Below, piece by piece: positions 1 to 64,000 of a DNA stretch of 64,000 nt. Below the pieces are notes generated by a model. That model ran no database searches. It saw only the letters and a program-made list of their open reading frames with translations, and had not been told where the DNA came from. Location of the stretch: positions 1 through 64,000 of the forward strand of contig SUUI01000001.1 in the NCBI GenBank assembly GCA_015062605.1, in the 5' to 3' direction. Origin of the DNA: Eggerthellaceae bacterium. GTDB taxonomy: Bacteria > Actinomycetota > Coriobacteriia > Coriobacteriales > Eggerthellaceae. How positions within the stretch are numbered: position 1 is the first letter of the stretch; each line of letters starts with the position of its first letter. The position numbers were made by a program, and so were the translations under genes.

Positions 1-42
1 CTTATGCGTCAAATGGCCCAGAACGGCTTGAACGGGCTTAAG

Positions 43-80
43 AAACCCCTCTGCCGAGCGCGCTGCCGGCAGAGGGGTTT
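43..80 (-). terminator. Rho-independent terminator of guaA
   Basis: A 14-bp perfect stem (43-56 with 67-80) around a 10-nt loop lies about 45 bases past the guaA stop. On the minus strand the stem ends in TTT and continues TTTCTTAAG, a short interrupted U-tract. It probably ends the purine-gene transcript. Confidence 0.75.
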
Positions 81-123
81 AGCATGTTTAGCTGGGGAAA
101 TGTGCACTTCGGACGCCCTTACG

Positions 124-1707
124 TCACTCCCACTCAACTGTTCCAGGCGGCTTCGGCGTCACGTCATACACGACGCGGTTCACACCGGGAACCTCGGCTA
201 CAATGCGACTCGATATCTTCTCGACCACCTCGTAAGGCAGCTTAGCCCAATCAGCGGTCATGGCATCGGTGCTCTCAACCGCGCGCACAATCACAGGACG
301 CGCATACGTGCGTTCATCACCCATGACGCCCACGCACCTGATGTCGGGCAGCACCGCGAAGTACTGCCAGCAAGCATGCTCGCTGTTGCGCTCCCCCGTC
401 TTCTCGAATAGCAGAGCGTTGTAGGTATCAAGCTCTTCGCGCACAATGGCGTCGGCATCCTTGAGAATGCGTAGCTTCTCGAGCGTCACATCGCCGATGA
501 TACGGATGGCAAGCCCTGGCCCTGGGAAAGGCTGGCGCCACACGATAGAATCAGGCAAGCCAAGTGCCGTTCCAAGCGCGCGCACTTCATCCTTGAAGAA
601 GTGATCAAGCGGCTCGATGAGCTCGAAACTCACCCCTTCGGGGAACGGAATCAGGTTGTGATGCGATTTGATCGTCGATGCTTTTCCTCCCGTCTTGCGT
701 GCGCCGCTCTCGATGATGTCGGGATAGATCGTGCCTTGCGCAAGGTACTTCACCGGCCGCCCATCTTCAGCGAGTTGCTGCGCGACTGCGAAGAACTCCT
801 CCCAGAACTGCGTGCCGATAATCGTGCGCTTGGCCTCTGGATCGGTCACGCCCGCGAGTAGCTTGGCATAGCGCTCCTCGGCATGTACGTGCACGAAGTC
901 AACGTTGAACTGCTTGGTGAAGACTTCCTCCACTTCTTCGGGTTCGTTCTTGCGGAGCAGGCCGTGGTTCACGAAAACACAGGTCAGCTGCTTACCGATT
1001 GCGCGGGCGCATAACGCACCGACGACGCTTGAATCCACGCCACCTGAAAGGCCTAGAATCATGCGGTCGTTTCCCACCTGGTTGCGAATCGCTGCGATCA
1101 GCATGTCAGCGATGCCGTCCGCACTCCAATCGCGAAGAAGGCCGCAAATGTCAAACAGGAAATTCGACAGCATGTCGTTGCCGTATGTGGTATGGCGAAC
1201 CTCAGGATGGAACTGCGTCGCATACAGGTTGCGCTCGGCGCACTCCATCGAAGCCACCGGGCACACGGCGGTACGCGCTGTGACGGTGAACCCTTCAGGC
1301 ACCTTCACGACCGAGTCGCGATGGCTCATCCATACCGTCTGCTCCTCGGGTGTGCCGTCGAACAGACGGGACGGCGCCATGCGGGTGATGGTCGCAGGAC
1401 CGTACTCCCCTACGTCGGTATGGCCGACTTCGCCGCCGAGGACCTTCGCCATAATCTGCTGACCGTAGCAAAAGCCGAGCACGGGAACGCCCAACTCAAA
1501 CACGGCAGGATCGATGCTCGGCGCATTCTCCGCGTATACGCTTGCCGGACCGCCCGAGAGAATGATGGCATCGACACCAGTCGCAGCAAGCTCCGCCGCT
1601 GGCGTATCGCACGGCAGAATCTCGGAATAGACTCCCAGATCGCGCACGCGTCGCGCGATAAGCTGGCCATACTGCGCGCCGAAATCGAGGACGATGACTT
1701 TCTGCAT
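124..1707 (-). CDS. guaA: GMP synthase (glutamine-hydrolysing)
   Basis: Converts XMP to GMP with ATP and glutamine in the cytoplasm, the last step of guanine nucleotide synthesis. The 527-residue length is normal. The N-terminal class I amidotransferase domain carries the nucleophile Cys80 in GFCYGQQ and the His-Glu pair in QFHPEV. The ATP-pyrophosphatase domain has the P-loop LGLSGGVDSS near residue 220, and the protein ends with the typical KPPGTVEWE. The ATG is preceded by a G-rich stretch. It is the last gene of a minus-strand purine run, about 108 bases after a PAP2 gene, with a strong terminator behind it. Confidence 0.97.
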   Translation of the reverse strand: MQKVIVLDFGAQYGQLIARRVRDLGVYSEILPCDTPAAELAATGVDAIILSGGPASVYAENAPSIDPAVFELGVPVLGFCYGQQIMAKVLGGEVGHTDVGEYGPATITRMAPSRLFDGTPEEQTVWMSHRDSVVKVPEGFTVTARTAVCPVASMECAERNLYATQFHPEVRHTTYGNDMLSNFLFDICGLLRDWSADGIADMLIAAIRNQVGNDRMILGLSGGVDSSVVGALCARAIGKQLTCVFVNHGLLRKNEPEEVEEVFTKQFNVDFVHVHAEERYAKLLAGVTDPEAKRTIIGTQFWEEFFAVAQQLAEDGRPVKYLAQGTIYPDIIESGARKTGGKASTIKSHHNLIPFPEGVSFELIEPLDHFFKDEVRALGTALGLPDSIVWRQPFPGPGLAIRIIGDVTLEKLRILKDADAIVREELDTYNALLFEKTGERNSEHACWQYFAVLPDIRCVGVMGDERTYARPVIVRAVESTDAMTADWAKLPYEVVEKISSRIVAEVPGVNRVVYDVTPKPPGTVEWE

Positions 1708-1815
1708 ACGCGTGAACCCCCCTATGAGCAGGTTGTTTCAAACATCGATACCATCAGCATACGCCGAGTGCACCGAAGCACGTCGGGGATGCTGGCTTTT
1801 GCGTTGTGCAACAGT

Positions 1816-2781
1816 TTACTTCTTGCGCTTTTCGATTCTGTTAAACACCAGCGGAACGACGAACACCGCAACGATTGCCACAATGAGCATGGCACAGAGC
1901 TTCGCCCAGTTGTACGGCATGATCGCCTTGAAGAGCACATCGAATCCCAAATATGCGCCACCGAAAATGATGATTCCCACCACAAAGCGGATTCCGACCA
2001 TGCGCTTGGTGAGGTTATCGGTCGTAAAGCCCACCAGACGCCGCTCAAGCACCCATCCTATCACCGCACCGGCAAAGAGACCTGCAGCTTCGAAACTGCC
2101 TTTCTGCATCGCCTCAGGATCTACCAGTAGTGCACCATTGACGTAATCCATCGGGTATGCCTTCAAATCGACGAATGCAACCGAGGCAGCGCAGACCACG
2201 AGGACAATCACCATCACGATGATGTCCTTGTTGTGGCCGGGCTTCTCTCTGTCGCAACGATCAATCCATTTGAGGAACACGTTCGCGACCGCAATCATGA
2301 CGATGGCAAGCACGAGACCGACGAGCACGTCCTGCGGGGTGTGCACACCGAGAAAGTTCCGCGAAAACATCATGAGTAGGATCGCGATCGCGCACACGAC
2401 GGTCACCCACTTGTGCTCCTTGCGTGCATACCATGCGAAGCTACCGAGCGCGGAGCCAGTGCCCGTCGTATGGCCGCTCGGGAACGAATAGCCCGCCGCC
2501 CCCTCGATCGAACCCTGCGCGGGAATGATCGCTGTATCGCGGATCCACGGGCGGTACACGCATAGGATGTTCTTGAGCAGCTGGCTTATAAAATTGCACG
2601 ATGCGAACGCAATAAGGGCGAACTGCCCCGCGCGTTTGCTGACGCACCAGTATACGACGAGCACGAGCACGGCTAGAATGGGCCCGTCGCCGATCTTCGA
2701 ATAGTACTCGAGGATGGTTTCGACGAAACCGGGAAGGGACATACGCAGGTCTTGTAGCGTAAGCAGATAACTGATATCCAT
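1816..2781 (-). CDS. PAP2-superfamily membrane phosphatase
   Basis: A 321-residue integral membrane protein of the phosphatidic acid phosphatase type 2 superfamily. The three phosphatase signatures are visible: KNILCVYRP, the PSGH block in SFPSGHTTG, and SRNFLGVHTPQD with the catalytic His and Asp. Several hydrophobic segments follow, and the C-terminus is basic (RIEKRKK). Family members dephosphorylate lipid phosphates or undecaprenyl pyrophosphate, and the substrate cannot be read from sequence. It lies 27 bases after purB and is probably co-transcribed, although nothing links it to purines. The ATG has an AGGT-type ribosome site. Confidence 0.88.
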   Translation of the reverse strand: MDISYLLTLQDLRMSLPGFVETILEYYSKIGDGPILAVLVLVVYWCVSKRAGQFALIAFASCNFISQLLKNILCVYRPWIRDTAIIPAQGSIEGAAGYSFPSGHTTGTGSALGSFAWYARKEHKWVTVVCAIAILLMMFSRNFLGVHTPQDVLVGLVLAIVMIAVANVFLKWIDRCDREKPGHNKDIIVMVIVLVVCAASVAFVDLKAYPMDYVNGALLVDPEAMQKGSFEAAGLFAGAVIGWVLERRLVGFTTDNLTKRMVGIRFVVGIIIFGGAYLGFDVLFKAIMPYNWAKLCAMLIVAIVAVFVVPLVFNRIEKRKK

Positions 2782-2808
2782 GTGAAACCTCGGACGAGCG
2801 AATCGGAC

Positions 2809-4224
2809 TTACAGGTTGATCTCGACTTCCGAGATGCTCACATCCGCGAGCAGCGGACGTACCTTGTCGAGAAGCTGCGTAACCTGTTCCGGGCAGCGGC
2901 CGATGTAGAGCTTCGGGTCGAGAATGGCATCCATCTCGTCCTTTGAAAGGCCGAACTCCTCGTTTTGCGCCAGGCGCTCGAGCAGATCGCACTCCTCGCC
3001 GTTCTTCATCTTAGCAGTCGCCTCCATGGAGCATGTGCGGATGATCTCGTGCAGATCCTGGCGATTACCACCGCGCTTGACAGCTTCCATCAGCAGATTC
3101 TCGGTCGCGATGAACGGCAAGTACTCCTTAACCGTACGCTCGACGATCTTCTCGTTGACGTGCAGCCCATCGGTGACATTCTGTGCGAGGCGTAAGATGG
3201 CATCAGCGCACAAAAAGCCTTCGGGCAGCGAGATGCGCCTGTTGGCGGAGTCATCGAGCGTGCGCTCGAGCCACTGCGTGGATGCGGTCATCGGGGCGTT
3301 CATCGCATCGGCCATCAGGTAACGAGAAAGCGAGCACATGCGCTCGCAGCGCATCGGATTGCGCTTGTAAGCCATGGCGGACGAACCGATTTGGTTCTTC
3401 TCGAACGGCTCCTCGACCTGGCGGTCATGCTGCAGAAGGCGAATGTCGTTACCCATGCGATAGCAGCTCTGCGCAACAGACGAGAGTGCGTTGAGAATGC
3501 GGCTGTCTACCTTGCGCGGATATGTCTGACCGCACACGTCAAAGCACTCCGTGAAGCCGAACTCTGCGGCAAGCATGCGGTTCATCTCGTCGATCTTCGC
3601 GCTATCGCCCTCGAAGAGATCCATAAAACTCGCCTCGGTGCCCGTCGTGCCGCGGCAGCCGAGGAACTTGATGTTCTCGATTGCAAAATCGACTTCATGC
3701 AGGTCGGTCAGAAAATCCTGAATCCACAGGCTCGCACGCTTACCCACCGTGACGAGCTGCGCGGGCTGATAGTGCGTGTAGCCGAGCGTGGGCATGTCCT
3801 TGTACTCGTCAGCGAACTTCGAGAGATTGCTGAGCACTGCCAGAAGCTGTCCGCGCACATACAAAAGCGCGTCGCGATACAGCACGAGATCCGCGTTGTC
3901 GGTCACGTAACAGCTCGTCGCGCCCAGATGGATGATACCGGCTGCCGAAGGAGCAACCTTGCCATACGCGTACACATGCGCCATCACATCGTGGCGCACT
4001 TCCTTCTCGCGCTTGGCAACAACGTCGTAATCAATGTCGGTGATGTGCTCGGAAAGCTCCTGCACCTGATCTTCCGTAATCGGCAAGCCGAGCTTCATCT
4101 CGGCTTTCGCAAGCGCCACCCACAGCCTACGCCACGTCTGATAGCGCATATCGGACGAGAACAGGTTCAGCATGTACTCGGACGCATAGCGCGAGGACAA
4201 GGGAGATTCGTACCGATTCGACAT
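2809..4224 (-). CDS. purB: Adenylosuccinate lyase
   Basis: Cleaves SAICAR to AICAR and adenylosuccinate to AMP, releasing fumarate. The protein has 471 residues from the chosen ATG, which has AAAGGAG seven bases upstream. The frame is open for 23 more codons upstream, but that part does not look like family sequence. The fumarase/aspartase-superfamily signature GSSAMAYKRNPMRCE is intact, as is the TSCYVTDNADL region. It sits between purA and the PAP2 gene on one strand. Its two reactions flank those of purC and purA in the same cluster. Confidence 0.96.
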   Translation of the reverse strand: MSNRYESPLSSRYASEYMLNLFSSDMRYQTWRRLWVALAKAEMKLGLPITEDQVQELSEHITDIDYDVVAKREKEVRHDVMAHVYAYGKVAPSAAGIIHLGATSCYVTDNADLVLYRDALLYVRGQLLAVLSNLSKFADEYKDMPTLGYTHYQPAQLVTVGKRASLWIQDFLTDLHEVDFAIENIKFLGCRGTTGTEASFMDLFEGDSAKIDEMNRMLAAEFGFTECFDVCGQTYPRKVDSRILNALSSVAQSCYRMGNDIRLLQHDRQVEEPFEKNQIGSSAMAYKRNPMRCERMCSLSRYLMADAMNAPMTASTQWLERTLDDSANRRISLPEGFLCADAILRLAQNVTDGLHVNEKIVERTVKEYLPFIATENLLMEAVKRGGNRQDLHEIIRTCSMEATAKMKNGEECDLLERLAQNEEFGLSKDEMDAILDPKLYIGRCPEQVTQLLDKVRPLLADVSISEVEINL

Positions 4225-4270
4225 TTTGTTGCTCCTTTTCACAAGGTCGTTCAATGGATGAGAAGGAAAC

Positions 4271-4289
4271 GGCGCAGGATTGCTGCGCC
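4271..4289 (-). other. Intercistronic hairpin between purA and purB
   Basis: A seven-base stem (GGCGCAG / CTGCGCC) with a five-base loop lies just after the purA stop. There is no U-tract, so it looks like an mRNA stability or processing hairpin and not a terminator. Confidence 0.4.
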
Positions 4290-4305
4290 GCATCGCTTCA
4301 CGTGG

Positions 4306-5580
4306 TTATCTGAAAATGATGCTCTCGCGCTCGGGACCGACGGAAACATACGTTATCGGACAGCCGATGGCCTTCTCAATCATGAGCACGTAATCCTGCG
4401 CAGCCTTCGGGAGATCCTCCCACTGGCGCACGCTAGAAACGTCACACTTCCAACCATCAACGTATTCTATGACTGGCTTCGCATCGGCGAGATCCATCGG
4501 GAACGGGAAGTAGTCGACCTGTTCGCCGTGCACCTCGTAGCGCGTGCACACGGGAATCTTGTCCATATAGCTCAAGACATCGAGCTTCGTAAGCGCGATG
4601 GCCGTTGCTGACTGCACCTCCACGCCGTAGCGGGTAGCTACCAGGTCGATCGGACCAACGCGACGCGGACGACCGGTCTTCGCACCGTATTCGTGGCCTT
4701 CCTTGCGCAACACTTCGGCCTCGTCACCGAACATCTCGCATACGAAGGGACCTTCGCCCACGCACGTGGAATACGCCTTCACAACACCGATGACATCAGT
4801 GAGCTTAAGCGAAGGCAGGCCTGCACCGATGGGTGCATACGCCGCGATGGTGTTCGACGAAGTCGTATACGGGATGATGCCGTAATCTAGGTCGCGCAGC
4901 GCACCGAGCTGGGCCTCGAAGAGGACGCGCTTGCCCTGTTTTTGCGCATCGCGCAAGAACGCACCGGTATCGCAGATGAACGGCTTGATCTTCTCGCAGA
5001 AGTTCGTAAGCCACGCCTCCAGGTCCTCCGTCGTGCAAGCCGGCGCACCGTACACCTGCGTTAGCGTGAGGTTCTTCCATTCCATTAGGTCCGCGAGGTG
5101 CGAACGCAGCTCCTCCTCGTAGAAGAGCTCGCCGGCAAGGATGGTCTTCTTCTGGTACTTGTCGGAATAAAACGGCGCGATGCCCTGCTTGGTGGAACCG
5201 TATTGCTTGTCGGCCAAGCGTGCTTCCTCCAAACCGTCGAGATCGCGATGCCATGGAAGGAGCAGCGATGCGCGATCGGAGATCTTCAGGTTATCAGGCG
5301 TGATATCGACGCCTTTCGCCGCAACCTCTTGGATTTCGGTCCAAAGATTCTCAGGATCGAGCGCTACGCCGTTGCCAAGAATGTTGACGACACCGTCGCG
5401 GAAGATGCCAGACGGAAGAAGGTGCAGCGCGAACTCACCCTTTTCGTTGATGACCGTGTGCCCCGCGTTGCCGCCGCCTTGATAGCGAACCACGACATCG
5501 AAATCCTCGGTAAGCAAATCGACCATGCGGCCTTTGCCCTCATCACCCCAGTTGATGCCAACGATCGCACAGTTTTGCAT
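4306..5580 (-). CDS. purA: Adenylosuccinate synthetase
   Basis: Joins IMP and aspartate using GTP to form adenylosuccinate, the first committed step to AMP. It has 424 residues, as usual for the family. The N-terminal phosphate loop GINWGDEGKGR is present, as are the HTVI block and the C-terminal base-recognition region. AAGGAG stands eight bases before the ATG. It follows purC by 44 bases and precedes purB, so the cluster encodes both the de novo step 8 enzyme and the AMP branch. Confidence 0.97.
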   Translation of the reverse strand: MQNCAIVGINWGDEGKGRMVDLLTEDFDVVVRYQGGGNAGHTVINEKGEFALHLLPSGIFRDGVVNILGNGVALDPENLWTEIQEVAAKGVDITPDNLKISDRASLLLPWHRDLDGLEEARLADKQYGSTKQGIAPFYSDKYQKKTILAGELFYEEELRSHLADLMEWKNLTLTQVYGAPACTTEDLEAWLTNFCEKIKPFICDTGAFLRDAQKQGKRVLFEAQLGALRDLDYGIIPYTTSSNTIAAYAPIGAGLPSLKLTDVIGVVKAYSTCVGEGPFVCEMFGDEAEVLRKEGHEYGAKTGRPRRVGPIDLVATRYGVEVQSATAIALTKLDVLSYMDKIPVCTRYEVHGEQVDYFPFPMDLADAKPVIEYVDGWKCDVSSVRQWEDLPKAAQDYVLMIEKAIGCPITYVSVGPERESIIFR

Positions 5581-5624
5581 GTTGCCAACTCCTTCTATTG
5601 CAGGCTACTAAAGCCGTATGCTGG

Positions 5625-6515
5625 TTATTCGAAATCGCCGAAGGTCTTGCCGCTGATCTGCTCGTAAGCTTCGATATATATCTTACTCGTTTGGTCGATA
5701 ACCTCCTGAGGCAGGCGCGGCGGCTCGCCCGTGAAATCCCAGTTGGCGAGCAGCCAATTGCGCACGAACTGCTTGTCGAGGCTTTCCTGCTCCTTACCTT
5801 CCTCGTAGGTTGCCATGGGCCAGAAACGGCTCGAATCGGGAGTCAGGGCCTCATCGGCCAAGATGATGGCGCCATCGAGCGTGCCGAACTCGAACTTCGT
5901 ATCGGCGATGATGATACCACGGTCGACTGCATGATTGCGTGCGCGCTTATAAATCGCCAACGACAGATTACGTAACTGCGCAGCATCCGCCTCACCCAAA
6001 AGCTCGACGCACTCTTGGAAGTTCAATGGCATGTCGTGCTCGCCGATCTCCGCCTTGCTCGTCGGCGTGAAAAGGGGCTCGGGCAGACGCGAGGAATTGA
6101 CGAGCCCGTCAGGCAACTCGATACCGCAAATGGTCTGGCTGCGCTTGTATTCCTTGAAGCCGCTACCAGCCAGATATCCGCGCACGATGCACTCCACAGG
6201 AAACATCGCGACCTTATGCACGAGCATAAAGCGGCCGCGCAGATACTCGGCGTAAGGCTGGAACTGCTCAGGCAGGTCGGCGACCTTAGCGGAAATCAGG
6301 TGATTGGGTACCAGATCCTCCATGAGCTTGAACCAGAAGCACGAAAGCTGTGTGAGCACAACACCCTTGTTGGGAATGATGTCGGGAAGGATGTAATCGA
6401 ATGCGGAGATGCGATCGCTCGCCACGATGAGCAAAGAATCGCCTAAATCGTAGATGTCACGCACCTTTCCCTGATAATCGGGCTTGATGGGCATTTCGCT
6501 GATGATGGCCGCCAT
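5625..6515 (-). CDS. purC: Phosphoribosylaminoimidazole-succinocarboxamide synthase (SAICAR synthase)
   Basis: Condenses CAIR with aspartate using ATP, de novo purine step 8. The chosen ATG gives 296 residues and follows AAAGGATG. The longer frame (45 more codons) runs through the promoter and is rejected. Family landmarks include GKVRDIYDLGDSLLIVASDR near the N-terminus, CIVRGYLAGSGFKEY, and IIADTKFEFG in the middle. It is the first gene of the purine run, and a promoter with a TTGACA -35 lies about 100 bases upstream. Confidence 0.96.
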   Translation of the reverse strand: MAAIISEMPIKPDYQGKVRDIYDLGDSLLIVASDRISAFDYILPDIIPNKGVVLTQLSCFWFKLMEDLVPNHLISAKVADLPEQFQPYAEYLRGRFMLVHKVAMFPVECIVRGYLAGSGFKEYKRSQTICGIELPDGLVNSSRLPEPLFTPTSKAEIGEHDMPLNFQECVELLGEADAAQLRNLSLAIYKRARNHAVDRGIIIADTKFEFGTLDGAIILADEALTPDSSRFWPMATYEEGKEQESLDKQFVRNWLLANWDFTGEPPRLPQEVIDQTSKIYIEAYEQISGKTFGDFE

Positions 6516-6615
6516 GATGCATCCTTTCTGGCCGACTGCAAAAGAAGAAAGCGCTCGTTCGAAGCGGGACCTAAAGGGTAGCGCGCATCTCGTCGAACGA
6601 CCGCCTTTGTTCACC

Positions 6616-6650
6616 TTGTATATACAACCCCAACGGGGGCGCTCTGTCAA
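6616..6650 (-). promoter_or_regulatory. Promoter of the purC-purA-purB run with a TTGTATATACAA palindrome
   Basis: On the minus strand a perfect TTGACA (6645-6650) is followed, after a GC-rich stretch with a CCCC/GGGG inverted repeat, by a 12-base palindrome TTGTATATACAA (6616-6627) that must contain the -10. The exact -10 register is unclear: spacing is 18-20 depending on choice. The palindrome could double as an operator. No regulator is identified. Confidence 0.6.
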
Positions 6651-6761
6651 TGTTGCGGTCGGCGAGATGCGGGTACTTCGCGCCTAGGAAGACCTGCGGC
6701 GCGAACAAGCGGACCGGAAGCTCAAAAATGTTTGTGGAACAGAGATTCTGCGCTCGTTTAG

Positions 6762-7322
6762 CTAAATGCTCGCCAAACCACATGCACCCGTGCCTGAACC
6801 GGCCGAAGAGCTCCACTTAGCGTACGCTCCCCTATAGCGGCGCACGGCCTTTTCGAACCTGTCGTCCACAACGTGGCGAGCCGTGCATGCCTCAATCAGG
6901 CACCCTATGATGTCGTTCATTCGCTTTTCGAGGCTGGAAAGCTTGCATACGGCATGCACCCCGCCATCGTTCATTGACTCGGTTCTTCCAGCCATGTTCT
7001 CAATGACCAGGGTCATATTGAACGAATCCAGGTGATCCATCTTCTCCATTTCACCGAGAAGCCTGTTCACATATGTCTCAGCATCGCAATGGCACCTGCG
7101 AATGATCTGCACTATGCGTTCATGCACGACCCAAACGCGATCAGGATCGGACCATAGACTATTGAAAACACTGTCAAGAAGCTCCTCGTCCCATTCTTTT
7201 AAGGTTTCCTCCTCAAGATCAAGCATCCTGAAGCTGTTGAATTTGACGGGTTCTTCCCTATCCATGTGAAACGAGGAGCCGTCGTACTGGAAATAGAACC
7301 TCTTGGCGTCTTCCGGCGTCAT
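6762..7322 (-). CDS. Hypothetical protein, 186 residues
   Basis: I do not recognise this family. It is a soluble, acidic to neutral protein, predicted mostly helical, with no signal peptide or membrane segment and no catalytic motif I can name. The ATG at 7322 has AGAAGGG eight bases upstream. A GTG three codons earlier overlaps that site and is less likely. The last 20 residues are Ser/Gly/Ala rich and look disordered. It begins 18 bases after the RlmD-like gene stops, so it may share that transcript, and it ends about 110 bases before the purC promoter. Confidence 0.7.
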   Translation of the reverse strand: MTPEDAKRFYFQYDGSSFHMDREEPVKFNSFRMLDLEEETLKEWDEELLDSVFNSLWSDPDRVWVVHERIVQIIRRCHCDAETYVNRLLGEMEKMDHLDSFNMTLVIENMAGRTESMNDGGVHAVCKLSSLEKRMNDIIGCLIEACTARHVVDDRFEKAVRRYRGAYAKWSSSAGSGTGACGLASI

Positions 7323-7340
7323 TACGTGCACCCTTCTGAA

Positions 7341-8531
7341 CTACCGCCGCAACATGGCAACCGTCTCGACATGCTTCGTATGCGGGAACATGTCAACCGG
7401 CTGGACAGCATCGAGCGCATATCCTCGCTGTGTCAGGTACGCGAGGTCACGCACTTGCGTCTGCGGATTACACGATATGTAGACCACCCGCGACGGAGCG
7501 AGCATTGCTAATGCGTCAAGGAATTCGGGTGTGGAACCCGCACGCGGCGGGTCCATGAACAAAAGATCGGCTTTTCCGCCCACCGCTGCTTGCTCACGCA
7601 TGAACTGAGTGGCGTCCGCGACGATGAACTGCGCGTTCTCGATGCCGTTATGGCGCGCGTTCTGACGCGCGTCCGCGATAGCCGACTCCACCGAATCGAC
7701 TCCTACTACCTGCGCCCCACTGCGTTTGGCAGCCACGAGACCGATCGTTCCGGTGCCGCAATAGGCATCGATAACGGTGTGCGCAGCCTGAAGCTTCGCA
7801 AATGTCATAGCGGTTTCATACAACACTTCGGTCTGCACAGCGTTGACCTGGTAAAACGACTGAGAGGAAATGCGGAAGCTCAATCCGCACAGCGTATCGA
7901 GAATAAACCCCGGCCCATAGAGCGTGCGCTCCTGCTGTCCAAGAATGACATTCGTTGAACTCGTGTTGACGTTCTGCACGACAGTTGTGATAGCCGGGCA
8001 TCGCTTGACAAGTTCGCGACAGAACGCCTTCGATGAAGGAAACTCTTCACCATTCGTCACGATAGTCACGAGCATTTCCTCTGAAGCATGGCCGACACGG
8101 ATGACGGTATGGCGGCTGAAACCTTGGCCGGTATCCTCGTCGTACGGCTGCATGCCGTGCTTGAGCATGATGGAGCGGATCGCCTGCACCACCTGGTTCG
8201 CGGCTTTGTTCTCAACCAAACAGCCGCATGTATCGACGAGCTGGTGAGAATGCGGTGCATACATGCCCGTGAGGATGTCGCACTTTTTCCCTTTCGCGTT
8301 GCGGCGGCCCTTCTTTGGTGCGAACGGCGAAGCAACTTTATTGCGATAGTGGTACGGGTCGTCCATTCCCAAGATCGGTTGGATAGCGCTGGCATCGACG
8401 ATGCCGGAGAACAATTCCTTCACGTAGGCATCTTTCGCCGCCAACTGTTCCGCATAGGGCACGTTGATGTTCTGGCACGCCCCGCAACGCTCTGCAACTG
8501 GGCAAACCCGTATGAATCCTTCATTGCTCAT
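7341..8531 (-). CDS. rlmD: 23S rRNA (uracil-C5)-methyltransferase, RlmD/RumA family
   Basis: SAM-dependent methylation of a uracil in rRNA (or tRNA for close relatives). The 396-residue protein begins directly with an iron-sulfur cysteine cluster (C10, C16, C19), so the N-terminal TRAM domain common in this family is absent. The C-terminal Rossmann domain has DAYCGTGTIGL, the DPPRAGS motif and the catalytic SCNPQT with its cysteine. Whether the target is U1939, U747 or a tRNA base cannot be told from sequence. It lies 15 bases after the QueG-like gene and is probably co-transcribed. Confidence 0.88.
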   Translation of the reverse strand: MSNEGFIRVCPVAERCGACQNINVPYAEQLAAKDAYVKELFSGIVDASAIQPILGMDDPYHYRNKVASPFAPKKGRRNAKGKKCDILTGMYAPHSHQLVDTCGCLVENKAANQVVQAIRSIMLKHGMQPYDEDTGQGFSRHTVIRVGHASEEMLVTIVTNGEEFPSSKAFCRELVKRCPAITTVVQNVNTSSTNVILGQQERTLYGPGFILDTLCGLSFRISSQSFYQVNAVQTEVLYETAMTFAKLQAAHTVIDAYCGTGTIGLVAAKRSGAQVVGVDSVESAIADARQNARHNGIENAQFIVADATQFMREQAAVGGKADLLFMDPPRAGSTPEFLDALAMLAPSRVVYISCNPQTQVRDLAYLTQRGYALDAVQPVDMFPHTKHVETVAMLRR

Positions 8532-8546
8532 ACGCTATCGAATCAC

Positions 8547-9431
8547 CTAATCGCGCGCGGGAATGCGGCTCTCGCACGGAACGCCTGCCTGGCACTTCCC
8601 ACACCCGAAATACGGTGCAGCGCACGTGAGCTTCGTTTGCTCGAGAAACATCCAACATGGAATCTGCTGTTTTCCGGTTTCGAGGCTGATCGCGTTCACT
8701 GGGCAATGCGCTGCGCATGCGCCGCAGCGATTGCAATAATCGTACAGACCTTCGTACGGACGCTTCGTAAAGGCAAGCGGCGCGTTGGTCACAACCGTGC
8801 CGACACGCCCCGAAATGCCTTTCTCAGTGATGATTCCGCGTGAGAGTGCGAAAGTTCCGAGCCCGCACACGTAGGCCACATGGCGTTCGGACCAATTGCT
8901 GCGGAACGACTTTTCGAGGATGATCTGACCTTCTTCATCGCGAATGTCATCGATAGCTTTGAACCTCGGATCGAGTGACGGCACGACCGCCTTGAAACCA
9001 CGTTGCTCAAGCCAATCCACGATAAACGTGCATGTCTCGAACACCACGCGCTGCCCATCGATGCGACCATGCAGCCAAGCGCCTGACGGGAATCCATCGA
9101 TTTTGCGATTCGATGCCTTTACGGTCTCGGAGAACGGCGCAAAAAACGAGATGACGCTCAGCGCTTCGGGAAGCCATTCCGTCGGCACCATGAATTGAGG
9201 TCCTACTGCTTGAGGTTGCTTCTGCACTTCGAAAAGCGGATCGGATGCATCGCCGAACGCGAAGACGCAATCGTCGATGAGCCGAGCCCCATCGAGTCCG
9301 GTTCGCAATACGGAGTCAACTGGTACGGCGTTGAGAGGCGATGTGCGCACGAACTCGTTTACCGCATCCATCAGCTCTTCGGTAAAAACACTCCTGATAG
9401 CGTCGGATAGTCTCATTGGGCCACAGCACAT
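8547..9431 (-). CDS. QueG-like 4Fe-4S protein
   Basis: 294 residues from the ATG at 9431, which has a CGGAG about 11 bases upstream. An ATG at 9416 (MRLSDAIRS) is an alternative. The C-terminal third has a ferredoxin-type cluster, CNRCGACAAHCPVNAI, followed by four or more further cysteines (PCWMFLE, LTCAAPYFGCGKC, PC), as in epoxyqueuosine-reductase-like proteins. A segment near the middle, CGLGTFALSRGIITEKG, matches the family. True QueG reduces epoxyqueuosine in tRNA. This one is diverged and may be a paralogue acting on something else, although a queD lies 12 kb away. Confidence 0.7.
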   Translation of the reverse strand: MCCGPMRLSDAIRSVFTEELMDAVNEFVRTSPLNAVPVDSVLRTGLDGARLIDDCVFAFGDASDPLFEVQKQPQAVGPQFMVPTEWLPEALSVISFFAPFSETVKASNRKIDGFPSGAWLHGRIDGQRVVFETCTFIVDWLEQRGFKAVVPSLDPRFKAIDDIRDEEGQIILEKSFRSNWSERHVAYVCGLGTFALSRGIITEKGISGRVGTVVTNAPLAFTKRPYEGLYDYCNRCGACAAHCPVNAISLETGKQQIPCWMFLEQTKLTCAAPYFGCGKCQAGVPCESRIPARD

Positions 9432-9477
9432 TGGTCTGCACACTCCGTCCCTACGCGTTGAATACAGCGGAAAGCGG

Positions 9478-10044
9478 TTACGCGGTCCATCCTTGCATTG
9501 GATCGTTCATAGCCGCAAACATATAATCACGGCGATATCTATATGCCTCAACGGCTATGATGATCAACAAGACAAGCGAGATCAAGCGACCTACAAACAG
9601 CGAAAAGACCGCAGCGACGATCGCCCATATGAGCACGGCTTGCATTTTCTCTGGCCTGTTCCATCTCGTGATACCCAAGATACCCGCGACAAGAGAGAAC
9701 GCACCTGCGATCATGCATAAGAACGAAATTAGGCCTGCAAGCACGAGCATGACTCCCGCAAAATCGTAGGCTGCACCCCTGCTGATCTCGATACCACCGA
9801 AGTCATCGATATCGATTCCTAGCGCTTTAAGCTCCCTAAGCTCAGAAGGTGATAATCCGAGGTCGTCAACATCTATTCGTCCTGAATAAATAGAATCAGA
9901 AGAAGAGACATAGTCATCCGAAGCGATGCTGATAGCCATCATGCCCATCAGCCCACCGAGGACCAATGTACCAACAAGCGATAGAGCCGCAAGGATGGTG
10001 ACTGCGATGCTCAATCCGCGGATGGTTCTTCCGGTTTCAGACAT
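9478..10044 (-). CDS. Small integral membrane protein of unknown function
   Basis: 188 residues with about four hydrophobic segments: one near residues 10-35, then two or three between about 90 and 165. An acidic extracytoplasmic-looking loop (residues about 42-88, rich in Asp/Ser with LSPSELRELKALGID) separates the first from the rest. The arrangement resembles DUF4190/DUF4064-type proteins of Actinobacteria, but I cannot assign it firmly. AAGGAAGG stands upstream of the ATG, and a TATAAT lies 45 bases before the start. Confidence 0.7.
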   Translation of the reverse strand: MSETGRTIRGLSIAVTILAALSLVGTLVLGGLMGMMAISIASDDYVSSSDSIYSGRIDVDDLGLSPSELRELKALGIDIDDFGGIEISRGAAYDFAGVMLVLAGLISFLCMIAGAFSLVAGILGITRWNRPEKMQAVLIWAIVAAVFSLFVGRLISLVLLIIIAVEAYRYRRDYMFAAMNDPMQGWTA

Positions 10045-10088
10045 TTTGACGCCTTCCTTCCTTTTTACCCAGCATTTTTCACACGAAT

Positions 10089-10094
10089 ATTATA
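10089..10094 (-). promoter_or_regulatory. -10 element (TATAAT) for the membrane protein gene at 9478
   Basis: A consensus TATAAT on the minus strand in the short gap after the LuxR-sensor-like gene. No good -35 is visible at 16-18 bases. Confidence 0.45.
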
Positions 10095-10134
10095 TCGCGA
10101 ATCACAGTCGAGTTCGGAAACCGCACGAATCGTC

Positions 10135-11361
10135 CTAAAGCTGACGACGATAATCCTTGTTCGTACGGCCACCATGAACAGCCTGAACGGCGATGACGAT
10201 GACTAAAGCCGCATAGGCAACCGCCATCAAAGCCACCGCAAAACATACAAAAGACCCCAAAACCAGATATGCGAGAATGCCAAGCGCCATGCCCGCATAG
10301 CACAAGCACGCCGCGACAACGCACGAGCGCGCAGGTGAAATCCCACTGGCCATCAAGTCGATGAATATAGTCGAAATACCATACACATTGAGCAACGCAA
10401 GCGAAAAGAAATTGCACATACGCACGATTAGGCGCGCATCGTTTCCCCAAAGGGCAGACATGAACGCACCGGCGAACACAGTGCATGCCGCCACGACCAA
10501 AACAACGCGCATTGGCTGACGCTCGTCACGCCCTTGATAAGAAATCGAAGTGGCAAAGCGGCCGACAATGAACACCACCACAACGGCAATCAGGTAACTC
10601 ATCGGCTTCGCAAACGCAACAGGCAATTCCATCTCTAACGTGTTCGACCAATACGCCGCCCCCATCATGAAGAACCCTAGGACAAGAGCGCAGCCTGATT
10701 CCATGGCATGCCATCGCCCCATATGGCTTGAAGCGGAATAAACGAACGACTCGAAAGACGTAAGTGCTGCTCGAACCTCCAAGCGATTATGATTGGCCGA
10801 TGAACGCTTGAGAGCTTCCCTATCGCGATCCTTGTCGCGTGTTGAAATACCTTCTATAACCGCGGCGACACCTGCGCACGCTGTGCACAACGCCAAACCC
10901 ATGCATATGGGAACGAATCCGTTCAGCAGACGGAGTACGAACCAGAAAACGGCCATGAGCAGCATCGAGCACGCTATGGTAGGAAGCACATCTTCCCGTG
11001 GAAAGCGGCTAAAGCACCACGCCCATTGCCCAAGCATGCCGACCGTACCAAGCCCTATGAACACCCCGCCGATCGTGGCGCAAAAGGAAACTTCAGCATT
11101 CGTGCCCATCCATGCTACGAAAATGCCAACGAGGCTCACGAGGGTCCACAGTATGACCCGCGCGATTCGCCCCGAGGCCGCTTGGCGCGTGAACGCAAGC
11201 AAAACGCAGCTGATAAGTGCGCCGACAGCAAAGCTCGCAAGAAGGATTTCAGCGCAGCCGGCAATCGCGAAAAAGCCGATGAACGCGTTGTCGGCACGAC
11301 AAAAGAGCGCTATGACAGCGAAGGTAAAAGCAGATGTAAGGCCTATCGGCTTAATGCTCAT
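10135..11361 (-). CDS. Polytopic membrane protein resembling Coriobacterial LuxR sensors but lacking the HTH
   Basis: 408 residues from an ATG with AGGTGA five bases upstream. About 10-12 hydrophobic segments in two halves are joined by a charged cytoplasmic linker (about residues 190-230, with STRDKDRDREALKR). Coriobacteria encode many membrane regulators with a 12-segment sensor and a C-terminal LuxR helix-turn-helix. This protein looks like the sensor part but ends shortly after the last membrane segment at HGGRTNKDYRRQL. The next 90 bases hold no HTH coding in any frame. It could be a truncated regulator, a signalling decoy or a transporter. Confidence 0.65.
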   Translation of the reverse strand: MSIKPIGLTSAFTFAVIALFCRADNAFIGFFAIAGCAEILLASFAVGALISCVLLAFTRQAASGRIARVILWTLVSLVGIFVAWMGTNAEVSFCATIGGVFIGLGTVGMLGQWAWCFSRFPREDVLPTIACSMLLMAVFWFVLRLLNGFVPICMGLALCTACAGVAAVIEGISTRDKDRDREALKRSSANHNRLEVRAALTSFESFVYSASSHMGRWHAMESGCALVLGFFMMGAAYWSNTLEMELPVAFAKPMSYLIAVVVVFIVGRFATSISYQGRDERQPMRVVLVVAACTVFAGAFMSALWGNDARLIVRMCNFFSLALLNVYGISTIFIDLMASGISPARSCVVAACLCYAGMALGILAYLVLGSFVCFAVALMAVAYAALVIVIAVQAVHGGRTNKDYRRQL

Positions 11362-11388
11362 CACTATCACCTAGGTGAATCTATCGTA

Positions 11389-12576
11389 TTAGGAACGCTC
11401 TTGATACTCGGCCATCAACGCAGCGAACGCAGGCTTGCTATCCTCAATGGTCTTCTTAGACACGCAGTAGCTTACGCGTACCCAGCCGGGAACGCCAAAG
11501 CTATCAGAGGGAACCAAGAGCAGTTCATGCGCTTTCGCACGATCGCTGAATGCCTGCGCATCGTCCTCGAGCGCGCGTACCCACAAATAGAATGCGCCTT
11601 GCGGCTCCACGAACTCATACCCTAGCTCTCGAAGATTCGTCGTCAGGATCTCTCGATTAATACGGTAGGGTTCCACATTGGAAGGCACGTCGACGCACTC
11701 GGCGAACACACGCTGCCATAAGGTTGATGCACAGATATAACCCAGTGCACGGGCTGCGCCTGCAACCGCAAGCGACACTTCCCTTGCCTCTTCCATTGCA
11801 TCGGACACGTACACGTAGCCGATACGTTCGCCTGGGAGCGAATGCGACTTCGAAAGCGATGCGCATACGAGCGTGCGCGGCCAGATGGCGGGCACCCAAG
11901 GCACATCCTCACCGTATGTGATCTCGCGATAGGGTTCATCGCTGATAACGTAAAGCGATCGGCCGAGCTCCTGCTCCTTCGCGGCAAGCATTTCCGCGAA
12001 ATCTTTGAGGTTGTCCTCGCTGTAGATTGAGCCGACCGGATTGTTTGGCGAGTTGATTATGATCGCACTGGTCTTCCCGTTGATAGCGGATGCGAGCGCC
12101 TCGACATCGAGCTGGAAGTCCGGCTGTGTGGCTGGAACGGTGACGAGCGTGCAACCTGCCTGCTCGACCCATACGCGATACTCGGGGAAAAACGGAGTGA
12201 TGACGATAACCTCGTCCCCTGGTACCGTCAGTGCGAAGATGCAGATGGCAATCGCTTCTGCGGCACCCGCCGTCATGAACACTTGCTCGGGTTTCGCATC
12301 GAAGTTGTGAACTCGTTTAATGTGATTGGCAGCTGCAGTGAGCGCCTGTATGGAGCCACCAGCAGGTGTATAGGCATGAAGTGCAACCGGGTCGTCTTCC
12401 AATGCACGGAGCAGGCTTTCTTTGATTTCGGACGGTGCCGGCACGCTCGGATTCCCGATGCTGAAATCAAACACCTTATCGTTGCCGATCTGCACCTTAC
12501 GATTCAGACCGTACAGGAATAACTCACGGATTGCACTCGGCTCATCGCCGAGACCGAACATAGCTTGGTTGATCAT
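11389..12576 (-). CDS. PLP-dependent class I/II aminotransferase
   Basis: 395 residues from an ATG with AAGGAGG six bases upstream. The 61 extra upstream codons overlap the HAD gene's end and are not used. It is fold type I: NSPNNPVGSIYSE is the conserved Asn-Pro block, ISDEPYREI carries the PLP Asp and Tyr, and the Schiff-base Lys lies in ASLSKSHSLPGERIGY. The closest class is aspartate/LL-diaminopimelate-type aminotransferases. The amino acid specificity is not readable. It follows the HAD gene and precedes the LuxR-like membrane gene by 27 bases. Confidence 0.88.
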   Translation of the reverse strand: MINQAMFGLGDEPSAIRELFLYGLNRKVQIGNDKVFDFSIGNPSVPAPSEIKESLLRALEDDPVALHAYTPAGGSIQALTAAANHIKRVHNFDAKPEQVFMTAGAAEAIAICIFALTVPGDEVIVITPFFPEYRVWVEQAGCTLVTVPATQPDFQLDVEALASAINGKTSAIIINSPNNPVGSIYSEDNLKDFAEMLAAKEQELGRSLYVISDEPYREITYGEDVPWVPAIWPRTLVCASLSKSHSLPGERIGYVYVSDAMEEAREVSLAVAGAARALGYICASTLWQRVFAECVDVPSNVEPYRINREILTTNLRELGYEFVEPQGAFYLWVRALEDDAQAFSDRAKAHELLLVPSDSFGVPGWVRVSYCVSKKTIEDSKPAFAALMAEYQERS

Positions 12577-12647
12577 CACATGCCTCCTTGATAGCGTGTT
12601 GCTACGTTTAAGAGTATCACACTTTGCGTATAAGCAGCGCTGATGCG

Positions 12648-13304
12648 TCAGGCGAGAAGCGAAAGGATATCTGTTGGCCGTGAGCACGTATACGATGGGG
12701 TTTGCTCGCAAAGCATCGCCTTGCTGAACATCCCCCAGAGTGCGGCAATAGTGACGCAACCTGCACTGTTGCCTGCTTGGATGTCGAAAGGACTATCGCC
12801 CACGTAAACGCATTCGCTCGGATCGCATCCTGCAAGACGGCAGCCATATAGCACGCTACCGGGATTCGGCTTGAACTCCGGCCAATCATCGGGTCCGACA
12901 AGGAAACTCATATATGGCGCGAGCCCTGCAATATCCAGGCCACGCTGGGCTAGCTCATGGCGCTTCGAGGTCACTACACCGAGTGACAAACCGGCATCCT
13001 TGAGCGCTGCAAGCACCTCCGAAACACCATCGAACGCCCGAACGACATCATCGTGGCGTGCTTCGTTGTACGCCCGATACACCTTGAGCAACTCGTCTAT
13101 CAACGCAGGGTCGCTCGTGAAGTCTGTGAATTGGATTGCAAGAGGTTGCCCGACTTTCGCCATAAGTTGCTCATCGGAGCAGTAGAGTCCGAGCTCCGTT
13201 TCAATCGTATATCGCATCGAATCCAAGATGAGCTGATAGGTATCGAGCAGCGTGCCGTCCAAATCGAAGAGAACTGCTTTGATATGCGCTAACTCTGCAC
13301 GCAT
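12648..13304 (-). CDS. HAD-family hydrolase (phosphoglycolate-phosphatase-like)
   Basis: 218 residues from the ATG at 13304. AAGGAT upstream overlaps the proS stop, and a TTG three codons earlier is possible. Motif I is FDLDGTLLDT with both catalytic Asps. Motif II is VVTSKR, the conserved Lys is in the EFKPNPG block, and motif IV is YVGDSPFDI. The helical cap lies between motifs I and II. This places it in HAD subfamily IA, which includes Gph and PpaX. The physiological substrate is unknown. It is tightly coupled to proS (12-base gap). Confidence 0.87.
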   Translation of the reverse strand: MRAELAHIKAVLFDLDGTLLDTYQLILDSMRYTIETELGLYCSDEQLMAKVGQPLAIQFTDFTSDPALIDELLKVYRAYNEARHDDVVRAFDGVSEVLAALKDAGLSLGVVTSKRHELAQRGLDIAGLAPYMSFLVGPDDWPEFKPNPGSVLYGCRLAGCDPSECVYVGDSPFDIQAGNSAGCVTIAALWGMFSKAMLCEQTPSYTCSRPTDILSLLA

Positions 13305-13316
13305 TGCGAGCAATCC

Positions 13317-15062
13317 TTACAAAAACAAGCCGTCAAAAGCATCGAACGCGGGATCCTCTGGGATGTTCGCGCACACAGCCTCGAATGCATCATGCAGCGA
13401 TGCGAGCGTCACATCGCGCTTCTCGCCTGTACGACGCAGCTTCATCTCAACCGTTCCATCGGCCAACCCACGCTTACCCACCGTGATCTGCAATGGCCAA
13501 CCGATCAGGTCGGCATCCGCGAATTTGACGCCTGGACGCTCCTTGCGATCATCGATGACTACTTCAAGCCCAAGCTTGGCGAGGTCGGCTGCGATCTGCT
13601 CTGCCACGGGAAATACATCTTGATCGCCAACAGTGAGCGGAATGACGCACACATGAGCAGGTGCAACCGCGAATGGCCAGATGATGCCATACTCATCGTT
13701 ATGTTGCTCAACCACCGCTGCAAGCGTGCGCGTGACGCCGACACCGTAGCAACCCATGATGAAGTAGTTCTCTTTTCCATTCACGTCAAGGTAAGTAGCT
13801 TCCATCGTGCGGGAATACTTATCGCCAAGCTGGAATACCTGAGAAACCTCTATGCCGCGTGCGCCATCGAGCGGCAAACCGCACTCGGGGCATGCATCTC
13901 CCGCTTTGACCGTCGAGAGGTCCATCCACTCGTCGATTTGGAAATCCTTGCCCAGTTCAGCGCCAACGAAATGAAAACCATCCTCATTGGCACCCACGGT
14001 CCATTTGGGCAGGTCTTTAAGGTTCACATCGCCGATTACGCGGATGCCCTCAGGTAGCCCGACCGGGCCCATGGATCCTTTGACCAAGCCCGCTTCGAGC
14101 ATCTCCTCATCGGAAAGCAGCATGAACCAACCGATGCCATGATCAGCCTTGATGTCGTTGAGCTCGTGATCGCCGGGGATGAAAAGCGCGATGATGTTGC
14201 CTTCCTCGTCCTTGCCAGCCAACGCCTTGACCGTGGAGCTCTCGGGGATATCCAGGAACTCTGCCAACTCGCTAATCGTGTGGATGCCAGGCGTTGCGAT
14301 CTTCTCGAATGGCACGTCATACATCGTTGGCGTGCATTTGCACTCGCCCGCCTCGACATCTGCAGCATATCCGCACGAGCAGTAAACAAGCTCGGCCTCG
14401 CCCGCTTCGGCAAGTGCCATGAACTCGGTTGATACCTTGCCACCGATTTGACCCGAATCGGCTTCGACCGGGCGATACTCCAAACCGCACCTCTCACAGA
14501 TGCGCCCATATGCGACGCTCATACGATCGTAGGTCTCTTGCAGCGACTCTTGGTTCTCATGGAAGCTGTATGCATCCTTCATGATGAACTCGCGGCTGCG
14601 GAGCAGACCGAAGCGAGGACGGATCTCGTCACGGAATTTCACCTGGATCTGATACAGCGAGCATGGCAATTCCTTATACGAACGCAACTCGTTGCGGATA
14701 AGCGAGGTGATAAGCTCCTCGTGCGTCGGACCAAGGCAGAAGCCGTGGTCATGACGATCGGAAAGACGCATGAGCTCAGGTCCGTAATCGTCCCAACGGC
14801 CGCTCTCATGCCACAGCTCAGCGGGTTGAAGCGCAGGCATCATTATTTCTTGCGCGCCTGTGGCGTCCATCTCCTCGCGCACGATTCGCTCTACTTTCGC
14901 GAGCACCTTCTTACCGAGAGGAAGGAACGTGTACACGCCCGAAGCGGTCTTGCGGATCATGGCCGCACGCAGAAGCAGTCGATGGCTTGCGATTTCGGCA
15001 TCGGCCGGATCTTCCTTCAGCGTCGGCATGTAGAGTTTGCTCATGTATAGAATGTCCGTCAT
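13317..15062 (-). CDS. proS: Prolyl-tRNA synthetase, bacterial type with editing domain
   Basis: Class II synthetase charging tRNA-Pro. It has 581 residues from the ATG at 15062; a second ATG at 15044 is equally plausible by ribosome site. Visible blocks are motif 1, motif 2 in KFRDEIRPRFGLLRSREF, the INS editing domain (about residues 225-385), GVTRTLAAVVEQ as motif 3, and the C-terminal anticodon-binding domain. A longer open frame reaches 15248 but crosses the divergent promoter region. A short cysteine-containing stretch, CSCGYAADVEAGEC, lies before the editing domain as in many bacterial ProS. Confidence 0.96.
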   Translation of the reverse strand: MTDILYMSKLYMPTLKEDPADAEIASHRLLLRAAMIRKTASGVYTFLPLGKKVLAKVERIVREEMDATGAQEIMMPALQPAELWHESGRWDDYGPELMRLSDRHDHGFCLGPTHEELITSLIRNELRSYKELPCSLYQIQVKFRDEIRPRFGLLRSREFIMKDAYSFHENQESLQETYDRMSVAYGRICERCGLEYRPVEADSGQIGGKVSTEFMALAEAGEAELVYCSCGYAADVEAGECKCTPTMYDVPFEKIATPGIHTISELAEFLDIPESSTVKALAGKDEEGNIIALFIPGDHELNDIKADHGIGWFMLLSDEEMLEAGLVKGSMGPVGLPEGIRVIGDVNLKDLPKWTVGANEDGFHFVGAELGKDFQIDEWMDLSTVKAGDACPECGLPLDGARGIEVSQVFQLGDKYSRTMEATYLDVNGKENYFIMGCYGVGVTRTLAAVVEQHNDEYGIIWPFAVAPAHVCVIPLTVGDQDVFPVAEQIAADLAKLGLEVVIDDRKERPGVKFADADLIGWPLQITVGKRGLADGTVEMKLRRTGEKRDVTLASLHDAFEAVCANIPEDPAFDAFDGLFL

Positions 15063-15202
15063 GGTATAGTCCAATCGTTTTCGTTCAAAGTCTTTCCTGC
15101 CGAAGAGCCGCCCGTATAAGAAATGGGCAGTTTTTGCGGCAACGCATATTATACATGTCCCGATGATGCGCTCCCGTTGCACCTGGCTGCATTCAGCTTG
15201 AA

Positions 15203-15221
15203 ATACCGTATGCGGTATAAT
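15203..15221 (+). promoter_or_regulatory. -10 of the serine acetyltransferase gene overlapped by an ATACCG/CGGTAT palindrome
   Basis: ATACCG (15203-15208), a four-base spacer, and CGGTAT (15213-15218) form a perfect inverted repeat that runs into TATAAT (15216-15221). A repressor bound there would cover the -10. Cysteine genes are often controlled by Rrf2-family (CymR-like) or LysR-type regulators, but the regulator here is not identified. No clear -35 stands at normal spacing. Confidence 0.5.
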
Positions 15222-15266
15222 AGCGCGCAAGCATACGAATGACTCCACCCAGAAAGGAGTACGAGC

Positions 15267-16136
15267 ATGGCGACATTACAAGACTTAACAGCGCAACTGC
15301 TCAACAATCGCGCGCTCGGCGAGATCGCAGGAACGTTCAAGCAGCAGGACATCATTGAAATTTGGAGCGATTTACGCAAGCTTATCGCGCACTGCTACGT
15401 GGGCACGGAAGGCTCCGTCAAACGCACGGACAATGCGAACATGCTGCTTTTACGTATCCGCACAGGCCTCGCAAATGCAATCTCGCAGGTTATGGGCATC
15501 GCACTCGACGAGGCATACGGCAAAGCCGACGAGTTCATCGGCCGGTTACCATCAGTCTTAGAATCGCTCGACCTCGATATCCAAGCAATGCTCGATGGCG
15601 ATCCTGCCGCAGAGAACAAGTCCATCACGGTTCTGGCATATCCGGGTTACCTGGCAATCCAGACATATCGCCTTGCGCACGAGCTCGTCCTGATGGGCAT
15701 CCCGATGATTCCTCGTATCATGTCCGAGCATGCGCACAGCCTCACCGGTATCGACATCAACCCTGGCGCCACCATCGGCAAGTCGTTCTTCATCGATCAC
15801 GGCACCGGCATTGTCATCGGCGAGACCTGCGTCATCGGCGATAATGTCAAGATTTATCAGGGTGTGACCTTAGGCGCGCTTTCCACGCGCAAGGGTCGGC
15901 AGCTCGTTGGCATACGTCGTCATCCCACCATTGAGAACAACGTCACCATCTACGCAGGCGCTGTCATCCTCGGCGGCGATACCGTAATCGGAAAATACTC
16001 CACTATCGGCGGCGGTACGTTCATCATCAAGAGCATCCCGCCATATTCGAAGGTTAGCATGCAGATGCCGCAGATGCGCATCGAGCAGGATCTCCGTGCC
16101 CGCGAAGGCGACTCACTGTTCGAGATTCCCGAATAA
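15267..16136 (+). CDS. cysE: Serine O-acetyltransferase
   Basis: Acetylates serine with acetyl-CoA, the first step of cysteine synthesis. It has 289 residues, with AAAGGAG seven bases before the ATG. The N-terminal helical region is followed by a left-handed beta-helix made of hexapeptide repeats. The blocks IDINPGATIGKSFFIDHGTG and VIGETCVIGDNVKIYQGVT carry the catalytic Asp-His pair, and TLGALS, HPTIENNVTIYAGA and GKYSTIGGG follow. The C-terminal tail is longer than in EpsC-type enzymes. The gene is monocistronic, with a palindrome over its -10 and a strong terminator behind. Confidence 0.92.
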   Translation: MATLQDLTAQLLNNRALGEIAGTFKQQDIIEIWSDLRKLIAHCYVGTEGSVKRTDNANMLLLRIRTGLANAISQVMGIALDEAYGKADEFIGRLPSVLESLDLDIQAMLDGDPAAENKSITVLAYPGYLAIQTYRLAHELVLMGIPMIPRIMSEHAHSLTGIDINPGATIGKSFFIDHGTGIVIGETCVIGDNVKIYQGVTLGALSTRKGRQLVGIRRHPTIENNVTIYAGAVILGGDTVIGKYSTIGGGTFIIKSIPPYSKVSMQMPQMRIEQDLRAREGDSLFEIPE

Positions 16137-16166
16137 GGCTTCGATAAAACGATTTAAGCGTACAGA

Positions 16167-16200
16167 AAGGCCCGCCATCGCAATGTATGGCGGGCCTTGT
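16167..16200. terminator. Bidirectional terminator between cysE and the MmgE/PrpD gene
   Basis: A 12-base stem (16167-16178 with 16187-16198, AAGGCCCGCCAT) and an eight-base loop, with T-rich flank TTGTCGTT on the plus strand. It separates two convergent genes and can serve both. Confidence 0.8.
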
Positions 16201-16265
16201 CGTTATTGAGGTTCAAACCTCGCGCTCACACGAACGCTATGCTGCATCACGCAGCGATGCCGAAT

Positions 16266-17657
16266 TTAGGCGATGAGCGCCATGAGGTCGGCGATGTCCT
16301 CAAGGTCCTCAAGATGGTCGATAACCTCGACGATCTTGTCTGCATTCTCCTTGGAAACCTTGCCACTGAACTCGATGTTCGCATAGTACTTGGCGAGCAC
16401 TTCGTCGCGGGACAGACGCGTCTGCTTGTAATCGCCAAGAGCCATGTCGACGCGAGCTTTGAGCTCGGTGCCGTCGGCGAGCTTGATGACGCACTCGGCA
16501 GGAGAAACGTCGCCGGCCTTGGGCAGGTCATCGAAGATCGTGAGCTTCTCGAGGATTGCGCCGATAGCAGGATCGGTCATGTACTCAGGCTGCTCGTACA
16601 GCGGGGTCACATTGCCACGCAGGATTGCAGTTGCGCACAGGAAGTCGATGCTGAAGGCGCCCTGATAGCTCTTGTCCATACCGAACACGAAGCCCTGACC
16701 AACGAAGCTCTTGATGCCAGGAGCAACATGGAGCTCGACAGCCTCGATCTCGTCGGCCGTGAAGGTCTTGCCTGCGCATGCCTGCAGCGTTGCATCGATG
16801 GAGGCATGAGTTGCACGGCATGCCGGCCACGGCTTGATGACGGCGTCTGCATAGAAGCGCGTGCCGAGGTTGGTGAGCATCTTCTCGGGAGTCGGGTTGG
16901 AATAGAACATCTGGAACATGCCGCGCGGGCCGTTCATCGAGTCATTCAGGCAGGGACCGAAACCGCACGTAGCGAGCTGAGCCGCGAAAACGCCAGCGCG
17001 AGCAGACAGAGCGATCGGGACCTTGAAGGTGATCTTCTTCTCGAAAACGTTCTGCATGGTACCGGACATCTGGTTGATGCCGAGCGAGAATGCACCCTTC
17101 ATCTCTTCCTTGTCAAGACCGAGCAGCTTGCCAGCGGCAACCGTGGATCCAAGGATGTTCGCGGTGCCGTTACCGTCGAAGCAGTCATGGACCGAAAAGC
17201 CCGTGGAGCACAACGCACGCGTAGTCACGTCGTCGCCCAAGATAAGAGCGAGCATAAGATCTTTACCGGAAGCATGAAGCGCCTCGGCGACAGCAAGAGC
17301 AGCTGGAACCGTCGTGCCGGAAATATGGGCAGCAGTGTTGCCCTCGTCATCATTCAAGGCCTCGGCATCGATGCACTCGAAGTCATACGAACGCATGAGG
17401 ATGCTGTTCGCGAAAGCAGCCTGGGCCATCGGAATCTTGCTGCCATACGTTGCAATCGTGGACTCCTCAGCACCGCCAGCCTTCTGCAGCAAGGCAACCG
17501 TTGCGTCGGTGTCGGGAGACGTATGACCGATTGCGAGAACACCGAACGAGTCGATCAGACGGCACTTAACACGGTCGATCGTTACGTCATCGAGGTCCTC
17601 CCATTTGGTGTCGCACACATAGTCGACAAACACATCAGTAAGGTTCACGTCACTCAT
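16266..17657 (-). CDS. MmgE/PrpD-family protein
   Basis: 463 residues, full length for the family that includes 2-methylcitrate dehydratase (PrpD), iminodisuccinate epimerase and cis-aconitate decarboxylase. The N-terminal helical domain (about 1-265) has blocks such as RLIDSFGVLAIG and AHISGTTVPAALAVAEAL. The C-terminal alpha/beta lid includes KPWPACRATHASIDA. AGAGGAG stands before the ATG. No other methylcitrate-cycle gene is near, so propionate catabolism is not supported by context. The substrate is unknown. Confidence 0.82.
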   Translation of the reverse strand: MSDVNLTDVFVDYVCDTKWEDLDDVTIDRVKCRLIDSFGVLAIGHTSPDTDATVALLQKAGGAEESTIATYGSKIPMAQAAFANSILMRSYDFECIDAEALNDDEGNTAAHISGTTVPAALAVAEALHASGKDLMLALILGDDVTTRALCSTGFSVHDCFDGNGTANILGSTVAAGKLLGLDKEEMKGAFSLGINQMSGTMQNVFEKKITFKVPIALSARAGVFAAQLATCGFGPCLNDSMNGPRGMFQMFYSNPTPEKMLTNLGTRFYADAVIKPWPACRATHASIDATLQACAGKTFTADEIEAVELHVAPGIKSFVGQGFVFGMDKSYQGAFSIDFLCATAILRGNVTPLYEQPEYMTDPAIGAILEKLTIFDDLPKAGDVSPAECVIKLADGTELKARVDMALGDYKQTRLSRDEVLAKYYANIEFSGKVSKENADKIVEVIDHLEDLEDIADLMALIA

Positions 17658-17807
17658 AGATATGCTCCTCTCATGTTTCTATCGGCCCACAAGAATGGAC
17701 CATCCTTCACTATGTATTATTACACCGCGCGAGCGGTTTGTAACCAACAAAAAGAACATTCTTGCAAGAGTTTTCCAGCTGTCCAAGCATCCTAGGAAAC
17801 ATAGGGC

Positions 17808-18683
17808 TTATTCACTTTGCAAAACAGCGATTTGGTCGTCCTGTGAAACATGGATGTCCAATTGGCTGTATGGAATCTCAAGCCCCGCCTCGAGCAACGA
17901 CTTGCGGATGATTCCTTTTGCTTTGCGAACATATTCGAGATAATCGAGCGGATTCACTCTCAAGAGGATTCTGTATACCACCGCATTGCTGCCGAATTCC
18001 TGAAGCCCTTTGAACTCGCATTTCCGTACCTTATCGAGCGCAGCGATGCTCTTGCACGTTTTTGTGAGCACTTCGGCGATGCGCTCGGGATCGTCTTCGT
18101 ACGAAAGCCCGATGTCGATGAAGCGGACGTCTGACACCTTCGTGACGTGAGTGAAGTTATGGTTGCCGATGGCATGGATATCGCCATTGGCCAAATCGCG
18201 GACCATCGTTGTTTGGGAGGACATCGAGATGACCTCGCCCTCGATGTCGTTGAATCGGATCACGTCCCCGACTCTGAAATAACCATCCATCACGATGCGA
18301 ATGCTCATTACGATATCGCGTAACGTCTCCTGCAATACCAAGCCGACGATGACGCTGGCGATGCCGAGACCCGCAACGATGGCGCTCACGTTGATGCCGA
18401 ACACTTGCATGATGGTGAGCACGGCAACGACTATCAGAATGACTCGAATGATGTTGTATGCGACGCGGAACTGATTTTCGAAACTCTTTGAGGATTTCCC
18501 CCACTTGTTAAGTGCAGCAGAGAAAAGGCGCATCAGTTGGCGAAGGATAACCAGTAGGACGATGACAACGGCAATGATGCCGACGGCCGCAAGGAATCGG
18601 CCCCAGCTCAAATTGGGAAATATCTCCGTAATGCTCGCAACGAAACTCGACAGCGCGCTGTCTAGAGCGTTTTCTTCGTTCAT
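17808..18683 (-). CDS. MscS-family mechanosensitive channel
   Basis: 291 residues. Its ATG overlaps the purF stop in an ATGA, so translation is likely coupled. Three hydrophobic segments (about 25-50, 75-98, 100-125) lead to the pore-lining and beta-domain block, with SVIVGLVLQETLRDIVMSI and VGDVIRFNDIEGEVISMSSQ. The C-terminal alpha/beta domain follows. Small-conductance channels of this type release solutes on hypo-osmotic shock. The coupling to purF is unexplained functionally. Confidence 0.9.
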   Translation of the reverse strand: MNEENALDSALSSFVASITEIFPNLSWGRFLAAVGIIAVVIVLLVILRQLMRLFSAALNKWGKSSKSFENQFRVAYNIIRVILIVVAVLTIMQVFGINVSAIVAGLGIASVIVGLVLQETLRDIVMSIRIVMDGYFRVGDVIRFNDIEGEVISMSSQTTMVRDLANGDIHAIGNHNFTHVTKVSDVRFIDIGLSYEDDPERIAEVLTKTCKSIAALDKVRKCEFKGLQEFGSNAVVYRILLRVNPLDYLEYVRKAKGIIRKSLLEAGLEIPYSQLDIHVSQDDQIAVLQSE

Positions 18684-20104
18684 TCCCTTCCCGTCCAGCA
18701 ATAGGTGCACAAATCACATTCAGGAAGGCCGATAGCCTCGATTACGCCTTCCAGAGACTGAAACTCGAGTGAGTCGAAATGGAGCTTCTCACAAATCGCC
18801 TTACGCAATGCACGACCGCGCTCGGTTGAGCCATCGCTGTATTCCTCGAGATACTTCTCTCCTTCTTCGCCTTCGAGCTCGTTGATGACGCGACGGGCAA
18901 TGAGCTCCATGTCGGTGGTCTCTCGCGAGAAATTAAGGTATTTACAGCTGAACATGATAGGCGGGCAAGCGCTTCGCATGTGAACAGACTTCGCGCCGTT
19001 GTCGAAAAGGAACTGGACTGTACCTTGCAATTGGGTGCCGCGAACTATCGAGTCGTCGACGAACAGCAGGTCCTTGTCTTTGATCAGATCAGGAACGGCG
19101 ATTTGCTTCATCTTGGCGACCTTGTCGCGATCGGCCTGCGTTTGCGGCATGAAGCTACGCTGCCACGTCGGAGAATACTTGATGAATGCCCGAGCGAACG
19201 GCGTGCCGCTTTCGTTGGCATACCCGATAGCATGAGGAGTACCTGAATCGGGCACCCCGCCAACATAATCGATATGCATGTCAGGATGACGCTCGGCATC
19301 GGTTTGCGCCATGATGCGCCCATTGCGATACCGCATCACTTCGACATTGACTCCCTCATACGATGATGTTGGATAGCCGTAATAGCTCCACAAAAATGCG
19401 CAGATGTGCTTCTTGTTTCCTGGGGCAGCAAGCTGCTCGAGACCATCTGCCGTCACTTCGACGATTTCGCCAGGACCCAGCTCGTAAAAATCTTCGAATC
19501 CGAGTTTTTGGAACGCGAAAGGCTCGGACGAAACCGCAAAACCGTCCTCATTTTTTCCTACATGCACCGGAAGTCTGCCAGCTTTATCGCGTGCGACGAT
19601 CAACGAACCAGTGTTGGTGAGAATGAGCAGGTTCAATGTGCCATCGACGAGCTCTTGCGCCCTCTTGACACCCGAGGTGAAGTCGCCTTCCAGGTTGATG
19701 AGTGCAGCAACCAATTCGTTATCGTTGACTTTTCCCCCCGTCATGGCATCAAACGTAGTGTTGCTGTCATTAAGGCAGATCTTGGTCAAATCGGACGCGT
19801 TGTTGATGACGCCGACCGTGCAGATGGCAAAGGCGCCGAGCTTCGAGCGAATCAAGAGCGGTTCGGGAAACGTATCACTGATGCAACCGATGGCGGATGT
19901 GCCCTTCATCTCATCGAAAATCGTTTCGAATTTCGTACGGAACGGAGCGTTCTTTATGCCGTGGATGCGCCGCTGCAGACCGATTTCCTTATCCCATGCT
20001 GCCATGCCACCCGCATACGTTCCAAGATGAGAATGGTAATCGGTTCCGAAGAATGTATCCAGCATGCAATCTTGCTTTGAAGCGACCCCGAAAAATCCTC
20101 CCAC
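18680..20104 (-). CDS. purF: Amidophosphoribosyltransferase homologue lacking the N-terminal catalytic cysteine
   Basis: 474 residues from a GTG with AGGAG seven bases upstream. The phosphoribosyltransferase domain is well preserved: DYVGGVPDSGTPHAIGYA, the PRPP loop LLFVDDSIVRGTQL, ACPPIMFSCKY, and a terminal LCTYCWTG. The N-terminal Ntn-amidotransferase half is unusual. The mature enzyme normally starts with Cys, but here Met is followed by Gly-Gly-Phe-Phe-Gly. The QHRGQE-like and HNG-like blocks read SHLGTYAGG and VGVINNA. The glutaminase site therefore appears lost. It is either an ammonia-dependent PurF or a paralogue with another role. The gene follows guaB by 31 bases. Confidence 0.82.
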   Translation of the reverse strand: MGGFFGVASKQDCMLDTFFGTDYHSHLGTYAGGMAAWDKEIGLQRRIHGIKNAPFRTKFETIFDEMKGTSAIGCISDTFPEPLLIRSKLGAFAICTVGVINNASDLTKICLNDSNTTFDAMTGGKVNDNELVAALINLEGDFTSGVKRAQELVDGTLNLLILTNTGSLIVARDKAGRLPVHVGKNEDGFAVSSEPFAFQKLGFEDFYELGPGEIVEVTADGLEQLAAPGNKKHICAFLWSYYGYPTSSYEGVNVEVMRYRNGRIMAQTDAERHPDMHIDYVGGVPDSGTPHAIGYANESGTPFARAFIKYSPTWQRSFMPQTQADRDKVAKMKQIAVPDLIKDKDLLFVDDSIVRGTQLQGTVQFLFDNGAKSVHMRSACPPIMFSCKYLNFSRETTDMELIARRVINELEGEEGEKYLEEYSDGSTERGRALRKAICEKLHFDSLEFQSLEGVIEAIGLPECDLCTYCWTGRE

Positions 20105-20135
20105 AGCTTTTTCTCCTAACTGTTTTCTTCTCGCA

Positions 20136-21656
20136 CTAGCCCGCGACGTTCGATGCGTACGGGTTCTTGTCTTTCTGCAGAACGTCGTGCGCGCCGCCCT
20201 CAACGATGCTCGTGGGGCTCACGACCGTAAGCTTCGCCTTCTCTTGCAACTCGGGAATGGAAAGGGCACCGCAGTTGCACATCGTAGCCTTAAGCTTCGC
20301 TAGAGTAAGCTCGACGTTGTCCTTCAAGGCGCCTGCATACGGGACGTAGCTATCGACGCCTTCCTCGAAATGCAGGTTCTTCTTGCCGCCAAGATCGTAG
20401 CGTGCCCAGTTCTGCGCACGGGCACTGCCCTCACCCCAGTATTCTTTCATGTACGTGCCGTTTACCATGACTTTGGCAGACGGGCTCTCGTCGAAGCGTG
20501 CGAAATAGCGGCCGAGCATGCAGAAGTCGGCTCCCATAGCCAGCGCAAGCGAGATGTGATGGTCGTAAACGATACCGCCATCTGAGCAGATGGGGACATA
20601 GATGCCTGTCTCTTTGAAGTACTCGTTGCGTGCCTTGGCGACCTCGATAACCGCCGTTGCCTGGCCACGGCCGATGCCCTTCGTTTCACGGGTGATGCAG
20701 ATGCTGCCGCCGCCGATGCCGATCTTAACGAAATCCGCGCCGCTTTCAGCAAGGAAGCGGAATCCCTCGGCATCAACGACATTGCCGGCACCGATCTTAA
20801 CCGTATCGCCATAGTGCTCGCGCACCCAATCGATGGTGATCTTCTGCCAGTCGGAAAAGCCCTCAGAGCTATCGATGCACAGAACGTCGGCACCCGCTTC
20901 GACCAATGCGGGGATGCGCTCGGCGTAATCGCGCGAGTTGATGCCTGCGCCGACCATATAGCGCTTATACTCGTCAAGCATTTCGTTGGGATTGGATTTA
21001 TGGGAGTCATAGTCCTTGCGGAAAACCATGTACATCAGATGGTCGTCCTCATCGACAAGCGGAAGCGAATTAAGTTTGTGGTCCCAGATGATATCGTTGG
21101 CTTCCTTGAGCGATGTATCGGCATAACCCACGATGAGCTTCTCACGCGGTGTCATGAAATCGGAAACCTTCTCGGTGCCATCCATACGACTCAGACGGTA
21201 ATCACGACCCGTGACCACGCCGAGCAGTTTGCCATGAGGGCCACCGTCATCCGTAACCGGCATCGTGGAATGCCCGAAGCGCTCTTTAAGCTCAACGACA
21301 TCGTTCAATGTCATATCGGGAGACAGATTCGCGTCGCTTTCGACAAAACCGGCCTTATAGTTCTTCACTCGAGCTACCATGGCCGCTTCACTCTCGATCG
21401 TCTGGTTTCCGTAGATAAACGAAAGGCCGCCTTCTGTTGCAAGTGCAACCGCCATCCTGTCGCCCGACACCGACGCCATGATGGCAGACACCATGGGGAT
21501 GTTGAGTGTGATAGGACATTCCTCCTCGCCCTTGCGGTACTTGACAAGCGGAGTTTTAAGGCTCACCGCGGAGGGAACGCACGTTGAGGGAGTATGCCCG
21601 GGAACGAGCAGGTATTCGTTGAATGTCCGAGACGGTTCGTCATAATAGAAAGCCAT
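20136..21656 (-). CDS. guaB: Inosine-5'-monophosphate dehydrogenase
   Basis: Oxidises IMP to XMP with NAD, supplying the substrate of GuaA. It has 506 residues, with two CBS domains between about residues 100 and 225. The catalytic loop [12 protein letters not shown] carries the active-site Cys, [11 protein letters not shown] is the IMP phosphate site, and the flap contains RYDLGG. AGGAGA lies before the ATG. It heads the guaB-purF-mscS run, with a TATAAT about 35 bases upstream. Confidence 0.96.
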
Positions 21657-21692
21657 GAATGTCTCCTAACGCTAACTTTCAACAATTAAGTT

Positions 21693-21751
21693 ATTATAAC
21701 TAGCTTTCGCATGCTGACCATTGAAAAAAGCCGTCTATGAACTAAGATACT
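21693..21751. promoter_or_regulatory. Divergent promoters of guaB and queD
   Basis: Minus strand: TATAAT at 21693-21698 with a TGGTCA -35 at 21715-21720 (spacer 16) for guaB. Plus strand: TTGAAA at 21721-21726 with a weaker GATACT at 21746-21751 (spacer 19) for queD. The guaB element is the firmer one. Confidence 0.5.
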
Positions 21752-21787
21752 AGGGTAATCGCACGACGCAAAGAACGGAGAAAAGAC

Positions 21788-22210
21788 GTGTACGAACTCA
21801 AAACTGAAAGCAGCTTCGATTCGGCTCATTTCTTGACTGACTACGATGGCAAATGCGAAAACCTCCACGGGCATAGATGGCGCGTGGTAGCCTATATCGC
21901 CACCGAGAAGCTCCAGGCCGAGGGTACGAACAAGGACATGGTCATCGACTTCAAGGATTTCAAGGCCGCAGTCCGCGAACTGACTGAGCGCTTCGACCAC
22001 ACCTTCCTCGTTGAGGAGGGCTCTCTTGCGCAAGCTACCATCGATGCGCTTGAAGCGGAAACGTTCCGTCTCACCTTCCTGCCGTTCCGTACCACAACAG
22101 AGAATCTCGCACGCTACTTCTACGGCAAGCTCGCCGAAGCAGGATTCCCGGTCAGCAAGATCGAAGTGTACGAAACGCCGCTGAATTGCGCGATGTACTC
22201 TGAGGCATAA
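21788..22210 (+). CDS. queD: 6-carboxytetrahydropterin synthase / PTPS-family protein
   Basis: 140 residues from a GTG with CGGAG eight bases upstream. The first zinc His is in SSFDSAHFL, the catalytic Cys in DGKCENLHGHRW with the other two zinc His, and DHTFL carries the catalytic Asp-His. QueD turns dihydroneopterin triphosphate into carboxytetrahydropterin for queuosine. The Cys-x3-HGH pattern fits QueD more than eukaryotic PTPS. No queC or queE is visible in the window. ppk2 follows after 33 bases. Confidence 0.9.
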   Translation: MYELKTESSFDSAHFLTDYDGKCENLHGHRWRVVAYIATEKLQAEGTNKDMVIDFKDFKAAVRELTERFDHTFLVEEGSLAQATIDALEAETFRLTFLPFRTTTENLARYFYGKLAEAGFPVSKIEVYETPLNCAMYSEA

Positions 22211-22243
22211 AGACCCTCAACCCATTTTGAAAGGAGCATAACC

Positions 22244-23221
22244 ATGGACGTGAATGCATTCCGCTACGATGGCGACGGCGCGTTCTCGCTGAACGAATTC
22301 CCCACGTCAAAGGAAATCAGCAAAGATCAGAAGGCGCAGTACGAGAAGATGCTCGCTGAGAACACCAAACGCATCGCAGAGTTGCAGGACAAGCTTTATG
22401 CGCAAGGTACCGAGGGCGTCCTCGTCGTCATACAGGCCATGGATGCCGCAGGCAAAGATGGAACTATCAAGCATGTTATGAGCGGCGTTAACCCACAAGG
22501 CGTGAACGTCGTCAATTTCAAAACGCCGAACAAGACCGAACTTTCGCATGACTATCTCTGGCGTTGCATCCTCGGGTTGCCCGAACGCGGCAAAATCGGC
22601 ATCTTCAATCGCAGCCACTACGAGGATGTGCTCGTCGTGCGCGTCCACGAGATGTGGAAGGGTTACAAATGGCCCAAACGTTGCTTCGATATGAGCGAAG
22701 ATGAGTTCTTCGCAAAGCGCTTCAAGCAAATCAACAACTTCGAGGAGTATTTGTACGAAAACGGATATCGCCTCGTGAAAATCTTCTTGAACATCAGCAA
22801 GGAAGAGCAAGCGAATCGCTTCATCGCGCGCATCGATGAGAAGGACAAGAACTGGAAGTTCTCCATCGGCGATGTAGACGAAAGCGATTTGTGGCCGAAA
22901 TACATGCAGGCTTATGAATCGATGATCGCGGGTACTGGCAGCGCATGCGCACCATGGTATGTGATTCCCGCAGATCAAAAATGGGTTGCCCGTTGGTTGG
23001 TCAGCGAGGCCATCATCCAAGCACTCGAAGACATCGACCCTGAGTACCCGAAGCTTGCTGCAGACGATCTCGAGAAGTTCCCGGCCTATCGCGCGCGTCT
23101 CGTAGGTGATGATCCCGAAGATGCACAAGCCATCGAAAAAGCGAAGGCGGCCATCGCCGAGAATGTTGAAAAGTGCAAAAAGAAAAAAGAGAAGAAGGCT
23201 AAGAAATCCTTAAAAGAGTAG
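22244..23221 (+). CDS. ppk2: Polyphosphate kinase 2 family protein
   Basis: Transfers phosphate between polyphosphate and nucleotides. It has 325 residues, with AAAGGAG before the ATG. The one-domain PPK2 core shows a Walker A-like AMDAAGKDGTI near residue 68, the Walker B-like IGIFNRSHYEDVLVVRV, and a lid with basic residues. The last 25 residues are strongly Lys-rich (KCKKKKEKKAKKS), more than is typical, and may bind polyphosphate or nucleic acid. AMP, ADP or GDP preference cannot be read. It ends in a strong terminator. Confidence 0.92.
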   Translation: MDVNAFRYDGDGAFSLNEFPTSKEISKDQKAQYEKMLAENTKRIAELQDKLYAQGTEGVLVVIQAMDAAGKDGTIKHVMSGVNPQGVNVVNFKTPNKTELSHDYLWRCILGLPERGKIGIFNRSHYEDVLVVRVHEMWKGYKWPKRCFDMSEDEFFAKRFKQINNFEEYLYENGYRLVKIFLNISKEEQANRFIARIDEKDKNWKFSIGDVDESDLWPKYMQAYESMIAGTGSACAPWYVIPADQKWVARWLVSEAIIQALEDIDPEYPKLAADDLEKFPAYRARLVGDDPEDAQAIEKAKAAIAENVEKCKKKKEKKAKKSLKE

Positions 23222-23250
23222 CCTTAGCACTTCGAAGAATCGATGAAAAA

Positions 23251-23284
23251 ATCGGCCCCCTTGCGGGGGCCGATCCTTTTTCCT
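23251..23284 (+). terminator. Rho-independent terminator after ppk2
   Basis: A perfect 10-base stem ATCGGCCCCC / GGGGGCCGAT (23251-23260, 23265-23274) with a TTGC loop is followed by CCTTTTTCC. It may also serve the convergent ferredoxin gene. Confidence 0.85.
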
Positions 23285-23327
23285 TCAGCAAACTTGCCTT
23301 TATGAGGCAAACGGCTGAATCAGCAAA

Positions 23328-23663
23328 TTACTGCATGTAGACGACGGTCTTCGCGCCATGCTCGGCGAGCTTCGCGCCAGCCTCTTCCACGGGGATGAGT
23401 TCCATGCAGGCAGCAAGGCAATGATGCACGCAACGCGGCTTCTTGCCCTCGGCAACGCGATCGGCGCACAAGTCGCACAGCTGGGACGGAACCGGAACAT
23501 AGTCCCAGATCCACTCGCCATTGCTGAGCTTCTTCGGACCCATCTCGTTGATCTTGATGCCCCACTCGTCCAGCGGGATGTCGTGCTCTTTACGGCAGCT
23601 CACTTCGCAGACGTGGCAGCCGGTGCAGTACTTGTAATCAATAAGCAGTGCATATTGGCTCAT
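23328..23663 (-). CDS. Small 4Fe-4S ferredoxin-type subunit of a molybdopterin oxidoreductase
   Basis: 111 residues. Cysteine set one is C13-x2-C16-x2-C19-x3-C23 (CTGCHVCEVSC). Set two is C63-x2-C66-x11-C78-x3-C82, with an extra C86. This is the order seen in DmsB/NrfC-like electron-transfer subunits but with material for only two clusters, about half the usual length. There is no signal peptide. It starts 11 bases after the molybdopterin subunit stops, with a good GGAGG upstream, so the two almost surely form one complex in the cytoplasm. Confidence 0.85.
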   Translation of the reverse strand: MSQYALLIDYKYCTGCHVCEVSCRKEHDIPLDEWGIKINEMGPKKLSNGEWIWDYVPVPSQLCDLCADRVAEGKKPRCVHHCLAACMELIPVEEAGAKLAEHGAKTVVYMQ

Positions 23664-23674
23664 CTTCTGCCTCC

Positions 23675-26311
23675 TTACGCAATCTCTTCGCGGGTTGCCA
23701 GGTCATAACGCTTGCCGGTCTCAAGATCGACCAGGTTGTTCGCTTCCGCATCGTAAGCATAACCCGTGTAAGCGTCGAAGTAGGTGCCGGTCTCGGGATC
23801 AAGTGCCCACTGCGTATTCGGATCATAGATATGACCGTTTACGAAGCCAGCGCCCTTCTCGGCATCCCACTGCACCAGACCAGGAAGCTCATACGGAGCC
23901 TCGGCAAGACCCGGGAAGCACTCAACGCCACCGACGACAACGGATTCCTGCTTCTTCTCATTCGGATAGAGAGCAGCGCGTGCTTGCTCCGGAGTGGAAA
24001 CGAAGCTCGCGGGATCGGTGCCGATTGCGCCTTCTTCGGTGTCGGGGCTCAGGGTTCCGAGTGCATTCAGGCCGTCAACCTTGAAGATTCTGCAGGCGAC
24101 GTTCTTGAACGGAGCACCGAAGCCGATGCGACCGATTGCGCGGTGCGGGATAAGGCTGTTGATGTTGGACTTCCAAACGCCGTACAGGTTCGGAGCTTCG
24201 CCGTCCTGCTCGGGGAACCACCAACCATGCTGGCAGTGGATAACTTGCGGCGGAACGATCTCGGTAACCTGAGCCTTCTCGATGGCCTTGCTCAGCGGGT
24301 TCTCGATGCAGACCCAATCGCCATCTTCGATGCCATACTTCTTCGCGGTCTCGGGATTGATCTGGACGAGCGGCCACGGCATGATAGCGCGGAGGCTCGG
24401 GATCTGACGATGCTCGCTGTGGAAGGACGTGGTCTCGCGGCCGCCAGTCGTCATGATCAGCGGATAGTTCTCCATCAGATCGGGACGTGCATACGGCGTG
24501 AGCTTGTTCTCCTCATAGTACGGCAGCGGATCCTCGCCCCAGTCCTCGTACAGGCTCGAGCAGAGCTCGACGAGACCAGTCGGGGTGTTGAAGCCAACGT
24601 CGCCATCAGGACGGAGCAGGCCCTTCTCATACTTACGATACTGGAACGGCATATGGAACCAGCCCTCTTCGCGGAGGTCTTCGAAGGTCTTCTCAACGCC
24701 GCCATTGTGCAGCTGCTCGGTGAAGAAGTCAGAAACGTTGTCCCACGGCCATGCCTTCGGATTCAGGCGCTTGCCAACCAAGAAGTCGATCTCGAGGTCG
24801 GACTTGGTCTCGCCAACTTCGACGCACTTGTTCATGGCCATGACCATATGGGTGTTGCGGCCAAAGTGCGGAAGGACCATGCCGTCATGCTCGGCTGCAG
24901 AGGCAACCGGGAGGAACAGGTCGCACATACCCATGGCCGTCGGGGTCATGAAGGTATCCTGGCAAACGTTGAATTCCATCTTCATCAAGGCGTTGTACCA
25001 ACGCTTCGGCTGAGCATTGGTGGTGTTGGCGATACCGTTGGTGGCATAGAACCAAGCCATCTTCAGCGGATAAGGCTCGCCAGTCTCGAGGGTGTCGAGG
25101 ATGCAGTCGGGATGAGCGATCAGGTGAGCGGCCTTGAAGCCCTTGTACTGCTCGTTATCGGTGATCTGCTTGTCGAGCATGCCCTCAGGAAGCTCCTTGG
25201 AGCACTCATAGCGCCACTTGCCCATGAAGGAAGCCGGAACAGCCAGAGTCACGCCACCCGGAACATCGAGGTCGCCCAGCAGAGCGGCGATGTTCAGGAA
25301 GCAGTGGCCAGCCTGCGTGCCATTGGCGTTGGTGTCGATGGCAAGACCCCACATGAACGAGGACGGATGATTGGCTGCCAGCGTGCGGGCTGCCTTCTGA
25401 ATGAGCTCTGCGGGAACCCAGGTGATCTCCTCGACCTTGTCGAGCGGATACTGGTCAGCGCGCTCCTTGAGCTCTTCAAGACCATAGCACCAATTCTCGA
25501 CGAAGTCATGATCGTAGAGGTCCTCATTGATGATGACGTTGATCATGCCGAGGCCGAGAGCGGCGTCGGTGCCGGGACGCAGCTGCAGATGAATCTCTGC
25601 ATGAGCGGCGCACCAAGTGACGCGTGGGTCGATGACGATGAACTTGGAGCCGAGCTTGTACAGGTCGATGATCGCATGACCGAAGAAGCCGTCAGGATTG
25701 CTGAACAGAGGATCCTTGCCCCAGAGGACGATGTACTTCGGAAGCTCCCACTCGGGGTTGTCGAAGCGATCCGGGAAGTACGCCGCATAGTCGAGCTCAG
25801 GATAGCCAGCGCCCAAAATGAAGTCGGCGACGGAGCAGCGGGGACCGTAGCAGGAGTCACCGGACATCGGGAAGCAGCTGTTCGGAGTGCCCAGCGCTGC
25901 ATAGGCGAGCGGGGTCTTGTACAGCGTAGCCTCACGGCCGGTACCCTGGAAGGCAACGATGGCCTCAGCGCCATAGTTCTCCTTGATGTAGTTGACGCGC
26001 TCTTCGATGATATCGAGAGCCTCGTCCCAAGTGATGCGCTCCCACTTATCCTTACCACGATCCTTAGGATCGCGCTTCAAAGGATAGATAACGCGGCGAT
26101 CGTTGTAGATATACTCGGGAAGCGTCAGGCAACGAACGCACAGACGACCATTGGTGATAGGATGCTCGGGATCACCCTCAACGTCAACGACCTTACCGTC
26201 CTTGACTGTGAGATACATACCGCATCCTACCGGATGGTCTCCTGGAGGCGACCACACACAGGTGCGCATCTTAAATGTGCCGTCACCACAGTCGATAATT
26301 CTCTCCGACAT
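23675..26311 (-). CDS. Cytoplasmic molybdopterin-dependent oxidoreductase, large subunit
   Basis: 878 residues from an ATG with GGAG close upstream. The frame is open further upstream but crosses the promoter. There is no Tat signal. Cysteines C18, C30, C58 and C61 (TCVW, VGCGM, GRLCVRCL) replace the usual C-x2-C-x3-C-x27-C. C154 in GDSCYGPRC is the likely Mo ligand. The following DMSO-reductase-family domains are intact, with a C-terminal molydopterin-binding fold around GRETTSFHSEHRQIPSL. The large-plus-tiny ferredoxin architecture resembles acetylene hydratase/transhydroxylase-like enzymes and the catechol dehydroxylases described in gut Coriobacteria (inference). The last 50 residues form an octapeptide repeat. 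Confidence 0.85.
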   Translation of the reverse strand: MSERIIDCGDGTFKMRTCVWSPPGDHPVGCGMYLTVKDGKVVDVEGDPEHPITNGRLCVRCLTLPEYIYNDRRVIYPLKRDPKDRGKDKWERITWDEALDIIEERVNYIKENYGAEAIVAFQGTGREATLYKTPLAYAALGTPNSCFPMSGDSCYGPRCSVADFILGAGYPELDYAAYFPDRFDNPEWELPKYIVLWGKDPLFSNPDGFFGHAIIDLYKLGSKFIVIDPRVTWCAAHAEIHLQLRPGTDAALGLGMINVIINEDLYDHDFVENWCYGLEELKERADQYPLDKVEEITWVPAELIQKAARTLAANHPSSFMWGLAIDTNANGTQAGHCFLNIAALLGDLDVPGGVTLAVPASFMGKWRYECSKELPEGMLDKQITDNEQYKGFKAAHLIAHPDCILDTLETGEPYPLKMAWFYATNGIANTTNAQPKRWYNALMKMEFNVCQDTFMTPTAMGMCDLFLPVASAAEHDGMVLPHFGRNTHMVMAMNKCVEVGETKSDLEIDFLVGKRLNPKAWPWDNVSDFFTEQLHNGGVEKTFEDLREEGWFHMPFQYRKYEKGLLRPDGDVGFNTPTGLVELCSSLYEDWGEDPLPYYEENKLTPYARPDLMENYPLIMTTGGRETTSFHSEHRQIPSLRAIMPWPLVQINPETAKKYGIEDGDWVCIENPLSKAIEKAQVTEIVPPQVIHCQHGWWFPEQDGEAPNLYGVWKSNINSLIPHRAIGRIGFGAPFKNVACRIFKVDGLNALGTLSPDTEEGAIGTDPASFVSTPEQARAALYPNEKKQESVVVGGVECFPGLAEAPYELPGLVQWDAEKGAGFVNGHIYDPNTQWALDPETGTYFDAYTGYAYDAEANNLVDLETGKRYDLATREEIA
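23684..23827 (-). repeat. Octapeptide repeat at the C-terminus of the molybdopterin enzyme
   Basis: Six consecutive eight-residue units: YDPNTQWA, LDPETGTY, FDAYTGYA, YDAEANNL, VDLETGKR, YDLATREE. The consensus is [Tyr/Phe/Leu/Val]-Asp-x-x-[Thr/Ala]-[Gly/x]. The pattern recalls the aromatic OCRE octamer repeat of eukaryotic RNA-binding proteins. DNA-level identity between units is low, so it is an old repeat. Confidence 0.75.
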
Positions 26312-26338
26312 AAACTCTCCTCTCATAAAAGTTCGCTT

Positions 26339-26380
26339 ACTATCGTGAATGCCCGAAAGCATTTCAACCAAGCCCTTGGT
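26339..26380 (-). promoter_or_regulatory. Promoter and operator-like palindrome of the molybdopterin operon
   Basis: On the minus strand TTGAAA (26362-26367), a 17-base spacer and GATAGT (26339-26344) form a sigma-70-type promoter about 28 bases before the ATG. Abutting the -35 on its upstream side is a perfect inverted repeat ACCAAG-CC-CTTGGT (26367-26380), well placed for an activator or repressor. Confidence 0.55.
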
Positions 26381-26415
26381 CGATTCGCTTACGCAAACGA
26401 CCGTCTTACAAACGC

Positions 26416-26454
26416 AAAAACAGCCAGACTATCCCTTGTGGATAATCTTGGCTG
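26416..26454 (-). terminator. Minus-strand terminator upstream of the molybdopterin operon
   Basis: Arms 26440-26454 and 26421-26434 pair over about 13 bases with one bulge and one mismatch (loop ACAAG). TTTTT follows directly on the minus strand. It lies between the small ORF at 26751 and the operon promoter, so it either ends the upstream transcript or insulates the regulated promoter. Confidence 0.65.
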
Positions 26455-26750
26455 CGCTCCGTTGTTCTCCGGCTAGAGCACGATCCTCCCCCTTTTGAAC
26501 CATGCTCCCGGGAAATGCGCAACCCCGTTTACGCCTCTAGAAAACGTATACGGCATTGCGTTTTTCTTGCGCATTCCATTGTCGCGCTTTTGGCGTTTTT
26601 GCGCAAGTAATTATCGAAAGTTATCTGCTTGCTTTACGAACGAAACTTCTTGTTTCTGACATGGGAAAATGCGCTTTTGAATCAAATTATTTGCAAACGA
26701 GAATCATTAATTATTCCATATATGAAACGACGTTTCCGCGCATAAATCAG

Positions 26751-26948
26751 TTAGTTCCATGGGTCACGCTCAAATAAGGGCTCGGTCTCAATGCGATCCG
26801 AATACGGGTCGTAACCATCGTCATCCTCGCATGCTGCACGGATTTGACGCTCATCGAAGCCATCTGCTGCCTCGGCCGTCATGTATTCCTCGTCATAAGG
26901 GCATTCGCTATCGGATAAATCGAACTTCGTTTCGTTGAAATCTGCCAT
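26751..26948 (-). CDS. Small acidic hypothetical protein, 65 residues
   Basis: A very acidic soluble peptide with about twenty Asp/Glu and few Lys/Arg, two cysteines, and no membrane segment or recognisable domain. AAAGGAC stands eight bases before the ATG. It lies between sufS and the molybdopterin operon on the same strand, about 290 bases after sufS stops. That gap contains no convincing gene or terminator. The call rests on the ribosome site and frame only. Confidence 0.5.
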   Translation of the reverse strand: MADFNETKFDLSDSECPYDEEYMTAEAADGFDERQIRAACEDDDGYDPYSDRIETEPLFERDPWN

Positions 26949-27237
26949 CTATGATGTCCTTTCTCGGAAGATGCGACATACGCGTCTGCCACCGAGTATT
27001 TCCCTCATCTTCTTTGCCGCGATAATCGCGAGAACTGCCGCGAAACAGCCCCTTCCGTTCATAAGAAGCTTTCTGCTCTTTAACTATCCCAGAATTCTCA
27101 CGCATGGCACTATGCAAATCAAGGGAGAAGTCTGCCCGATGGCTCGGATAGCCATCGTCGAACACAGACAGGAGGGAAGGCACTTAGATGGCAATCCGCA
27201 AGAATCCATGAAATACGATGATCCGTCCTGACGCATG

Positions 27238-28494
27238 CTATAAAGCCGGACGACAGATGGACAGCGCGCGTTCCAAAGCATCGATGGCCCTATCGATTTC
27301 CTCGAACGTGTTATAGAACGCGGGAGAAATCCTCGCAACGCTGCTAAGCGAATACACTTCGTTAAGCAAAGGCTGGGCACACTGGTTCCCCGCCCTGATT
27401 GCAATCCCCATCTTATCCATAAGCGTCGCGATATCGAACGGGTGGACTCCTTCAACAGAGAATGAAAGCACTCCTGCGCGTTTTTGCGGCGTTCCGAGAA
27501 TCTGCAAGCCGGGAATCTCCCCAAGACGTTGCTCGGCATAATCGAGAAGCGCATGCTCGCGCTCGGCAACCACATCCCTGCCAAGCAGCTCCAGGTAATC
27601 GAGTGCAGCAGCTAGACCAATCGCACCGACGTAGTTCGGCGTTCCCGCCTCAAAACGCAACGGGGCGGATTCGAACGTCGTGCCAGACGTACGAACGGTA
27701 TCGACCATCTCGCCGCCGAATGCGACAGGCGGCAGCTCGTTGAGCAGTTCTTCCTTGCCATGCAGCACCCCGATGCCCGTTGGACCAAGCGTCTTGTGCC
27801 CTGAAAAGCTCAGGAAATCGCAATCAAGAGCTGCAACGTCAACGCGCTCATGGCGAATGCTTTGCGCCGCATCGACTGAAACCAGCCATCCACGCTGATG
27901 TGCCATCTCGATGATCTGCGCGAGCGGATTGACCGTCCCCAGCACATTCGAAACATGCGCGACCGAAACGATGCCGACAGGTAATTCGTCAAGCAGCTTC
28001 GCGTAAGCATCAAGGTCGATATCGCCTTGAGCATCAAGGGGAATCGTCGCGAACGAGCCACCCGTCCTGCGCGCCGCTTGCTGCCACGGCACGAAGTTAG
28101 AATGATGCTCGAGCGTGCTGACCAACGCGGAAAACGATGCACCCCATTTCCGCTCGAGCATCTGTGCCAGCATGTTGAGGGAATCGGTGGTCCCTCGCGT
28201 GAATATGATCGTATTGCTCGATTTCGAACCTATGTAACGCGCAACGGTATCCCGTGCGGCTTCGAACGCATTCGTCGAGCGCCCGCTCAACTCATGCGTG
28301 GCGCGATGCACATTCGCATTCTGCTCAAGATAGTGGTGCCTGATTGTATCAAGAACGCGTAGCGGCATCTGCGTCGTCGCTGCATTGTCCAGATATGCAA
28401 GCGGCTTTTTGAAAACTTCCTGGTCGAGAATGGGAAACTGCATACGAACAGGGGCCCAATCGTTATCAGACGCGATCAATTCTGGAGTAAGCAT
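27238..28494 (-). CDS. sufS: Cysteine desulfurase, SufS type
   Basis: PLP enzyme taking sulfur from cysteine as a persulfide. It has 418 residues. The PLP Lys is in FSGHKTLGPTGIG, the upstream His in TLEHHSN, and the catalytic Cys in RAGNQCAQPLL (usual SufS has RTGHHCAQP). The overall length and the AQPL block mark group II. Its stop is followed by a long gap, and its start is six bases from the sufE stop. No sufB, sufC or sufD is nearby, so the sulfur acceptor is open. Confidence 0.92.
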   Translation of the reverse strand: MLTPELIASDNDWAPVRMQFPILDQEVFKKPLAYLDNAATTQMPLRVLDTIRHHYLEQNANVHRATHELSGRSTNAFEAARDTVARYIGSKSSNTIIFTRGTTDSLNMLAQMLERKWGASFSALVSTLEHHSNFVPWQQAARRTGGSFATIPLDAQGDIDLDAYAKLLDELPVGIVSVAHVSNVLGTVNPLAQIIEMAHQRGWLVSVDAAQSIRHERVDVAALDCDFLSFSGHKTLGPTGIGVLHGKEELLNELPPVAFGGEMVDTVRTSGTTFESAPLRFEAGTPNYVGAIGLAAALDYLELLGRDVVAEREHALLDYAEQRLGEIPGLQILGTPQKRAGVLSFSVEGVHPFDIATLMDKMGIAIRAGNQCAQPLLNEVYSLSSVARISPAFYNTFEEIDRAIDALERALSICRPAL

Positions 28495-28500
28495 GCGTAA

Positions 28501-28971
28501 TCACTCCTCAGGAGTTGCATCGCACACGTGTTGGGCAAATCGCTTGATCGTAGCGATGATCGAACCGATTCCTTGCCTGCGCGATGCGCTGAACGTGGTC
28601 ATGAGTTCGGCTTTTTCGGGAAAATAGATGTCCGCTTCGGCAACCTCGCGCAAAGGCCTACCATCAAGCACTTCGATGAGGAGTTCGAGCACGCCCCGCA
28701 CGATAAGCGTATCGGAATCGGCTTTGACCGAAAGGGCGCCTGCGCGGTTTTCCATCACAAGCCAGGCGCGCGATTGGCAGTCTTTCACAAGATTCTCATC
28801 AACCTTGGATGCCTCATCCAAAGCCGGTAATGCGGTCGCGAACTCGATAAGATACTCGTACTGAGATAGCGGATCGCCTATGGAAAGGAAATCCTCGACG
28901 ATATCGTCTTGCTGTTGATTGATCGTGCGCTTTTCAGACGCACCTGATGTTCCATTCTCCACGATTCTCAT
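28501..28971 (-). CDS. sufE: SufE-family sulfur acceptor
   Basis: 156 residues from the ATG at 28971. The ribosome site is poor there, and a GTG at 29025 is the alternative. The conserved VKDCQSRAWLV carries the persulfide-accepting Cys. The region DSDTLIVRGVLELLIEVLDGR and the C-terminal block LMTTFSASRRQGIGSI are typical of SufE/YgdK. It accepts sulfur from SufS and stimulates it. It sits between ACP-like protein B and sufS on one strand, which ties sulfur transfer to that gene row by position only. Confidence 0.88.
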   Translation of the reverse strand: MRIVENGTSGASEKRTINQQQDDIVEDFLSIGDPLSQYEYLIEFATALPALDEASKVDENLVKDCQSRAWLVMENRAGALSVKADSDTLIVRGVLELLIEVLDGRPLREVAEADIYFPEKAELMTTFSASRRQGIGSIIATIKRFAQHVCDATPEE

Positions 28972-29070
28972 CCCCCCGATGAAACTCCGTGTTCGTTGGT
29001 CTTCTGCGTGTACGCTGCACCGCACTATCCGAATGCGAGCCGATGTGCTGGCCTTAGCGTCACACTCCTG

Positions 29071-29505
29071 CTATGCCGCCGGCCGATGCTCGTTCGGGCG
29101 ATTCGCTACCGGAAGATGCGGCCACATAAGCCTGATAACATCTTCCAGCGTTTCAATCTGCATGAGCTCTTGCAGCGAGAGCGAAACCGAAAGCGACTTT
29201 TGAAGTTTCACCAAAAGCAACGTGCGCTTCACATCGCTCGATGTCGCTCCCTCGCAGTTTTCCCCTGCCTCGTAGTCGGCAACCAAATCCTTCGAGATCT
29301 TAAGCGCTTTGGAGATGCTGATTTGCGCGAGTTCGCTCAGGTTGTCGGTCTGCTCGAAATCGGACTGCCCGAGCGCGAACTTCAACATGACGAACGTACG
29401 CACATGCTCGCGGAACGATTCGTACGTGAGCGAGGCATCGTTGAGAATGGCATCTATCTGAGCCTGTGATGCCCTTTGCTTGGCAAGTATGCTTTCCTTC
29501 GACAC
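29071..29505 (-). CDS. ACP-like small protein B (paralogue of the protein at 32988)
   Basis: 144 residues from a GTG with GAGGAGG six bases upstream. Predicted all-helical. Residues 82-130 have the hydrophobic spacing of helices II-IV of an acyl carrier protein (KRTLLLVKLQKSLSVSLS, then ELMQIETLEDVIRLM). The site where ACP has Asp-Ser-Leu reads C84-E-G-A-T-S-S90, so the phosphopantetheine serine is not in its normal place. The 80-residue N-terminal helical extension matches its paralogue (VR-x2-V, L-x2-L-x-Q-x-S-I). The function is unknown. It is 104 bases downstream of FucI-like B. Confidence 0.75.
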   Translation of the reverse strand: MSKESILAKQRASQAQIDAILNDASLTYESFREHVRTFVMLKFALGQSDFEQTDNLSELAQISISKALKISKDLVADYEAGENCEGATSSDVKRTLLLVKLQKSLSVSLSLQELMQIETLEDVIRLMWPHLPVANRPNEHRPAA

Positions 29506-29550
29506 GATGCGCCTCCTCAGCACATAAAACTATTGACCTGCTTTTCTTTC

Positions 29551-29586
29551 GGCTGGCTGCGCCGCTTGCGGGCAACGCAGCCAGCC
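29551..29586 (-). other. Intercistronic hairpin after FucI-like B
   Basis: An 11-base perfect stem GGCTGGCTGCG / CGCAGCCAGCC with a 14-base loop. On the minus strand it is followed by GAAAGAAAAG, not a U-tract, so it more likely protects the upstream mRNA or sets expression ratios than terminates. Confidence 0.5.
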
Positions 29587-29609
29587 GCATTAACGATGCT
29601 CGGTCGAGA

Positions 29610-31157
29610 TTAGTCAACGAGCATCGGCTCTACACCGAGCGTCTCGCATAGAGCGACAAGCTCCTTCGTGTAATCGCCATAGACCAACGTGATGTGAATG
29701 CCGACCTCGCATTGTGCGCGATGGGCCGCAAGCGAGTCATTCAGACGATAGAACACCAGCTGCGTGCAGTTGTCGCGATCCTGACCGCTCGAACCGACAA
29801 TCGTGCCCTTGCCGATGAACATCTTGGCGCCATCGGGCGAGAACTTGCACATCGTGATGGTCTCACCTTTGTCACGCGCGAAGTCATAGCGGAAGGTTGC
29901 GCCAAACTTCTGGTCATACGCAAACGGAGCCAGGCTGTATGGAGCATGCTCGTTCGGATCAGGCAAGCAGCGATGGGCAACGGAGTGCTGCGTCATCCAC
30001 AGATGCTCGCGCAGATCGGGGTCCTTCGCCAGCTCGGCAAGGGATTCCTTCGTTGCGCCGAAGACCTGCTTGAATGCGCCATCGACCATGGGAATGGGGC
30101 AGGTGTTGCCCATGTAGGGGCTCATGCCGGACACGGCAATGAGCGCCTGCTCTGATAGGGCTGCCGGCAGATCGTACTCGCATGCAGACGGAGTACCGCA
30201 CTCGGCATTGAGCGCATGGGTGAGGCACATCGTGAACTTATTCTGATTGATGCGCCTGGTGGAGCAGGCATCGGGACACGGCATGGAGAACGCATTGCAG
30301 TCGAAGCGGTCCATGAACTTGCGGGTCAGAACATATGCGATGACGGACGGCATCATGAGCTCGCGCTCGATGCGCACTTCCTCGGCACCGCCGATCAGCT
30401 CATCGCACAGCTCCTCAGCCTTCTTGAGGTCTTCGGCATCGACGTTCGGGGTCTTACGGCCAGGCGTGGTGTAATTGCCCTCCGGCGTTGCTTCCTTCAT
30501 GCAGTCGATGAACTCATGCAAGTTGACGAAATGGAAAGTCGTACCAAAGCGTTCGGTAATCTGGTCAAGGCTCGAGAAGGAGTCGGGACGGCTCACACCC
30601 GTGCGGCCGTCAAAGCGCGTGACGCACAGATACTTCGTACGTGCAAGGATCTTCTTGGCACGCAGCGCGGTCATGCGCAGCGTGAAATCCTCCCAGCGAT
30701 ACTCGGAATAGCATTTAACGTCCATATGGCGTGCGGCAATGCCAGCAGGAACGTCAGGAACGTTGAACTGGCCGGATGCGGGGCAATAGCACATGGTCTT
30801 CTTGAAGCGCATTGCAAACTTCAGACCAAGGTCCTGCACGCCGGCGCCAGCCATCGGGACAACGACATCTGCCTTGTTGACGGCATCTTCCATCGCACGC
30901 CATTGCTCTTCGGGCTCATCCCAGTCATCAGTGCGGTGGAACAATACGGGCTCCATTACATTGACGCCTTCGGGAACGTGAGCCTTGATGTCCTCGACGA
31001 AGTTCTTCGCACGCTTGGCAAAAGCAACCTTGTCGTAACCGGGCTCCAAAGCCTCGCCACTACCGAAACGGCAGGGACCCTCATAGTAGTACAGATGCTC
31101 GCAGAACAGCTCAAGTGGAAGAACGTTAAGCTTGATATCTTTTGCTTGCTCGATCAT
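29610..31157 (-). CDS. L-fucose/arabinose isomerase-like protein B
   Basis: 515 residues, with AAAGGTG before the ATG. The fold resembles COG2407 (FucI-related). Paired with protein A it shares the N-terminal EGPCRFGSG and a cysteine-rich core (C287, C294, C298, C311, C320, C326) around NAFSMPCPDACSTRRINQ and ECGTPSACEYD. It also shares YMGNT, GATFRYDF, TMCKF and the terminal LVYGDY. E327, D329 and H488 stand where FucI family members have metal ligands (inferred). Aldose-ketose isomerisation is the family chemistry, but the substrate and even the chemistry are unknown here. Confidence 0.78.
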   Translation of the reverse strand: MIEQAKDIKLNVLPLELFCEHLYYYEGPCRFGSGEALEPGYDKVAFAKRAKNFVEDIKAHVPEGVNVMEPVLFHRTDDWDEPEEQWRAMEDAVNKADVVVPMAGAGVQDLGLKFAMRFKKTMCYCPASGQFNVPDVPAGIAARHMDVKCYSEYRWEDFTLRMTALRAKKILARTKYLCVTRFDGRTGVSRPDSFSSLDQITERFGTTFHFVNLHEFIDCMKEATPEGNYTTPGRKTPNVDAEDLKKAEELCDELIGGAEEVRIERELMMPSVIAYVLTRKFMDRFDCNAFSMPCPDACSTRRINQNKFTMCLTHALNAECGTPSACEYDLPAALSEQALIAVSGMSPYMGNTCPIPMVDGAFKQVFGATKESLAELAKDPDLREHLWMTQHSVAHRCLPDPNEHAPYSLAPFAYDQKFGATFRYDFARDKGETITMCKFSPDGAKMFIGKGTIVGSSGQDRDNCTQLVFYRLNDSLAAHRAQCEVGIHITLVYGDYTKELVALCETLGVEPMLVD

Positions 31158-31180
31158 GGTAATTCACCTTTCTTCATGCG

Positions 31181-31315
31181 CCCTTGCCGCAGGGGGGTGG
31201 TTGGAGTGCGGCAAGGGCTTTTCCAAATGTCCAGCGCATGTGAAGATGCGCTTAGAACCGATACGACAAGCGCTCAAGGGCTTTTTGCCGTGCGGGATCC
31301 CTACCCCACCCGCAC
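31181..31315 (-). other. Two intercistronic hairpins between FucI-like A and B
   Basis: The 187-base gap holds an 11-base stem CCCTTGCCGCA / TGCGGCAAGGG (31181-31191, 31207-31217) and a seven-base stem GTGCGGG / CCCGCAC (31290-31296, 31309-31315). Neither has a U-tract on the minus strand. The first has CTTTT behind it only on the plus strand. They probably shape the polycistronic mRNA. Confidence 0.5.
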
Positions 31316-31344
31316 CATGCCAACCCCCAGCGCGGCGAGGCGCA

Positions 31345-32907
31345 TTATGCGCACTCGATAACCTCGAGACCCATCAGCTTGCCGAAGTCGACGACCATGT
31401 CGTACACATCGCCATAAACCAGTGGGATGTGATTGCCGACCTGGAGCGCGCCTTCAAAGAACTTCTTGCCATCGGAAACCTTGTAGAACACGCCTTCGGT
31501 GCAGTTCTCGGTAGTGTAGCCAGCGCCGGCAACAATCTCGCCGCGTGCGACAAAGAGCTTGGAGCACGTCGGATCGAAACGGCACATGGTAACCGTCTGA
31601 CCGATGTCCTGGTTGAAGTCATAGCGGATGGTAGCGCCCCAACGACCGCCCATAGCGAACGGACGCAGTGCATAGACGGACTCTTCGGCATCGAAGCCCT
31701 TGAGCTTGCGATTCGGCGTAGCATGGAAGGTGTAGCCGATGCCACCGACTTCACCCAAATTCTCCGTGATGCGCTCGAAGCCGTCCTTGTCCTTCTTGAG
31801 CAGAGGCGACGTGACAACCTTGTCCTCGGCATTCATCTTGGCAAGCGAGGTGTTGCCCATGTACGGAGCGCTGAACGACAGATTCGACAGCAGAATCATG
31901 GCAGCCAGAGCCGAGATGTCGTACTCGCAAGCGGAACAGATGCCGCATTCGTTGTTGAGCGAATGGTTGAGGCACAGCGTGAATTGCTCTTGGTTCAGAC
32001 GACGGGTCGCGCACATATCCGGACACGGTGCCGTGAAAGCGTTGCAATCGAGCTTGGCCATGAGCTTCTGAGCGAGATAATTTGCCTTCACCGAATTGAA
32101 GACGGCCTGCTCGTCGATGTCGACGATTTCGGCATCATCCATGAGCTTCTTGGCAATCGCAGTGATCTCCTTCGCATCCTCTTCGTTGATGTTGTCCATC
32201 TTGCGACCAGGAAGCGTCGGATTGCTGCTCGGGTCGACCATCTGCGTCTGGTCGAGGAACTCATGCATGTTGTAGTAACGGAATTCGATTCCGAGACGCT
32301 TCGTCACCTCGTTATGATCGAGGAAGGAATCGCATGCGCTGACAGAGATCGTCGAATTCGCACGCGGAAGTGCCAAGATGCGCGTATTCTTCATGACCTT
32401 GCGGGCACGAAGCACCTTGAGCGTACGCGGAGCATCCGCATAGGTGTACCAGCAGTATGCCTCGTAACCGCGGGCACGCAGTGCTGACATGAAGATGGCA
32501 TCGTTGCTGCCGAAGTGCAAAAGCGCCATCGGCTTGTTGTAGCGCTTCTGGAACTCCAGGAGGAAGTCGACGCCGAAGGGGAAGATGTTCACCAAATACA
32601 AATCGACGTCATCGACGTCCTTCGCCATCTCCGCGAGCATCTCGTCCTTAACCGGGAAGGATTCATCGCGCATGATGAAAACAGGATCGAGCACATTCAC
32701 GTAATCGACGGTGCCCAGATTCTCCTTGACGCCTTCGACGAATGCATGATGCAGCTCGTTGGCATGCATCAGGTCGTATTCCTTTGTCAGCTGGTCGCCT
32801 GTACCGAAACGACATGGACCCTCGAAAACGTACTCGTGATATACGCAAACCGTCACCGGACGGACGTTCAGCTTGATGTCCTTGCCTTTCTTGATGTTGA
32901 AATCCAT
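31345..32907 (-). CDS. L-fucose/arabinose isomerase-like protein A
   Basis: 520 residues from an ATG with AGGAG six bases upstream. The 34 upstream codons are rejected. It is a paralogue of protein B over its whole length: KDIKLNV and EGPCRFGTG at the N-terminus, and C288, C295, C299, C312, C321, C324 and C327 in the core (CNAF, PCPDMCATRR, ECGICSACEYD). PYMGNT follows at about 348, then GATIRYDF, TMCRF, ENCT and GNHIPLVYGD. E328, D330 and H493 are candidate metal ligands. Seven core cysteines, six of them shared with B, are not a feature of ordinary sugar isomerases. It lies 80 bases after ACP-like A. Confidence 0.78.
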   Translation of the reverse strand: MDFNIKKGKDIKLNVRPVTVCVYHEYVFEGPCRFGTGDQLTKEYDLMHANELHHAFVEGVKENLGTVDYVNVLDPVFIMRDESFPVKDEMLAEMAKDVDDVDLYLVNIFPFGVDFLLEFQKRYNKPMALLHFGSNDAIFMSALRARGYEAYCWYTYADAPRTLKVLRARKVMKNTRILALPRANSTISVSACDSFLDHNEVTKRLGIEFRYYNMHEFLDQTQMVDPSSNPTLPGRKMDNINEEDAKEITAIAKKLMDDAEIVDIDEQAVFNSVKANYLAQKLMAKLDCNAFTAPCPDMCATRRLNQEQFTLCLNHSLNNECGICSACEYDISALAAMILLSNLSFSAPYMGNTSLAKMNAEDKVVTSPLLKKDKDGFERITENLGEVGGIGYTFHATPNRKLKGFDAEESVYALRPFAMGGRWGATIRYDFNQDIGQTVTMCRFDPTCSKLFVARGEIVAGAGYTTENCTEGVFYKVSDGKKFFEGALQVGNHIPLVYGDVYDMVVDFGKLMGLEVIECA

Positions 32908-32987
32908 TGTTGCTCCTCTCCTTGCCCGTAGATTCCCATCTACACAACGCACCACGTCATGCAGCGCGCTTAATACCCACGTGCTTT

Positions 32988-33377
32988 TTAGTCGAGCAGC
33001 ACGCCGCACACCCGATCGATAAGCGCATCGAGCGTCGTGATCTCGACCGACTCCTCAGGAGAAATACCCAGATGGAGTTCGCGGTTCATTGCAATCAGAA
33101 GAAGGATTTTCTTGGTCATCGATGAAGACGCCCCATCGCAGCGCACGCTCAGATCGGCAACCAGCACATCGGCGGGATCCATCCCCGTCGTCCGCGCGAT
33201 GCTCATCTGGCCAAGCGCGTTGAAGTAGTTGAGATCAAGGTCTTCGTCTTCGAGGGAGAAACGGATCTTTACGTACTCGCGCACCAGACGCTTGACGTCT
33301 CCGCGCGTTGAAGCGCATTTAAGCTGATCCATCACGATGCCAGCTTGCTCCTCAACTGCGGAAATCTCCCGTTTCAT
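32988..33377 (-). CDS. ACP-like small protein A
   Basis: 129 residues, with AGGAG nine bases before the ATG. The N-terminal helical part (VREYVKIRFSL, ALGQMSIAR) aligns with protein B. The C-terminal part (about 75-129) has ACP-like helices (KKILLLIAMNRELHLGIS, then EITTLDALIDRV). C80-D-G-A-S-S-S86 replaces the Asp-Ser-Leu attachment site. The shared motif is C-[DE]-G-A-[ST]-S-S. It is the first gene after the divergent promoter region, directly upstream of FucI-like A. It may be an ACP-fold partner, chaperone or carrier using a thiol, and I cannot choose between these. Confidence 0.75.
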   Translation of the reverse strand: MKREISAVEEQAGIVMDQLKCASTRGDVKRLVREYVKIRFSLEDEDLDLNYFNALGQMSIARTTGMDPADVLVADLSVRCDGASSSMTKKILLLIAMNRELHLGISPEESVEITTLDALIDRVCGVLLD

Positions 33378-33487
33378 TCCCCTCTTCTCCTGTGTCCCTT
33401 CACCGCTTCATGGAGAATTGTAGAGAAGGAAGAGATGGGTGATTAATAGGCATTATGCTTAACTTTATTTGATAAAATGTGCTTATT

Positions 33488-33515
33488 GCATATTGAATTG
33501 GCATATTGCCGGCAA
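33488..33515. promoter_or_regulatory. Candidate regulator site between the PucR-type gene and the FucI/ACP-like row
   Basis: In the 216-base AT-rich divergent gap there is a direct repeat GCATATTG (33488-33495, 33501-33508; 13 bases start to start). It runs into a 10-base palindrome TTGCCGGCAA (33506-33515). The position suits a site for the divergent regulator controlling both directions. No -10/-35 pair is clear enough to mark. Confidence 0.35.
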
Positions 33516-33593
33516 AAGCAGCGGAAGACGTTTTACCTGTTCAACTACTAGTTTGATAGGTTAAACCCCTTTTCTGGATTTAGGAGAGCGACG

Positions 33594-35180
33594 ATGGTAA
33601 CGTCAGGAATGCTACTCGATTGGATACAACCTCTTTCCACCGACATCATCAATCGGCACTTCGAGCGGAAACCCATAAAATGGATCGTACTGCTCCCTCC
33701 CCGTACAAGCGAATGGGAGGCGATTCTCGAATCGAACACCGTTTTTGCAAGCGATGATCCCGAACTGCTGCAATCTCTCAATCCAACGATTGCAGCAATG
33801 CTCGTCTGCAAAGATGCGGCAGCCCTTCCCTCCCGTTTTACTCGCGAGAACACGCTTATCGTGCAGACGGAGCTTTCGAAAGAGGCGTTCGCAGCAGTGA
33901 TGCAAAAGCGCATCCGAACCATCGAATCGTGGGAGCACAACCTTGATCGGGTTTCTGCGGACAGGGGTAGCTATCAGCTGATGCTCGATCTTTCGGCAGG
34001 CATCTTCGGCAATCTCATCACGATGACGGATTCCGCGTATCGCCTTATCGGCTACACGACCAGCCTGACGACCGATGATCCAGCCACACTTGAGCTCATT
34101 CGAAACGGTTTCCACGGAGAGCACGCTGTTGCGATCTTCCGAAAGAACAACATGTTCTCGAAATGGTCGGCGCAGACGAGAACGCGTTACACGGCAAAGG
34201 GGTTCACGAAACATCCCATCATGAACTATGTCTTCACGGTCAATGGCGCCTATTTCATTCAGATGGTCATGACCTGCGACACGGTACCCTATTCGCAAGG
34301 ATTGCTTGATACGTTCAACATCTTGGTTGCACACATCAAAGCGCATATCCGCCGCAGCCAGACATTCGAAAACGCTCGCTACTCGAAAGGTGCGCAATTC
34401 CTTGCCGACCTTATCGGAGGCAAGCGCGTACCTGCACGTGTCATCTCGCAGCAGATGCGCAATCTCGGCATGTCCGGCAAGGAGATCACGCGCATTTACG
34501 CCATCCAGAATGCAGGCGACAATACGGAAAACCTGGAATACGTTGCACACCAAATCTCGGCGAAGATGCCCGGCTGCTTTGCGATTCCACAAGAAAATTA
34601 CGTTTATCTGCTCGCATGCGCGCGAGACAATCAAGATGGCACATGGCATGCAATCGAGCAAACACTCATTAATTCGCTCGATTTCTCGTTCGTGAACATC
34701 GCCATCTCAGGCACGTTCACCAATCTTCAAGATATTCATTGGGGCGTCCAACAAACAGAAATCGCATTCAAATTCGGCAAGGGACGTCCGTATCTTGCGC
34801 ATGACCGGCTTGATCGAGACGATCCGTTCTTCAGGTTCGAGAACAGCCTGTTCGACTATCTTCTTTTCAGCAATGAGCGCGATATACGTTTCTTGCAATT
34901 CTGTCTGGATGCAAGCGTCTTGGCACGCATCGACAAAGACCGCCAAAAGCACCCGAGCGACACTGAAATGCTGCGTAGTTATCTGAAGCATGAATGCAAC
35001 GTGTCAGCAACGGCGGAAGCGCTCGGCGTTCATCGGAACACGGTACTCAACAGAATCTCGTCAATCGCCGAAAGAGAGCGAGTCGACTTCGATGACCCGA
35101 AAGTTCGCATCAATCTGACAACGCTGTTCCACCTATCCGATTTGCTTGGCGTGCACGAGGAAACCGAGGATGGCATCTGA
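33594..35180 (+). CDS. PucR/CdaR-type transcriptional regulator
   Basis: 528 residues, with AGGAG seven bases before the ATG. The C-terminal PucR helix-turn-helix (about 460-493) reads LKHECNVSATAEALGVHRNT, with VLNRISSIAE following. The GGDEF-like/CdaR region precedes it. The N-terminal 200 residues resemble a sensory domain of unknown ligand. PucR relatives respond to purine catabolites, and CdaR to sugar acids. It is transcribed away from the ACP-like/FucI-like row and is the natural candidate to control it. A terminator follows. Confidence 0.87.
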   Translation: MVTSGMLLDWIQPLSTDIINRHFERKPIKWIVLLPPRTSEWEAILESNTVFASDDPELLQSLNPTIAAMLVCKDAAALPSRFTRENTLIVQTELSKEAFAAVMQKRIRTIESWEHNLDRVSADRGSYQLMLDLSAGIFGNLITMTDSAYRLIGYTTSLTTDDPATLELIRNGFHGEHAVAIFRKNNMFSKWSAQTRTRYTAKGFTKHPIMNYVFTVNGAYFIQMVMTCDTVPYSQGLLDTFNILVAHIKAHIRRSQTFENARYSKGAQFLADLIGGKRVPARVISQQMRNLGMSGKEITRIYAIQNAGDNTENLEYVAHQISAKMPGCFAIPQENYVYLLACARDNQDGTWHAIEQTLINSLDFSFVNIAISGTFTNLQDIHWGVQQTEIAFKFGKGRPYLAHDRLDRDDPFFRFENSLFDYLLFSNERDIRFLQFCLDASVLARIDKDRQKHPSDTEMLRSYLKHECNVSATAEALGVHRNTVLNRISSIAERERVDFDDPKVRINLTTLFHLSDLLGVHEETEDGI

Positions 35181-35221
35181 GCGAACCGCAATCATCATTC
35201 GCCCATAACATCAGAAAGCGA

Positions 35222-35256
35222 AAGGGGCGAGCGGCTTGCGCCCTCGCCCCTTCTTG
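35222..35256. terminator. Terminator between the PucR-type gene and rubrerythrin
   Basis: Ten-base arms AAGGGGCGAG / CTCGCCCCTT (35222-35231, 35243-35252) followed by CTTGC. The genes are convergent, so it can serve both. The U-tract is short on both sides. Confidence 0.65.
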
Positions 35257-35276
35257 CGATTGATATGTAGTGCGTA

Positions 35277-35858
35277 TTAGAAGTAACGCTTCAGCAAGCC
35301 TTCGAGCGCCTTGCCGTGGCGAGCCTCATCGCGCGCCATCTCGTGCACGGTGTCGTGAATGGCGTCGAGGCCGTTCTTCTTCGCGCATGCAGCAAGATCG
35401 AACTTGCCCTGCGTTGCGCCGTATTCGCAATCAACACGCCAAGCGAGATTCGCCTTCGTGTCCGCCTTCATGTTCGGCTCGAGATCCTCGCCTAAAAGCT
35501 CCGCAAACTTCGCGGCATGCTCAGCCTCTTCGAACGCGGCCTTCTCCCAATACAGGCCGATTTCCGGATAGCCCTCGCGATGCGCGATGCGAGCCATGCA
35601 CAGATACATGCCTACCTCGGAGCACTCGCCGTTAAAGTTTGCCTTCAGCTGCTCGAAGATGTAGGCCTTGGTCTCGTCGTCGATGTCCGGATTGTCCTTG
35701 ACAGTCTTCGCGTAGATGCCGTACTCATGCTCAGCCGCGAGCTTCAATTCGCCCTCGACCTTCTCAAACATGCTGGCTGGCGCATGGCAGACAGGGCACT
35801 CTTCCGGCGGTTGCTCACCCTCATAGATGTAACCGCATACTTTGCATACCCATTTCAT
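35277..35858 (-). CDS. Reverse rubrerythrin (N-terminal rubredoxin, C-terminal ferritin-like)
   Basis: 193 residues, with GGAGGAGGAAAC before the ATG. The rubredoxin iron site is at the N-terminus, C5-x2-C8 and C21-x2-C24, the opposite order to classic rubrerythrin. The di-iron four-helix domain follows, with Glu/His ligands in [21 protein letters not shown] and [12 protein letters not shown]. These proteins reduce hydrogen peroxide in anaerobes, fed by NADH through a rubredoxin-type route. It is a single gene with a TATAAT about 85 bases upstream. Confidence 0.92.
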
Positions 35859-35943
35859 GTGGTTTCCTCCTCCTCTCGGAAGCCTTGTAAGACAAGGCGG
35901 CTTCGGGTTTCGGCAGGTTCACGCTGCCGTTTTCTCGCATATC

Positions 35944-35980
35944 ATTATAGTATATCGGGCGCTTCGAAAAGCGCCCGATA
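35944..35980 (-). promoter_or_regulatory. Rubrerythrin -10 (TATAAT) next to a strong hairpin
   Basis: TATAAT on the minus strand at 35944-35949. Just upstream is a 12-base perfect stem TATCGGGCGCTT / AAGCGCCCGATA with a CGAA loop (35953-35980), lying about 28 bases after the NSS transporter stop. The hairpin lacks a U-tract but could end the transporter transcript. It also covers the -35 position of the rubrerythrin promoter. Confidence 0.5.
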
Positions 35981-36008
35981 TCGACTTAACACAATGGCAT
36001 GGACAGCG

Positions 36009-37409
36009 TCATGATATGAACTTCGGCAACCACCCCAACACCAAGATCAGGATGATGAGCACGGGTGCACCGAACTTGAGCCAGCCGTACATGAACCGCG
36101 GGAAACGAGGTCCCTTGCCTTGGTCGGCCTCAGCGAGGAAGTTATCCCAACCCCAACCATTCTTCCACGTGCAGAAGAGCACGAAAATCAAGCTACCGAT
36201 AGGTAGGATGTTGTTCGAAACGAGGAAGTCCTCCAGGTCCATGATGCCGCCGAACATGCCGAACTGTACGTCAGACCACACATTGAAACCAAGAGCCGCA
36301 GGAATGGAGAGCACGAGGACAAGCGGGCCGTTGATGCAAATGGACTTGCGGCGGCTCCAGCCCCACTCGTCCATGCCGAAGCAGATGATGTTCTCGTATA
36401 CGGCGACGACAGTCGAAAGCGCCGCGAAGCTCATCAGCAAGAAGAACAGCGAGCCCCAAAGGCGCCCGAGCTCCATCTGCGCGAAGACGCATGGGAGCGT
36501 TTGCAATACCAACGTCGGACCTGCGTCAGGATTGACGCCGTACGCAAAGCACGAGGAGAAGATGATGAGGCCGGCGGACAGCGCGATGAGCGTGTCGAGT
36601 GCAGCAACCGAGATGCCCTCGCCCATCAACTTGCGATCGCGGGATAGGTAGCTACCGAAGATCGCCATGGATCCTATGCCGACGGACAACGTGAAGAACG
36701 AATGGCCAAGCGCCGCGTTCGCAGCTTCTCCGAAACTGCTCAAGCTTGAGAAGAGCGCCCCGAAATCGGGCATCAGGTAGAACTCTAGACCCGCTTCCGC
36801 GCCGGGAAGCGTGCAACAGCGGATTCCAAGCACCACGATGAGAACGATCAGGCCGATCATCAGGAACTTCGATGCACGTTCAACGCCTTTGCGGACGCCG
36901 AAGCTGCAGACGATCAGGCCGATTGCCCACACTACCACAAGCCAGAACACCATCTGGAAAGGACTCGACATCATCTCTCCGGTGATAGCGATCGACTGCT
37001 CGGCCGTAATGCCTTCGAGTTGACCGGTCGCTGTCTTAAAGAAGTAGTTAACCAGCCAGCCGGCGACCATCGCGTAAAACATCATGAGTAGGTAATTGCC
37101 TGCGATGGCAACCCATTTGAACCAGTGCCAGCGGGTGCCCTTAGGCTCCAACGCGTTGAACAGTCCCGCGATGCTCTTTTGGCTACCACGGCCAAGGGAG
37201 AACTCCATGACCATGATCGGCAAGCCCAAAAGCACTAGGCAGATCAGATAGATGACGACGAATGCCGCGCCGCCGTATTGGCCCGTGATGTAAGGAAACT
37301 TCCAAACGTTTCCCAAACCGACCGCGCAGCCAACGCTTGCTAGAATAAAGCCCATTCGCGATGCGAAATGCTCACGACCACCTGAAGTCTTCACGGGTTT
37401 CTGCGCCAT
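36009..37409 (-). CDS. Neurotransmitter:sodium symporter family transporter
   Basis: 466 residues, LeuT fold, 11-12 membrane segments. The first segment has GFILASVGCAVGLGNVWKFP with the unwound Gly motif and the Na sites, followed by YGGAAFVVIYL and GLPIMVMEFSLGR. Relatives take up amino acids or related compounds with sodium. The substrate is unknown. AGGAGG lies about 12 bases before the ATG. It is divergent from the nitroreductase gene. Confidence 0.92.
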   Translation of the reverse strand: MAQKPVKTSGGREHFASRMGFILASVGCAVGLGNVWKFPYITGQYGGAAFVVIYLICLVLLGLPIMVMEFSLGRGSQKSIAGLFNALEPKGTRWHWFKWVAIAGNYLLMMFYAMVAGWLVNYFFKTATGQLEGITAEQSIAITGEMMSSPFQMVFWLVVVWAIGLIVCSFGVRKGVERASKFLMIGLIVLIVVLGIRCCTLPGAEAGLEFYLMPDFGALFSSLSSFGEAANAALGHSFFTLSVGIGSMAIFGSYLSRDRKLMGEGISVAALDTLIALSAGLIIFSSCFAYGVNPDAGPTLVLQTLPCVFAQMELGRLWGSLFFLLMSFAALSTVVAVYENIICFGMDEWGWSRRKSICINGPLVLVLSIPAALGFNVWSDVQFGMFGGIMDLEDFLVSNNILPIGSLIFVLFCTWKNGWGWDNFLAEADQGKGPRFPRFMYGWLKFGAPVLIILILVLGWLPKFIS

Positions 37410-37428
37410 AGTATATTTTGACCTCCTC

Positions 37429-37458
37429 TTGATACTAACTGATTTAAGGTACCATAAT
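37429..37458 (+). promoter_or_regulatory. Promoter of the nitroreductase gene
   Basis: TTGATA (37429-37434), an 18-base spacer, and CATAAT (37453-37458), about 68 bases before the chosen start. Confidence 0.5.
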
Positions 37459-37526
37459 CAGCACTAGTAGGAATGATGCATTTTGACGATGAACAAAATT
37501 TTCCGCTCGCAAAAGAAAGGATGCTT

Positions 37527-38045
37527 ATGGAACTGCAAGCCGCATTAGAACAGCGTTACTCCTGCCGTAGTTTTCTACCCGATGCTCCAACGCAAGAGCA
37601 AGTCAATGCGATTCTGGAAGCTGGCCGTATCGCGCCGACTGCCCGCAATCTTCAGCCGCAACGCATCTGGGTCATCACGAAGAAAGAGGATCTCGAAAAG
37701 ATCTATTCGTGCACGCCTTGCCAATACGGCGCGCCAGTCGTGTTCATCATCGGCTACGACACTGATGTTGCCATGATGCATATGCAAGCTCGCGAACCAT
37801 GGAGCTTCGGCAACGTCGACTCGGCAAGCGCACTGGTCCAGATGCTCCTCAAGGCAACCGACCTCGGATTGGCAACATGCTGGATAGGTCTGTACGACGA
37901 TATGGCTATACGCGCCAATTTCCCAATTCCCGAGAATGTCGAGCTGCGCGCACTCGTGTTCCTCGGAACCCCTGCCGAAGACGGCGAGCCGAGCCCGAGG
38001 CATACTGAGCGTCTGCCGCTCGACCAAACCGTCACATGGCTATAA
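37527..38045 (+). CDS. Nitroreductase-family flavoprotein
   Basis: 172 residues from the ATG at 37527, which has AAAGGA five bases upstream. The ATG at 37521 touches that site, and the frame is open to 37473. The FMN-binding Arg-Ser block is YSCRSFLPDAP, followed by ILEAGRIAPTARNLQP and, near the C-terminus, LGLATCWIGLYDD. Members reduce nitro groups, quinones or enones with NAD(P)H. The true substrate is not readable. It is a single gene with a strong terminator. Confidence 0.9.
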   Translation: MELQAALEQRYSCRSFLPDAPTQEQVNAILEAGRIAPTARNLQPQRIWVITKKEDLEKIYSCTPCQYGAPVVFIIGYDTDVAMMHMQAREPWSFGNVDSASALVQMLLKATDLGLATCWIGLYDDMAIRANFPIPENVELRALVFLGTPAEDGEPSPRHTERLPLDQTVTWL

Positions 38046-38105
38046 GAGCCGCTCTTTCTATCATATTTGATTGAAAGAATGCGCCCCGAAAAGCTCCCTG
38101 AGAAA

Positions 38106-38136
38106 AAGGGCCTGACCATGATGGTCAGGCCCTTCA
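38106..38136. terminator. Terminator between nitroreductase and PfkB kinase genes
   Basis: A near-perfect 14-base stem AAGGGCCTGACCAT / ATGGTCAGGCCCTT centred on 38120, flanked by A-rich sequence on the left and TTCAT on the right. It suits both convergent genes. Confidence 0.85.
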
Positions 38137-38158
38137 TATTGGATATCATCTCGACGTA

Positions 38159-39079
38159 TTACTTGGCATCCATCAGTGAAGCATACTGCTCATCGGTAAG
38201 CGAAGCCCCCACTACTTGACAGACTGCCTCGCCCATCCGATTGGCAAACTGCAATGTCGAGAGCCAGTCTGAACCTTTCGCACGCTGCGCCAACACGGCG
38301 CCAAGATGCGAATCCCCAGCCCCCGTCGTGTCGATCGCGTGAATGGCATGGGCCGTAGCATAATAATGCTTGCCATGCTCGAACGCATGGCTGCCGTGCG
38401 CGCCGTCAGTAACGACAACGGCAACGCCACATTGCTTGGCCATCTCCGCACCCGCAGCTTCTAATGAATCCGAATCGGTGAATGCGCAAACTTCGGCAGC
38501 ATTGAGATGCCAATTCGCCTGCAGCGAAATCAAACGGCCGATGCGTTCGGTATCGATTTGCGCAACAGATGGTCCAGGCGAGAACCATATCTCTAGTTCA
38601 GGATGTTGCTCGAGGAAATCGATGATCAAATCGCCCCCAGCGCCACCGATTTCATAACCGCATACCTCTACGAAACCGAAACCTGTCGTATCAATCGATT
38701 GCAGCCAATACGGTTCGCTTAAACGTTCGATTCCTGGCAGCGTTATCATTGTGCGTTCGCCATCAGGTTGCACAAGGCATATAGCGGCACCGTTGTCGGG
38801 AGCACCCTCGATACGGAGCACATCCATGCCGCGCTTTGCGAGCTCGTATTGCGCGAATGCGGCGTACGGCCCCACGCCGATGGGGGCGATCAGGCGTGTT
38901 TTTCCTCCTGCAAGGCGAATCGCATTCGCGGTATTGTAGGCACAGCCTCCCAATGCTTGACGATAACCATCCGCAATCACGCCCTGGCCTGGAGATGGAA
39001 TAGCATCAACCGGACACAGTATATCCACCATGATCGAGCCGATGCACAACACACCGGTTTGATTATTGAGAGAATTCAT
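38159..39079 (-). CDS. PfkB-family carbohydrate/nucleoside kinase
   Basis: 306 residues. The N-terminal signature GGCAYNTANAIRLAGG and the C-terminal catalytic DTTGAGDSHLGAVLAQ (anion hole and base Asp) are intact. The substrate could be a sugar, sugar phosphate or nucleoside. It starts three bases after mscL ends, so the two are probably one transcript. A link to the FucI-like genes 5 kb away is possible but has no direct evidence. Confidence 0.9.
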   Translation of the reverse strand: MNSLNNQTGVLCIGSIMVDILCPVDAIPSPGQGVIADGYRQALGGCAYNTANAIRLAGGKTRLIAPIGVGPYAAFAQYELAKRGMDVLRIEGAPDNGAAICLVQPDGERTMITLPGIERLSEPYWLQSIDTTGFGFVEVCGYEIGGAGGDLIIDFLEQHPELEIWFSPGPSVAQIDTERIGRLISLQANWHLNAAEVCAFTDSDSLEAAGAEMAKQCGVAVVVTDGAHGSHAFEHGKHYYATAHAIHAIDTTGAGDSHLGAVLAQRAKGSDWLSTLQFANRMGEAVCQVVGASLTDEQYASLMDAK

Positions 39080-39082
39080 CGA

Positions 39083-39568
39083 TTATTCGACTTTCTCTTC
39101 GATGGCTTCTTCATCCGCCGAAGCGCCAGCAGGTTTATCGAACGCACCAGCGCAGTGCGGGCAACGCGTTGCGCCTTCCTTGACTTCCTCGAGGCAGAAC
39201 GGGCACAGGATCGGCTCGGCTGCAGCCTCTTCCTCCTCGTCCTTTTTGATTGCTTTCTCCGCCGTTGTCCTCATCTTGTTAAAGCCCTTTACCACAAGAA
39301 AGACGACGATCGCGACCAGAAGGAAGTTGATGACAGCACCGATGAATGCCCCGAAATCGATAGCGGTACCCGGGACAACCATGCCTCCGACTGCCACGCC
39401 ATCAGGACCAACGGTGCCACCCGTGGCAGCACTGATCAACGGCGTCACGATATTGGTTGTGAGTGCCGTCACGATAGCGGTGAACGCAGCGCCGATAGTC
39501 ACGCCAACGGCCATGTCCATGACATTACCCTTGTTGATAAATTCCTTGAATTCGGATACGAGGCTCAT
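39083..39568 (-). CDS. mscL: MscL channel with a C-terminal zinc ribbon
   Basis: 161 residues, with AAAGGAG before the ATG. The MscL core spans about 1-105: FKEFINKGNVMDMAVGVTIG, the loop, and VINFLLVAIVVFLVVKGFN. After an acidic Glu/Ala linker come C122-P-F-C125 and C136-P-H-C139, a zinc-ribbon knuckle pair, then an acidic tail. MscL opens under membrane tension to dump solutes. The ribbon is not part of the classic channel, and its ligand or role is unknown. Confidence 0.92.
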   Translation of the reverse strand: MSLVSEFKEFINKGNVMDMAVGVTIGAAFTAIVTALTTNIVTPLISAATGGTVGPDGVAVGGMVVPGTAIDFGAFIGAVINFLLVAIVVFLVVKGFNKMRTTAEKAIKKDEEEEAAAEPILCPFCLEEVKEGATRCPHCAGAFDKPAGASADEEAIEEKVE

Positions 39569-39765
39569 AGCATCTCCTTTCAGATTTAAAACCGCTTGTC
39601 AGTATACGCTTTTCATCCTCGGAAAAGAGACAACACATATGAAATCCCCTTTCTCTCGCCATTCGGGAACCGTGTTTGCGCGCCGTTGCCCGAATACGTT
39701 CGTGCTATGATGCATACGATGGATTCAAAACGCCATATCAAGATGGAGTAGCAAAGGAGTCAAGC

Positions 39766-40710
39766 ATGGCAAGCAAGGGAACGCGCGATTTCGCGCTCGT
39801 GCTTTCTGGAGGCGCAGCGAAAGGCATCTACCACATCGGAGCTCTAAAGGCGATACGGGAGTACGGCTTGAACATCATCGCTATGTCGGGCAGCTCCGTT
39901 GGCGGACTCAACGCAGTAGGCTTGACCTTCCTGGATCCTGCTCGCATCGAGGAAATGTGGGATGCATTCCGATTCGACAACTTCTACACTGCAGCAGATT
40001 CACCCGATAGCAGCCTATCATCGCAAACCGGCGTGCGTGCCGTAATCGAAGAGCTGGTCACAGAAGACATCTTCCCTGTTTCGAAGCCCGTCTACGTGAC
40101 TATAGCCAATTCCCAAGGTACGCCAGAATACATAGACTTGGCTGGTCGTCCGAGACGTGAGGTCATCGATCTATTGCTGGCAACATGCGCGATGCCGATA
40201 GTCTTCTCGCCAGTCACCTTCGAGGGCGAAGCATATATGGATGGTGGCGTCGTGGACAATCTGCCCGTCCTGCCGATTTACCTCGATGGGTACCGTGATG
40301 TCATCAGCATCAGTGCATCGCAAACGCTCAAAATCGATAAAGACAAGTACTTCTTCGACAACCTCATCGAGATCACGCCAAGTAAGGACTTGGGCGGCAT
40401 TATAGACGGAACGCTGAATTTCTCAGTGACCAGCAAGGCATTCGCAAAAGAGCTGGGCTATCTTGACGCAAAGCGCGCCATCGAGAAATACCTGATCGAA
40501 CACGACATGGCAACGCCTGACATGGCCAAGCAAGCCCAAATGGTTGACGAAGGATACGGCTATAGCACGAAGAGCTATGAGCAGAAGCTTGCCGAAGCGC
40601 AGGCCGCCCGGGAGGAAGCTGATTATCAGAATGCCCGCAAAGCCGCTAAGCATGCCGAGTTAGAGGACCGCATATCCTCTACATTCGATAAACTTGAGAA
40701 ATTCTTATAG
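39766..40710 (+). CDS. Patatin-like phospholipase
   Basis: 314 residues from an ATG with AAAGGAG six bases upstream. The oxyanion loop SGGAAKGIYHIGAL, the nucleophile GSSVGG (Ser in Gly-x-Ser-x-Gly), and the catalytic Asp in MDGGVVDNLPV are all present. There is no signal peptide, so it acts in the cytoplasm or at the inner membrane face. The last 60 residues are highly charged and helical (EQKLAEAQAAREEADYQ), likely a coiled coil. It converges on the DtxR-type gene with a nine-base gap. Confidence 0.9.
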   Translation: MASKGTRDFALVLSGGAAKGIYHIGALKAIREYGLNIIAMSGSSVGGLNAVGLTFLDPARIEEMWDAFRFDNFYTAADSPDSSLSSQTGVRAVIEELVTEDIFPVSKPVYVTIANSQGTPEYIDLAGRPRREVIDLLLATCAMPIVFSPVTFEGEAYMDGGVVDNLPVLPIYLDGYRDVISISASQTLKIDKDKYFFDNLIEITPSKDLGGIIDGTLNFSVTSKAFAKELGYLDAKRAIEKYLIEHDMATPDMAKQAQMVDEGYGYSTKSYEQKLAEAQAAREEADYQNARKAAKHAELEDRISSTFDKLEKFL

Positions 40711-40719
40711 GAGTCTGCG

Positions 40720-41115
40720 TTACTTTGCAGGGCAACATCCAAGGGATTGGCGAATGTGCTCAGTCCAACGTTGGAATGTATCTTCGCTGATAACATGCTC
40801 GATGCAGCACGCCTCGTTTTCGGCAACATCTGCCTTGACTCCCAATACTTCCGTGAAGAAGCGTGTAAGCGTATTGTGACGCTCGAGCACCGCTGCGCCA
40901 TACGTTGCACCGGCGTCCGTAAGATAGATATCGCCGTAGGGCTGCTGCTCGATAAAACCTTCTTCTCTGAGCACGGCGACGGCCTTATTGACGCTTGGCT
41001 TCGAAACCCCAAGACGGTTTGCAAGATCAACTGAGCGAACTGGCAAGCGATCTGTACCAGCAAGTATCACGATAGCCTCAAGATAGTCCTCGTTAGCTTG
41101 GGTTAGTTTTGCCAT
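40720..41115 (-). CDS. DtxR/MntR-type metal-dependent regulator
   Basis: 131 residues from an ATG with GGGGA seven bases upstream. The N-terminal winged helix (LTQANEDYLEAI, RSVDLANRLGVSKPSVNKAV) is typical. The dimer domain has ERHNTLTRFFTEVLGV, EAC-CIEH and a C-terminal HIRQSLGC. It has no SH3-like third domain, as in MntR. Fe or Mn is the usual co-repressor. Divergent from gtrA. Confidence 0.88.
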   Translation of the reverse strand: MAKLTQANEDYLEAIVILAGTDRLPVRSVDLANRLGVSKPSVNKAVAVLREEGFIEQQPYGDIYLTDAGATYGAAVLERHNTLTRFFTEVLGVKADVAENEACCIEHVISEDTFQRWTEHIRQSLGCCPAK

Positions 41116-41234
41116 ACTCGTATCCCCTTCTTGATGTATCAACGCACTTACATGGTACCTTAATTCACTGGTTGGCATATGCAGATTCTATCAATGGCAC
41201 TACCAGAAAACGCTATCGTTATATACTTTACCGC

Positions 41235-41639
41235 ATGAAGAAGCTCTTCGCACAGTTTATGAAATTCGGAGTTGTCGGCGTCCTCGCGTTCGCGTTGGAT
41301 TATGGCCTTCTCGCCTTCTTCACCGAGATACTCGGAATCGACTACCTCTTAAGCGCGACTTTAAGCTACATCATCTCCACTGTGTTCAATTATCTTGCGT
41401 CCATGCGCTTCGTGTTCCGCCACCGCGAGAATATGAGCAGAACGCGGGAGTTCGTGCTTTTCTTCATCGGATCGCTCATCGGCCTGGGAATAAACGACGG
41501 CTGCATGTGGCTGGGCGTCGAACTCCTCGGAGTGCACTATCTGATCACGAAGCTGTTCGCTACATTCGTTGTCGCCATCTGGAATTTCGTGACACGCAAG
41601 ATATTCCTCGACGCAGATCGGGAAACGCCCGAATCCTGA
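41235..41639 (+). CDS. gtrA: GtrA-family membrane protein
   Basis: 134 residues with four hydrophobic segments. The family start FMKFGVVGVLAFALDYGLL and the motif YIISTVFNYLASMRFVF are present. GtrA-type proteins are thought to flip undecaprenyl-linked sugars. A weak ribosome site lies upstream, and a TATACT sits only seven bases before the ATG. It is followed by a GT2 enzyme and a large membrane protein on the same strand. Confidence 0.88.
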   Translation: MKKLFAQFMKFGVVGVLAFALDYGLLAFFTEILGIDYLLSATLSYIISTVFNYLASMRFVFRHRENMSRTREFVLFFIGSLIGLGINDGCMWLGVELLGVHYLITKLFATFVVAIWNFVTRKIFLDADRETPES

Positions 41640-41779
41640 TTCCCGCCACGATCATCCGCGCTGTTTGCGGTTTGCGTGTTGTCGGATAATAGTGTATAAG
41701 TGTCCACGTGTGTTTTCGCTCCTGTTTGGGCAGGACAGTTAGGCAAAAGCGTTTTCGAAAACACGATTCGGGGATAACG

Positions 41780-42766
41780 ATGAGCGCACTATCATATCAA
41801 GAAAAACGGAAGCACGTTCCCAGCTTGTGGTTCGTCATCCCCTGCTACAACGAAGAGCCCGTCATCCCCATCACCGCACCGATGTTCTTGAAGGAACTGG
41901 AGCACCTGATCGATTCAGGAAGGGTTTCCGCTGATAGCAAAATCGCCTTCGTCAACGATGGATCAACTGATTCAACATGGCAGATAATCGAAGAGCTCGC
42001 GCGGACGAACGATAGCTTCGTCGGCCTGTCTCTGTCACGCAATCGGGGGCACCAGAACGCCCTGCTCGCCGGGCTCATGGAGGCTCGCAGCCAGTGCGAC
42101 ATCACCATCTCCATCGATTGCGATGGCCAAGATGACATCACCGCTGCCACGAAAATGGTCGATGCATACCTCGATGGTGCGGAAATCGTTTACGGTGTTC
42201 GCTCGAATCGGGATAGCGATACCGCATTCAAACGTGGTTCGGCCGAGAACTTCTATCGTCTGATGAAGCTCATGGGCGCCGAAGTCGTCTTCAATCATGC
42301 TGACTATCGGCTCATCAGCTCGAAAGCGCTCAATGAATTGGCGAATTTCGGTGAAGTCAACCTTTTCTTGCGCGGACTCGTTCCCATGGTCGGATTCAAA
42401 ACCGCCGAAGTCTACTACACACGTACCGAACGCGTAGCGGGTGAAAGCCATTATCCCCTCGGGAAAATGCTCGGATTGGCACTAGACGGCATTACCAGTT
42501 TATCGGTGAAACCCATGCGTATCATCATGGGATTCGGGGCAATCTTCTTTGTCATTGGCATAGCGCTTGCAATCTGGGCGATCATCACCGCGGCAATGGG
42601 CAATGCAGTTGCTGGCTGGACATCGACGATTTGCCTCATCAGCGTCATCGGCGGCTTGCAGCTTCTTGCATTGGGCATCATCGGAGAATACGTAGGAAAG
42701 ACCTATTTGGAAACGAAGCGTCGTCCTCGCTATATTATCGAGAAGAGAACCTGGGAAGATCTCTAG
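41780..42766 (+). CDS. GtrB-like family 2 glycosyltransferase
   Basis: 328 residues. The GT2 domain has VIPCYNEEP, FVNDGSTDST and the DxD-like SIDCDGQDD, plus the RGLVPMVGF lipid-side block. Two C-terminal membrane segments (about 235-300) follow. The arrangement matches DPM1/GtrB enzymes that load a sugar on undecaprenyl phosphate. It is followed after 59 bases by the large membrane protein at 42826. Confidence 0.9.
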   Translation: MSALSYQEKRKHVPSLWFVIPCYNEEPVIPITAPMFLKELEHLIDSGRVSADSKIAFVNDGSTDSTWQIIEELARTNDSFVGLSLSRNRGHQNALLAGLMEARSQCDITISIDCDGQDDITAATKMVDAYLDGAEIVYGVRSNRDSDTAFKRGSAENFYRLMKLMGAEVVFNHADYRLISSKALNELANFGEVNLFLRGLVPMVGFKTAEVYYTRTERVAGESHYPLGKMLGLALDGITSLSVKPMRIIMGFGAIFFVIGIALAIWAIITAAMGNAVAGWTSTICLISVIGGLQLLALGIIGEYVGKTYLETKRRPRYIIEKRTWEDL

Positions 42767-42825
42767 GCCATCGTCCCGTTCCCAACCACAACGACAACCA
42801 ACTTGACACGGTAAGCCATACGTAC

Positions 42826-44427
42826 ATGCAACCACAGCTCGAACAAGACATGGCAAAAGAAAGCGCGGCTCGCAGGCCCGAAGGCGGAGTCGCCAGCTTT
42901 GCAAGAGCTGTTCCGGCTTTTCTCCAATCGGTATATGCCATATACCTTGCCCTAGCATTCATCGCTGCACTCTGCATCGCCCCGTTCGTCGAATATGCAT
43001 GCAAGCCTTCTCTGACGGATTACAATGCGCTTTTCGCTATCGCCGGAATAGCAATCGGCCTTGCGATTTGCGCGATTGCCTCGCGAACGATTGTCAGACA
43101 GAGAACACGCCGATCTTCGGCACAAAATCGTTTTGGATTGATAATCGTAATCGGAAGCATCTGCTTGCTGGCCATCCAAATCATCATCTTTCTCGGATGC
43201 CGCTTCGAAACAGGATGGGATGTTATGCGCCTCGTTCAAATGAGCAACGATGCGCAGACCATGTATGCCGAAACACTGCCCGAGTATTATTCCATTTACC
43301 CAAACCAACTATTCCTTGGCGGCTTATTCCGACGCATTGGCACCATCGTCTCGTTCTTTGGCGTTTCCGATGTGTACGCAGCGCTTACCATCTGCAGTTT
43401 GGTTTGCGTTAACGTCTCAATCGCATTTGCCGCCTTCACCGCCGAGAAACTCGCTGGAAAGACTGCCGGTTATTTCACCTTCGCGATAGCGGCATTGCTG
43501 ATCGGAATCAATCCATGGATTTTGGTTCCCTATTCGGATACATTCGCGATGCCTGCAACGACGCTTCAGTTCTGGGCATATTTCTGCGTAAAGAAAAAGC
43601 AGGTGCGCTGGCCGATCATCGCAATCTGCGCCTATATCGGCTACTGCATCAAGCCGACTGCCATCTTCGCTCTTGCCGCGATCTGCATCGTCGCATTCTG
43701 TCGATTCCTCCGAAGAAAACAACTCGAAAAAACAGAGCCGGCCCATTCGCCAAAAGAAACGATCGGGGCGATTATCGCAACATGCCTTGCATGTGCCATT
43801 GCCTTCGCCTTTACTGTCTACGTAAAGGATTTCGGCATCGAGGTCGATCAAAACCGTTCTTTCGGCATTCCTCACTATCTCATGATGGGAGCCAACGGGG
43901 AAACGAACGGCATATTCAGTTCCGATGACGTTGGCATCTCCCTCTCTGCGAGCACCGCTGAAGAGCGCTCGAAAATGAACATTGCCGAATGGAAGAAGCG
44001 CATTGCGGAGAAGGGGTTTTTTGGCTGCGGGATCCTTGCAGCACGAAAGACATTGACGAATTACACTGACGGCACGTTTGCCTTTGGCATCGAGGGCGCA
44101 TTCTTCCAGTCGGTCCAAGGCGGCAATGAAACCTTGAAATGGTTCTTCGGAATCGACAGTTCCGACCCTCCGTACGCTGTCATCGCTCAGATCCTATGGC
44201 TTATGGTTTTATTCGGAGCCATCTGGGGAAGCATTCCGAGAAAAACCGCGAATCATAAGGCGGCTGCTATCGCCATCGCTCTCCTCTTCCTTAGTGTATT
44301 CCTTATGGTTTTCGAATGCCGCGCGCGTTATCTCTACCTATTCGCGCCATCATTCGTCGTCCTGTCATCTGCAGGATGGCTTTATCTTGCGAATCTCATC
44401 GCAAATAGGCGAACCTCGAAACGCTGA
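42826..44427 (+). CDS. Polytopic membrane protein, probable GtrC-like surface glycosyltransferase
   Basis: 533 residues from the ATG at 42826. The ribosome site is poor, and an ATG at 42850 is also possible. About 12 hydrophobic segments with large extracytoplasmic loops resemble GT-C-fold transferases or O-antigen/teichoic-acid glucosyl transfer proteins. YSIYPNQLFLGGLFRRIG and VPYSDTFAMPATT are notable. As third gene after gtrA and gtrB it is the likely acceptor-specific transferase. The acceptor glycan is unknown. Confidence 0.7.
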   Translation: MQPQLEQDMAKESAARRPEGGVASFARAVPAFLQSVYAIYLALAFIAALCIAPFVEYACKPSLTDYNALFAIAGIAIGLAICAIASRTIVRQRTRRSSAQNRFGLIIVIGSICLLAIQIIIFLGCRFETGWDVMRLVQMSNDAQTMYAETLPEYYSIYPNQLFLGGLFRRIGTIVSFFGVSDVYAALTICSLVCVNVSIAFAAFTAEKLAGKTAGYFTFAIAALLIGINPWILVPYSDTFAMPATTLQFWAYFCVKKKQVRWPIIAICAYIGYCIKPTAIFALAAICIVAFCRFLRRKQLEKTEPAHSPKETIGAIIATCLACAIAFAFTVYVKDFGIEVDQNRSFGIPHYLMMGANGETNGIFSSDDVGISLSASTAEERSKMNIAEWKKRIAEKGFFGCGILAARKTLTNYTDGTFAFGIEGAFFQSVQGGNETLKWFFGIDSSDPPYAVIAQILWLMVLFGAIWGSIPRKTANHKAAAIAIALLFLSVFLMVFECRARYLYLFAPSFVVLSSAGWLYLANLIANRRTSKR

Positions 44428-44432
44428 AAGCG

Positions 44433-44990
44433 TCATTTGAGTTTTGCGCTGCGCTCCCTCCAGTCGGGAAGATAGGCATCGAGTAAGGCTTTGAACCTTG
44501 GTCCATGACCCGATACGATAAGGTGACACAGTTCGTGCACCACGATGTATTCCAGGCATTCGGGCGGATATAGAGCCAGGCGGGTATTGATGCAAATGCG
44601 ACCCGTTTTCGGCTGACAACTACCCCAACGGCTCGTCATGTTTCGATATGCCAGCTTTCCTGCCTTCACGCCAATGATGCGCTCCCATTTGGCGATAAGC
44701 GGAGGCGTCGCCTCTTTTACGACCTTCATCCACTCAGCAGCTTCTTTCTTCGATGCGTCAGACGCGCGGGCCATGGGACGTTTCGCCAATTCGGCCCGTT
44801 GCTGGGCTATCCACAAACGTTTCTCTCGAATCAGAGCAGCGATCATGAAGTCAGGTGCATAATACGGTGCCGAAACGAGAAGAGGGCCATCGGGCGACTT
44901 GATGCGAAGCGTGATGCCGCTAACGTTCTTGCGACTGATACGCACTTTTTGGCCATCAATGATGACATCGGTGTTAATCGTACGTGCCAT
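44433..44990 (-). CDS. YgjP-like metallopeptidase (DUF45, SprT-related)
   Basis: 185 residues from an ATG eight bases past the rsmI stop. The zinc motif VVHELCHLIVSGHGPRF has the HExxH pattern, and TSRWGSCQPKTGRI is the family block. The substrate is unknown. There is little ribosome-site signal, so translational coupling to rsmI is likely. It ends five bases from the convergent membrane protein gene. Confidence 0.9.
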   Translation of the reverse strand: MARTINTDVIIDGQKVRISRKNVSGITLRIKSPDGPLLVSAPYYAPDFMIAALIREKRLWIAQQRAELAKRPMARASDASKKEAAEWMKVVKEATPPLIAKWERIIGVKAGKLAYRNMTSRWGSCQPKTGRICINTRLALYPPECLEYIVVHELCHLIVSGHGPRFKALLDAYLPDWRERSAKLK

Positions 44991-44998
44991 GCGCGCTT

Positions 44999-45862
44999 TC
45001 AGGCTTTCAGGACGATATCGTACGCCTCGTTGCGGCCAATACCGAAATCGTTTGCAATCGCTTTCGCGACATCTTTCTTCGACCGTCCAGAGGCAAGGAG
45101 CTCTTTTGCGCGAGCAGATGCATCGTGGCATGCAGCACGCGTTTTTTCGAGTTCCTCCTGCTCGCTAGGTCCATCGAGCACAACGACGATCTCGCCCTTG
45201 ACGGGCCCTGCACAAGCACGTTTCGAGTACTCCTCGGCAACTTCACGAGTCGCCCCTCGCACGATTTCCTCGTGCATCTTAGTGAGCTCGCGACATACCG
45301 CCAACTCTCGATATGGAAATGCCTCTGCTAGGAACGCGAGCGTTTTCAGCAGACGATTGGGGCTTTCATAGAACACAAGCGCCGCATCCAGGTTTGCGAG
45401 GCTTTCCGCCAACGCGCGCTGCTCGTTTACCTTGCGGGGGAAGAAACCTCCGAAGTAATAACGCGGATTCGTGCATCCGCTTGCCACATATGCCGTTACC
45501 GCAGCGCTTGCGCCAGGCAGGATCTCGACGCATGCGTGGTTCTGTCGCGCCGCCTCAACCAACCGAGCCCCAGGATCGGATACCCCTGGCATCCCCGCAT
45601 CAGAGCAGAACGCGATGATCTCCCCGGCCAAAACCCGCTCAACGATTGCAGGTGCTTTCGCGGCAATCGAAGCTTCGTCCAAGCGCTCCAAACGCTTGCT
45701 GATGTCGTACGCTGCCAAGAGCTTGCCCGTTACACGCGTATCCTCTGCGCACACGGTATCGGCGCTGCGCAAAGCCTCAAGTGCGCGTATGGTGATATCA
45801 CCAAGATTGCCAATCGGTGTCGGGCAGATTATCAGTTTTCCTTGCGATGTCGCGTTTCTCAC
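44999..45862 (-). CDS. rsmI: 16S rRNA 2'-O-ribose C1402 methyltransferase
   Basis: 287 residues from a GTG with AAAGGA five bases upstream. It is a SAM-dependent tetrapyrrole-methylase fold enzyme: PTPIGNLGDITIRALEAL, VCAEDTRVTGKLL, FCSDAGMPGVSDPG and YYFGGFFPRK are all diagnostic. The C-terminal helical tail (SKKDVAKAIANDFGI) is normal. It lies 71 bases downstream of the ABC-GNAT gene. Confidence 0.94.
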   Translation of the reverse strand: MRNATSQGKLIICPTPIGNLGDITIRALEALRSADTVCAEDTRVTGKLLAAYDISKRLERLDEASIAAKAPAIVERVLAGEIIAFCSDAGMPGVSDPGARLVEAARQNHACVEILPGASAAVTAYVASGCTNPRYYFGGFFPRKVNEQRALAESLANLDAALVFYESPNRLLKTLAFLAEAFPYRELAVCRELTKMHEEIVRGATREVAEEYSKRACAGPVKGEIVVVLDGPSEQEELEKTRAACHDASARAKELLASGRSKKDVAKAIANDFGIGRNEAYDIVLKA

Positions 45863-45933
45863 AGCATTCCTTTCATGCGTTTCGCGATAACTGCCACGCG
45901 AAGGCGTGACAGTGATGCGAGCCCTTGACGTCC

Positions 45934-48297
45934 CTACAGATCCCGTTGCATGCAGATAATCGGATAATCATCCCCTATGATGGGCTCGCCGTATTCCGTG
46001 AAGCCTTGCGCCCGCCAGAACTCACGGGCGGATTCGCTTCGCTCCGGACATTTAAGCTCGAGGTGTGCGATACCTTGAGCAGCAAGCGCAGCACGCACGT
46101 CGGCGAAGATGCTCGAGCCGATGCCCTGGCCCTGCAGTGATGCCTCCACCATGAACCAGCCGATGAATGCAGCATCAGGGCGCGGATAACCCGTAATGAC
46201 ATCGAGCACGGCGACCAAATCGCCATCATCGTCGAAGAATCCCACGAAGTACTTCTCGGTTCCTACATCATCAGCGTATTCATTCGACACGTTGCTGATG
46301 AGTTCTGTCAGGCGTTCGCGCGATGGACGAATACCCAGCGAGAAGTAGTACCTGCGGTTCGAGCGTGCGAGCATGTACACGTCAGTGATATCCGCTTCCG
46401 TCAAGCGGCGCACATCGAATTGAGTACCGAATGACTGCACGTCGAGTACGGGAACCTGCGCAGCCTCTTCGGGCGAAAGCACGCTTGAGAACTGGGTGTA
46501 GAACAATTCGCTGTACACACCGCCAAGCGCCAGAAGCTCCTCATGCGTTCCCTGTTCGACGATGCAACCGTCCTGCACTACGAGGATGCCATCGGCTTTT
46601 AAGATGGTAGAAAGGCGATGCGCGATGACCACACTGGTTCGATTGACCATAAGCTGTTCGAGAGCCTGCTGAATCGCGTTTTCCGAAATGGAATCGAGTG
46701 CACTGGTCGCCTCGTCTAGGATGAGGATCTTCGGGTCTTTGAGGATAACGCGTGCCAAGGAAAGACGTTGCTTCTCGCCACCGGAAAGCTTCAATCCGCG
46801 GTTTCCGACCTCAGTGTCGTAGCCATCTGGTTGATGGATGATGAAGTCATGGATGTTTGCCACGCGGCATGCCTCTTCGATCTCTTCCATCGTGGCATCT
46901 TCCTTGGCGTAGCGTAGATTCTCAAGGATCGTACCGTTGAACAGATACGCCTCCTGCGTCACTACGCCGATGCATTGCCTAAGGTACGGCAGATCGAAAT
47001 CACGCACATCGACACCTGCGATGCGCACCGCACCTCCGTTGACGTCATATAGACGCGGCATGAGGTTCACGACGGTCGACTTACCTGAACCGCTGCGCCC
47101 GACGATGGCATACATACGCCCACCCGGCACGGTAAAGCTCACGTCCGTGAGCACCAGATTGCCTTCGCCGTAACCGAATGCCACGTGATCGTATTCGATC
47201 GGCTTGCATGCCACATCGGGCTTCTGCCCGTTCTCGGGTGAGACAATGGTGTTCGGCCGGTCGAGATAATCGAAGATGCGCGTGAACAGCGCGAGCGAGC
47301 GCGTGAAATTCACTTGAAGATTGAGCAGAGATTCAACTGGCCGATACAATCGGTTGATGAGTGCGACCATGGCAGTAACCGTACCGACTGTCAACGTAGG
47401 ATCATAATGCTCGATGATGAGCAGGCCGCCTGCAAAGTAAATCAGCAACGGTCCGAGCTGGATGAACATACCCATCGCGATTCGGAAAATCGATACGCTC
47501 CGCGTCTCCTTCATCGAGAGATTCGTGACCTCTTCGTTCGTCTGGCGGAAGCGCTCGCATTCCTGCTCTTCACGCGTGAACATTTTCACCAGAAGCGACC
47601 CGCTTGCCGAAAGCGTCTCGTTGATGATTTGGTTCATCTTGTCGGTTTGGGCCTGCGTGAGCGAGGCGTATTTGAGCCGTGACTTGCCCGCACTGCGTGT
47701 TGGGAAAATAAGCAACGGCAGCACGATGAGACCGACGATGGCGAGCTTCCAACTCATCGTGAAGATAGCCACGAGCGTGGTAATGATGGTGGCGACGTTG
47801 CTGACGATCTGAGAAAGCGTCCCACTGATCACCGAGCTCACGCCGCTGATGTCAGTATCCATACGCGTAATGACATCGCCCTGTTTCTCGGTCGTGAAAA
47901 AGGAATGAGGCATGTACTGCAGATGACGGTACATCTCATTGCGCATGTCGTAGATGATGTGCTGTGAAATCCATGCGTTGATGTAGTTCTCAAGTACGCC
48001 GATGAGCTGGCTGGTGAGCAACGCCGCCAACGCGATGAGCAGTAGTTGCACCAAATACATGAGATCCTCGCCCACAAGCGCCTGGTCGACGATCTTGCCC
48101 GTGATGATGGAAGGGAACAACCCGACAACCGCTGCAATCAGAATGGCGAGAAACACCAGCAAGAACTTCGCCCAGTAGGGCTTTAAATATGAGGCGATGC
48201 GCTTGAGCAAATCCTTGGTTACTTTAGGACTTGCAGCCTTTTCCTCGTCCGTCATATAGCCCGCGCCTGGTCCGAAACCCGGAGGTCCTTGTGCCAT
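45934..48297 (-). CDS. ABC exporter half-transporter fused to a GNAT acetyltransferase
   Basis: 787 residues from an ATG with AAGGAG five bases upstream. The six-segment exporter domain (about 38-335) is followed by the ATPase domain, with Walker A GRSGSGKST (400-408), LSGGE (505-509) and ILILDEA (524-530). A linker leads to a complete GNAT domain (about 628-787) with the acetyl-CoA motif LQGQGIGSS and LELKCPERSESAREFWRAQG. No stop or frameshift separates them. It may export and acetylate a compound, perhaps for resistance. The substrate is unknown. Confidence 0.9.
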   Translation of the reverse strand: MAQGPPGFGPGAGYMTDEEKAASPKVTKDLLKRIASYLKPYWAKFLLVFLAILIAAVVGLFPSIITGKIVDQALVGEDLMYLVQLLLIALAALLTSQLIGVLENYINAWISQHIIYDMRNEMYRHLQYMPHSFFTTEKQGDVITRMDTDISGVSSVISGTLSQIVSNVATIITTLVAIFTMSWKLAIVGLIVLPLLIFPTRSAGKSRLKYASLTQAQTDKMNQIINETLSASGSLLVKMFTREEQECERFRQTNEEVTNLSMKETRSVSIFRIAMGMFIQLGPLLIYFAGGLLIIEHYDPTLTVGTVTAMVALINRLYRPVESLLNLQVNFTRSLALFTRIFDYLDRPNTIVSPENGQKPDVACKPIEYDHVAFGYGEGNLVLTDVSFTVPGGRMYAIVGRSGSGKSTVVNLMPRLYDVNGGAVRIAGVDVRDFDLPYLRQCIGVVTQEAYLFNGTILENLRYAKEDATMEEIEEACRVANIHDFIIHQPDGYDTEVGNRGLKLSGGEKQRLSLARVILKDPKILILDEATSALDSISENAIQQALEQLMVNRTSVVIAHRLSTILKADGILVVQDGCIVEQGTHEELLALGGVYSELFYTQFSSVLSPEEAAQVPVLDVQSFGTQFDVRRLTEADITDVYMLARSNRRYYFSLGIRPSRERLTELISNVSNEYADDVGTEKYFVGFFDDDGDLVAVLDVITGYPRPDAAFIGWFMVEASLQGQGIGSSIFADVRAALAAQGIAHLELKCPERSESAREFWRAQGFTEYGEPIIGDDYPIICMQRDL

Positions 48298-48430
48298 AGC
48301 TGCTCCTTCGCTAAGGGAATGGTACTGTGGATGCGCATGCAAAACCTCGGATAGCCTGATGGCGCCGCACAACGCAGCACCTTGGCATCCGTTCAATCGG
48401 TTATTTTACCGCGTCTGCCTTCATGGTGCT

Positions 48431-49570
48431 ATGATGCGCGCCGTGACTTCTTTCATCAAACAGCACACGCTCCCCCTCATCGCCTGCATTGCGGCGGCGA
48501 TTTCGGCGTTATTCATCCCGCCGTCAACCGCGTACCTGGATTACTTCGATTTCAAGACCCTCGGATGCTTGTTCTGCATTTCAGCGACAGTCAACGCCCT
48601 TGTGAGTACCGGACTGTTCTCGCAACTGGCACAAAAAATCGTCCGCACATTGAAGACCCAGCGTACTTGCGTGATCACGATGGTTCTCATCACGCTTATC
48701 GGTGCTATGTTCATCACGAACGACATGGCATTGCTGACGTTCTTGCCGCTGAGCTATCTCGTGCTCCGTGGCATCGTCGATGATCGCAAGCTATTGGCAT
48801 GGTGTTTCATCCTGCAGAATGCCGCCGCAGTCCTTGGAGGCATGATTCTGCCGTTCGGCAATCCGCATAACCTCTATCTGTACAGCTTATTCGATATTCC
48901 CACAGGAACCTTCATCCTCACGATGCTGCCGACGTTCATCACTGCGGTCATCCTCATCGGCGCATGCTGCCTGCTCGTCAAGCCGATTCCACTTGCTCCA
49001 GCCGATACCACGAGCGAAGATGTCGAGCATACAAACGAAGATCGTATTCCGCGGAAAATCCAAGTTGGACTCTATTGCATACTGTTCGCGCTGACGCTAT
49101 GTGCTATTCTGCGCGCCATCCCGTATCTTGCCGTACTCGTCATCGTGGTCGTATGCTTGCTCATCGTGAATCCTCGCATCCTCATACGCGTCGACTACGG
49201 TCTGCTCATCACATTCGCAGCGTTCTTCGTGTTCGCAGGAAATCTGAGCAGCATTCCGCAAGTCAAGGAATTCCTGATGAGCCTCCTTGAAAGCAACGCG
49301 CTCATCACCATCGTAGGCACCTGTCAAATCATCAGCAATCTGCCAACGACGCTTTTGTACGCGCCCTTCACCACCGACTGGGCAACACTGCTCGTCGCAA
49401 CCGATATCGCTGGCATGGGCACGCCCATCGCCTCGTTGGCGTCGCTCATCACCATCAAATCGTTCATGAATTATCGGCGAGACGACGCTGGGCTTTTCAT
49501 GAGGCTGTTTTTGGCCGTCGGATTCGGTTTCCTCATAATACTGTGCATCGTAGCCGCGGTGTTCCTATAA
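48431..49570 (+). CDS. Ion-transporter superfamily permease (SLC13/ArsB-like)
   Basis: 379 residues with about ten hydrophobic segments. An ATG at 48434 is equally likely. Blocks such as FITNDMALLTFLPLSYLV, LPFGNPHNLYLYSLF and the C-terminal ISNLPTTLLYAPF are the two hairpin-like regions with Asn-Asp and Asn-Pro that mark the IT superfamily (dicarboxylate, citrate, arsenite or sodium/proton carriers). The substrate cannot be read. Divergent from the ABC-GNAT gene. Confidence 0.82.
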   Translation: MMRAVTSFIKQHTLPLIACIAAAISALFIPPSTAYLDYFDFKTLGCLFCISATVNALVSTGLFSQLAQKIVRTLKTQRTCVITMVLITLIGAMFITNDMALLTFLPLSYLVLRGIVDDRKLLAWCFILQNAAAVLGGMILPFGNPHNLYLYSLFDIPTGTFILTMLPTFITAVILIGACCLLVKPIPLAPADTTSEDVEHTNEDRIPRKIQVGLYCILFALTLCAILRAIPYLAVLVIVVVCLLIVNPRILIRVDYGLLITFAAFFVFAGNLSSIPQVKEFLMSLLESNALITIVGTCQIISNLPTTLLYAPFTTDWATLLVATDIAGMGTPIASLASLITIKSFMNYRRDDAGLFMRLFLAVGFGFLIILCIVAAVFL

Positions 49571-49621
49571 CGAAAGGCCGAAAAAGCCGCAGAGGATACG
49601 CGTTGAGCGCGCTTTGATAGA

Positions 49622-50041
49622 CTACGCGAGTTCGTCAGGTTCAAGTGCCCGAATGCCGTGCTCGCGCAGAAGCGCTGCAAAGATCCCTTCGCCATCGATA
49701 AGCGTTCCCGAAAAGCTTCCATCATATACTTGATGTGCACCGCAACTTGGGCTTCGCGGCTGGAGAATCGCGCAATCAACGCCTGCTCGCTGCACGATAT
49801 CGAGTGCACGGTGCGCTCCGCGACGGAATTCCTCGTCGACGCACTCTCCTTTTGCGTCCATCACCACACCATTGACGATTTCGGCGGGAATTCGTGGAGT
49901 CGGAAGCCCGCCGAGCTGCTCAGGGCATACGGGGACAACCTCGTGCGATGCCACGTATTCGATTACCGCCTGATTGTGATTGTTGGTACCGTTGTACTTG
50001 CAGTTATGCCCAAGAAGGCACGCACTCACTGCAATCTTCAC
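49622..50041 (-). CDS. DUF523 family protein
   Basis: 139 residues from a GTG with AGGAGG six bases upstream. The conserved VSACLLGHNCKYNG, VPVCPEQLGGLPTPR and the cysteine in AILQPRSPSCGA are typical. Four conserved cysteines suggest metal or thiol chemistry, but the family function is not established. It lies 80 bases downstream of the MBL gene. Confidence 0.9.
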   Translation of the reverse strand: MKIAVSACLLGHNCKYNGTNNHNQAVIEYVASHEVVPVCPEQLGGLPTPRIPAEIVNGVVMDAKGECVDEEFRRGAHRALDIVQRAGVDCAILQPRSPSCGAHQVYDGSFSGTLIDGEGIFAALLREHGIRALEPDELA

Positions 50042-50121
50042 CGAAGACCTCCTGCAATGTGACATGATGGGTCAGCGATATCGCGCATCGATGCCTCGAT
50101 GCGGATACCCACCGTAATCGT

Positions 50122-50772
50122 TTATATGTCGATGCGCACCTCGATGTCAGAATCGATCAGCTCGGCAAAGCCTTCCGCTGAACGACGCGTGTCGTCAAGC
50201 GCACCATAATGCAATGGAACCACTTTGGCCGGCTTGACCGCATTCGTATATGCTGCTGCCTCGTGCATATCCATCGTGTAGATCCCGCCGATGGGAACGA
50301 ACAGCACATCGGTTTGCACGGCGCGTACATCCTCGTTATCGTCCGTATCGCCCATGACGTAGACACGTTTGCCATCGATATTGATAACGTAACCAACCCA
50401 GCCCTTCGACTGCGTATGGAAGGCCTTTCCCACATTGTACGCTGGCACTGCTTCTGCGGTAAGGCCGCGCACCTCAATCTTTTGGCCCGGCGCGACGCTC
50501 ACGAAACGCTCGCCTGAGAAACCCGCTGCCTCAGCCTGGGCACGGCAATCCTCCACGCTGACGAGAACGGTATCTGGTTTCGAGAGCTTCTTTATATCCT
50601 TCTCGCTGAAATGATCGCCATGAGGATGAGTAACGAAAATCACATCCGCGTCATGCGCGGCTATCGCCACCTTGAAAGGATCGACATAGACCACCCTTTT
50701 GGGCTCGTCGCTGTACATGCGCACGCATGCATGCACGAGGACCTTCAACTTCGGAGACTGCAATCTACTCAT
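50122..50772 (-). CDS. Metallo-beta-lactamase-fold hydrolase (UlaG/YtkL-like)
   Basis: 216 residues from the ATG at 50772. THPHGDHFSEKD carries the HxHxDH zinc set, VMGDTDD a later ligand, and VPLHYG the final His. It belongs to the MBL branch with UlaG-type and YtkL hydrolases acting on phosphodiester or lactone bonds. The substrate is unknown. It lies about 50 bases after the large dehydratase-like gene. Confidence 0.87.
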   Translation of the reverse strand: MSRLQSPKLKVLVHACVRMYSDEPKRVVYVDPFKVAIAAHDADVIFVTHPHGDHFSEKDIKKLSKPDTVLVSVEDCRAQAEAAGFSGERFVSVAPGQKIEVRGLTAEAVPAYNVGKAFHTQSKGWVGYVINIDGKRVYVMGDTDDNEDVRAVQTDVLFVPIGGIYTMDMHEAAAYTNAVKPAKVVPLHYGALDDTRRSAEGFAELIDSDIEVRIDI

Positions 50773-50825
50773 GCTAAACCCCTCTCTCTCGGACAAACAT
50801 GCTTATTTCCCATGCGTTGGCTTCG

Positions 50826-53800
50826 CTACTTGCCTGCTTCGCGCGCAACTTTGTCTGCAAGATTCGCCTTCGCGACGCTGATCATCAGCTTGATGCGATT
50901 GAGCTGGTTCACCTCGGAAGCACCTGGATCGTAATCGACTGCGACGATATTGCTCTCAGGGAAGCGCCGACGCAATTCCTTGATGACCGACTTCCCCACT
51001 ACGTGATTCGGCAGGCACGCGAACGGCTGCGTGCATACGATATTGGGCGCACCCGTCTTGATGAGCTCGATCATCTCGGCAGTCAACAGCCAGCCCTCGC
51101 CCATCGAATTGCATAAGCTCAGGATCTCCTCTGCGTATTCGGCAAGTTCGAAAATGCTTGCTGGCGGATTGAAACGCGTTGATGCTTTGAGCTGATCGAG
51201 GATCGGCTTGCGCAACCGGTCGATGACGTCAAGCGCGATCTTGGCGCCCACCGCGCCCTTCTTGCTGCGTCCCAATGGATCGCGCTGGAAGATGCGTCCC
51301 GCGATGCCGAACAGGAAGAACTCGACAAGCCCAGGAACCACCGCTTCGCACCCCTCGTTTTCGATGAGGTCGACAACTTGATTGTTTGCTGTGGGATGGA
51401 ACTTCACAAGAATCTCTCCGACGACGCCGACGCGCGGTTTGGTACCGAAGTTCTGCAGCGGCAACGTATCGAAATCATTCACGATATCCTTCACGGTGCG
51501 CTTGTACTCGCCCCATTTCACACCGCGCTTCAACTGCTCCCCGCACACACTCATGTAATGATCGAACAGGCGTGTCGCGCTGCCCGGCTCGAGTTCGTAT
51601 GGGCGGGTGCGATACAGGCACATCATGAGCAAGTCGCCATAACCGAATGCGTATACCGCCTGATAGAGCATCTTCGGCGTGATAGAGAAGCCAGGATTGT
51701 CCTCGTCGACCGTGCTCTTGCCTTGCAGAGCGATGGAAATGACGGGGATATGGCCGAGTCCTGCCGCTTTGAGGCCCTTGCGGATTAGCGCGATATAGTT
51801 CGTCGCACGGCAACCGCCACCGGTCTGCGTGATAAGCACCGCGAGTTTATCGGTGTCGTAACGACCGCTCGTGACGGCTTCCATGATCTGGCCCGTCGTC
51901 AGAATACTCGGGTAGCAGATATCGTTGTTCACGTACTTCAAGCCCGCATCTACCGCGCCATGATCGACACTCGGCAAAAGCTCGACGTTGTAGCCAAAAC
52001 GATGGAACACGGGAACAAGCAACTCAAAGTGATACGGTGCCATCTGCGGTGCGAGGATGGTGTACCCTTCCTTCTTCATCTGTTCGGTGTATGTTGCTCG
52101 ATAGAACGCACTCGAGGCATCATCGCGTTGCTTCAGATAGCTTCGTAATTCGTCGGATGCCTTACCTGTGAACTCATCCGGCGCATATTCGGCAGGCGCA
52201 TCGTCCAGATTGAATTCGCACGCTGCCGCAGGGCAACCTTGCGCAGTCAGGCGCGCCTCGACAGCTTGGTCGTTTTCGATGTCCTGCTGGTTCTTGAGCG
52301 CAGCAAGCAGGCTGCGCACGCGAATGCGTGCGGCACCGAGATTCGAGACCTCATCGATCTTGAGCACCGTATAGATCTTGCCCGCTGCTTCGAGAATCTC
52401 CTGCACTTGGTCGGTCGTGATGGCGTCGAGACCGCATCCGAAGCTGTTGAGCTGAATGAGATCCAAATCCTTACGGGTACTTACGAACTTAGCCGATGCA
52501 TAGAGACGCGTATGGAACATCCACTGGTCGACCGCACGCAGCGGGCGATCGATGATACCCAGATGGGCGACCGAATCCTCTGTGAGAACCGCCAATCCGA
52601 AGCTCGTCAAAAGCTCGGGGATGGCGTGATTGATCTCGGGGTCGTTATGATACGGACGGCCTGCCAACACGATGCCATGCGTGCCCGTTGCTTCCATCCA
52701 TTTGATGGTTTCTACGCCTTTCGCACGCATATCGTGCTTGAAACGCTCATCTTCCGCCCACGCAGCATCAACCGCATCGGCAACTTCCTGCTTGGTCGGA
52801 GCCTTAGCGCCGCCTTTCGTCATCAAATCGGGATGTGCCTGCACAAGCTCTACGTAGAGGCGCTCCTTGAGCAACTCCTTCTTATCGTAGGGAAGCCATG
52901 GGTCGAGGAATTGGACATCGCTCGTCTGCAGATCGTCTACGTTGAGGCGCAGCGCCTCGGGATAGCTTGCCACGATGGGGCAGTTGTAATGGTTGCCCGC
53001 ACTCGCGTCCTCCTGGCGCTCCCATTTCGCGCAGGGCATCCAAATGAAATCGGGATGTTTGGCTAGCAGATTCATGATGTGGCCGTGGCTCAGCTTCGCG
53101 GGATAGCATACGCTCTCTGACGGCATGCTCTCGATGCCAGCCTTGTACGTGTCCTTGTTGCTTGCGTCGGAAAGCACCACACGCCAACCCAGCTTCGTGA
53201 AGAATGTGAACCAGAACGGGTAATTCTCATACATGTTGAGCGCGCGAGGCATGCCGACCGTGCCGCGAATGGCTTCTTCGGCAGACAACGGCTCGTAGCC
53301 AAATAGGCGTTTCGATTTGTAATCGAACAGATTCGGTACCTTCGATGCATCGGTGCGGTTGCCCGAACCCTTCTCGCAACGATTACCGGTGATGAATCGG
53401 CGATGCTTGCCTGTCCTTTCATCCACACCGAAATCATTGATCGTCAATAGGCAGCTATTCGAGCAGCCTTTGCAACGCGTCGTGCGCTGCGTGGGAGCAA
53501 GCGCCTCGAGAGCGGCAAGCCCCAAAATGGATGAGCAAGGAGCGCTCTGCCCGCCTAAGGCAGCCCTATCGCGCGCAAGCAATGCGGCACCGTATGCACC
53601 CATGTTGCCAGCGATGTCGGGGCGAACCGCGTTGACTTCGGAAAGCTGCTCGAAGGCTCGCAGTACTGCGTCATTGAGGAAAGTGCCGCCTTGAACGATG
53701 ACCTTTTCGCCTACATCGCGTGGGTCGCGGATCTTGATGACCTTGAACAGGGCGTTCTTGATGACCGAGATGGCAAGGCCAGCGGCAATATCGCCAACCG

Positions 53801-54278
53801 TCGCGCCCTCTTTCTGTGCCTGCTTCACGCGGCTGTTCATAAATACGGTGCAGCGGCTTCCCAAATCAACGGGATGCTCCGCCGCTATGGCCGTCTGCGC
53901 GAACTCGGAAACATCGAGTCCTAAACCACTTGCGAAGCTTTCGATGAACGAGCCGCAGCCTGACGAGCACGCCTCGTTGAGCATGATATGCTCGATAACG
54001 CCATCCTTCACACGCAGGCACTTCATATCTTGGCCGCCGATATCGAGGATGAATTCCACGCCAGGAAGCATTTCCTGCGCACCTCGCAGATGCGCAACCG
54101 TCTCGATCTCGCCGGAGTCGACACGCAAAGCCTCGAGCAAAAGCCCTTCACCGTAGCCTGTAACCGTCGCATGCCCGATGGTTTCCAGCGCGCGACCATC
54201 CTCATCGGTGGGAAGTGCACTATACAATGCCGAAAGCGCCATCTTGGCGCATCCGAGAACATCACCTTTATTGCTCAT
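50826..54278 (-). CDS. 2-hydroxyacyl-CoA dehydratase/activase-type protein, C-terminal part of a split gene
   Basis: 1150 residues from an ATG that overlaps the upstream stop in an ATGA. It opens in the middle of a BadF/HgdC-type ATPase domain: [14 protein letters not shown] and [11 protein letters not shown] with a cluster Cys. Then come a cysteine block (CKGCSNSC) and a long DUF2229/HgdAB-like region with several Cys-containing segments. In intact relatives this is continuous with the preceding ATPase halves. See the adjoining entry and the finding. The reaction is unknown; some relatives activate dehydratases or reduce difficult substrates. Confidence 0.8.
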
Positions 54279-55387
54279 GTAATCGACCAGAGAATAGATC
54301 CATCCTGACCGATTAGAACAGCTTTGAAAGTGGTGGAACCTGCGTCGATGCCCAAATAAGCCGTGCCGCGATAACTTGCCAAATCGCCACGTGGGACGCA
54401 TTCGCTTGCATGACGCTGCTTGAACTCCTCGTACTCTGCCGCATCGGCGAACAGCGGGGGCAGGCGCACGACTTCAGACCCCTGCATGTCACCCAAGCCA
54501 CGGAGGCGCTCAAGCACATCGTTAAGGCTCTCGGGATGCACGTGTTCGCTCGTGATGCCCGCAATGGCACAGCCGCGCGCCACGAACAGATGAGCATCTT
54601 CGGGAACGATGCGATGCTCTTCATCTAACTCCAAAGTTTCATAGAAGCGCTCACGGAGCTGATCGAGATACTGGAGTGGACCGCCTAAGAACGCCACATA
54701 TCCCCTAATGGGACGACCGCATGCAAGGCCAGATATCGTCTGCGTAACCACGGATTGGAAAATGGATGCAGCGATATCCTCCTTCTTCGCACCCTCGTTG
54801 AGCAGCGGTTGCACATCGGTTTTCGCAAACACACCGCAACGGCTCGCGATGGGGTAGATCGTGGTATGGCTCTTGGCAAGTTCATTCAGGCCAGTTGCAT
54901 CGGTATTGAGCAACGTGGCCATCTGGTCGATAAACGCACCTGTACCACCTGCGCATGTTCCGTTCATGCGTTGCTCGATGCCGTGGTCGAAGTAGATGAT
55001 CTTAGCATCCTCGCCACCAAGCTCGATGGCGACGTCGGTCTTCGGGATGAAGGTTTCAACGGCGGTTTTGCTGGCAATGACTTCCTGCACGAAATCGAGA
55101 TTGAGCCATTGTGCCAGAAGCAGACCGCCGGAGCCCGTGATGGCTATGGTCATAATCTGGTCGCCGTACTGTTCCGCAGCACCCTGCAGCACTTCGACGA
55201 TCGTTGCGCGCACATCCGCATGATGACGCTGGTACACCGAGTAAACGACCTCATGCGCATCGTTCAGAATGGCGAGCTTGACCGTGGTCGAGCCTACGTC
55301 GATACCGATATGCAAATCGGTTTGAGAAGGCGAAGGAACCGCCTTCAAGGTATCCGTGGAAGAAGGCGTTTTCATATCCTGTGGCAT
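54275..55387 (-). CDS. CoA-dehydratase-activase-type ATPase, N-terminal part of the split gene
   Basis: 370 residues. The first ASKHA domain is complete: [27 protein letters not shown], and [12 protein letters not shown] with the bridging Cys, then [11 protein letters not shown] second domain begins at [20 protein letters not shown] and stops after SILWSIT. One missing base at about 54282-54290 restores reading into the next frame (WS then [11 protein letters not shown]). The ATG start has AAAGGGA about 11 bases upstream, and an ATG at 55375 is an alternative. Confidence 0.8.
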
Positions 55388-55474
55388 ACGTCAACGTTCC
55401 CTTTCGATATGGCAATTACTCAACATAGCGTTCGTATGGTTATCTGAACGATTATACCGTGATACTATGCTTCT

Positions 55475-56800
55475 ATGTCTTCAAACACGGACAACAGGAA
55501 GCATTCACACAACTCGGCGGACACACGGAGAACGCCGAGGCGACAAACTGCATCCAGAAAACCGCAAGCACCTTCTTCGCGCAGCAGGAAGCAGTCGCCC
55601 AGACCACTGATCACGCTTGTCGTGCTGTTGGTTGTCATCGCCGTCATCATCGTGTTCGCAGCTTCCCGCATCAGCTCGTGCGCACAGGAAGCGCGTCAAG
55701 CGGCGGAGTTCGCGCATGCTCGAGTGTCTTTCGTTGCAGTCGGCGACAATCTCCCTGACTACGGCATCGGCGATGAAGCAGATGCGAAAGCGGGCGAGCT
55801 GGATGACGGTACATACGATTACCATTTCATCTTCGAGCACATCGCCCCTTACTCGCAAGCCGCTGACCTCGCTTACATCAAGCAAGAGACCCATGTTGGC
55901 GGTGACGAAATCGGTCCGAAAGGCTATCCATCGTTCAACACCACCGATGAGATGGCTGATGCTGTCGTTGATGCCGGATTCGACTTCGTGGCTTCGGCGA
56001 GCAACCATAGCTACGATTGGGGATATTACGGTGCTCTCAAGCATTCATGCGAAGTCTGGGCAAGCAAACCCGTGCAGTTCACGGGCACTGCTCGCAGCCA
56101 AGAAGAAGCTGACAGAATCGCGACTATCACCTGCAAAGGCATGACATTCGCCCTACTCGATTACACCTATGGCGTCAACGGCTGCGATGTCGGAGAGGAT
56201 TTTGAACCTTACGAGATCAATCTCATCGACGAAGACCGCATTCGTGCAGACGTTGCGCGCGCGAAGGAAACAAGCGATGTCGTGATCGTCGCCATGCATT
56301 GGGGTACTGAAAACCAAACCGAACCCGACGACGACCAGCTGTATTACGCGCAGCTGCTCGCTGATTTGGACGTCGATCTCGTACTCGGCTCCCATCCGCA
56401 CGTCATCGGTCCGCTTACTTGGATACAGGGAGCCTCCGGACATCGAACCCTCGTCGCCTACTCACTCGGCAATTTCGTGAGCAATCACGAAACGCCCGAC
56501 CCGCTCAACGAACTCGAGGGCATGCTTTCATGCGAGTTCGTACGTGATAACGATATAATCACCATCGAAAATGTCGAGTGGATACCTTTGGTGAACCACA
56601 CCGAGGAAGGCGTGCACACGGTTTATGCGTTGCCCGATTATAAGAGCGATATCGCGTCACGCCATATTTTCCTAACGCAACTTGACGACCCCGTTGGATG
56701 GCTCGGAGAGACATCCAAGACCATCGTCAACAGCCTAGGGGACGATTTCGCCATCAGATTGCCTCAAAAGGAGGAGAAGCATGCAAATAACGCCGGCTGA
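55475..56800 (+). CDS. capA: CapA-family protein
   Basis: 441 residues. A basic, Ser/Arg-rich cytoplasmic start is followed by one membrane anchor (about 47-66), then the extracytoplasmic metallophosphatase-like CapA domain: [25 protein letters not shown] and GSHPHVIGP. CapA proteins serve poly-gamma-glutamate capsule synthesis, but lone relatives have other unclear roles. No clear ribosome site. It overlaps the DUF711 start by 20 bases. Confidence 0.85.
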
Positions 56801-58145
56801 GATCAATGAGACACTCTCGATGATCAACAAGCAGCATCTCGATATCCGCACCATCACCTTAGGATTGAGCCTGCGGGAATGCTGCTCGTCCGATGTCAAT
56901 GTTCTCGCCACGAAAGTCTACGATCGCATGACCGCAGCTGCCGAGAAGCTCGTGCCCGTAGCTGAACAGCTCGAGCGCGAATTCGGCATTCCCATCGTCA
57001 ACAAACGCATCTCGGTTACGCCCATTGCCGAGATCAGCGCTGCCGTAACCGCAAACGACCTCACTCCCGTTGCCGATGCCATGGACCGAGCAGGCAAAGA
57101 GGTCGGCGTCGATTTCATTGGCGGTTTCTCGGCGCTCGTCCACAAAGGTGCAACCCCGACCGACCGCAAGCTCATGCAGTCCATCCCCCATGCGCTGGCA
57201 ACGACTGACAACGTCTGCTCTTCCGTTAATGTCGCATCCACGCGCGCGGGCATCAACATGGATGCCGTATGGGAGATGAGCAACATCATTCTCGATACCG
57301 CAAGAGCAACGGCTGAGCGCGACGGAATCGGCTGCGCTAAACTCGTCGTATTCGCGAATGCCGTCGAGGATAATCCCTTCATGGCTGGCGCATTCCATGG
57401 TTCGGGTGAAGCCGACAAGGTCGTCAACGTCGGCGTTTCGGGTCCCGGTGTGGTACGCAATGTGCTTTCCCATCTACCCGAAGATGCAGATATGACCACT
57501 GTCGCCGAAGCCATTAAATCCACGGCGTTCAAGATCACCCGCGCTGGCGAGCTTATGGCACGCGAAGCTGCCAAGCGTCTCGGCGTGGCGAAAGGCATTC
57601 TCGACCTCTCGCTTGCTCCAACACCTGCAGAAGGCGATTCGGTTGCGCAGATCCTCGAAGCCATCGGCGTGGGAACATGCGGTGGACCGGGCACAACAGC
57701 AGCATTAGCCATGCTTAACGATGCCGTGAAGAAAGGCGGCGTTATGGCGTCGTCATCCGTCGGCGGTCTGTCGGGCGCGTTCATTCCGGTATCGGAAGAT
57801 GCAGGAATGATCGCAGCTGCGCAAGCAGGCGCCTTGAGCCTCGAAAAGCTCGAGGCTATGACGTGCGTATGCTCGGTCGGACTCGATATGATTGCTGTGC
57901 CAGGTGACATCACTCCCGAAACCATCTTCGGCATCATCGCCGACGAGTGCGCTATCGGCGTCATCAACAACAAGACGACTGCCGTACGCTTGATTCCTGC
58001 AATCGGCAAGAAGGAAGGCGATATGCTCGACTTCGGCGGCTTGCTCGGCTCGGCCCCAGTCATGCCGGTAAACCGCTTCGCGGGCGATGTGTTCGCACAT
58101 CGCGGAGGCCGTTTCCCTGCGCCTATCAATTCGTTGAAGAACTAA
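56781..58145 (+). CDS. PFL family protein (DUF711)
   Basis: 454 residues, with AAAGGAGG before the ATG, which lies inside the capA end. The family block [26 protein letters not shown] and [10 protein letters not shown]-like segments are present. DUF711 proteins have a pyruvate-formate-lyase-like fold but lack the radical site, and the enzymatic role is unknown. The overlap with capA and the eight-base gap to a GT4 gene mark a tight operon. Confidence 0.9.
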
Positions 58146-58153
58146 GGACCACG

Positions 58154-59392
58154 ATGCTGGATTCATCGAATCAAACAATGGAGTCGAAAGCCCCTTCTTC
58201 AAAAGAGGTTCTGATCAACCCGCGCATGCGTGTGCTCCATGTCATTGGCAAGATGGATCGGGCTGGTGCCGAGACAATGGTCATGAACCTCATGCGTGCA
58301 ATCGACCAACGCGATGTTGCATTCGATTTTCTCGTCCACACGAACGAGACGGCTGATTACGATGATGAGATCACGGAACTAGGTGGGCATATCTACCGCG
58401 TTCCGGCTTTCACGGTAATCAACCGCCGAGCGTATCGGACCGCAATCGAGGCTTTTTTCGATTCTGCCGACCATCCACGCTACGACATCGTGCATGGGCA
58501 TATCGGCAGCTGCGCACCGATTTATCTCGATGTCGCGCGCAAACATGGCGCCAAGACCATAGTGCATAGCCATAGCACAGACTCTGCATCCATGTCCCTT
58601 TCGGCAACGGCATACCGTCTGTTGACGCGACCGGTTGTCAAATATGCAGACTTTTTCATCGGATGCTCATACGAAGCAGGCCTGAACCGATTCGGACGTG
58701 AAGTCGTCGATTCGGACAGGTTCGAAATTCTTCGTAATGGCTTTGATTGCAATGCTTATCGTTTTGATGCTAACGAGCGGCAGCTCGTTAGATCCCAACT
58801 GGGTATCAAGCAAGACGATCTGCTCGTTGGCCATGTAGGTCGTTTGAGTGAAGAGAAAAACCATGGTTTTTTGCTCGAGGCGTTCGCATCAATAAGAAAG
58901 CTGCGACCCAATGCCAAGCTTGCCTTCGTAGGCCGAGGCCCCCTCGAAGAGCAGGTGCGCAACAAGGCCGCCTCTTTAGGTATCGCGGACAGCGTTTTTT
59001 TCTTAGGGGTGCGTGATGACGTCCCCCGACTCTTGTGGGCATTCGACGTGTTCGCATTCCCTTCACGCTATGAGGGCCAACCCGTCGCCTTGCTCGAAGC
59101 CCAAGCGGCTGGACTGCCTTGCGTGATAGCCGATACGATCCCTCCCGTAAGCCATATAACCGACGTGGTGTCGGTACTCCCGCTTGCCGATGCCGATGTT
59201 TGGGCAAATGCAATCGTCTCGGCAGCTGACAGAATAGGCACTCAAACCAACCGCATGAAACGTGCCGATGCCATCATCGAGGCTGGCTACGATATCAGCA
59301 CTTCATCAGCTCGGCTTATTGCGCGATATGAATCGCTTTTGAATAACACGGAAGAAAAGGGGAACCCGCATGAGCGTCAAACTCAATCCTGA
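58154..59392 (+). CDS. Family 4 glycosyltransferase
   Basis: 412 residues from an ATG with AAGGA five bases upstream. The GT-B fold shows VLHVIGKMDRAGAETMVMNL at the N-terminus. The second domain has GHVGRLSEEKNHGFLLEAF, VGRGPLEEQVR and the donor-binding FPSRYEGQPVALLEAQAAGL with the E-x7-E motif. It probably adds a sugar to a surface polymer. Donor and acceptor are unknown. It overlaps the FTR-like gene by 23 bases. Confidence 0.92.
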   Translation: MLDSSNQTMESKAPSSKEVLINPRMRVLHVIGKMDRAGAETMVMNLMRAIDQRDVAFDFLVHTNETADYDDEITELGGHIYRVPAFTVINRRAYRTAIEAFFDSADHPRYDIVHGHIGSCAPIYLDVARKHGAKTIVHSHSTDSASMSLSATAYRLLTRPVVKYADFFIGCSYEAGLNRFGREVVDSDRFEILRNGFDCNAYRFDANERQLVRSQLGIKQDDLLVGHVGRLSEEKNHGFLLEAFASIRKLRPNAKLAFVGRGPLEEQVRNKAASLGIADSVFFLGVRDDVPRLLWAFDVFAFPSRYEGQPVALLEAQAAGLPCVIADTIPPVSHITDVVSVLPLADADVWANAIVSAADRIGTQTNRMKRADAIIEAGYDISTSSARLIARYESLLNNTEEKGNPHERQTQS

Positions 59393-59564
59393 CAAAGAGG
59401 TCGTCGCCCTAGTAAGGGAGGGTCTCAAGCGAACTGGTGGTTATTGCCCTTGCAAGATCGTTCAATCGGAAGACACCAAATGCATGTGCACGGAATTCAA
59501 AGAGCAGATCGCCGATCCTGAATTCCATGGCTTCTGCCACTGCATGCTCTACTACAAGGAATAG
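59370..59564 (+). CDS. Short ferredoxin-thioredoxin-reductase catalytic-chain-like protein
   Basis: 64 residues, with AAAAGGGG upstream of the ATG. It has six cysteines in three CxC pairs: C26-P-C28, C38-M-C40, C56-H-C58. This is the order of the FTR catalytic subunit (CPC, CPC, CHC), which holds a 4Fe-4S cluster beside a redox disulfide. The N-terminal extension of plant and cyanobacterial FTR is missing. The partner thioredoxin and variable subunit are not in the window. The overlap with the GT4 gene shows it is translated in the same operon. Confidence 0.82.
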   Translation: MSVKLNPDKEVVALVREGLKRTGGYCPCKIVQSEDTKCMCTEFKEQIADPEFHGFCHCMLYYKE

Positions 59565-59609
59565 CGTATTCCTTTGCTTCGGCTGACAAGAACACAAAAC
59601 CGCATAAAG

Positions 59610-59645
59610 CGAGGCACCGGGAGTTATTGCCCGGTGCCTCGTTTT
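59610..59645. terminator. Terminator between the FTR-like gene and asd
   Basis: A 12-base perfect stem CGAGGCACCGGG / CCCGGTGCCTCG (59610-59621, 59630-59641) with an eight-base loop and TTTT directly after on the plus strand. It serves the convergent genes. Confidence 0.85.
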
Positions 59646-59670
59646 AATCAGAAGTGTATTCTTTTGAGTA

Positions 59671-60723
59671 CTACTCTTTCGGAAGCAATAGCTTCGCGAT
59701 CTGCACTGCGTTAAGCGCTGCACCCTTGCGGATCTGATCGCCGACGCACCAGAAATTCAGACCGTTTTCAACCGTAGGATCCTTACGCAGACGACCAACA
59801 TACACGTCATTAGTACCCTGGAGCAAGCCTGGCATCGGATACACATTGTTGGCCACATCGTCCATCACCGTGACACCCTCGAATGCCTCGAACGCCTCAC
59901 GGGCCTGTTCAACCGAAATCGGCTCTGCGAATTCAACGTTCACGGCCTCTGCGTGACAACGCAGGGACGGCACGCGCACACACGTCGGAGCGACGGCGAT
60001 GTCGGCATGGAAGATCTTCTTGGTCTCCACGACCATCTTCCACTCCTCCTTCGTGGAGCCGTCTTCTAAGAATACATCGATATGCGGGATGCAGTTGAAT
60101 GCGATCTGATGGGCAAACGCCTTCACCGTAAGCTCATCGCCACGCTTGCCATCAAGGAACTCGCGCGTCTGATCGTACAACTCCGCCATAGCTGGTGCAC
60201 CCGCACCGCTGGCAGCCTGATAGGAGGAAACAACAACGCGCTTTACGGGCGCGACATCATGAAGCGCCTTCAGCGGCAACGACATGATAATGGTCGTGCA
60301 GTTTGGATTGGCAATGACGCCGGAATGCCAGCCGATATCATCGGGGTTCACCTCGGGAACGATCAGCGGCACATCGTCTTCCATGCGGAATGCGCTGGAA
60401 TTATCTATCATGACAGCACCGGCAGCAACTACCGCCTCGCGCATTTGCTTCGACACGCCCGCACCTGCGCTGAATAAAGCGATATCGACGCCCTCGAATG
60501 ACTCGGGGGTCATCTCCTGTACGGTTAGCTCACCAGCGGGCACCTGACCGCAACCAGCGAATTCGATCTTCTTTCCTGCAGAACGCGCAGATGCCAACGC
60601 ACGTACTTCTGCCGCAGGAAAATCAAGGTCGTGGAGCACATTCATGAACTCCTGCCCTACCGCACCGGTAGCACCAGCGACCGCAACAACGGGATGAGCA
60701 GGGATTGCTTTCGTCCAAGCCAT
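59671..60723 (-). CDS. asd: Aspartate-semialdehyde dehydrogenase
   Basis: Reduces aspartyl phosphate to the semialdehyde for lysine, threonine and methionine. It has 350 residues from the ATG at 60723 with GAGGA about nine bases upstream. The NADP loop VAGATGAVGQEF, the catalytic Cys in IANPNCTTIIM, and SSYQAASGAGAPAM are intact. It is 1.4 kb from lysC but on the other strand and separately promoted. Confidence 0.95.
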   Translation of the reverse strand: MAWTKAIPAHPVVAVAGATGAVGQEFMNVLHDLDFPAAEVRALASARSAGKKIEFAGCGQVPAGELTVQEMTPESFEGVDIALFSAGAGVSKQMREAVVAAGAVMIDNSSAFRMEDDVPLIVPEVNPDDIGWHSGVIANPNCTTIIMSLPLKALHDVAPVKRVVVSSYQAASGAGAPAMAELYDQTREFLDGKRGDELTVKAFAHQIAFNCIPHIDVFLEDGSTKEEWKMVVETKKIFHADIAVAPTCVRVPSLRCHAEAVNVEFAEPISVEQAREAFEAFEGVTVMDDVANNVYPMPGLLQGTNDVYVGRLRKDPTVENGLNFWCVGDQIRKGAALNAVQIAKLLLPKE

Positions 60724-61040
60724 AATAAGTTCGTCCTCTTCTCGTTTATACCGAACCGAATACCATATACGCATCGCACACGTGCGATGACGGCGCGACA
60801 CTTCCATGCATCACGTTTGCCTCATTATAGCCACAGTATTTTACAAGACCGTTTCAGAAGCGCCCAAGCGCTCCATATCGCCCGCAAATCGCAGGAAACC
60901 ATTTTAAGTTTATGCTTTTCGTGCCGATTGACCGCCATTGGGATGCCCATCTGCTTTGCAGCAGTATCCTGAAAGCATCGAAGCCCATGCGGGGCAAACG
61001 GCGATGCGAGATAGCGATTCACATCGAAAGATAAAGAAAT
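60724..61040. other. 317-base intergenic region between asd and the PLC-like gene
   Basis: A minus-strand TATAAT (60824-60829) is the likely asd -10, with no good -35 at normal spacing. The rest shows only a small hairpin (CTGC-TTTG-CAGCAG) near 60950 and nothing else I can name. Confidence 0.5.
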
Positions 61041-62003
61041 ATGCCAGCCATCATCTCACATTATTTCTTCGGACAAGATGCCTACCAGCACGAAAGAGAT
61101 CTTATCGGACCTTCGATTGAGGAACGCGACGCGTTTCTTCTCGGCAACCAAGGCCCCGATCCCATCTATTTCACGGTGCTGGCACCCTCTCTTGCCAAGT
61201 ACCATACTCTTGCCGTTGACATGCACCATGAAAAAACGAGCGAATTGCTTGCTTCGCTCAAGCAGTCTTTAGAAACCCTGCCAGAAGAAGATCGCGCAAT
61301 CGGCAATGCGTATGCACTGGGTTTCATGTGCCACTACATGCTTGATTCGAGCGTTCATCCCTTAGTCTACGCGCAACAGTATGCATATTGCTCGGCCGGA
61401 GAACCAAACTTAGAGGCCAAAGACTCCCATGAGGTCCATGCAACCATCGAGAGCGAACTCGACGAGGTCATGCTTTACCGGAGAACAGGCAAGACTATCC
61501 ACGACTTTTCTCCTGAAAAAGAAGCGTTGCATGCAAGCGGCCGCGTTTTGTCCATCGCATCGCGGATGTATCTGTTTATGGCCCTTACGACGTATCAAAG
61601 AGTCATCCCCCCACGACTATTCTCTCGCGCTGTCGCATGCTATCGTTTCGGACTACGAGCTCTCAGATCGCCACGCGGCATCAAGCGCACGGTACTTTCT
61701 CGAGTCGAGCAGAGATTCCGCACATACTCCTTCTACGGCTCGATGAGCCATCGCGCCATCGAGTTGGAAAACAGCGCGTTCGAGAATCAGAGCCACAAAA
61801 CATGGGAAGATCCTTTCGGAGAAACGGCGCGTAACGAAAGCTTCGAGGACCTCTTCGAATGCGCTTTGGCCAAGACTCATCTGAGCCTAGCTGCCTTCAG
61901 TCAGGCATCGTTTGACGTCGATTCTGCGCGTCAGATAACGAAAGACTTGAATTTTTTGGGCGAATCCACCGTCCCAACCCTGCTTGTTGTCGAAAATGAA
62001 TAG
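61041..62003 (+). CDS. Zinc-dependent phospholipase C-like protein
   Basis: 320 residues, no signal peptide. It starts MPAIISHYFFGQ. The family metal-site block LGNQGPDPIYF and GFMCHYMLDSSVHPLVYAQQ (His and Asp ligands) are clear. MHHEKTSELL follows the first. The C-terminal 150 residues are helical with no motif. This group (zinc-dependent PLC family in Firmicutes and Actinobacteria) has no proven substrate. The ribosome site is weak. It precedes lysC by 124 bases. Confidence 0.82.
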   Translation: MPAIISHYFFGQDAYQHERDLIGPSIEERDAFLLGNQGPDPIYFTVLAPSLAKYHTLAVDMHHEKTSELLASLKQSLETLPEEDRAIGNAYALGFMCHYMLDSSVHPLVYAQQYAYCSAGEPNLEAKDSHEVHATIESELDEVMLYRRTGKTIHDFSPEKEALHASGRVLSIASRMYLFMALTTYQRVIPPRLFSRAVACYRFGLRALRSPRGIKRTVLSRVEQRFRTYSFYGSMSHRAIELENSAFENQSHKTWEDPFGETARNESFEDLFECALAKTHLSLAAFSQASFDVDSARQITKDLNFLGESTVPTLLVVENE

Positions 62004-62040
62004 CATTTGGCTGGAAACAATGCAGCCCATAAAGCGTATT

Positions 62041-62049
62041 TGCTATAGT
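62041..62049 (+). promoter_or_regulatory. Extended -10 upstream of lysC
   Basis: TGCTATAGT (62041-62049) fits a TG-n-TATAAT extended -10. There is no -35. It lies about 80 bases before the ATG. Confidence 0.45.
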
Positions 62050-62127
62050 GATAGCGTTTTCGCGCCGCGCACACGAGCAGTTGCGAGAACCATGTTTGTA
62101 CCATTCGTTGTCGGCTAAAGGAAATCT

Positions 62128-63405
62128 ATGTCATTGATTGTGGCGAAATTCGGCGGCACCTCGGTTGCTTCACCCGAGCGCATCCAGATGGTTGCCAAAC
62201 GTCTCATCGCGAAGCGCCAAGCTGGCGACCAAGTTGTTGCCGTCGTATCGGCAATGGGAAAAACCACCGATGAGCTCATCGGCCTGGCAGCAGCGGTAAA
62301 CGATAATCCCCCCGCCCGCGAGATGGATCGCCTGCTTTCAACGGGCGAACAAGTCAGCATGACGCTGCTCGCTATGGCCATCGAATCGAAAGGCTATAAA
62401 GCCATGAGCTTCACGGGCCGTCAAGCGGGCATCGAAACCGACGGCATGCATGCCAAGGCGAAGATCATCAAGGTTCATAATGAGCGCATCATGGATGCCC
62501 TGAATCGGGGTTACATCCCCGTTGTCGCCGGTTTCCAGGGCATCGACCCCAATGGCGATATGACCACGCTTGGCCGTGGCGGCTCCGACACCACCGCCGT
62601 TGCAGTCGCATGGGGAATCGGTGCCGATGTGTGCGAGATCTATTCCGATGTCGATGGCGTATACACGGCAGATCCGCGTGTGTGCCCGCGCGCCAAGAAG
62701 CTCGATGCGATTTCGTACGATGATATGCTCGAGCTTTCCGCTGCCGGCGCAGGCGTATTGCAAATGCGCGCTGTCGAGTTCGCCCGCAAATGGGGCGTAG
62801 TCATCCACTCCCGTTCTGCATTCTCTGATGCAGAAGGCACCTATATCAAGGAGGACCCAGCTATGGAAGAAGCGGTCATCACCGGAATCGCCCACGACAC
62901 GTCAGAAGTCAAAATCACGCTGCGCCAAGTACCTGATATGACCGGCGTTGCGGCGAAATTGTTCAGCGGACTTGCCGCAGACATGGTCAGCGTTGACATG
63001 ATCATCCAAAACATCTCCGAGGATGGCTTCACGGACATCAGCTTCACGTGCCCGAAAGCCGATCTCGATCGTGCTCGCAACACTCTCGAGCGCATCGTGC
63101 CTGAGCTCAACGCACGCGAATACGTCGTCGATACCAATATCGCAAAGGTCAGCCTCGTCGGCACGGGAATGAAATCTTCCCCTGGTGTCGCCGCATTGGC
63201 CTTCAGCACGCTTGGCGAGAACAACATCAACATCCTCGCCATCTCAACGTCGCCCATCCGCCTATCCGTCGTGGTCGAGCAATCTCAAGCCACCGAAGCG
63301 GTACGCTGCCTCCATCATGCATTCGGTCTTGATTCCGATAGCATCTTCGAGGAAACGCAGCTCTCTGCCGAAGAAATTGCCGCCAAGATGGCCAAGGGAC
63401 GTTAA
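62128..63405 (+). CDS. lysC: Aspartate kinase
   Basis: 425 residues, with AAAGGAAATCT before the ATG. The kinase domain has VAKFGGTSVASPERI, TEQV-like STGEQVSMTLLA, and the GRGGSDTTAVAVAW loop. Two C-terminal ACT domains follow (about 265-405), with DMTGVAAKLF and SSPGVAALAF, so feedback control by lysine and/or threonine is expected. It is the first enzyme of the aspartate amino acid family. An internal start for a short subunit is possible but not marked. Confidence 0.95.
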   Translation: MSLIVAKFGGTSVASPERIQMVAKRLIAKRQAGDQVVAVVSAMGKTTDELIGLAAAVNDNPPAREMDRLLSTGEQVSMTLLAMAIESKGYKAMSFTGRQAGIETDGMHAKAKIIKVHNERIMDALNRGYIPVVAGFQGIDPNGDMTTLGRGGSDTTAVAVAWGIGADVCEIYSDVDGVYTADPRVCPRAKKLDAISYDDMLELSAAGAGVLQMRAVEFARKWGVVIHSRSAFSDAEGTYIKEDPAMEEAVITGIAHDTSEVKITLRQVPDMTGVAAKLFSGLAADMVSVDMIIQNISEDGFTDISFTCPKADLDRARNTLERIVPELNAREYVVDTNIAKVSLVGTGMKSSPGVAALAFSTLGENNINILAISTSPIRLSVVVEQSQATEAVRCLHHAFGLDSDSIFEETQLSAEEIAAKMAKGR

Positions 63406-63428
63406 TCCCGACAATCGAGCTGCTGCGC

Positions 63429-64000
63429 TTGACGAGGAGAATCCCAAAGACACGCCTAGACGACCTCTTGGTCGAACTAGGTTATTACCCAGACACCGAT
63501 ACCGCGCTTCGAGCCGTTTTAGCACGAGAGGTCCGCGTGAACGATGTCTACGCGACAAGCGCTGCGCTCATGGTTGCACCCGATTCAGAAATTTTCATTA
63601 AGACGAAGGCGCATGGCGAAGAAGCCGATTCGCATCGTTTCGTCTCACGCGGTGGCTTTAAACTGCAAGCCGCGCTTGATACGTTCAATCAAGATGTGAC
63701 GGGATTGCGCTGCATCGATGTCGGTTCGTCCACGGGGGGCTTCACTGACTGCCTCCTTCAAGCGGGAGCCGCAAGCGTAGCGTGCGTCGACGTGAATTAC
63801 GGTCAACTAGCCTGGAGCTTGCGTCAAGATGAACGGGTGAGCGTTTTCGAACGCACCAACATCAAAACCGCAAATGCGGAAGAACTTGGCGCACCGTTCG
63901 ATTTGATCGTTGCAGACGTGAGCTTTATAGGACTCGCTTCGCTAGCGCCGGCATTCGCACGACTCAGCGCTAAAGGAACGGTTTTCATCGGGCTTGTTAA
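63429..64000 (+). CDS. tlyA: TlyA-family rRNA methyltransferase / hemolysin, truncated by the window end
   Basis: The frame from a TTG at 63429 reads KTRLDDLLVELGYY (S4-like RNA-binding domain) and then HRFVSRGGFKLQAALD. The SAM-binding block CIDVGSSTGGFTDCLLQAGA comes next, followed by CVDVNYGQLAWSLR and LIVADVSFIGL, all typical. The last complete codons stay open at base 64000. No ATG is available, and TTG is the best start, although the ribosome site is weak. It methylates 16S/23S rRNA 2'-hydroxyls in relatives. It lies 23 bases after lysC. Confidence 0.88.
   Translation, partial: MTRRIPKTRLDDLLVELGYYPDTDTALRAVLAREVRVNDVYATSAALMVAPDSEIFIKTKAHGEEADSHRFVSRGGFKLQAALDTFNQDVTGLRCIDVGSSTGGFTDCLLQAGAASVACVDVNYGQLAWSLRQDERVSVFERTNIKTANAEELGAPFDLIVADVSFIGLASLAPAFARLSAKGTVFIGLV

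Follow-up and report, generated by a model that had tools for sequence, protein, structure and literature searches.

The window, the whole stretch of 64,000 nucleotides analysed here, is contig 7 in an Eggerthellaceae genome of 1.7 Mb and carries genes for two proteins related to sugar isomerases (FucI-like) and two small proteins related to acyl carrier proteins (ACP-like), in one row with genes for SufE and a SufS-type cysteine desulfurase. The question raised by this locus is whether such a row forms one functional system and, if so, what sulfur would do in it.

Gene content of the row

An earlier note on this DNA had delimited the row at 28501-35180, and every gene that it named is present; all lie inside this range except SufS (27238-28494), which is just outside. 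The order on the minus strand is ACP-like A, FucI-like A, FucI-like B, ACP-like B, SufE and SufS, with a PucR-type regulator gene diverging on the plus strand:

33594-35180, plus strand: PucR-type regulator, divergent from the row; PF13556 (HTH_30, C-terminus), 7e-16
33377-32988, minus strand: ACP-like protein A, 129 aa; ACP fold, family-invariant Cys80 and Lys89
32907-31345, minus strand: FucI-like protein A, 520 aa; arabinose/fucose-isomerase fold
31180-31218, minus strand: hairpin in the FucI-A/FucI-B gap; 12-nt perfect inverted repeat
31157-29610, minus strand: FucI-like protein B, 515 aa; old subfamily other than that of A
29550-29587, minus strand: strong hairpin in the FucI-B/ACP-B gap; 12-nt perfect inverted repeat, stem extended by G-U pairs, z -5.6
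29523-29071, minus strand: ACP-like protein B, 150 aa from a GTG start, the exact position of which is uncertain
29025-28501, minus strand: SufE; PF02657, 1.8e-32, acceptor Cys83 retained
28494-27238, minus strand: SufS-type cysteine desulfurase; TIGR01979 above cut-off, PLP Lys234 and Cys372 retained

The two FucI-like proteins share 37% identity and the two ACP-like proteins 31%. The description of the row as duplicated is not borne out by the tree, where FucI-like A and B belong to two old separate clades and do not come from a recent duplication: FucI-A groups with Eggerthellaceae and FucI-B is nested within an Oscillospiraceae clade (100/98, four rows). The second slot is taken by a further FucI subfamily in Raoultibacter (L016) and in L017. 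Neither the FucI-like nor the ACP-like proteins reach a Pfam cut-off, and a search of plasmids with FucI-A gave none. One other locus, in an Eggerthellaceae MAG, is near-identical to the window (99%).

Conservation of the gene set

A survey of co-occurrence, as proposed in the earlier note, was performed on 76 non-redundant FucI-like loci, of which the 46 flanked by 4 kb or more on either side were used for neighbour counts. FucI peptides were the sole basis for choosing the loci and, therefore, the counts of neighbours are not built in. The neighbourhood proved to be conserved beyond the host genome: an ACP-like gene lies within 6 kb of the FucI-like gene in 44 of the 46 loci, SufE is found in 32, SufS in 32, all three in 27 and none in two, counts in which related and MAG-derived loci are not independent samples. 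The set occurs in Actinomycetota, Bacillota and some other phyla, in carriers that are above all gut and rumen anaerobes and include Gordonibacter, Raoultibacter, Ellagibacter, Eubacterium ramulus and E. oxidoreducens. FucI-A relatives are present in 5 of 200 Coriobacteriia and 11 of 299 Lachnospiraceae genomes and also in Oscillospiraceae, Erysipelotrichaceae, Spirochaetes and others.

SufE was found in 10 of the 299 Lachnospiraceae genomes, all ten of them among the 11 FucI-like carriers (hypergeometric 8e-18, kinship ignored), and four of the five SufE genomes among the 200 Coriobacteriia are likewise FucI-like carriers (4e-7). The lone SufE-less carrier of the Lachnospiraceae sample is the genome of locus L048, as identified by its matching contig position, and has an ACP-SufS fusion. 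In three of the SufE-bearing Lachnospiraceae the FucI-like clade is a divergent one, with the set of FucI, SufE, SufS and ACP complete. The arrangement is far above chance.

Members of the set are also fused to each other, as ACP-SufS in eight loci (L043, L044, L048, L049, L050, L051, L054 and L057), as SufS-SufE in L074 and as ACP-SufE in L015 and L077. Seen alongside a neighbourhood that is conserved although its gene order varies, these fusions indicate that the FucI, ACP, SufE and SufS genes are one functional set. SufS takes sulfur from cysteine as a persulfide and SufE is its acceptor, and both proteins of the row have the family match and intact catalytic residues: SufS scores 492.6 bits with TIGR01979 (cut-off 475.1) and SufE 112 bits with PF02657 (cut-off 27), while Lys234 and Cys372 of SufS are kept in 42/42 and 39/39 sequences and Cys83 of SufE in 51/51. 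Sulfur involvement, which had previously rested on gene order, is now backed by SufE co-occurrence, fusions and catalytic residues as well.

A chance placement of suf genes serving Fe-S assembly next to a sugar isomerase could be argued from SufS and SufE being standard Fe-S proteins and from SufBD lying elsewhere, as the single SUFBD core of the host genome is on a contig other than that of the row. This explanation is extremely improbable and already contradicted by an association that persists across phyla with differing gene orders, by the fusions, by the confinement of SufE to FucI-like carriers in the Lachnospiraceae sample and by the row itself, which lacks the SufBCD of a SUF Fe-S assembly operon. 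The SufE of the row is the single one of the host genome.

The FucI-like protein and its metal site

The predicted structure of FucI-like A (pLDDT 94) has the arabinose/fucose-isomerase fold (Foldseek: AraA, E 3e-18, TM about 0.65-0.70; FucI, 5e-13), and FucI-like and SftI-like proteins match at 99% in an hhalign profile comparison. The profile of the sulfoquinovose isomerase SftI (NF048012) is matched by 67 of 68 FucI-like proteins (best E 5.7e-11; 20.9 bits for FucI-A of the window), with scores far below its cut-off of 700 bits.

Metal-site positions were derived from a joint alignment of the family with its SftI-like relatives and checked by hhalign against AraA and FucI. E328, H395 and H493 align with E306, H350 and H450 of AraA (E337 and H528 of FucI) and are retained in 66, 67 and 67 of the 68 FucI-like proteins respectively. 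The position of the second carboxylate, D361 in FucI by hhalign, is instead Asn352 in 67 of 68, while all 16 SftI-like relatives have Asp or Glu there; three of the four metal-site positions are thus kept and the metal/catalytic residue set known from E. coli AraA and FucI is incomplete. An initial candidate ligand, D297, was dropped, as later alignments match E328 and N352 to FucI E337 and D361.

Cysteines 32, 288, 299 and 469 are invariant where aligned (67-68 of 68 FucI-like proteins and 3/3 of the divergent clade) and are not general in SftI-like relatives, C288 being present in 5 of 16. Along with Asn352 and an N-terminal H-x-Y-x-x-EGPCR motif added in the FucI-like family, they set it apart from AraA, FucI and SftI, which it resembles in fold, site residues and profile. 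Because Asn replaces a conserved Asp/Glu and family-specific cysteines are invariant, we infer that the enzyme probably no longer performs plain aldose-ketose isomerisation.

Three further cysteines near the site, C295, C312 and C327, are common to the family and its SftI-like relatives, which weakened an Fe-S cluster as the explanation for the many invariant cysteines. One FucI-like copy of locus L010 (7197-8723) has lost both E328 and H493 and may be non-catalytic.

The ACP-like protein

ACP-like A, modelled with AlphaFold2 and 65 relatives (pLDDT 92, pTM 0.86), has ACPs as its top structure matches when these are ranked by probability and target-normalised TM, not by E-value, and ACPs from NFS1 complexes are among them. 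The profile similarity of the family to ACPs is weak and its N-terminus is longer. A cysteine (C80 in A) and a lysine (Lys89 in A) are present in 89 of 89 ACP-like sequences, and C80 lies in a loop, immediately ahead of the site at which the prosthetic group of a normal ACP is attached. Since this cysteine is constant while the residue of the phosphopantetheine site varies, it is the cysteine and not the serine that is constrained. By this pattern of conservation, the protein is no ordinary ACP.

The earlier note had implied an acyl-thioester cargo for the ACP-like proteins, which does not agree with a phosphopantetheine serine that is not conserved. A true phosphopantetheine carrier, whose cargo for the FucI-like enzyme would be an acyl or a substrate group, would be in line with the ACP fold, with position 85 beginning the helix that follows the loop in the predicted structure and with Ser at this position in 76 of 89 sequences. 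It is nonetheless very unlikely: Thr stands there in 10 sequences, other residues are found in several full-length members (Gly, Asp and Ala in single ones) and Leu in the divergent clade, in which the cysteine is kept. Moreover, Pfam PP-binding is matched by only 3 of 65 members (best E 0.002) and no adenylation or ligase gene recurs in the loci.

Pairing of FucI-like and ACP-like proteins

Tree distances of FucI and ACP correlate at 0.36 over 76 FucI-ACP units from 65 loci, and re-pairing within tandem loci reached the observed correlation in 0 of 500 trials, with a pairing rule that apparently swapped the two units of L047, a bias against the pairing result. These trees are read as co-evolution of each FucI-like protein with the ACP-like protein beside it. 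This and the adjacency in nearly all well-flanked loci uphold the proposal of a multi-protein system in which the small protein is the dedicated partner of the FucI-like protein. Correlated trees can also come from linked genes inherited together, without contact.

Copy numbers follow the same pattern, FucI:ACP:SufE being 6:6:3 in Raoultibacter, 3:3:2 in Ellagibacter and 1:1:1 in E. oxidoreducens, G. pamelaeae and A. ruminis, with E. ramulus (3:1:2) as an exception. FucI-ACP cassettes are read as exchanged around a shared SufE-SufS pair, and cassettes were probably transferred between phyla.

Human mitochondrial NFS1 is stabilised by ACP via ISD11, and the ACP-like domain could in the same way only stabilise the desulfurase, carrying no sulfur, with the FucI-like protein obtaining Fe-S or sulfur through contact with SufE/SufS. 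The ACP-SufS and ACP-SufE fusions and the NFS1-complex ACPs among the fold matches are compatible with such a role. The ACP-like copies, however, number one per FucI-like protein and not per SufE, the trees pair them with FucI, and the invariant cysteine would be left without a role, which makes this explanation quite improbable.

Proposed sulfur relay

A core relay from SufS through SufE and the ACP-like cysteine to the FucI-fold enzyme is slightly favoured on the conserved neighbourhood, SufE co-occurrence, fusions, conserved residues and pairing. In this relay, SufS would draw sulfur from cysteine and SufE would hold it as a persulfide; the ACP-fold protein may then take the sulfur on its invariant cysteine and hand it to its paired FucI-like enzyme, the chemistry of which would be altered. 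The preferred end point, tentatively proposed by analogy with the dedicated chaperones that sulfurate molybdenum enzymes, is that sulfur matures the metal/cysteine centre of the enzyme, in keeping with a single ACP-like partner for each FucI-like enzyme and fewer, shared SufS and SufE copies. For the whole, a single system around a FucI-fold metalloenzyme with a dedicated sulfur relay, the chances appear about even. An observation that counts against a relay is that C295, C312 and C327 also occur in SftI-like relatives, which have no known relay.

Apart from regulators, no enzyme gene recurs throughout the loci, and the module is self-contained. Transporter genes lie in or beside some operons (DASS in L064 and L067, TRAP in L069 and L162, MFS in L036) and GPH transporter genes near five Eggerthellaceae modules, all families being read by eye. 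The absence of a recurring enzyme and the varying transporters suggest single-step use of differing imported compounds, probably sugar-like or organic-acid substrates that the FucI-like part would select.

Sulfur might also end up on the substrate, the FucI-fold enzyme binding a hydroxy-carbonyl compound and forming a C-S bond to give a thio-sugar or thio-acid, much as ThiG does with ThiS thiocarboxylate. This is conceivable given the sugar-isomerase fold, the sulfur chain and the transporter genes, but unlikely, as no further enzyme recurs to use a thio product and adding sulfur to an imported nutrient would make little catabolic sense. In addition, the FucI-like gene stands alone in four genomes, with no ACP-like gene anywhere and in three of them no SufE. 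These lone genes lack a linked sulfur source and imply that the enzyme can exist without the relay.

Other partnerships were considered and rejected. DMSO-reductase-type genes near 13 loci, which pointed to a molybdenum enzyme, are all in Eggerthellaceae or near kin, which abound in them, and a link to selenium came down to one selD-like gene, read by eye, beside one Ellagibacter locus. Phloroglucinol ring cleavage, prompted by E. ramulus and E. oxidoreducens, was set aside because the known hydrolase is of another family, the 'cyclase' family (PMC10470551).

Comparison with known systems

No published description of the four-gene set was found in the open-licence literature; it is a compact and repeatedly exchanged gene set of some gut bacteria. 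The row shares families and catalytic residues with SufS-SufE sulfur mobilisation but differs from it in having no SufBCD nearby, in being tied to FucI-like and ACP-like genes and, in some loci, in having a fused ACP-like domain. The NFS1-ISD11-ACP complex of mitochondria is alike in that a cysteine desulfurase has a protein of the ACP fold associated with it, whereas here the fusion is direct and without ISD11, the ACP-like protein has its own enzyme partner, and its cysteine is invariant and its serine is not. ThiS-ThiG-IscS and the FdhD/XdhC sulfuration of molybdenum enzymes would be alike in leading from desulfurase through carrier or chaperone to a target enzyme; their folds are unrelated, and those families are not known to have a member here.

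With somewhat less confidence than an even chance, the set may be a sulfur-dependent enzyme of a new kind, combining a sugar-isomerase fold, a cysteine-lined metal site and an ACP-fold persulfide carrier that uses an invariant cysteine in place of the phosphopantetheine serine, with interchangeable enzyme-carrier cassettes that would widen the substrates of gut anaerobes. Should sulfur transfer hold, the set would represent a novel type of sulfur-using enzyme system, the ACP fold would join the known protein sulfur carriers, a sugar isomerase would have been turned to sulfur chemistry, and there would be a reason for the presence of SufE in Lachnospiraceae at all. Neither core family of the set, which spans several bacterial phyla, has a Pfam match that passes the cut-off.

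Regulators

PucR-type regulators are common in the 46 well-flanked loci (22), but they are replaceable by LysR types (15) or, in the divergent clade, by AraC types. The PucR-type regulator of the window has the C-terminal HTH_30 domain, and its N-terminus gave no Pfam match to the PucR ligand domain at E 1. An AraC-type regulator gene adjoins two of the three divergent-clade Lachnospiraceae loci.

Intercistronic hairpins and an atypical FucI-like copy

Strong hairpins lie between genes of the window at 29550-29587 and 31180-31218, one on each side of FucI-like B, and in relatives the loci concerned are L014, L015, L016 and L017. At L015 and at the Raoultibacter locus L016, the second FucI/ACP junction carries strong hairpins that differ in sequence, so that conservation at this junction may be one of position and not of sequence.

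One FucI-like copy at another locus is altered at two residues matched to metal-site positions of AraA/FucI:

L010, 7197-8723, minus strand: FucI-like copy with E328 replaced by K and H493 by M

With these replacements, it is possibly a non-catalytic paralogue. At L020, L021, L022 and L053 the FucI-like gene stands alone, in genomes without any ACP-like gene.

Gene surroundings

Two further genes were noted in the window:

23675-26371, minus strand: molybdopterin enzyme of the DMSO-reductase family, encoded downstream of SufS and without a match to any NCBIfam equivalog at cut-off
50826-54401, minus strand: BcrAD/BadFG-type CoA-enzyme activase with DUF2229, 1191 aa

An enzyme 57% identical to the window's molybdopterin enzyme is found close to the module at L013. 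At L168 (7715-9403), a SufS-SufE pair with 58-62% identity to that of the window is flanked on either side by molybdopterin enzymes, with no FucI-like or ACP-like gene adjoining.

In E. oxidoreducens (L073, 1-8000), the neighbours of the module, all read by eye, include a LysR regulator together with genes resembling O-acetylhomoserine sulfhydrylase and cysteine synthase. Divergent Lachnospiraceae sets (L162, L163, L164) comprise FucI, SufE, SufS and ACP and, with families outside the set again read by eye, are accompanied by TRAP transporter genes at L162 and, at greater distance, by sugar ABC and GH105-like genes at L164.
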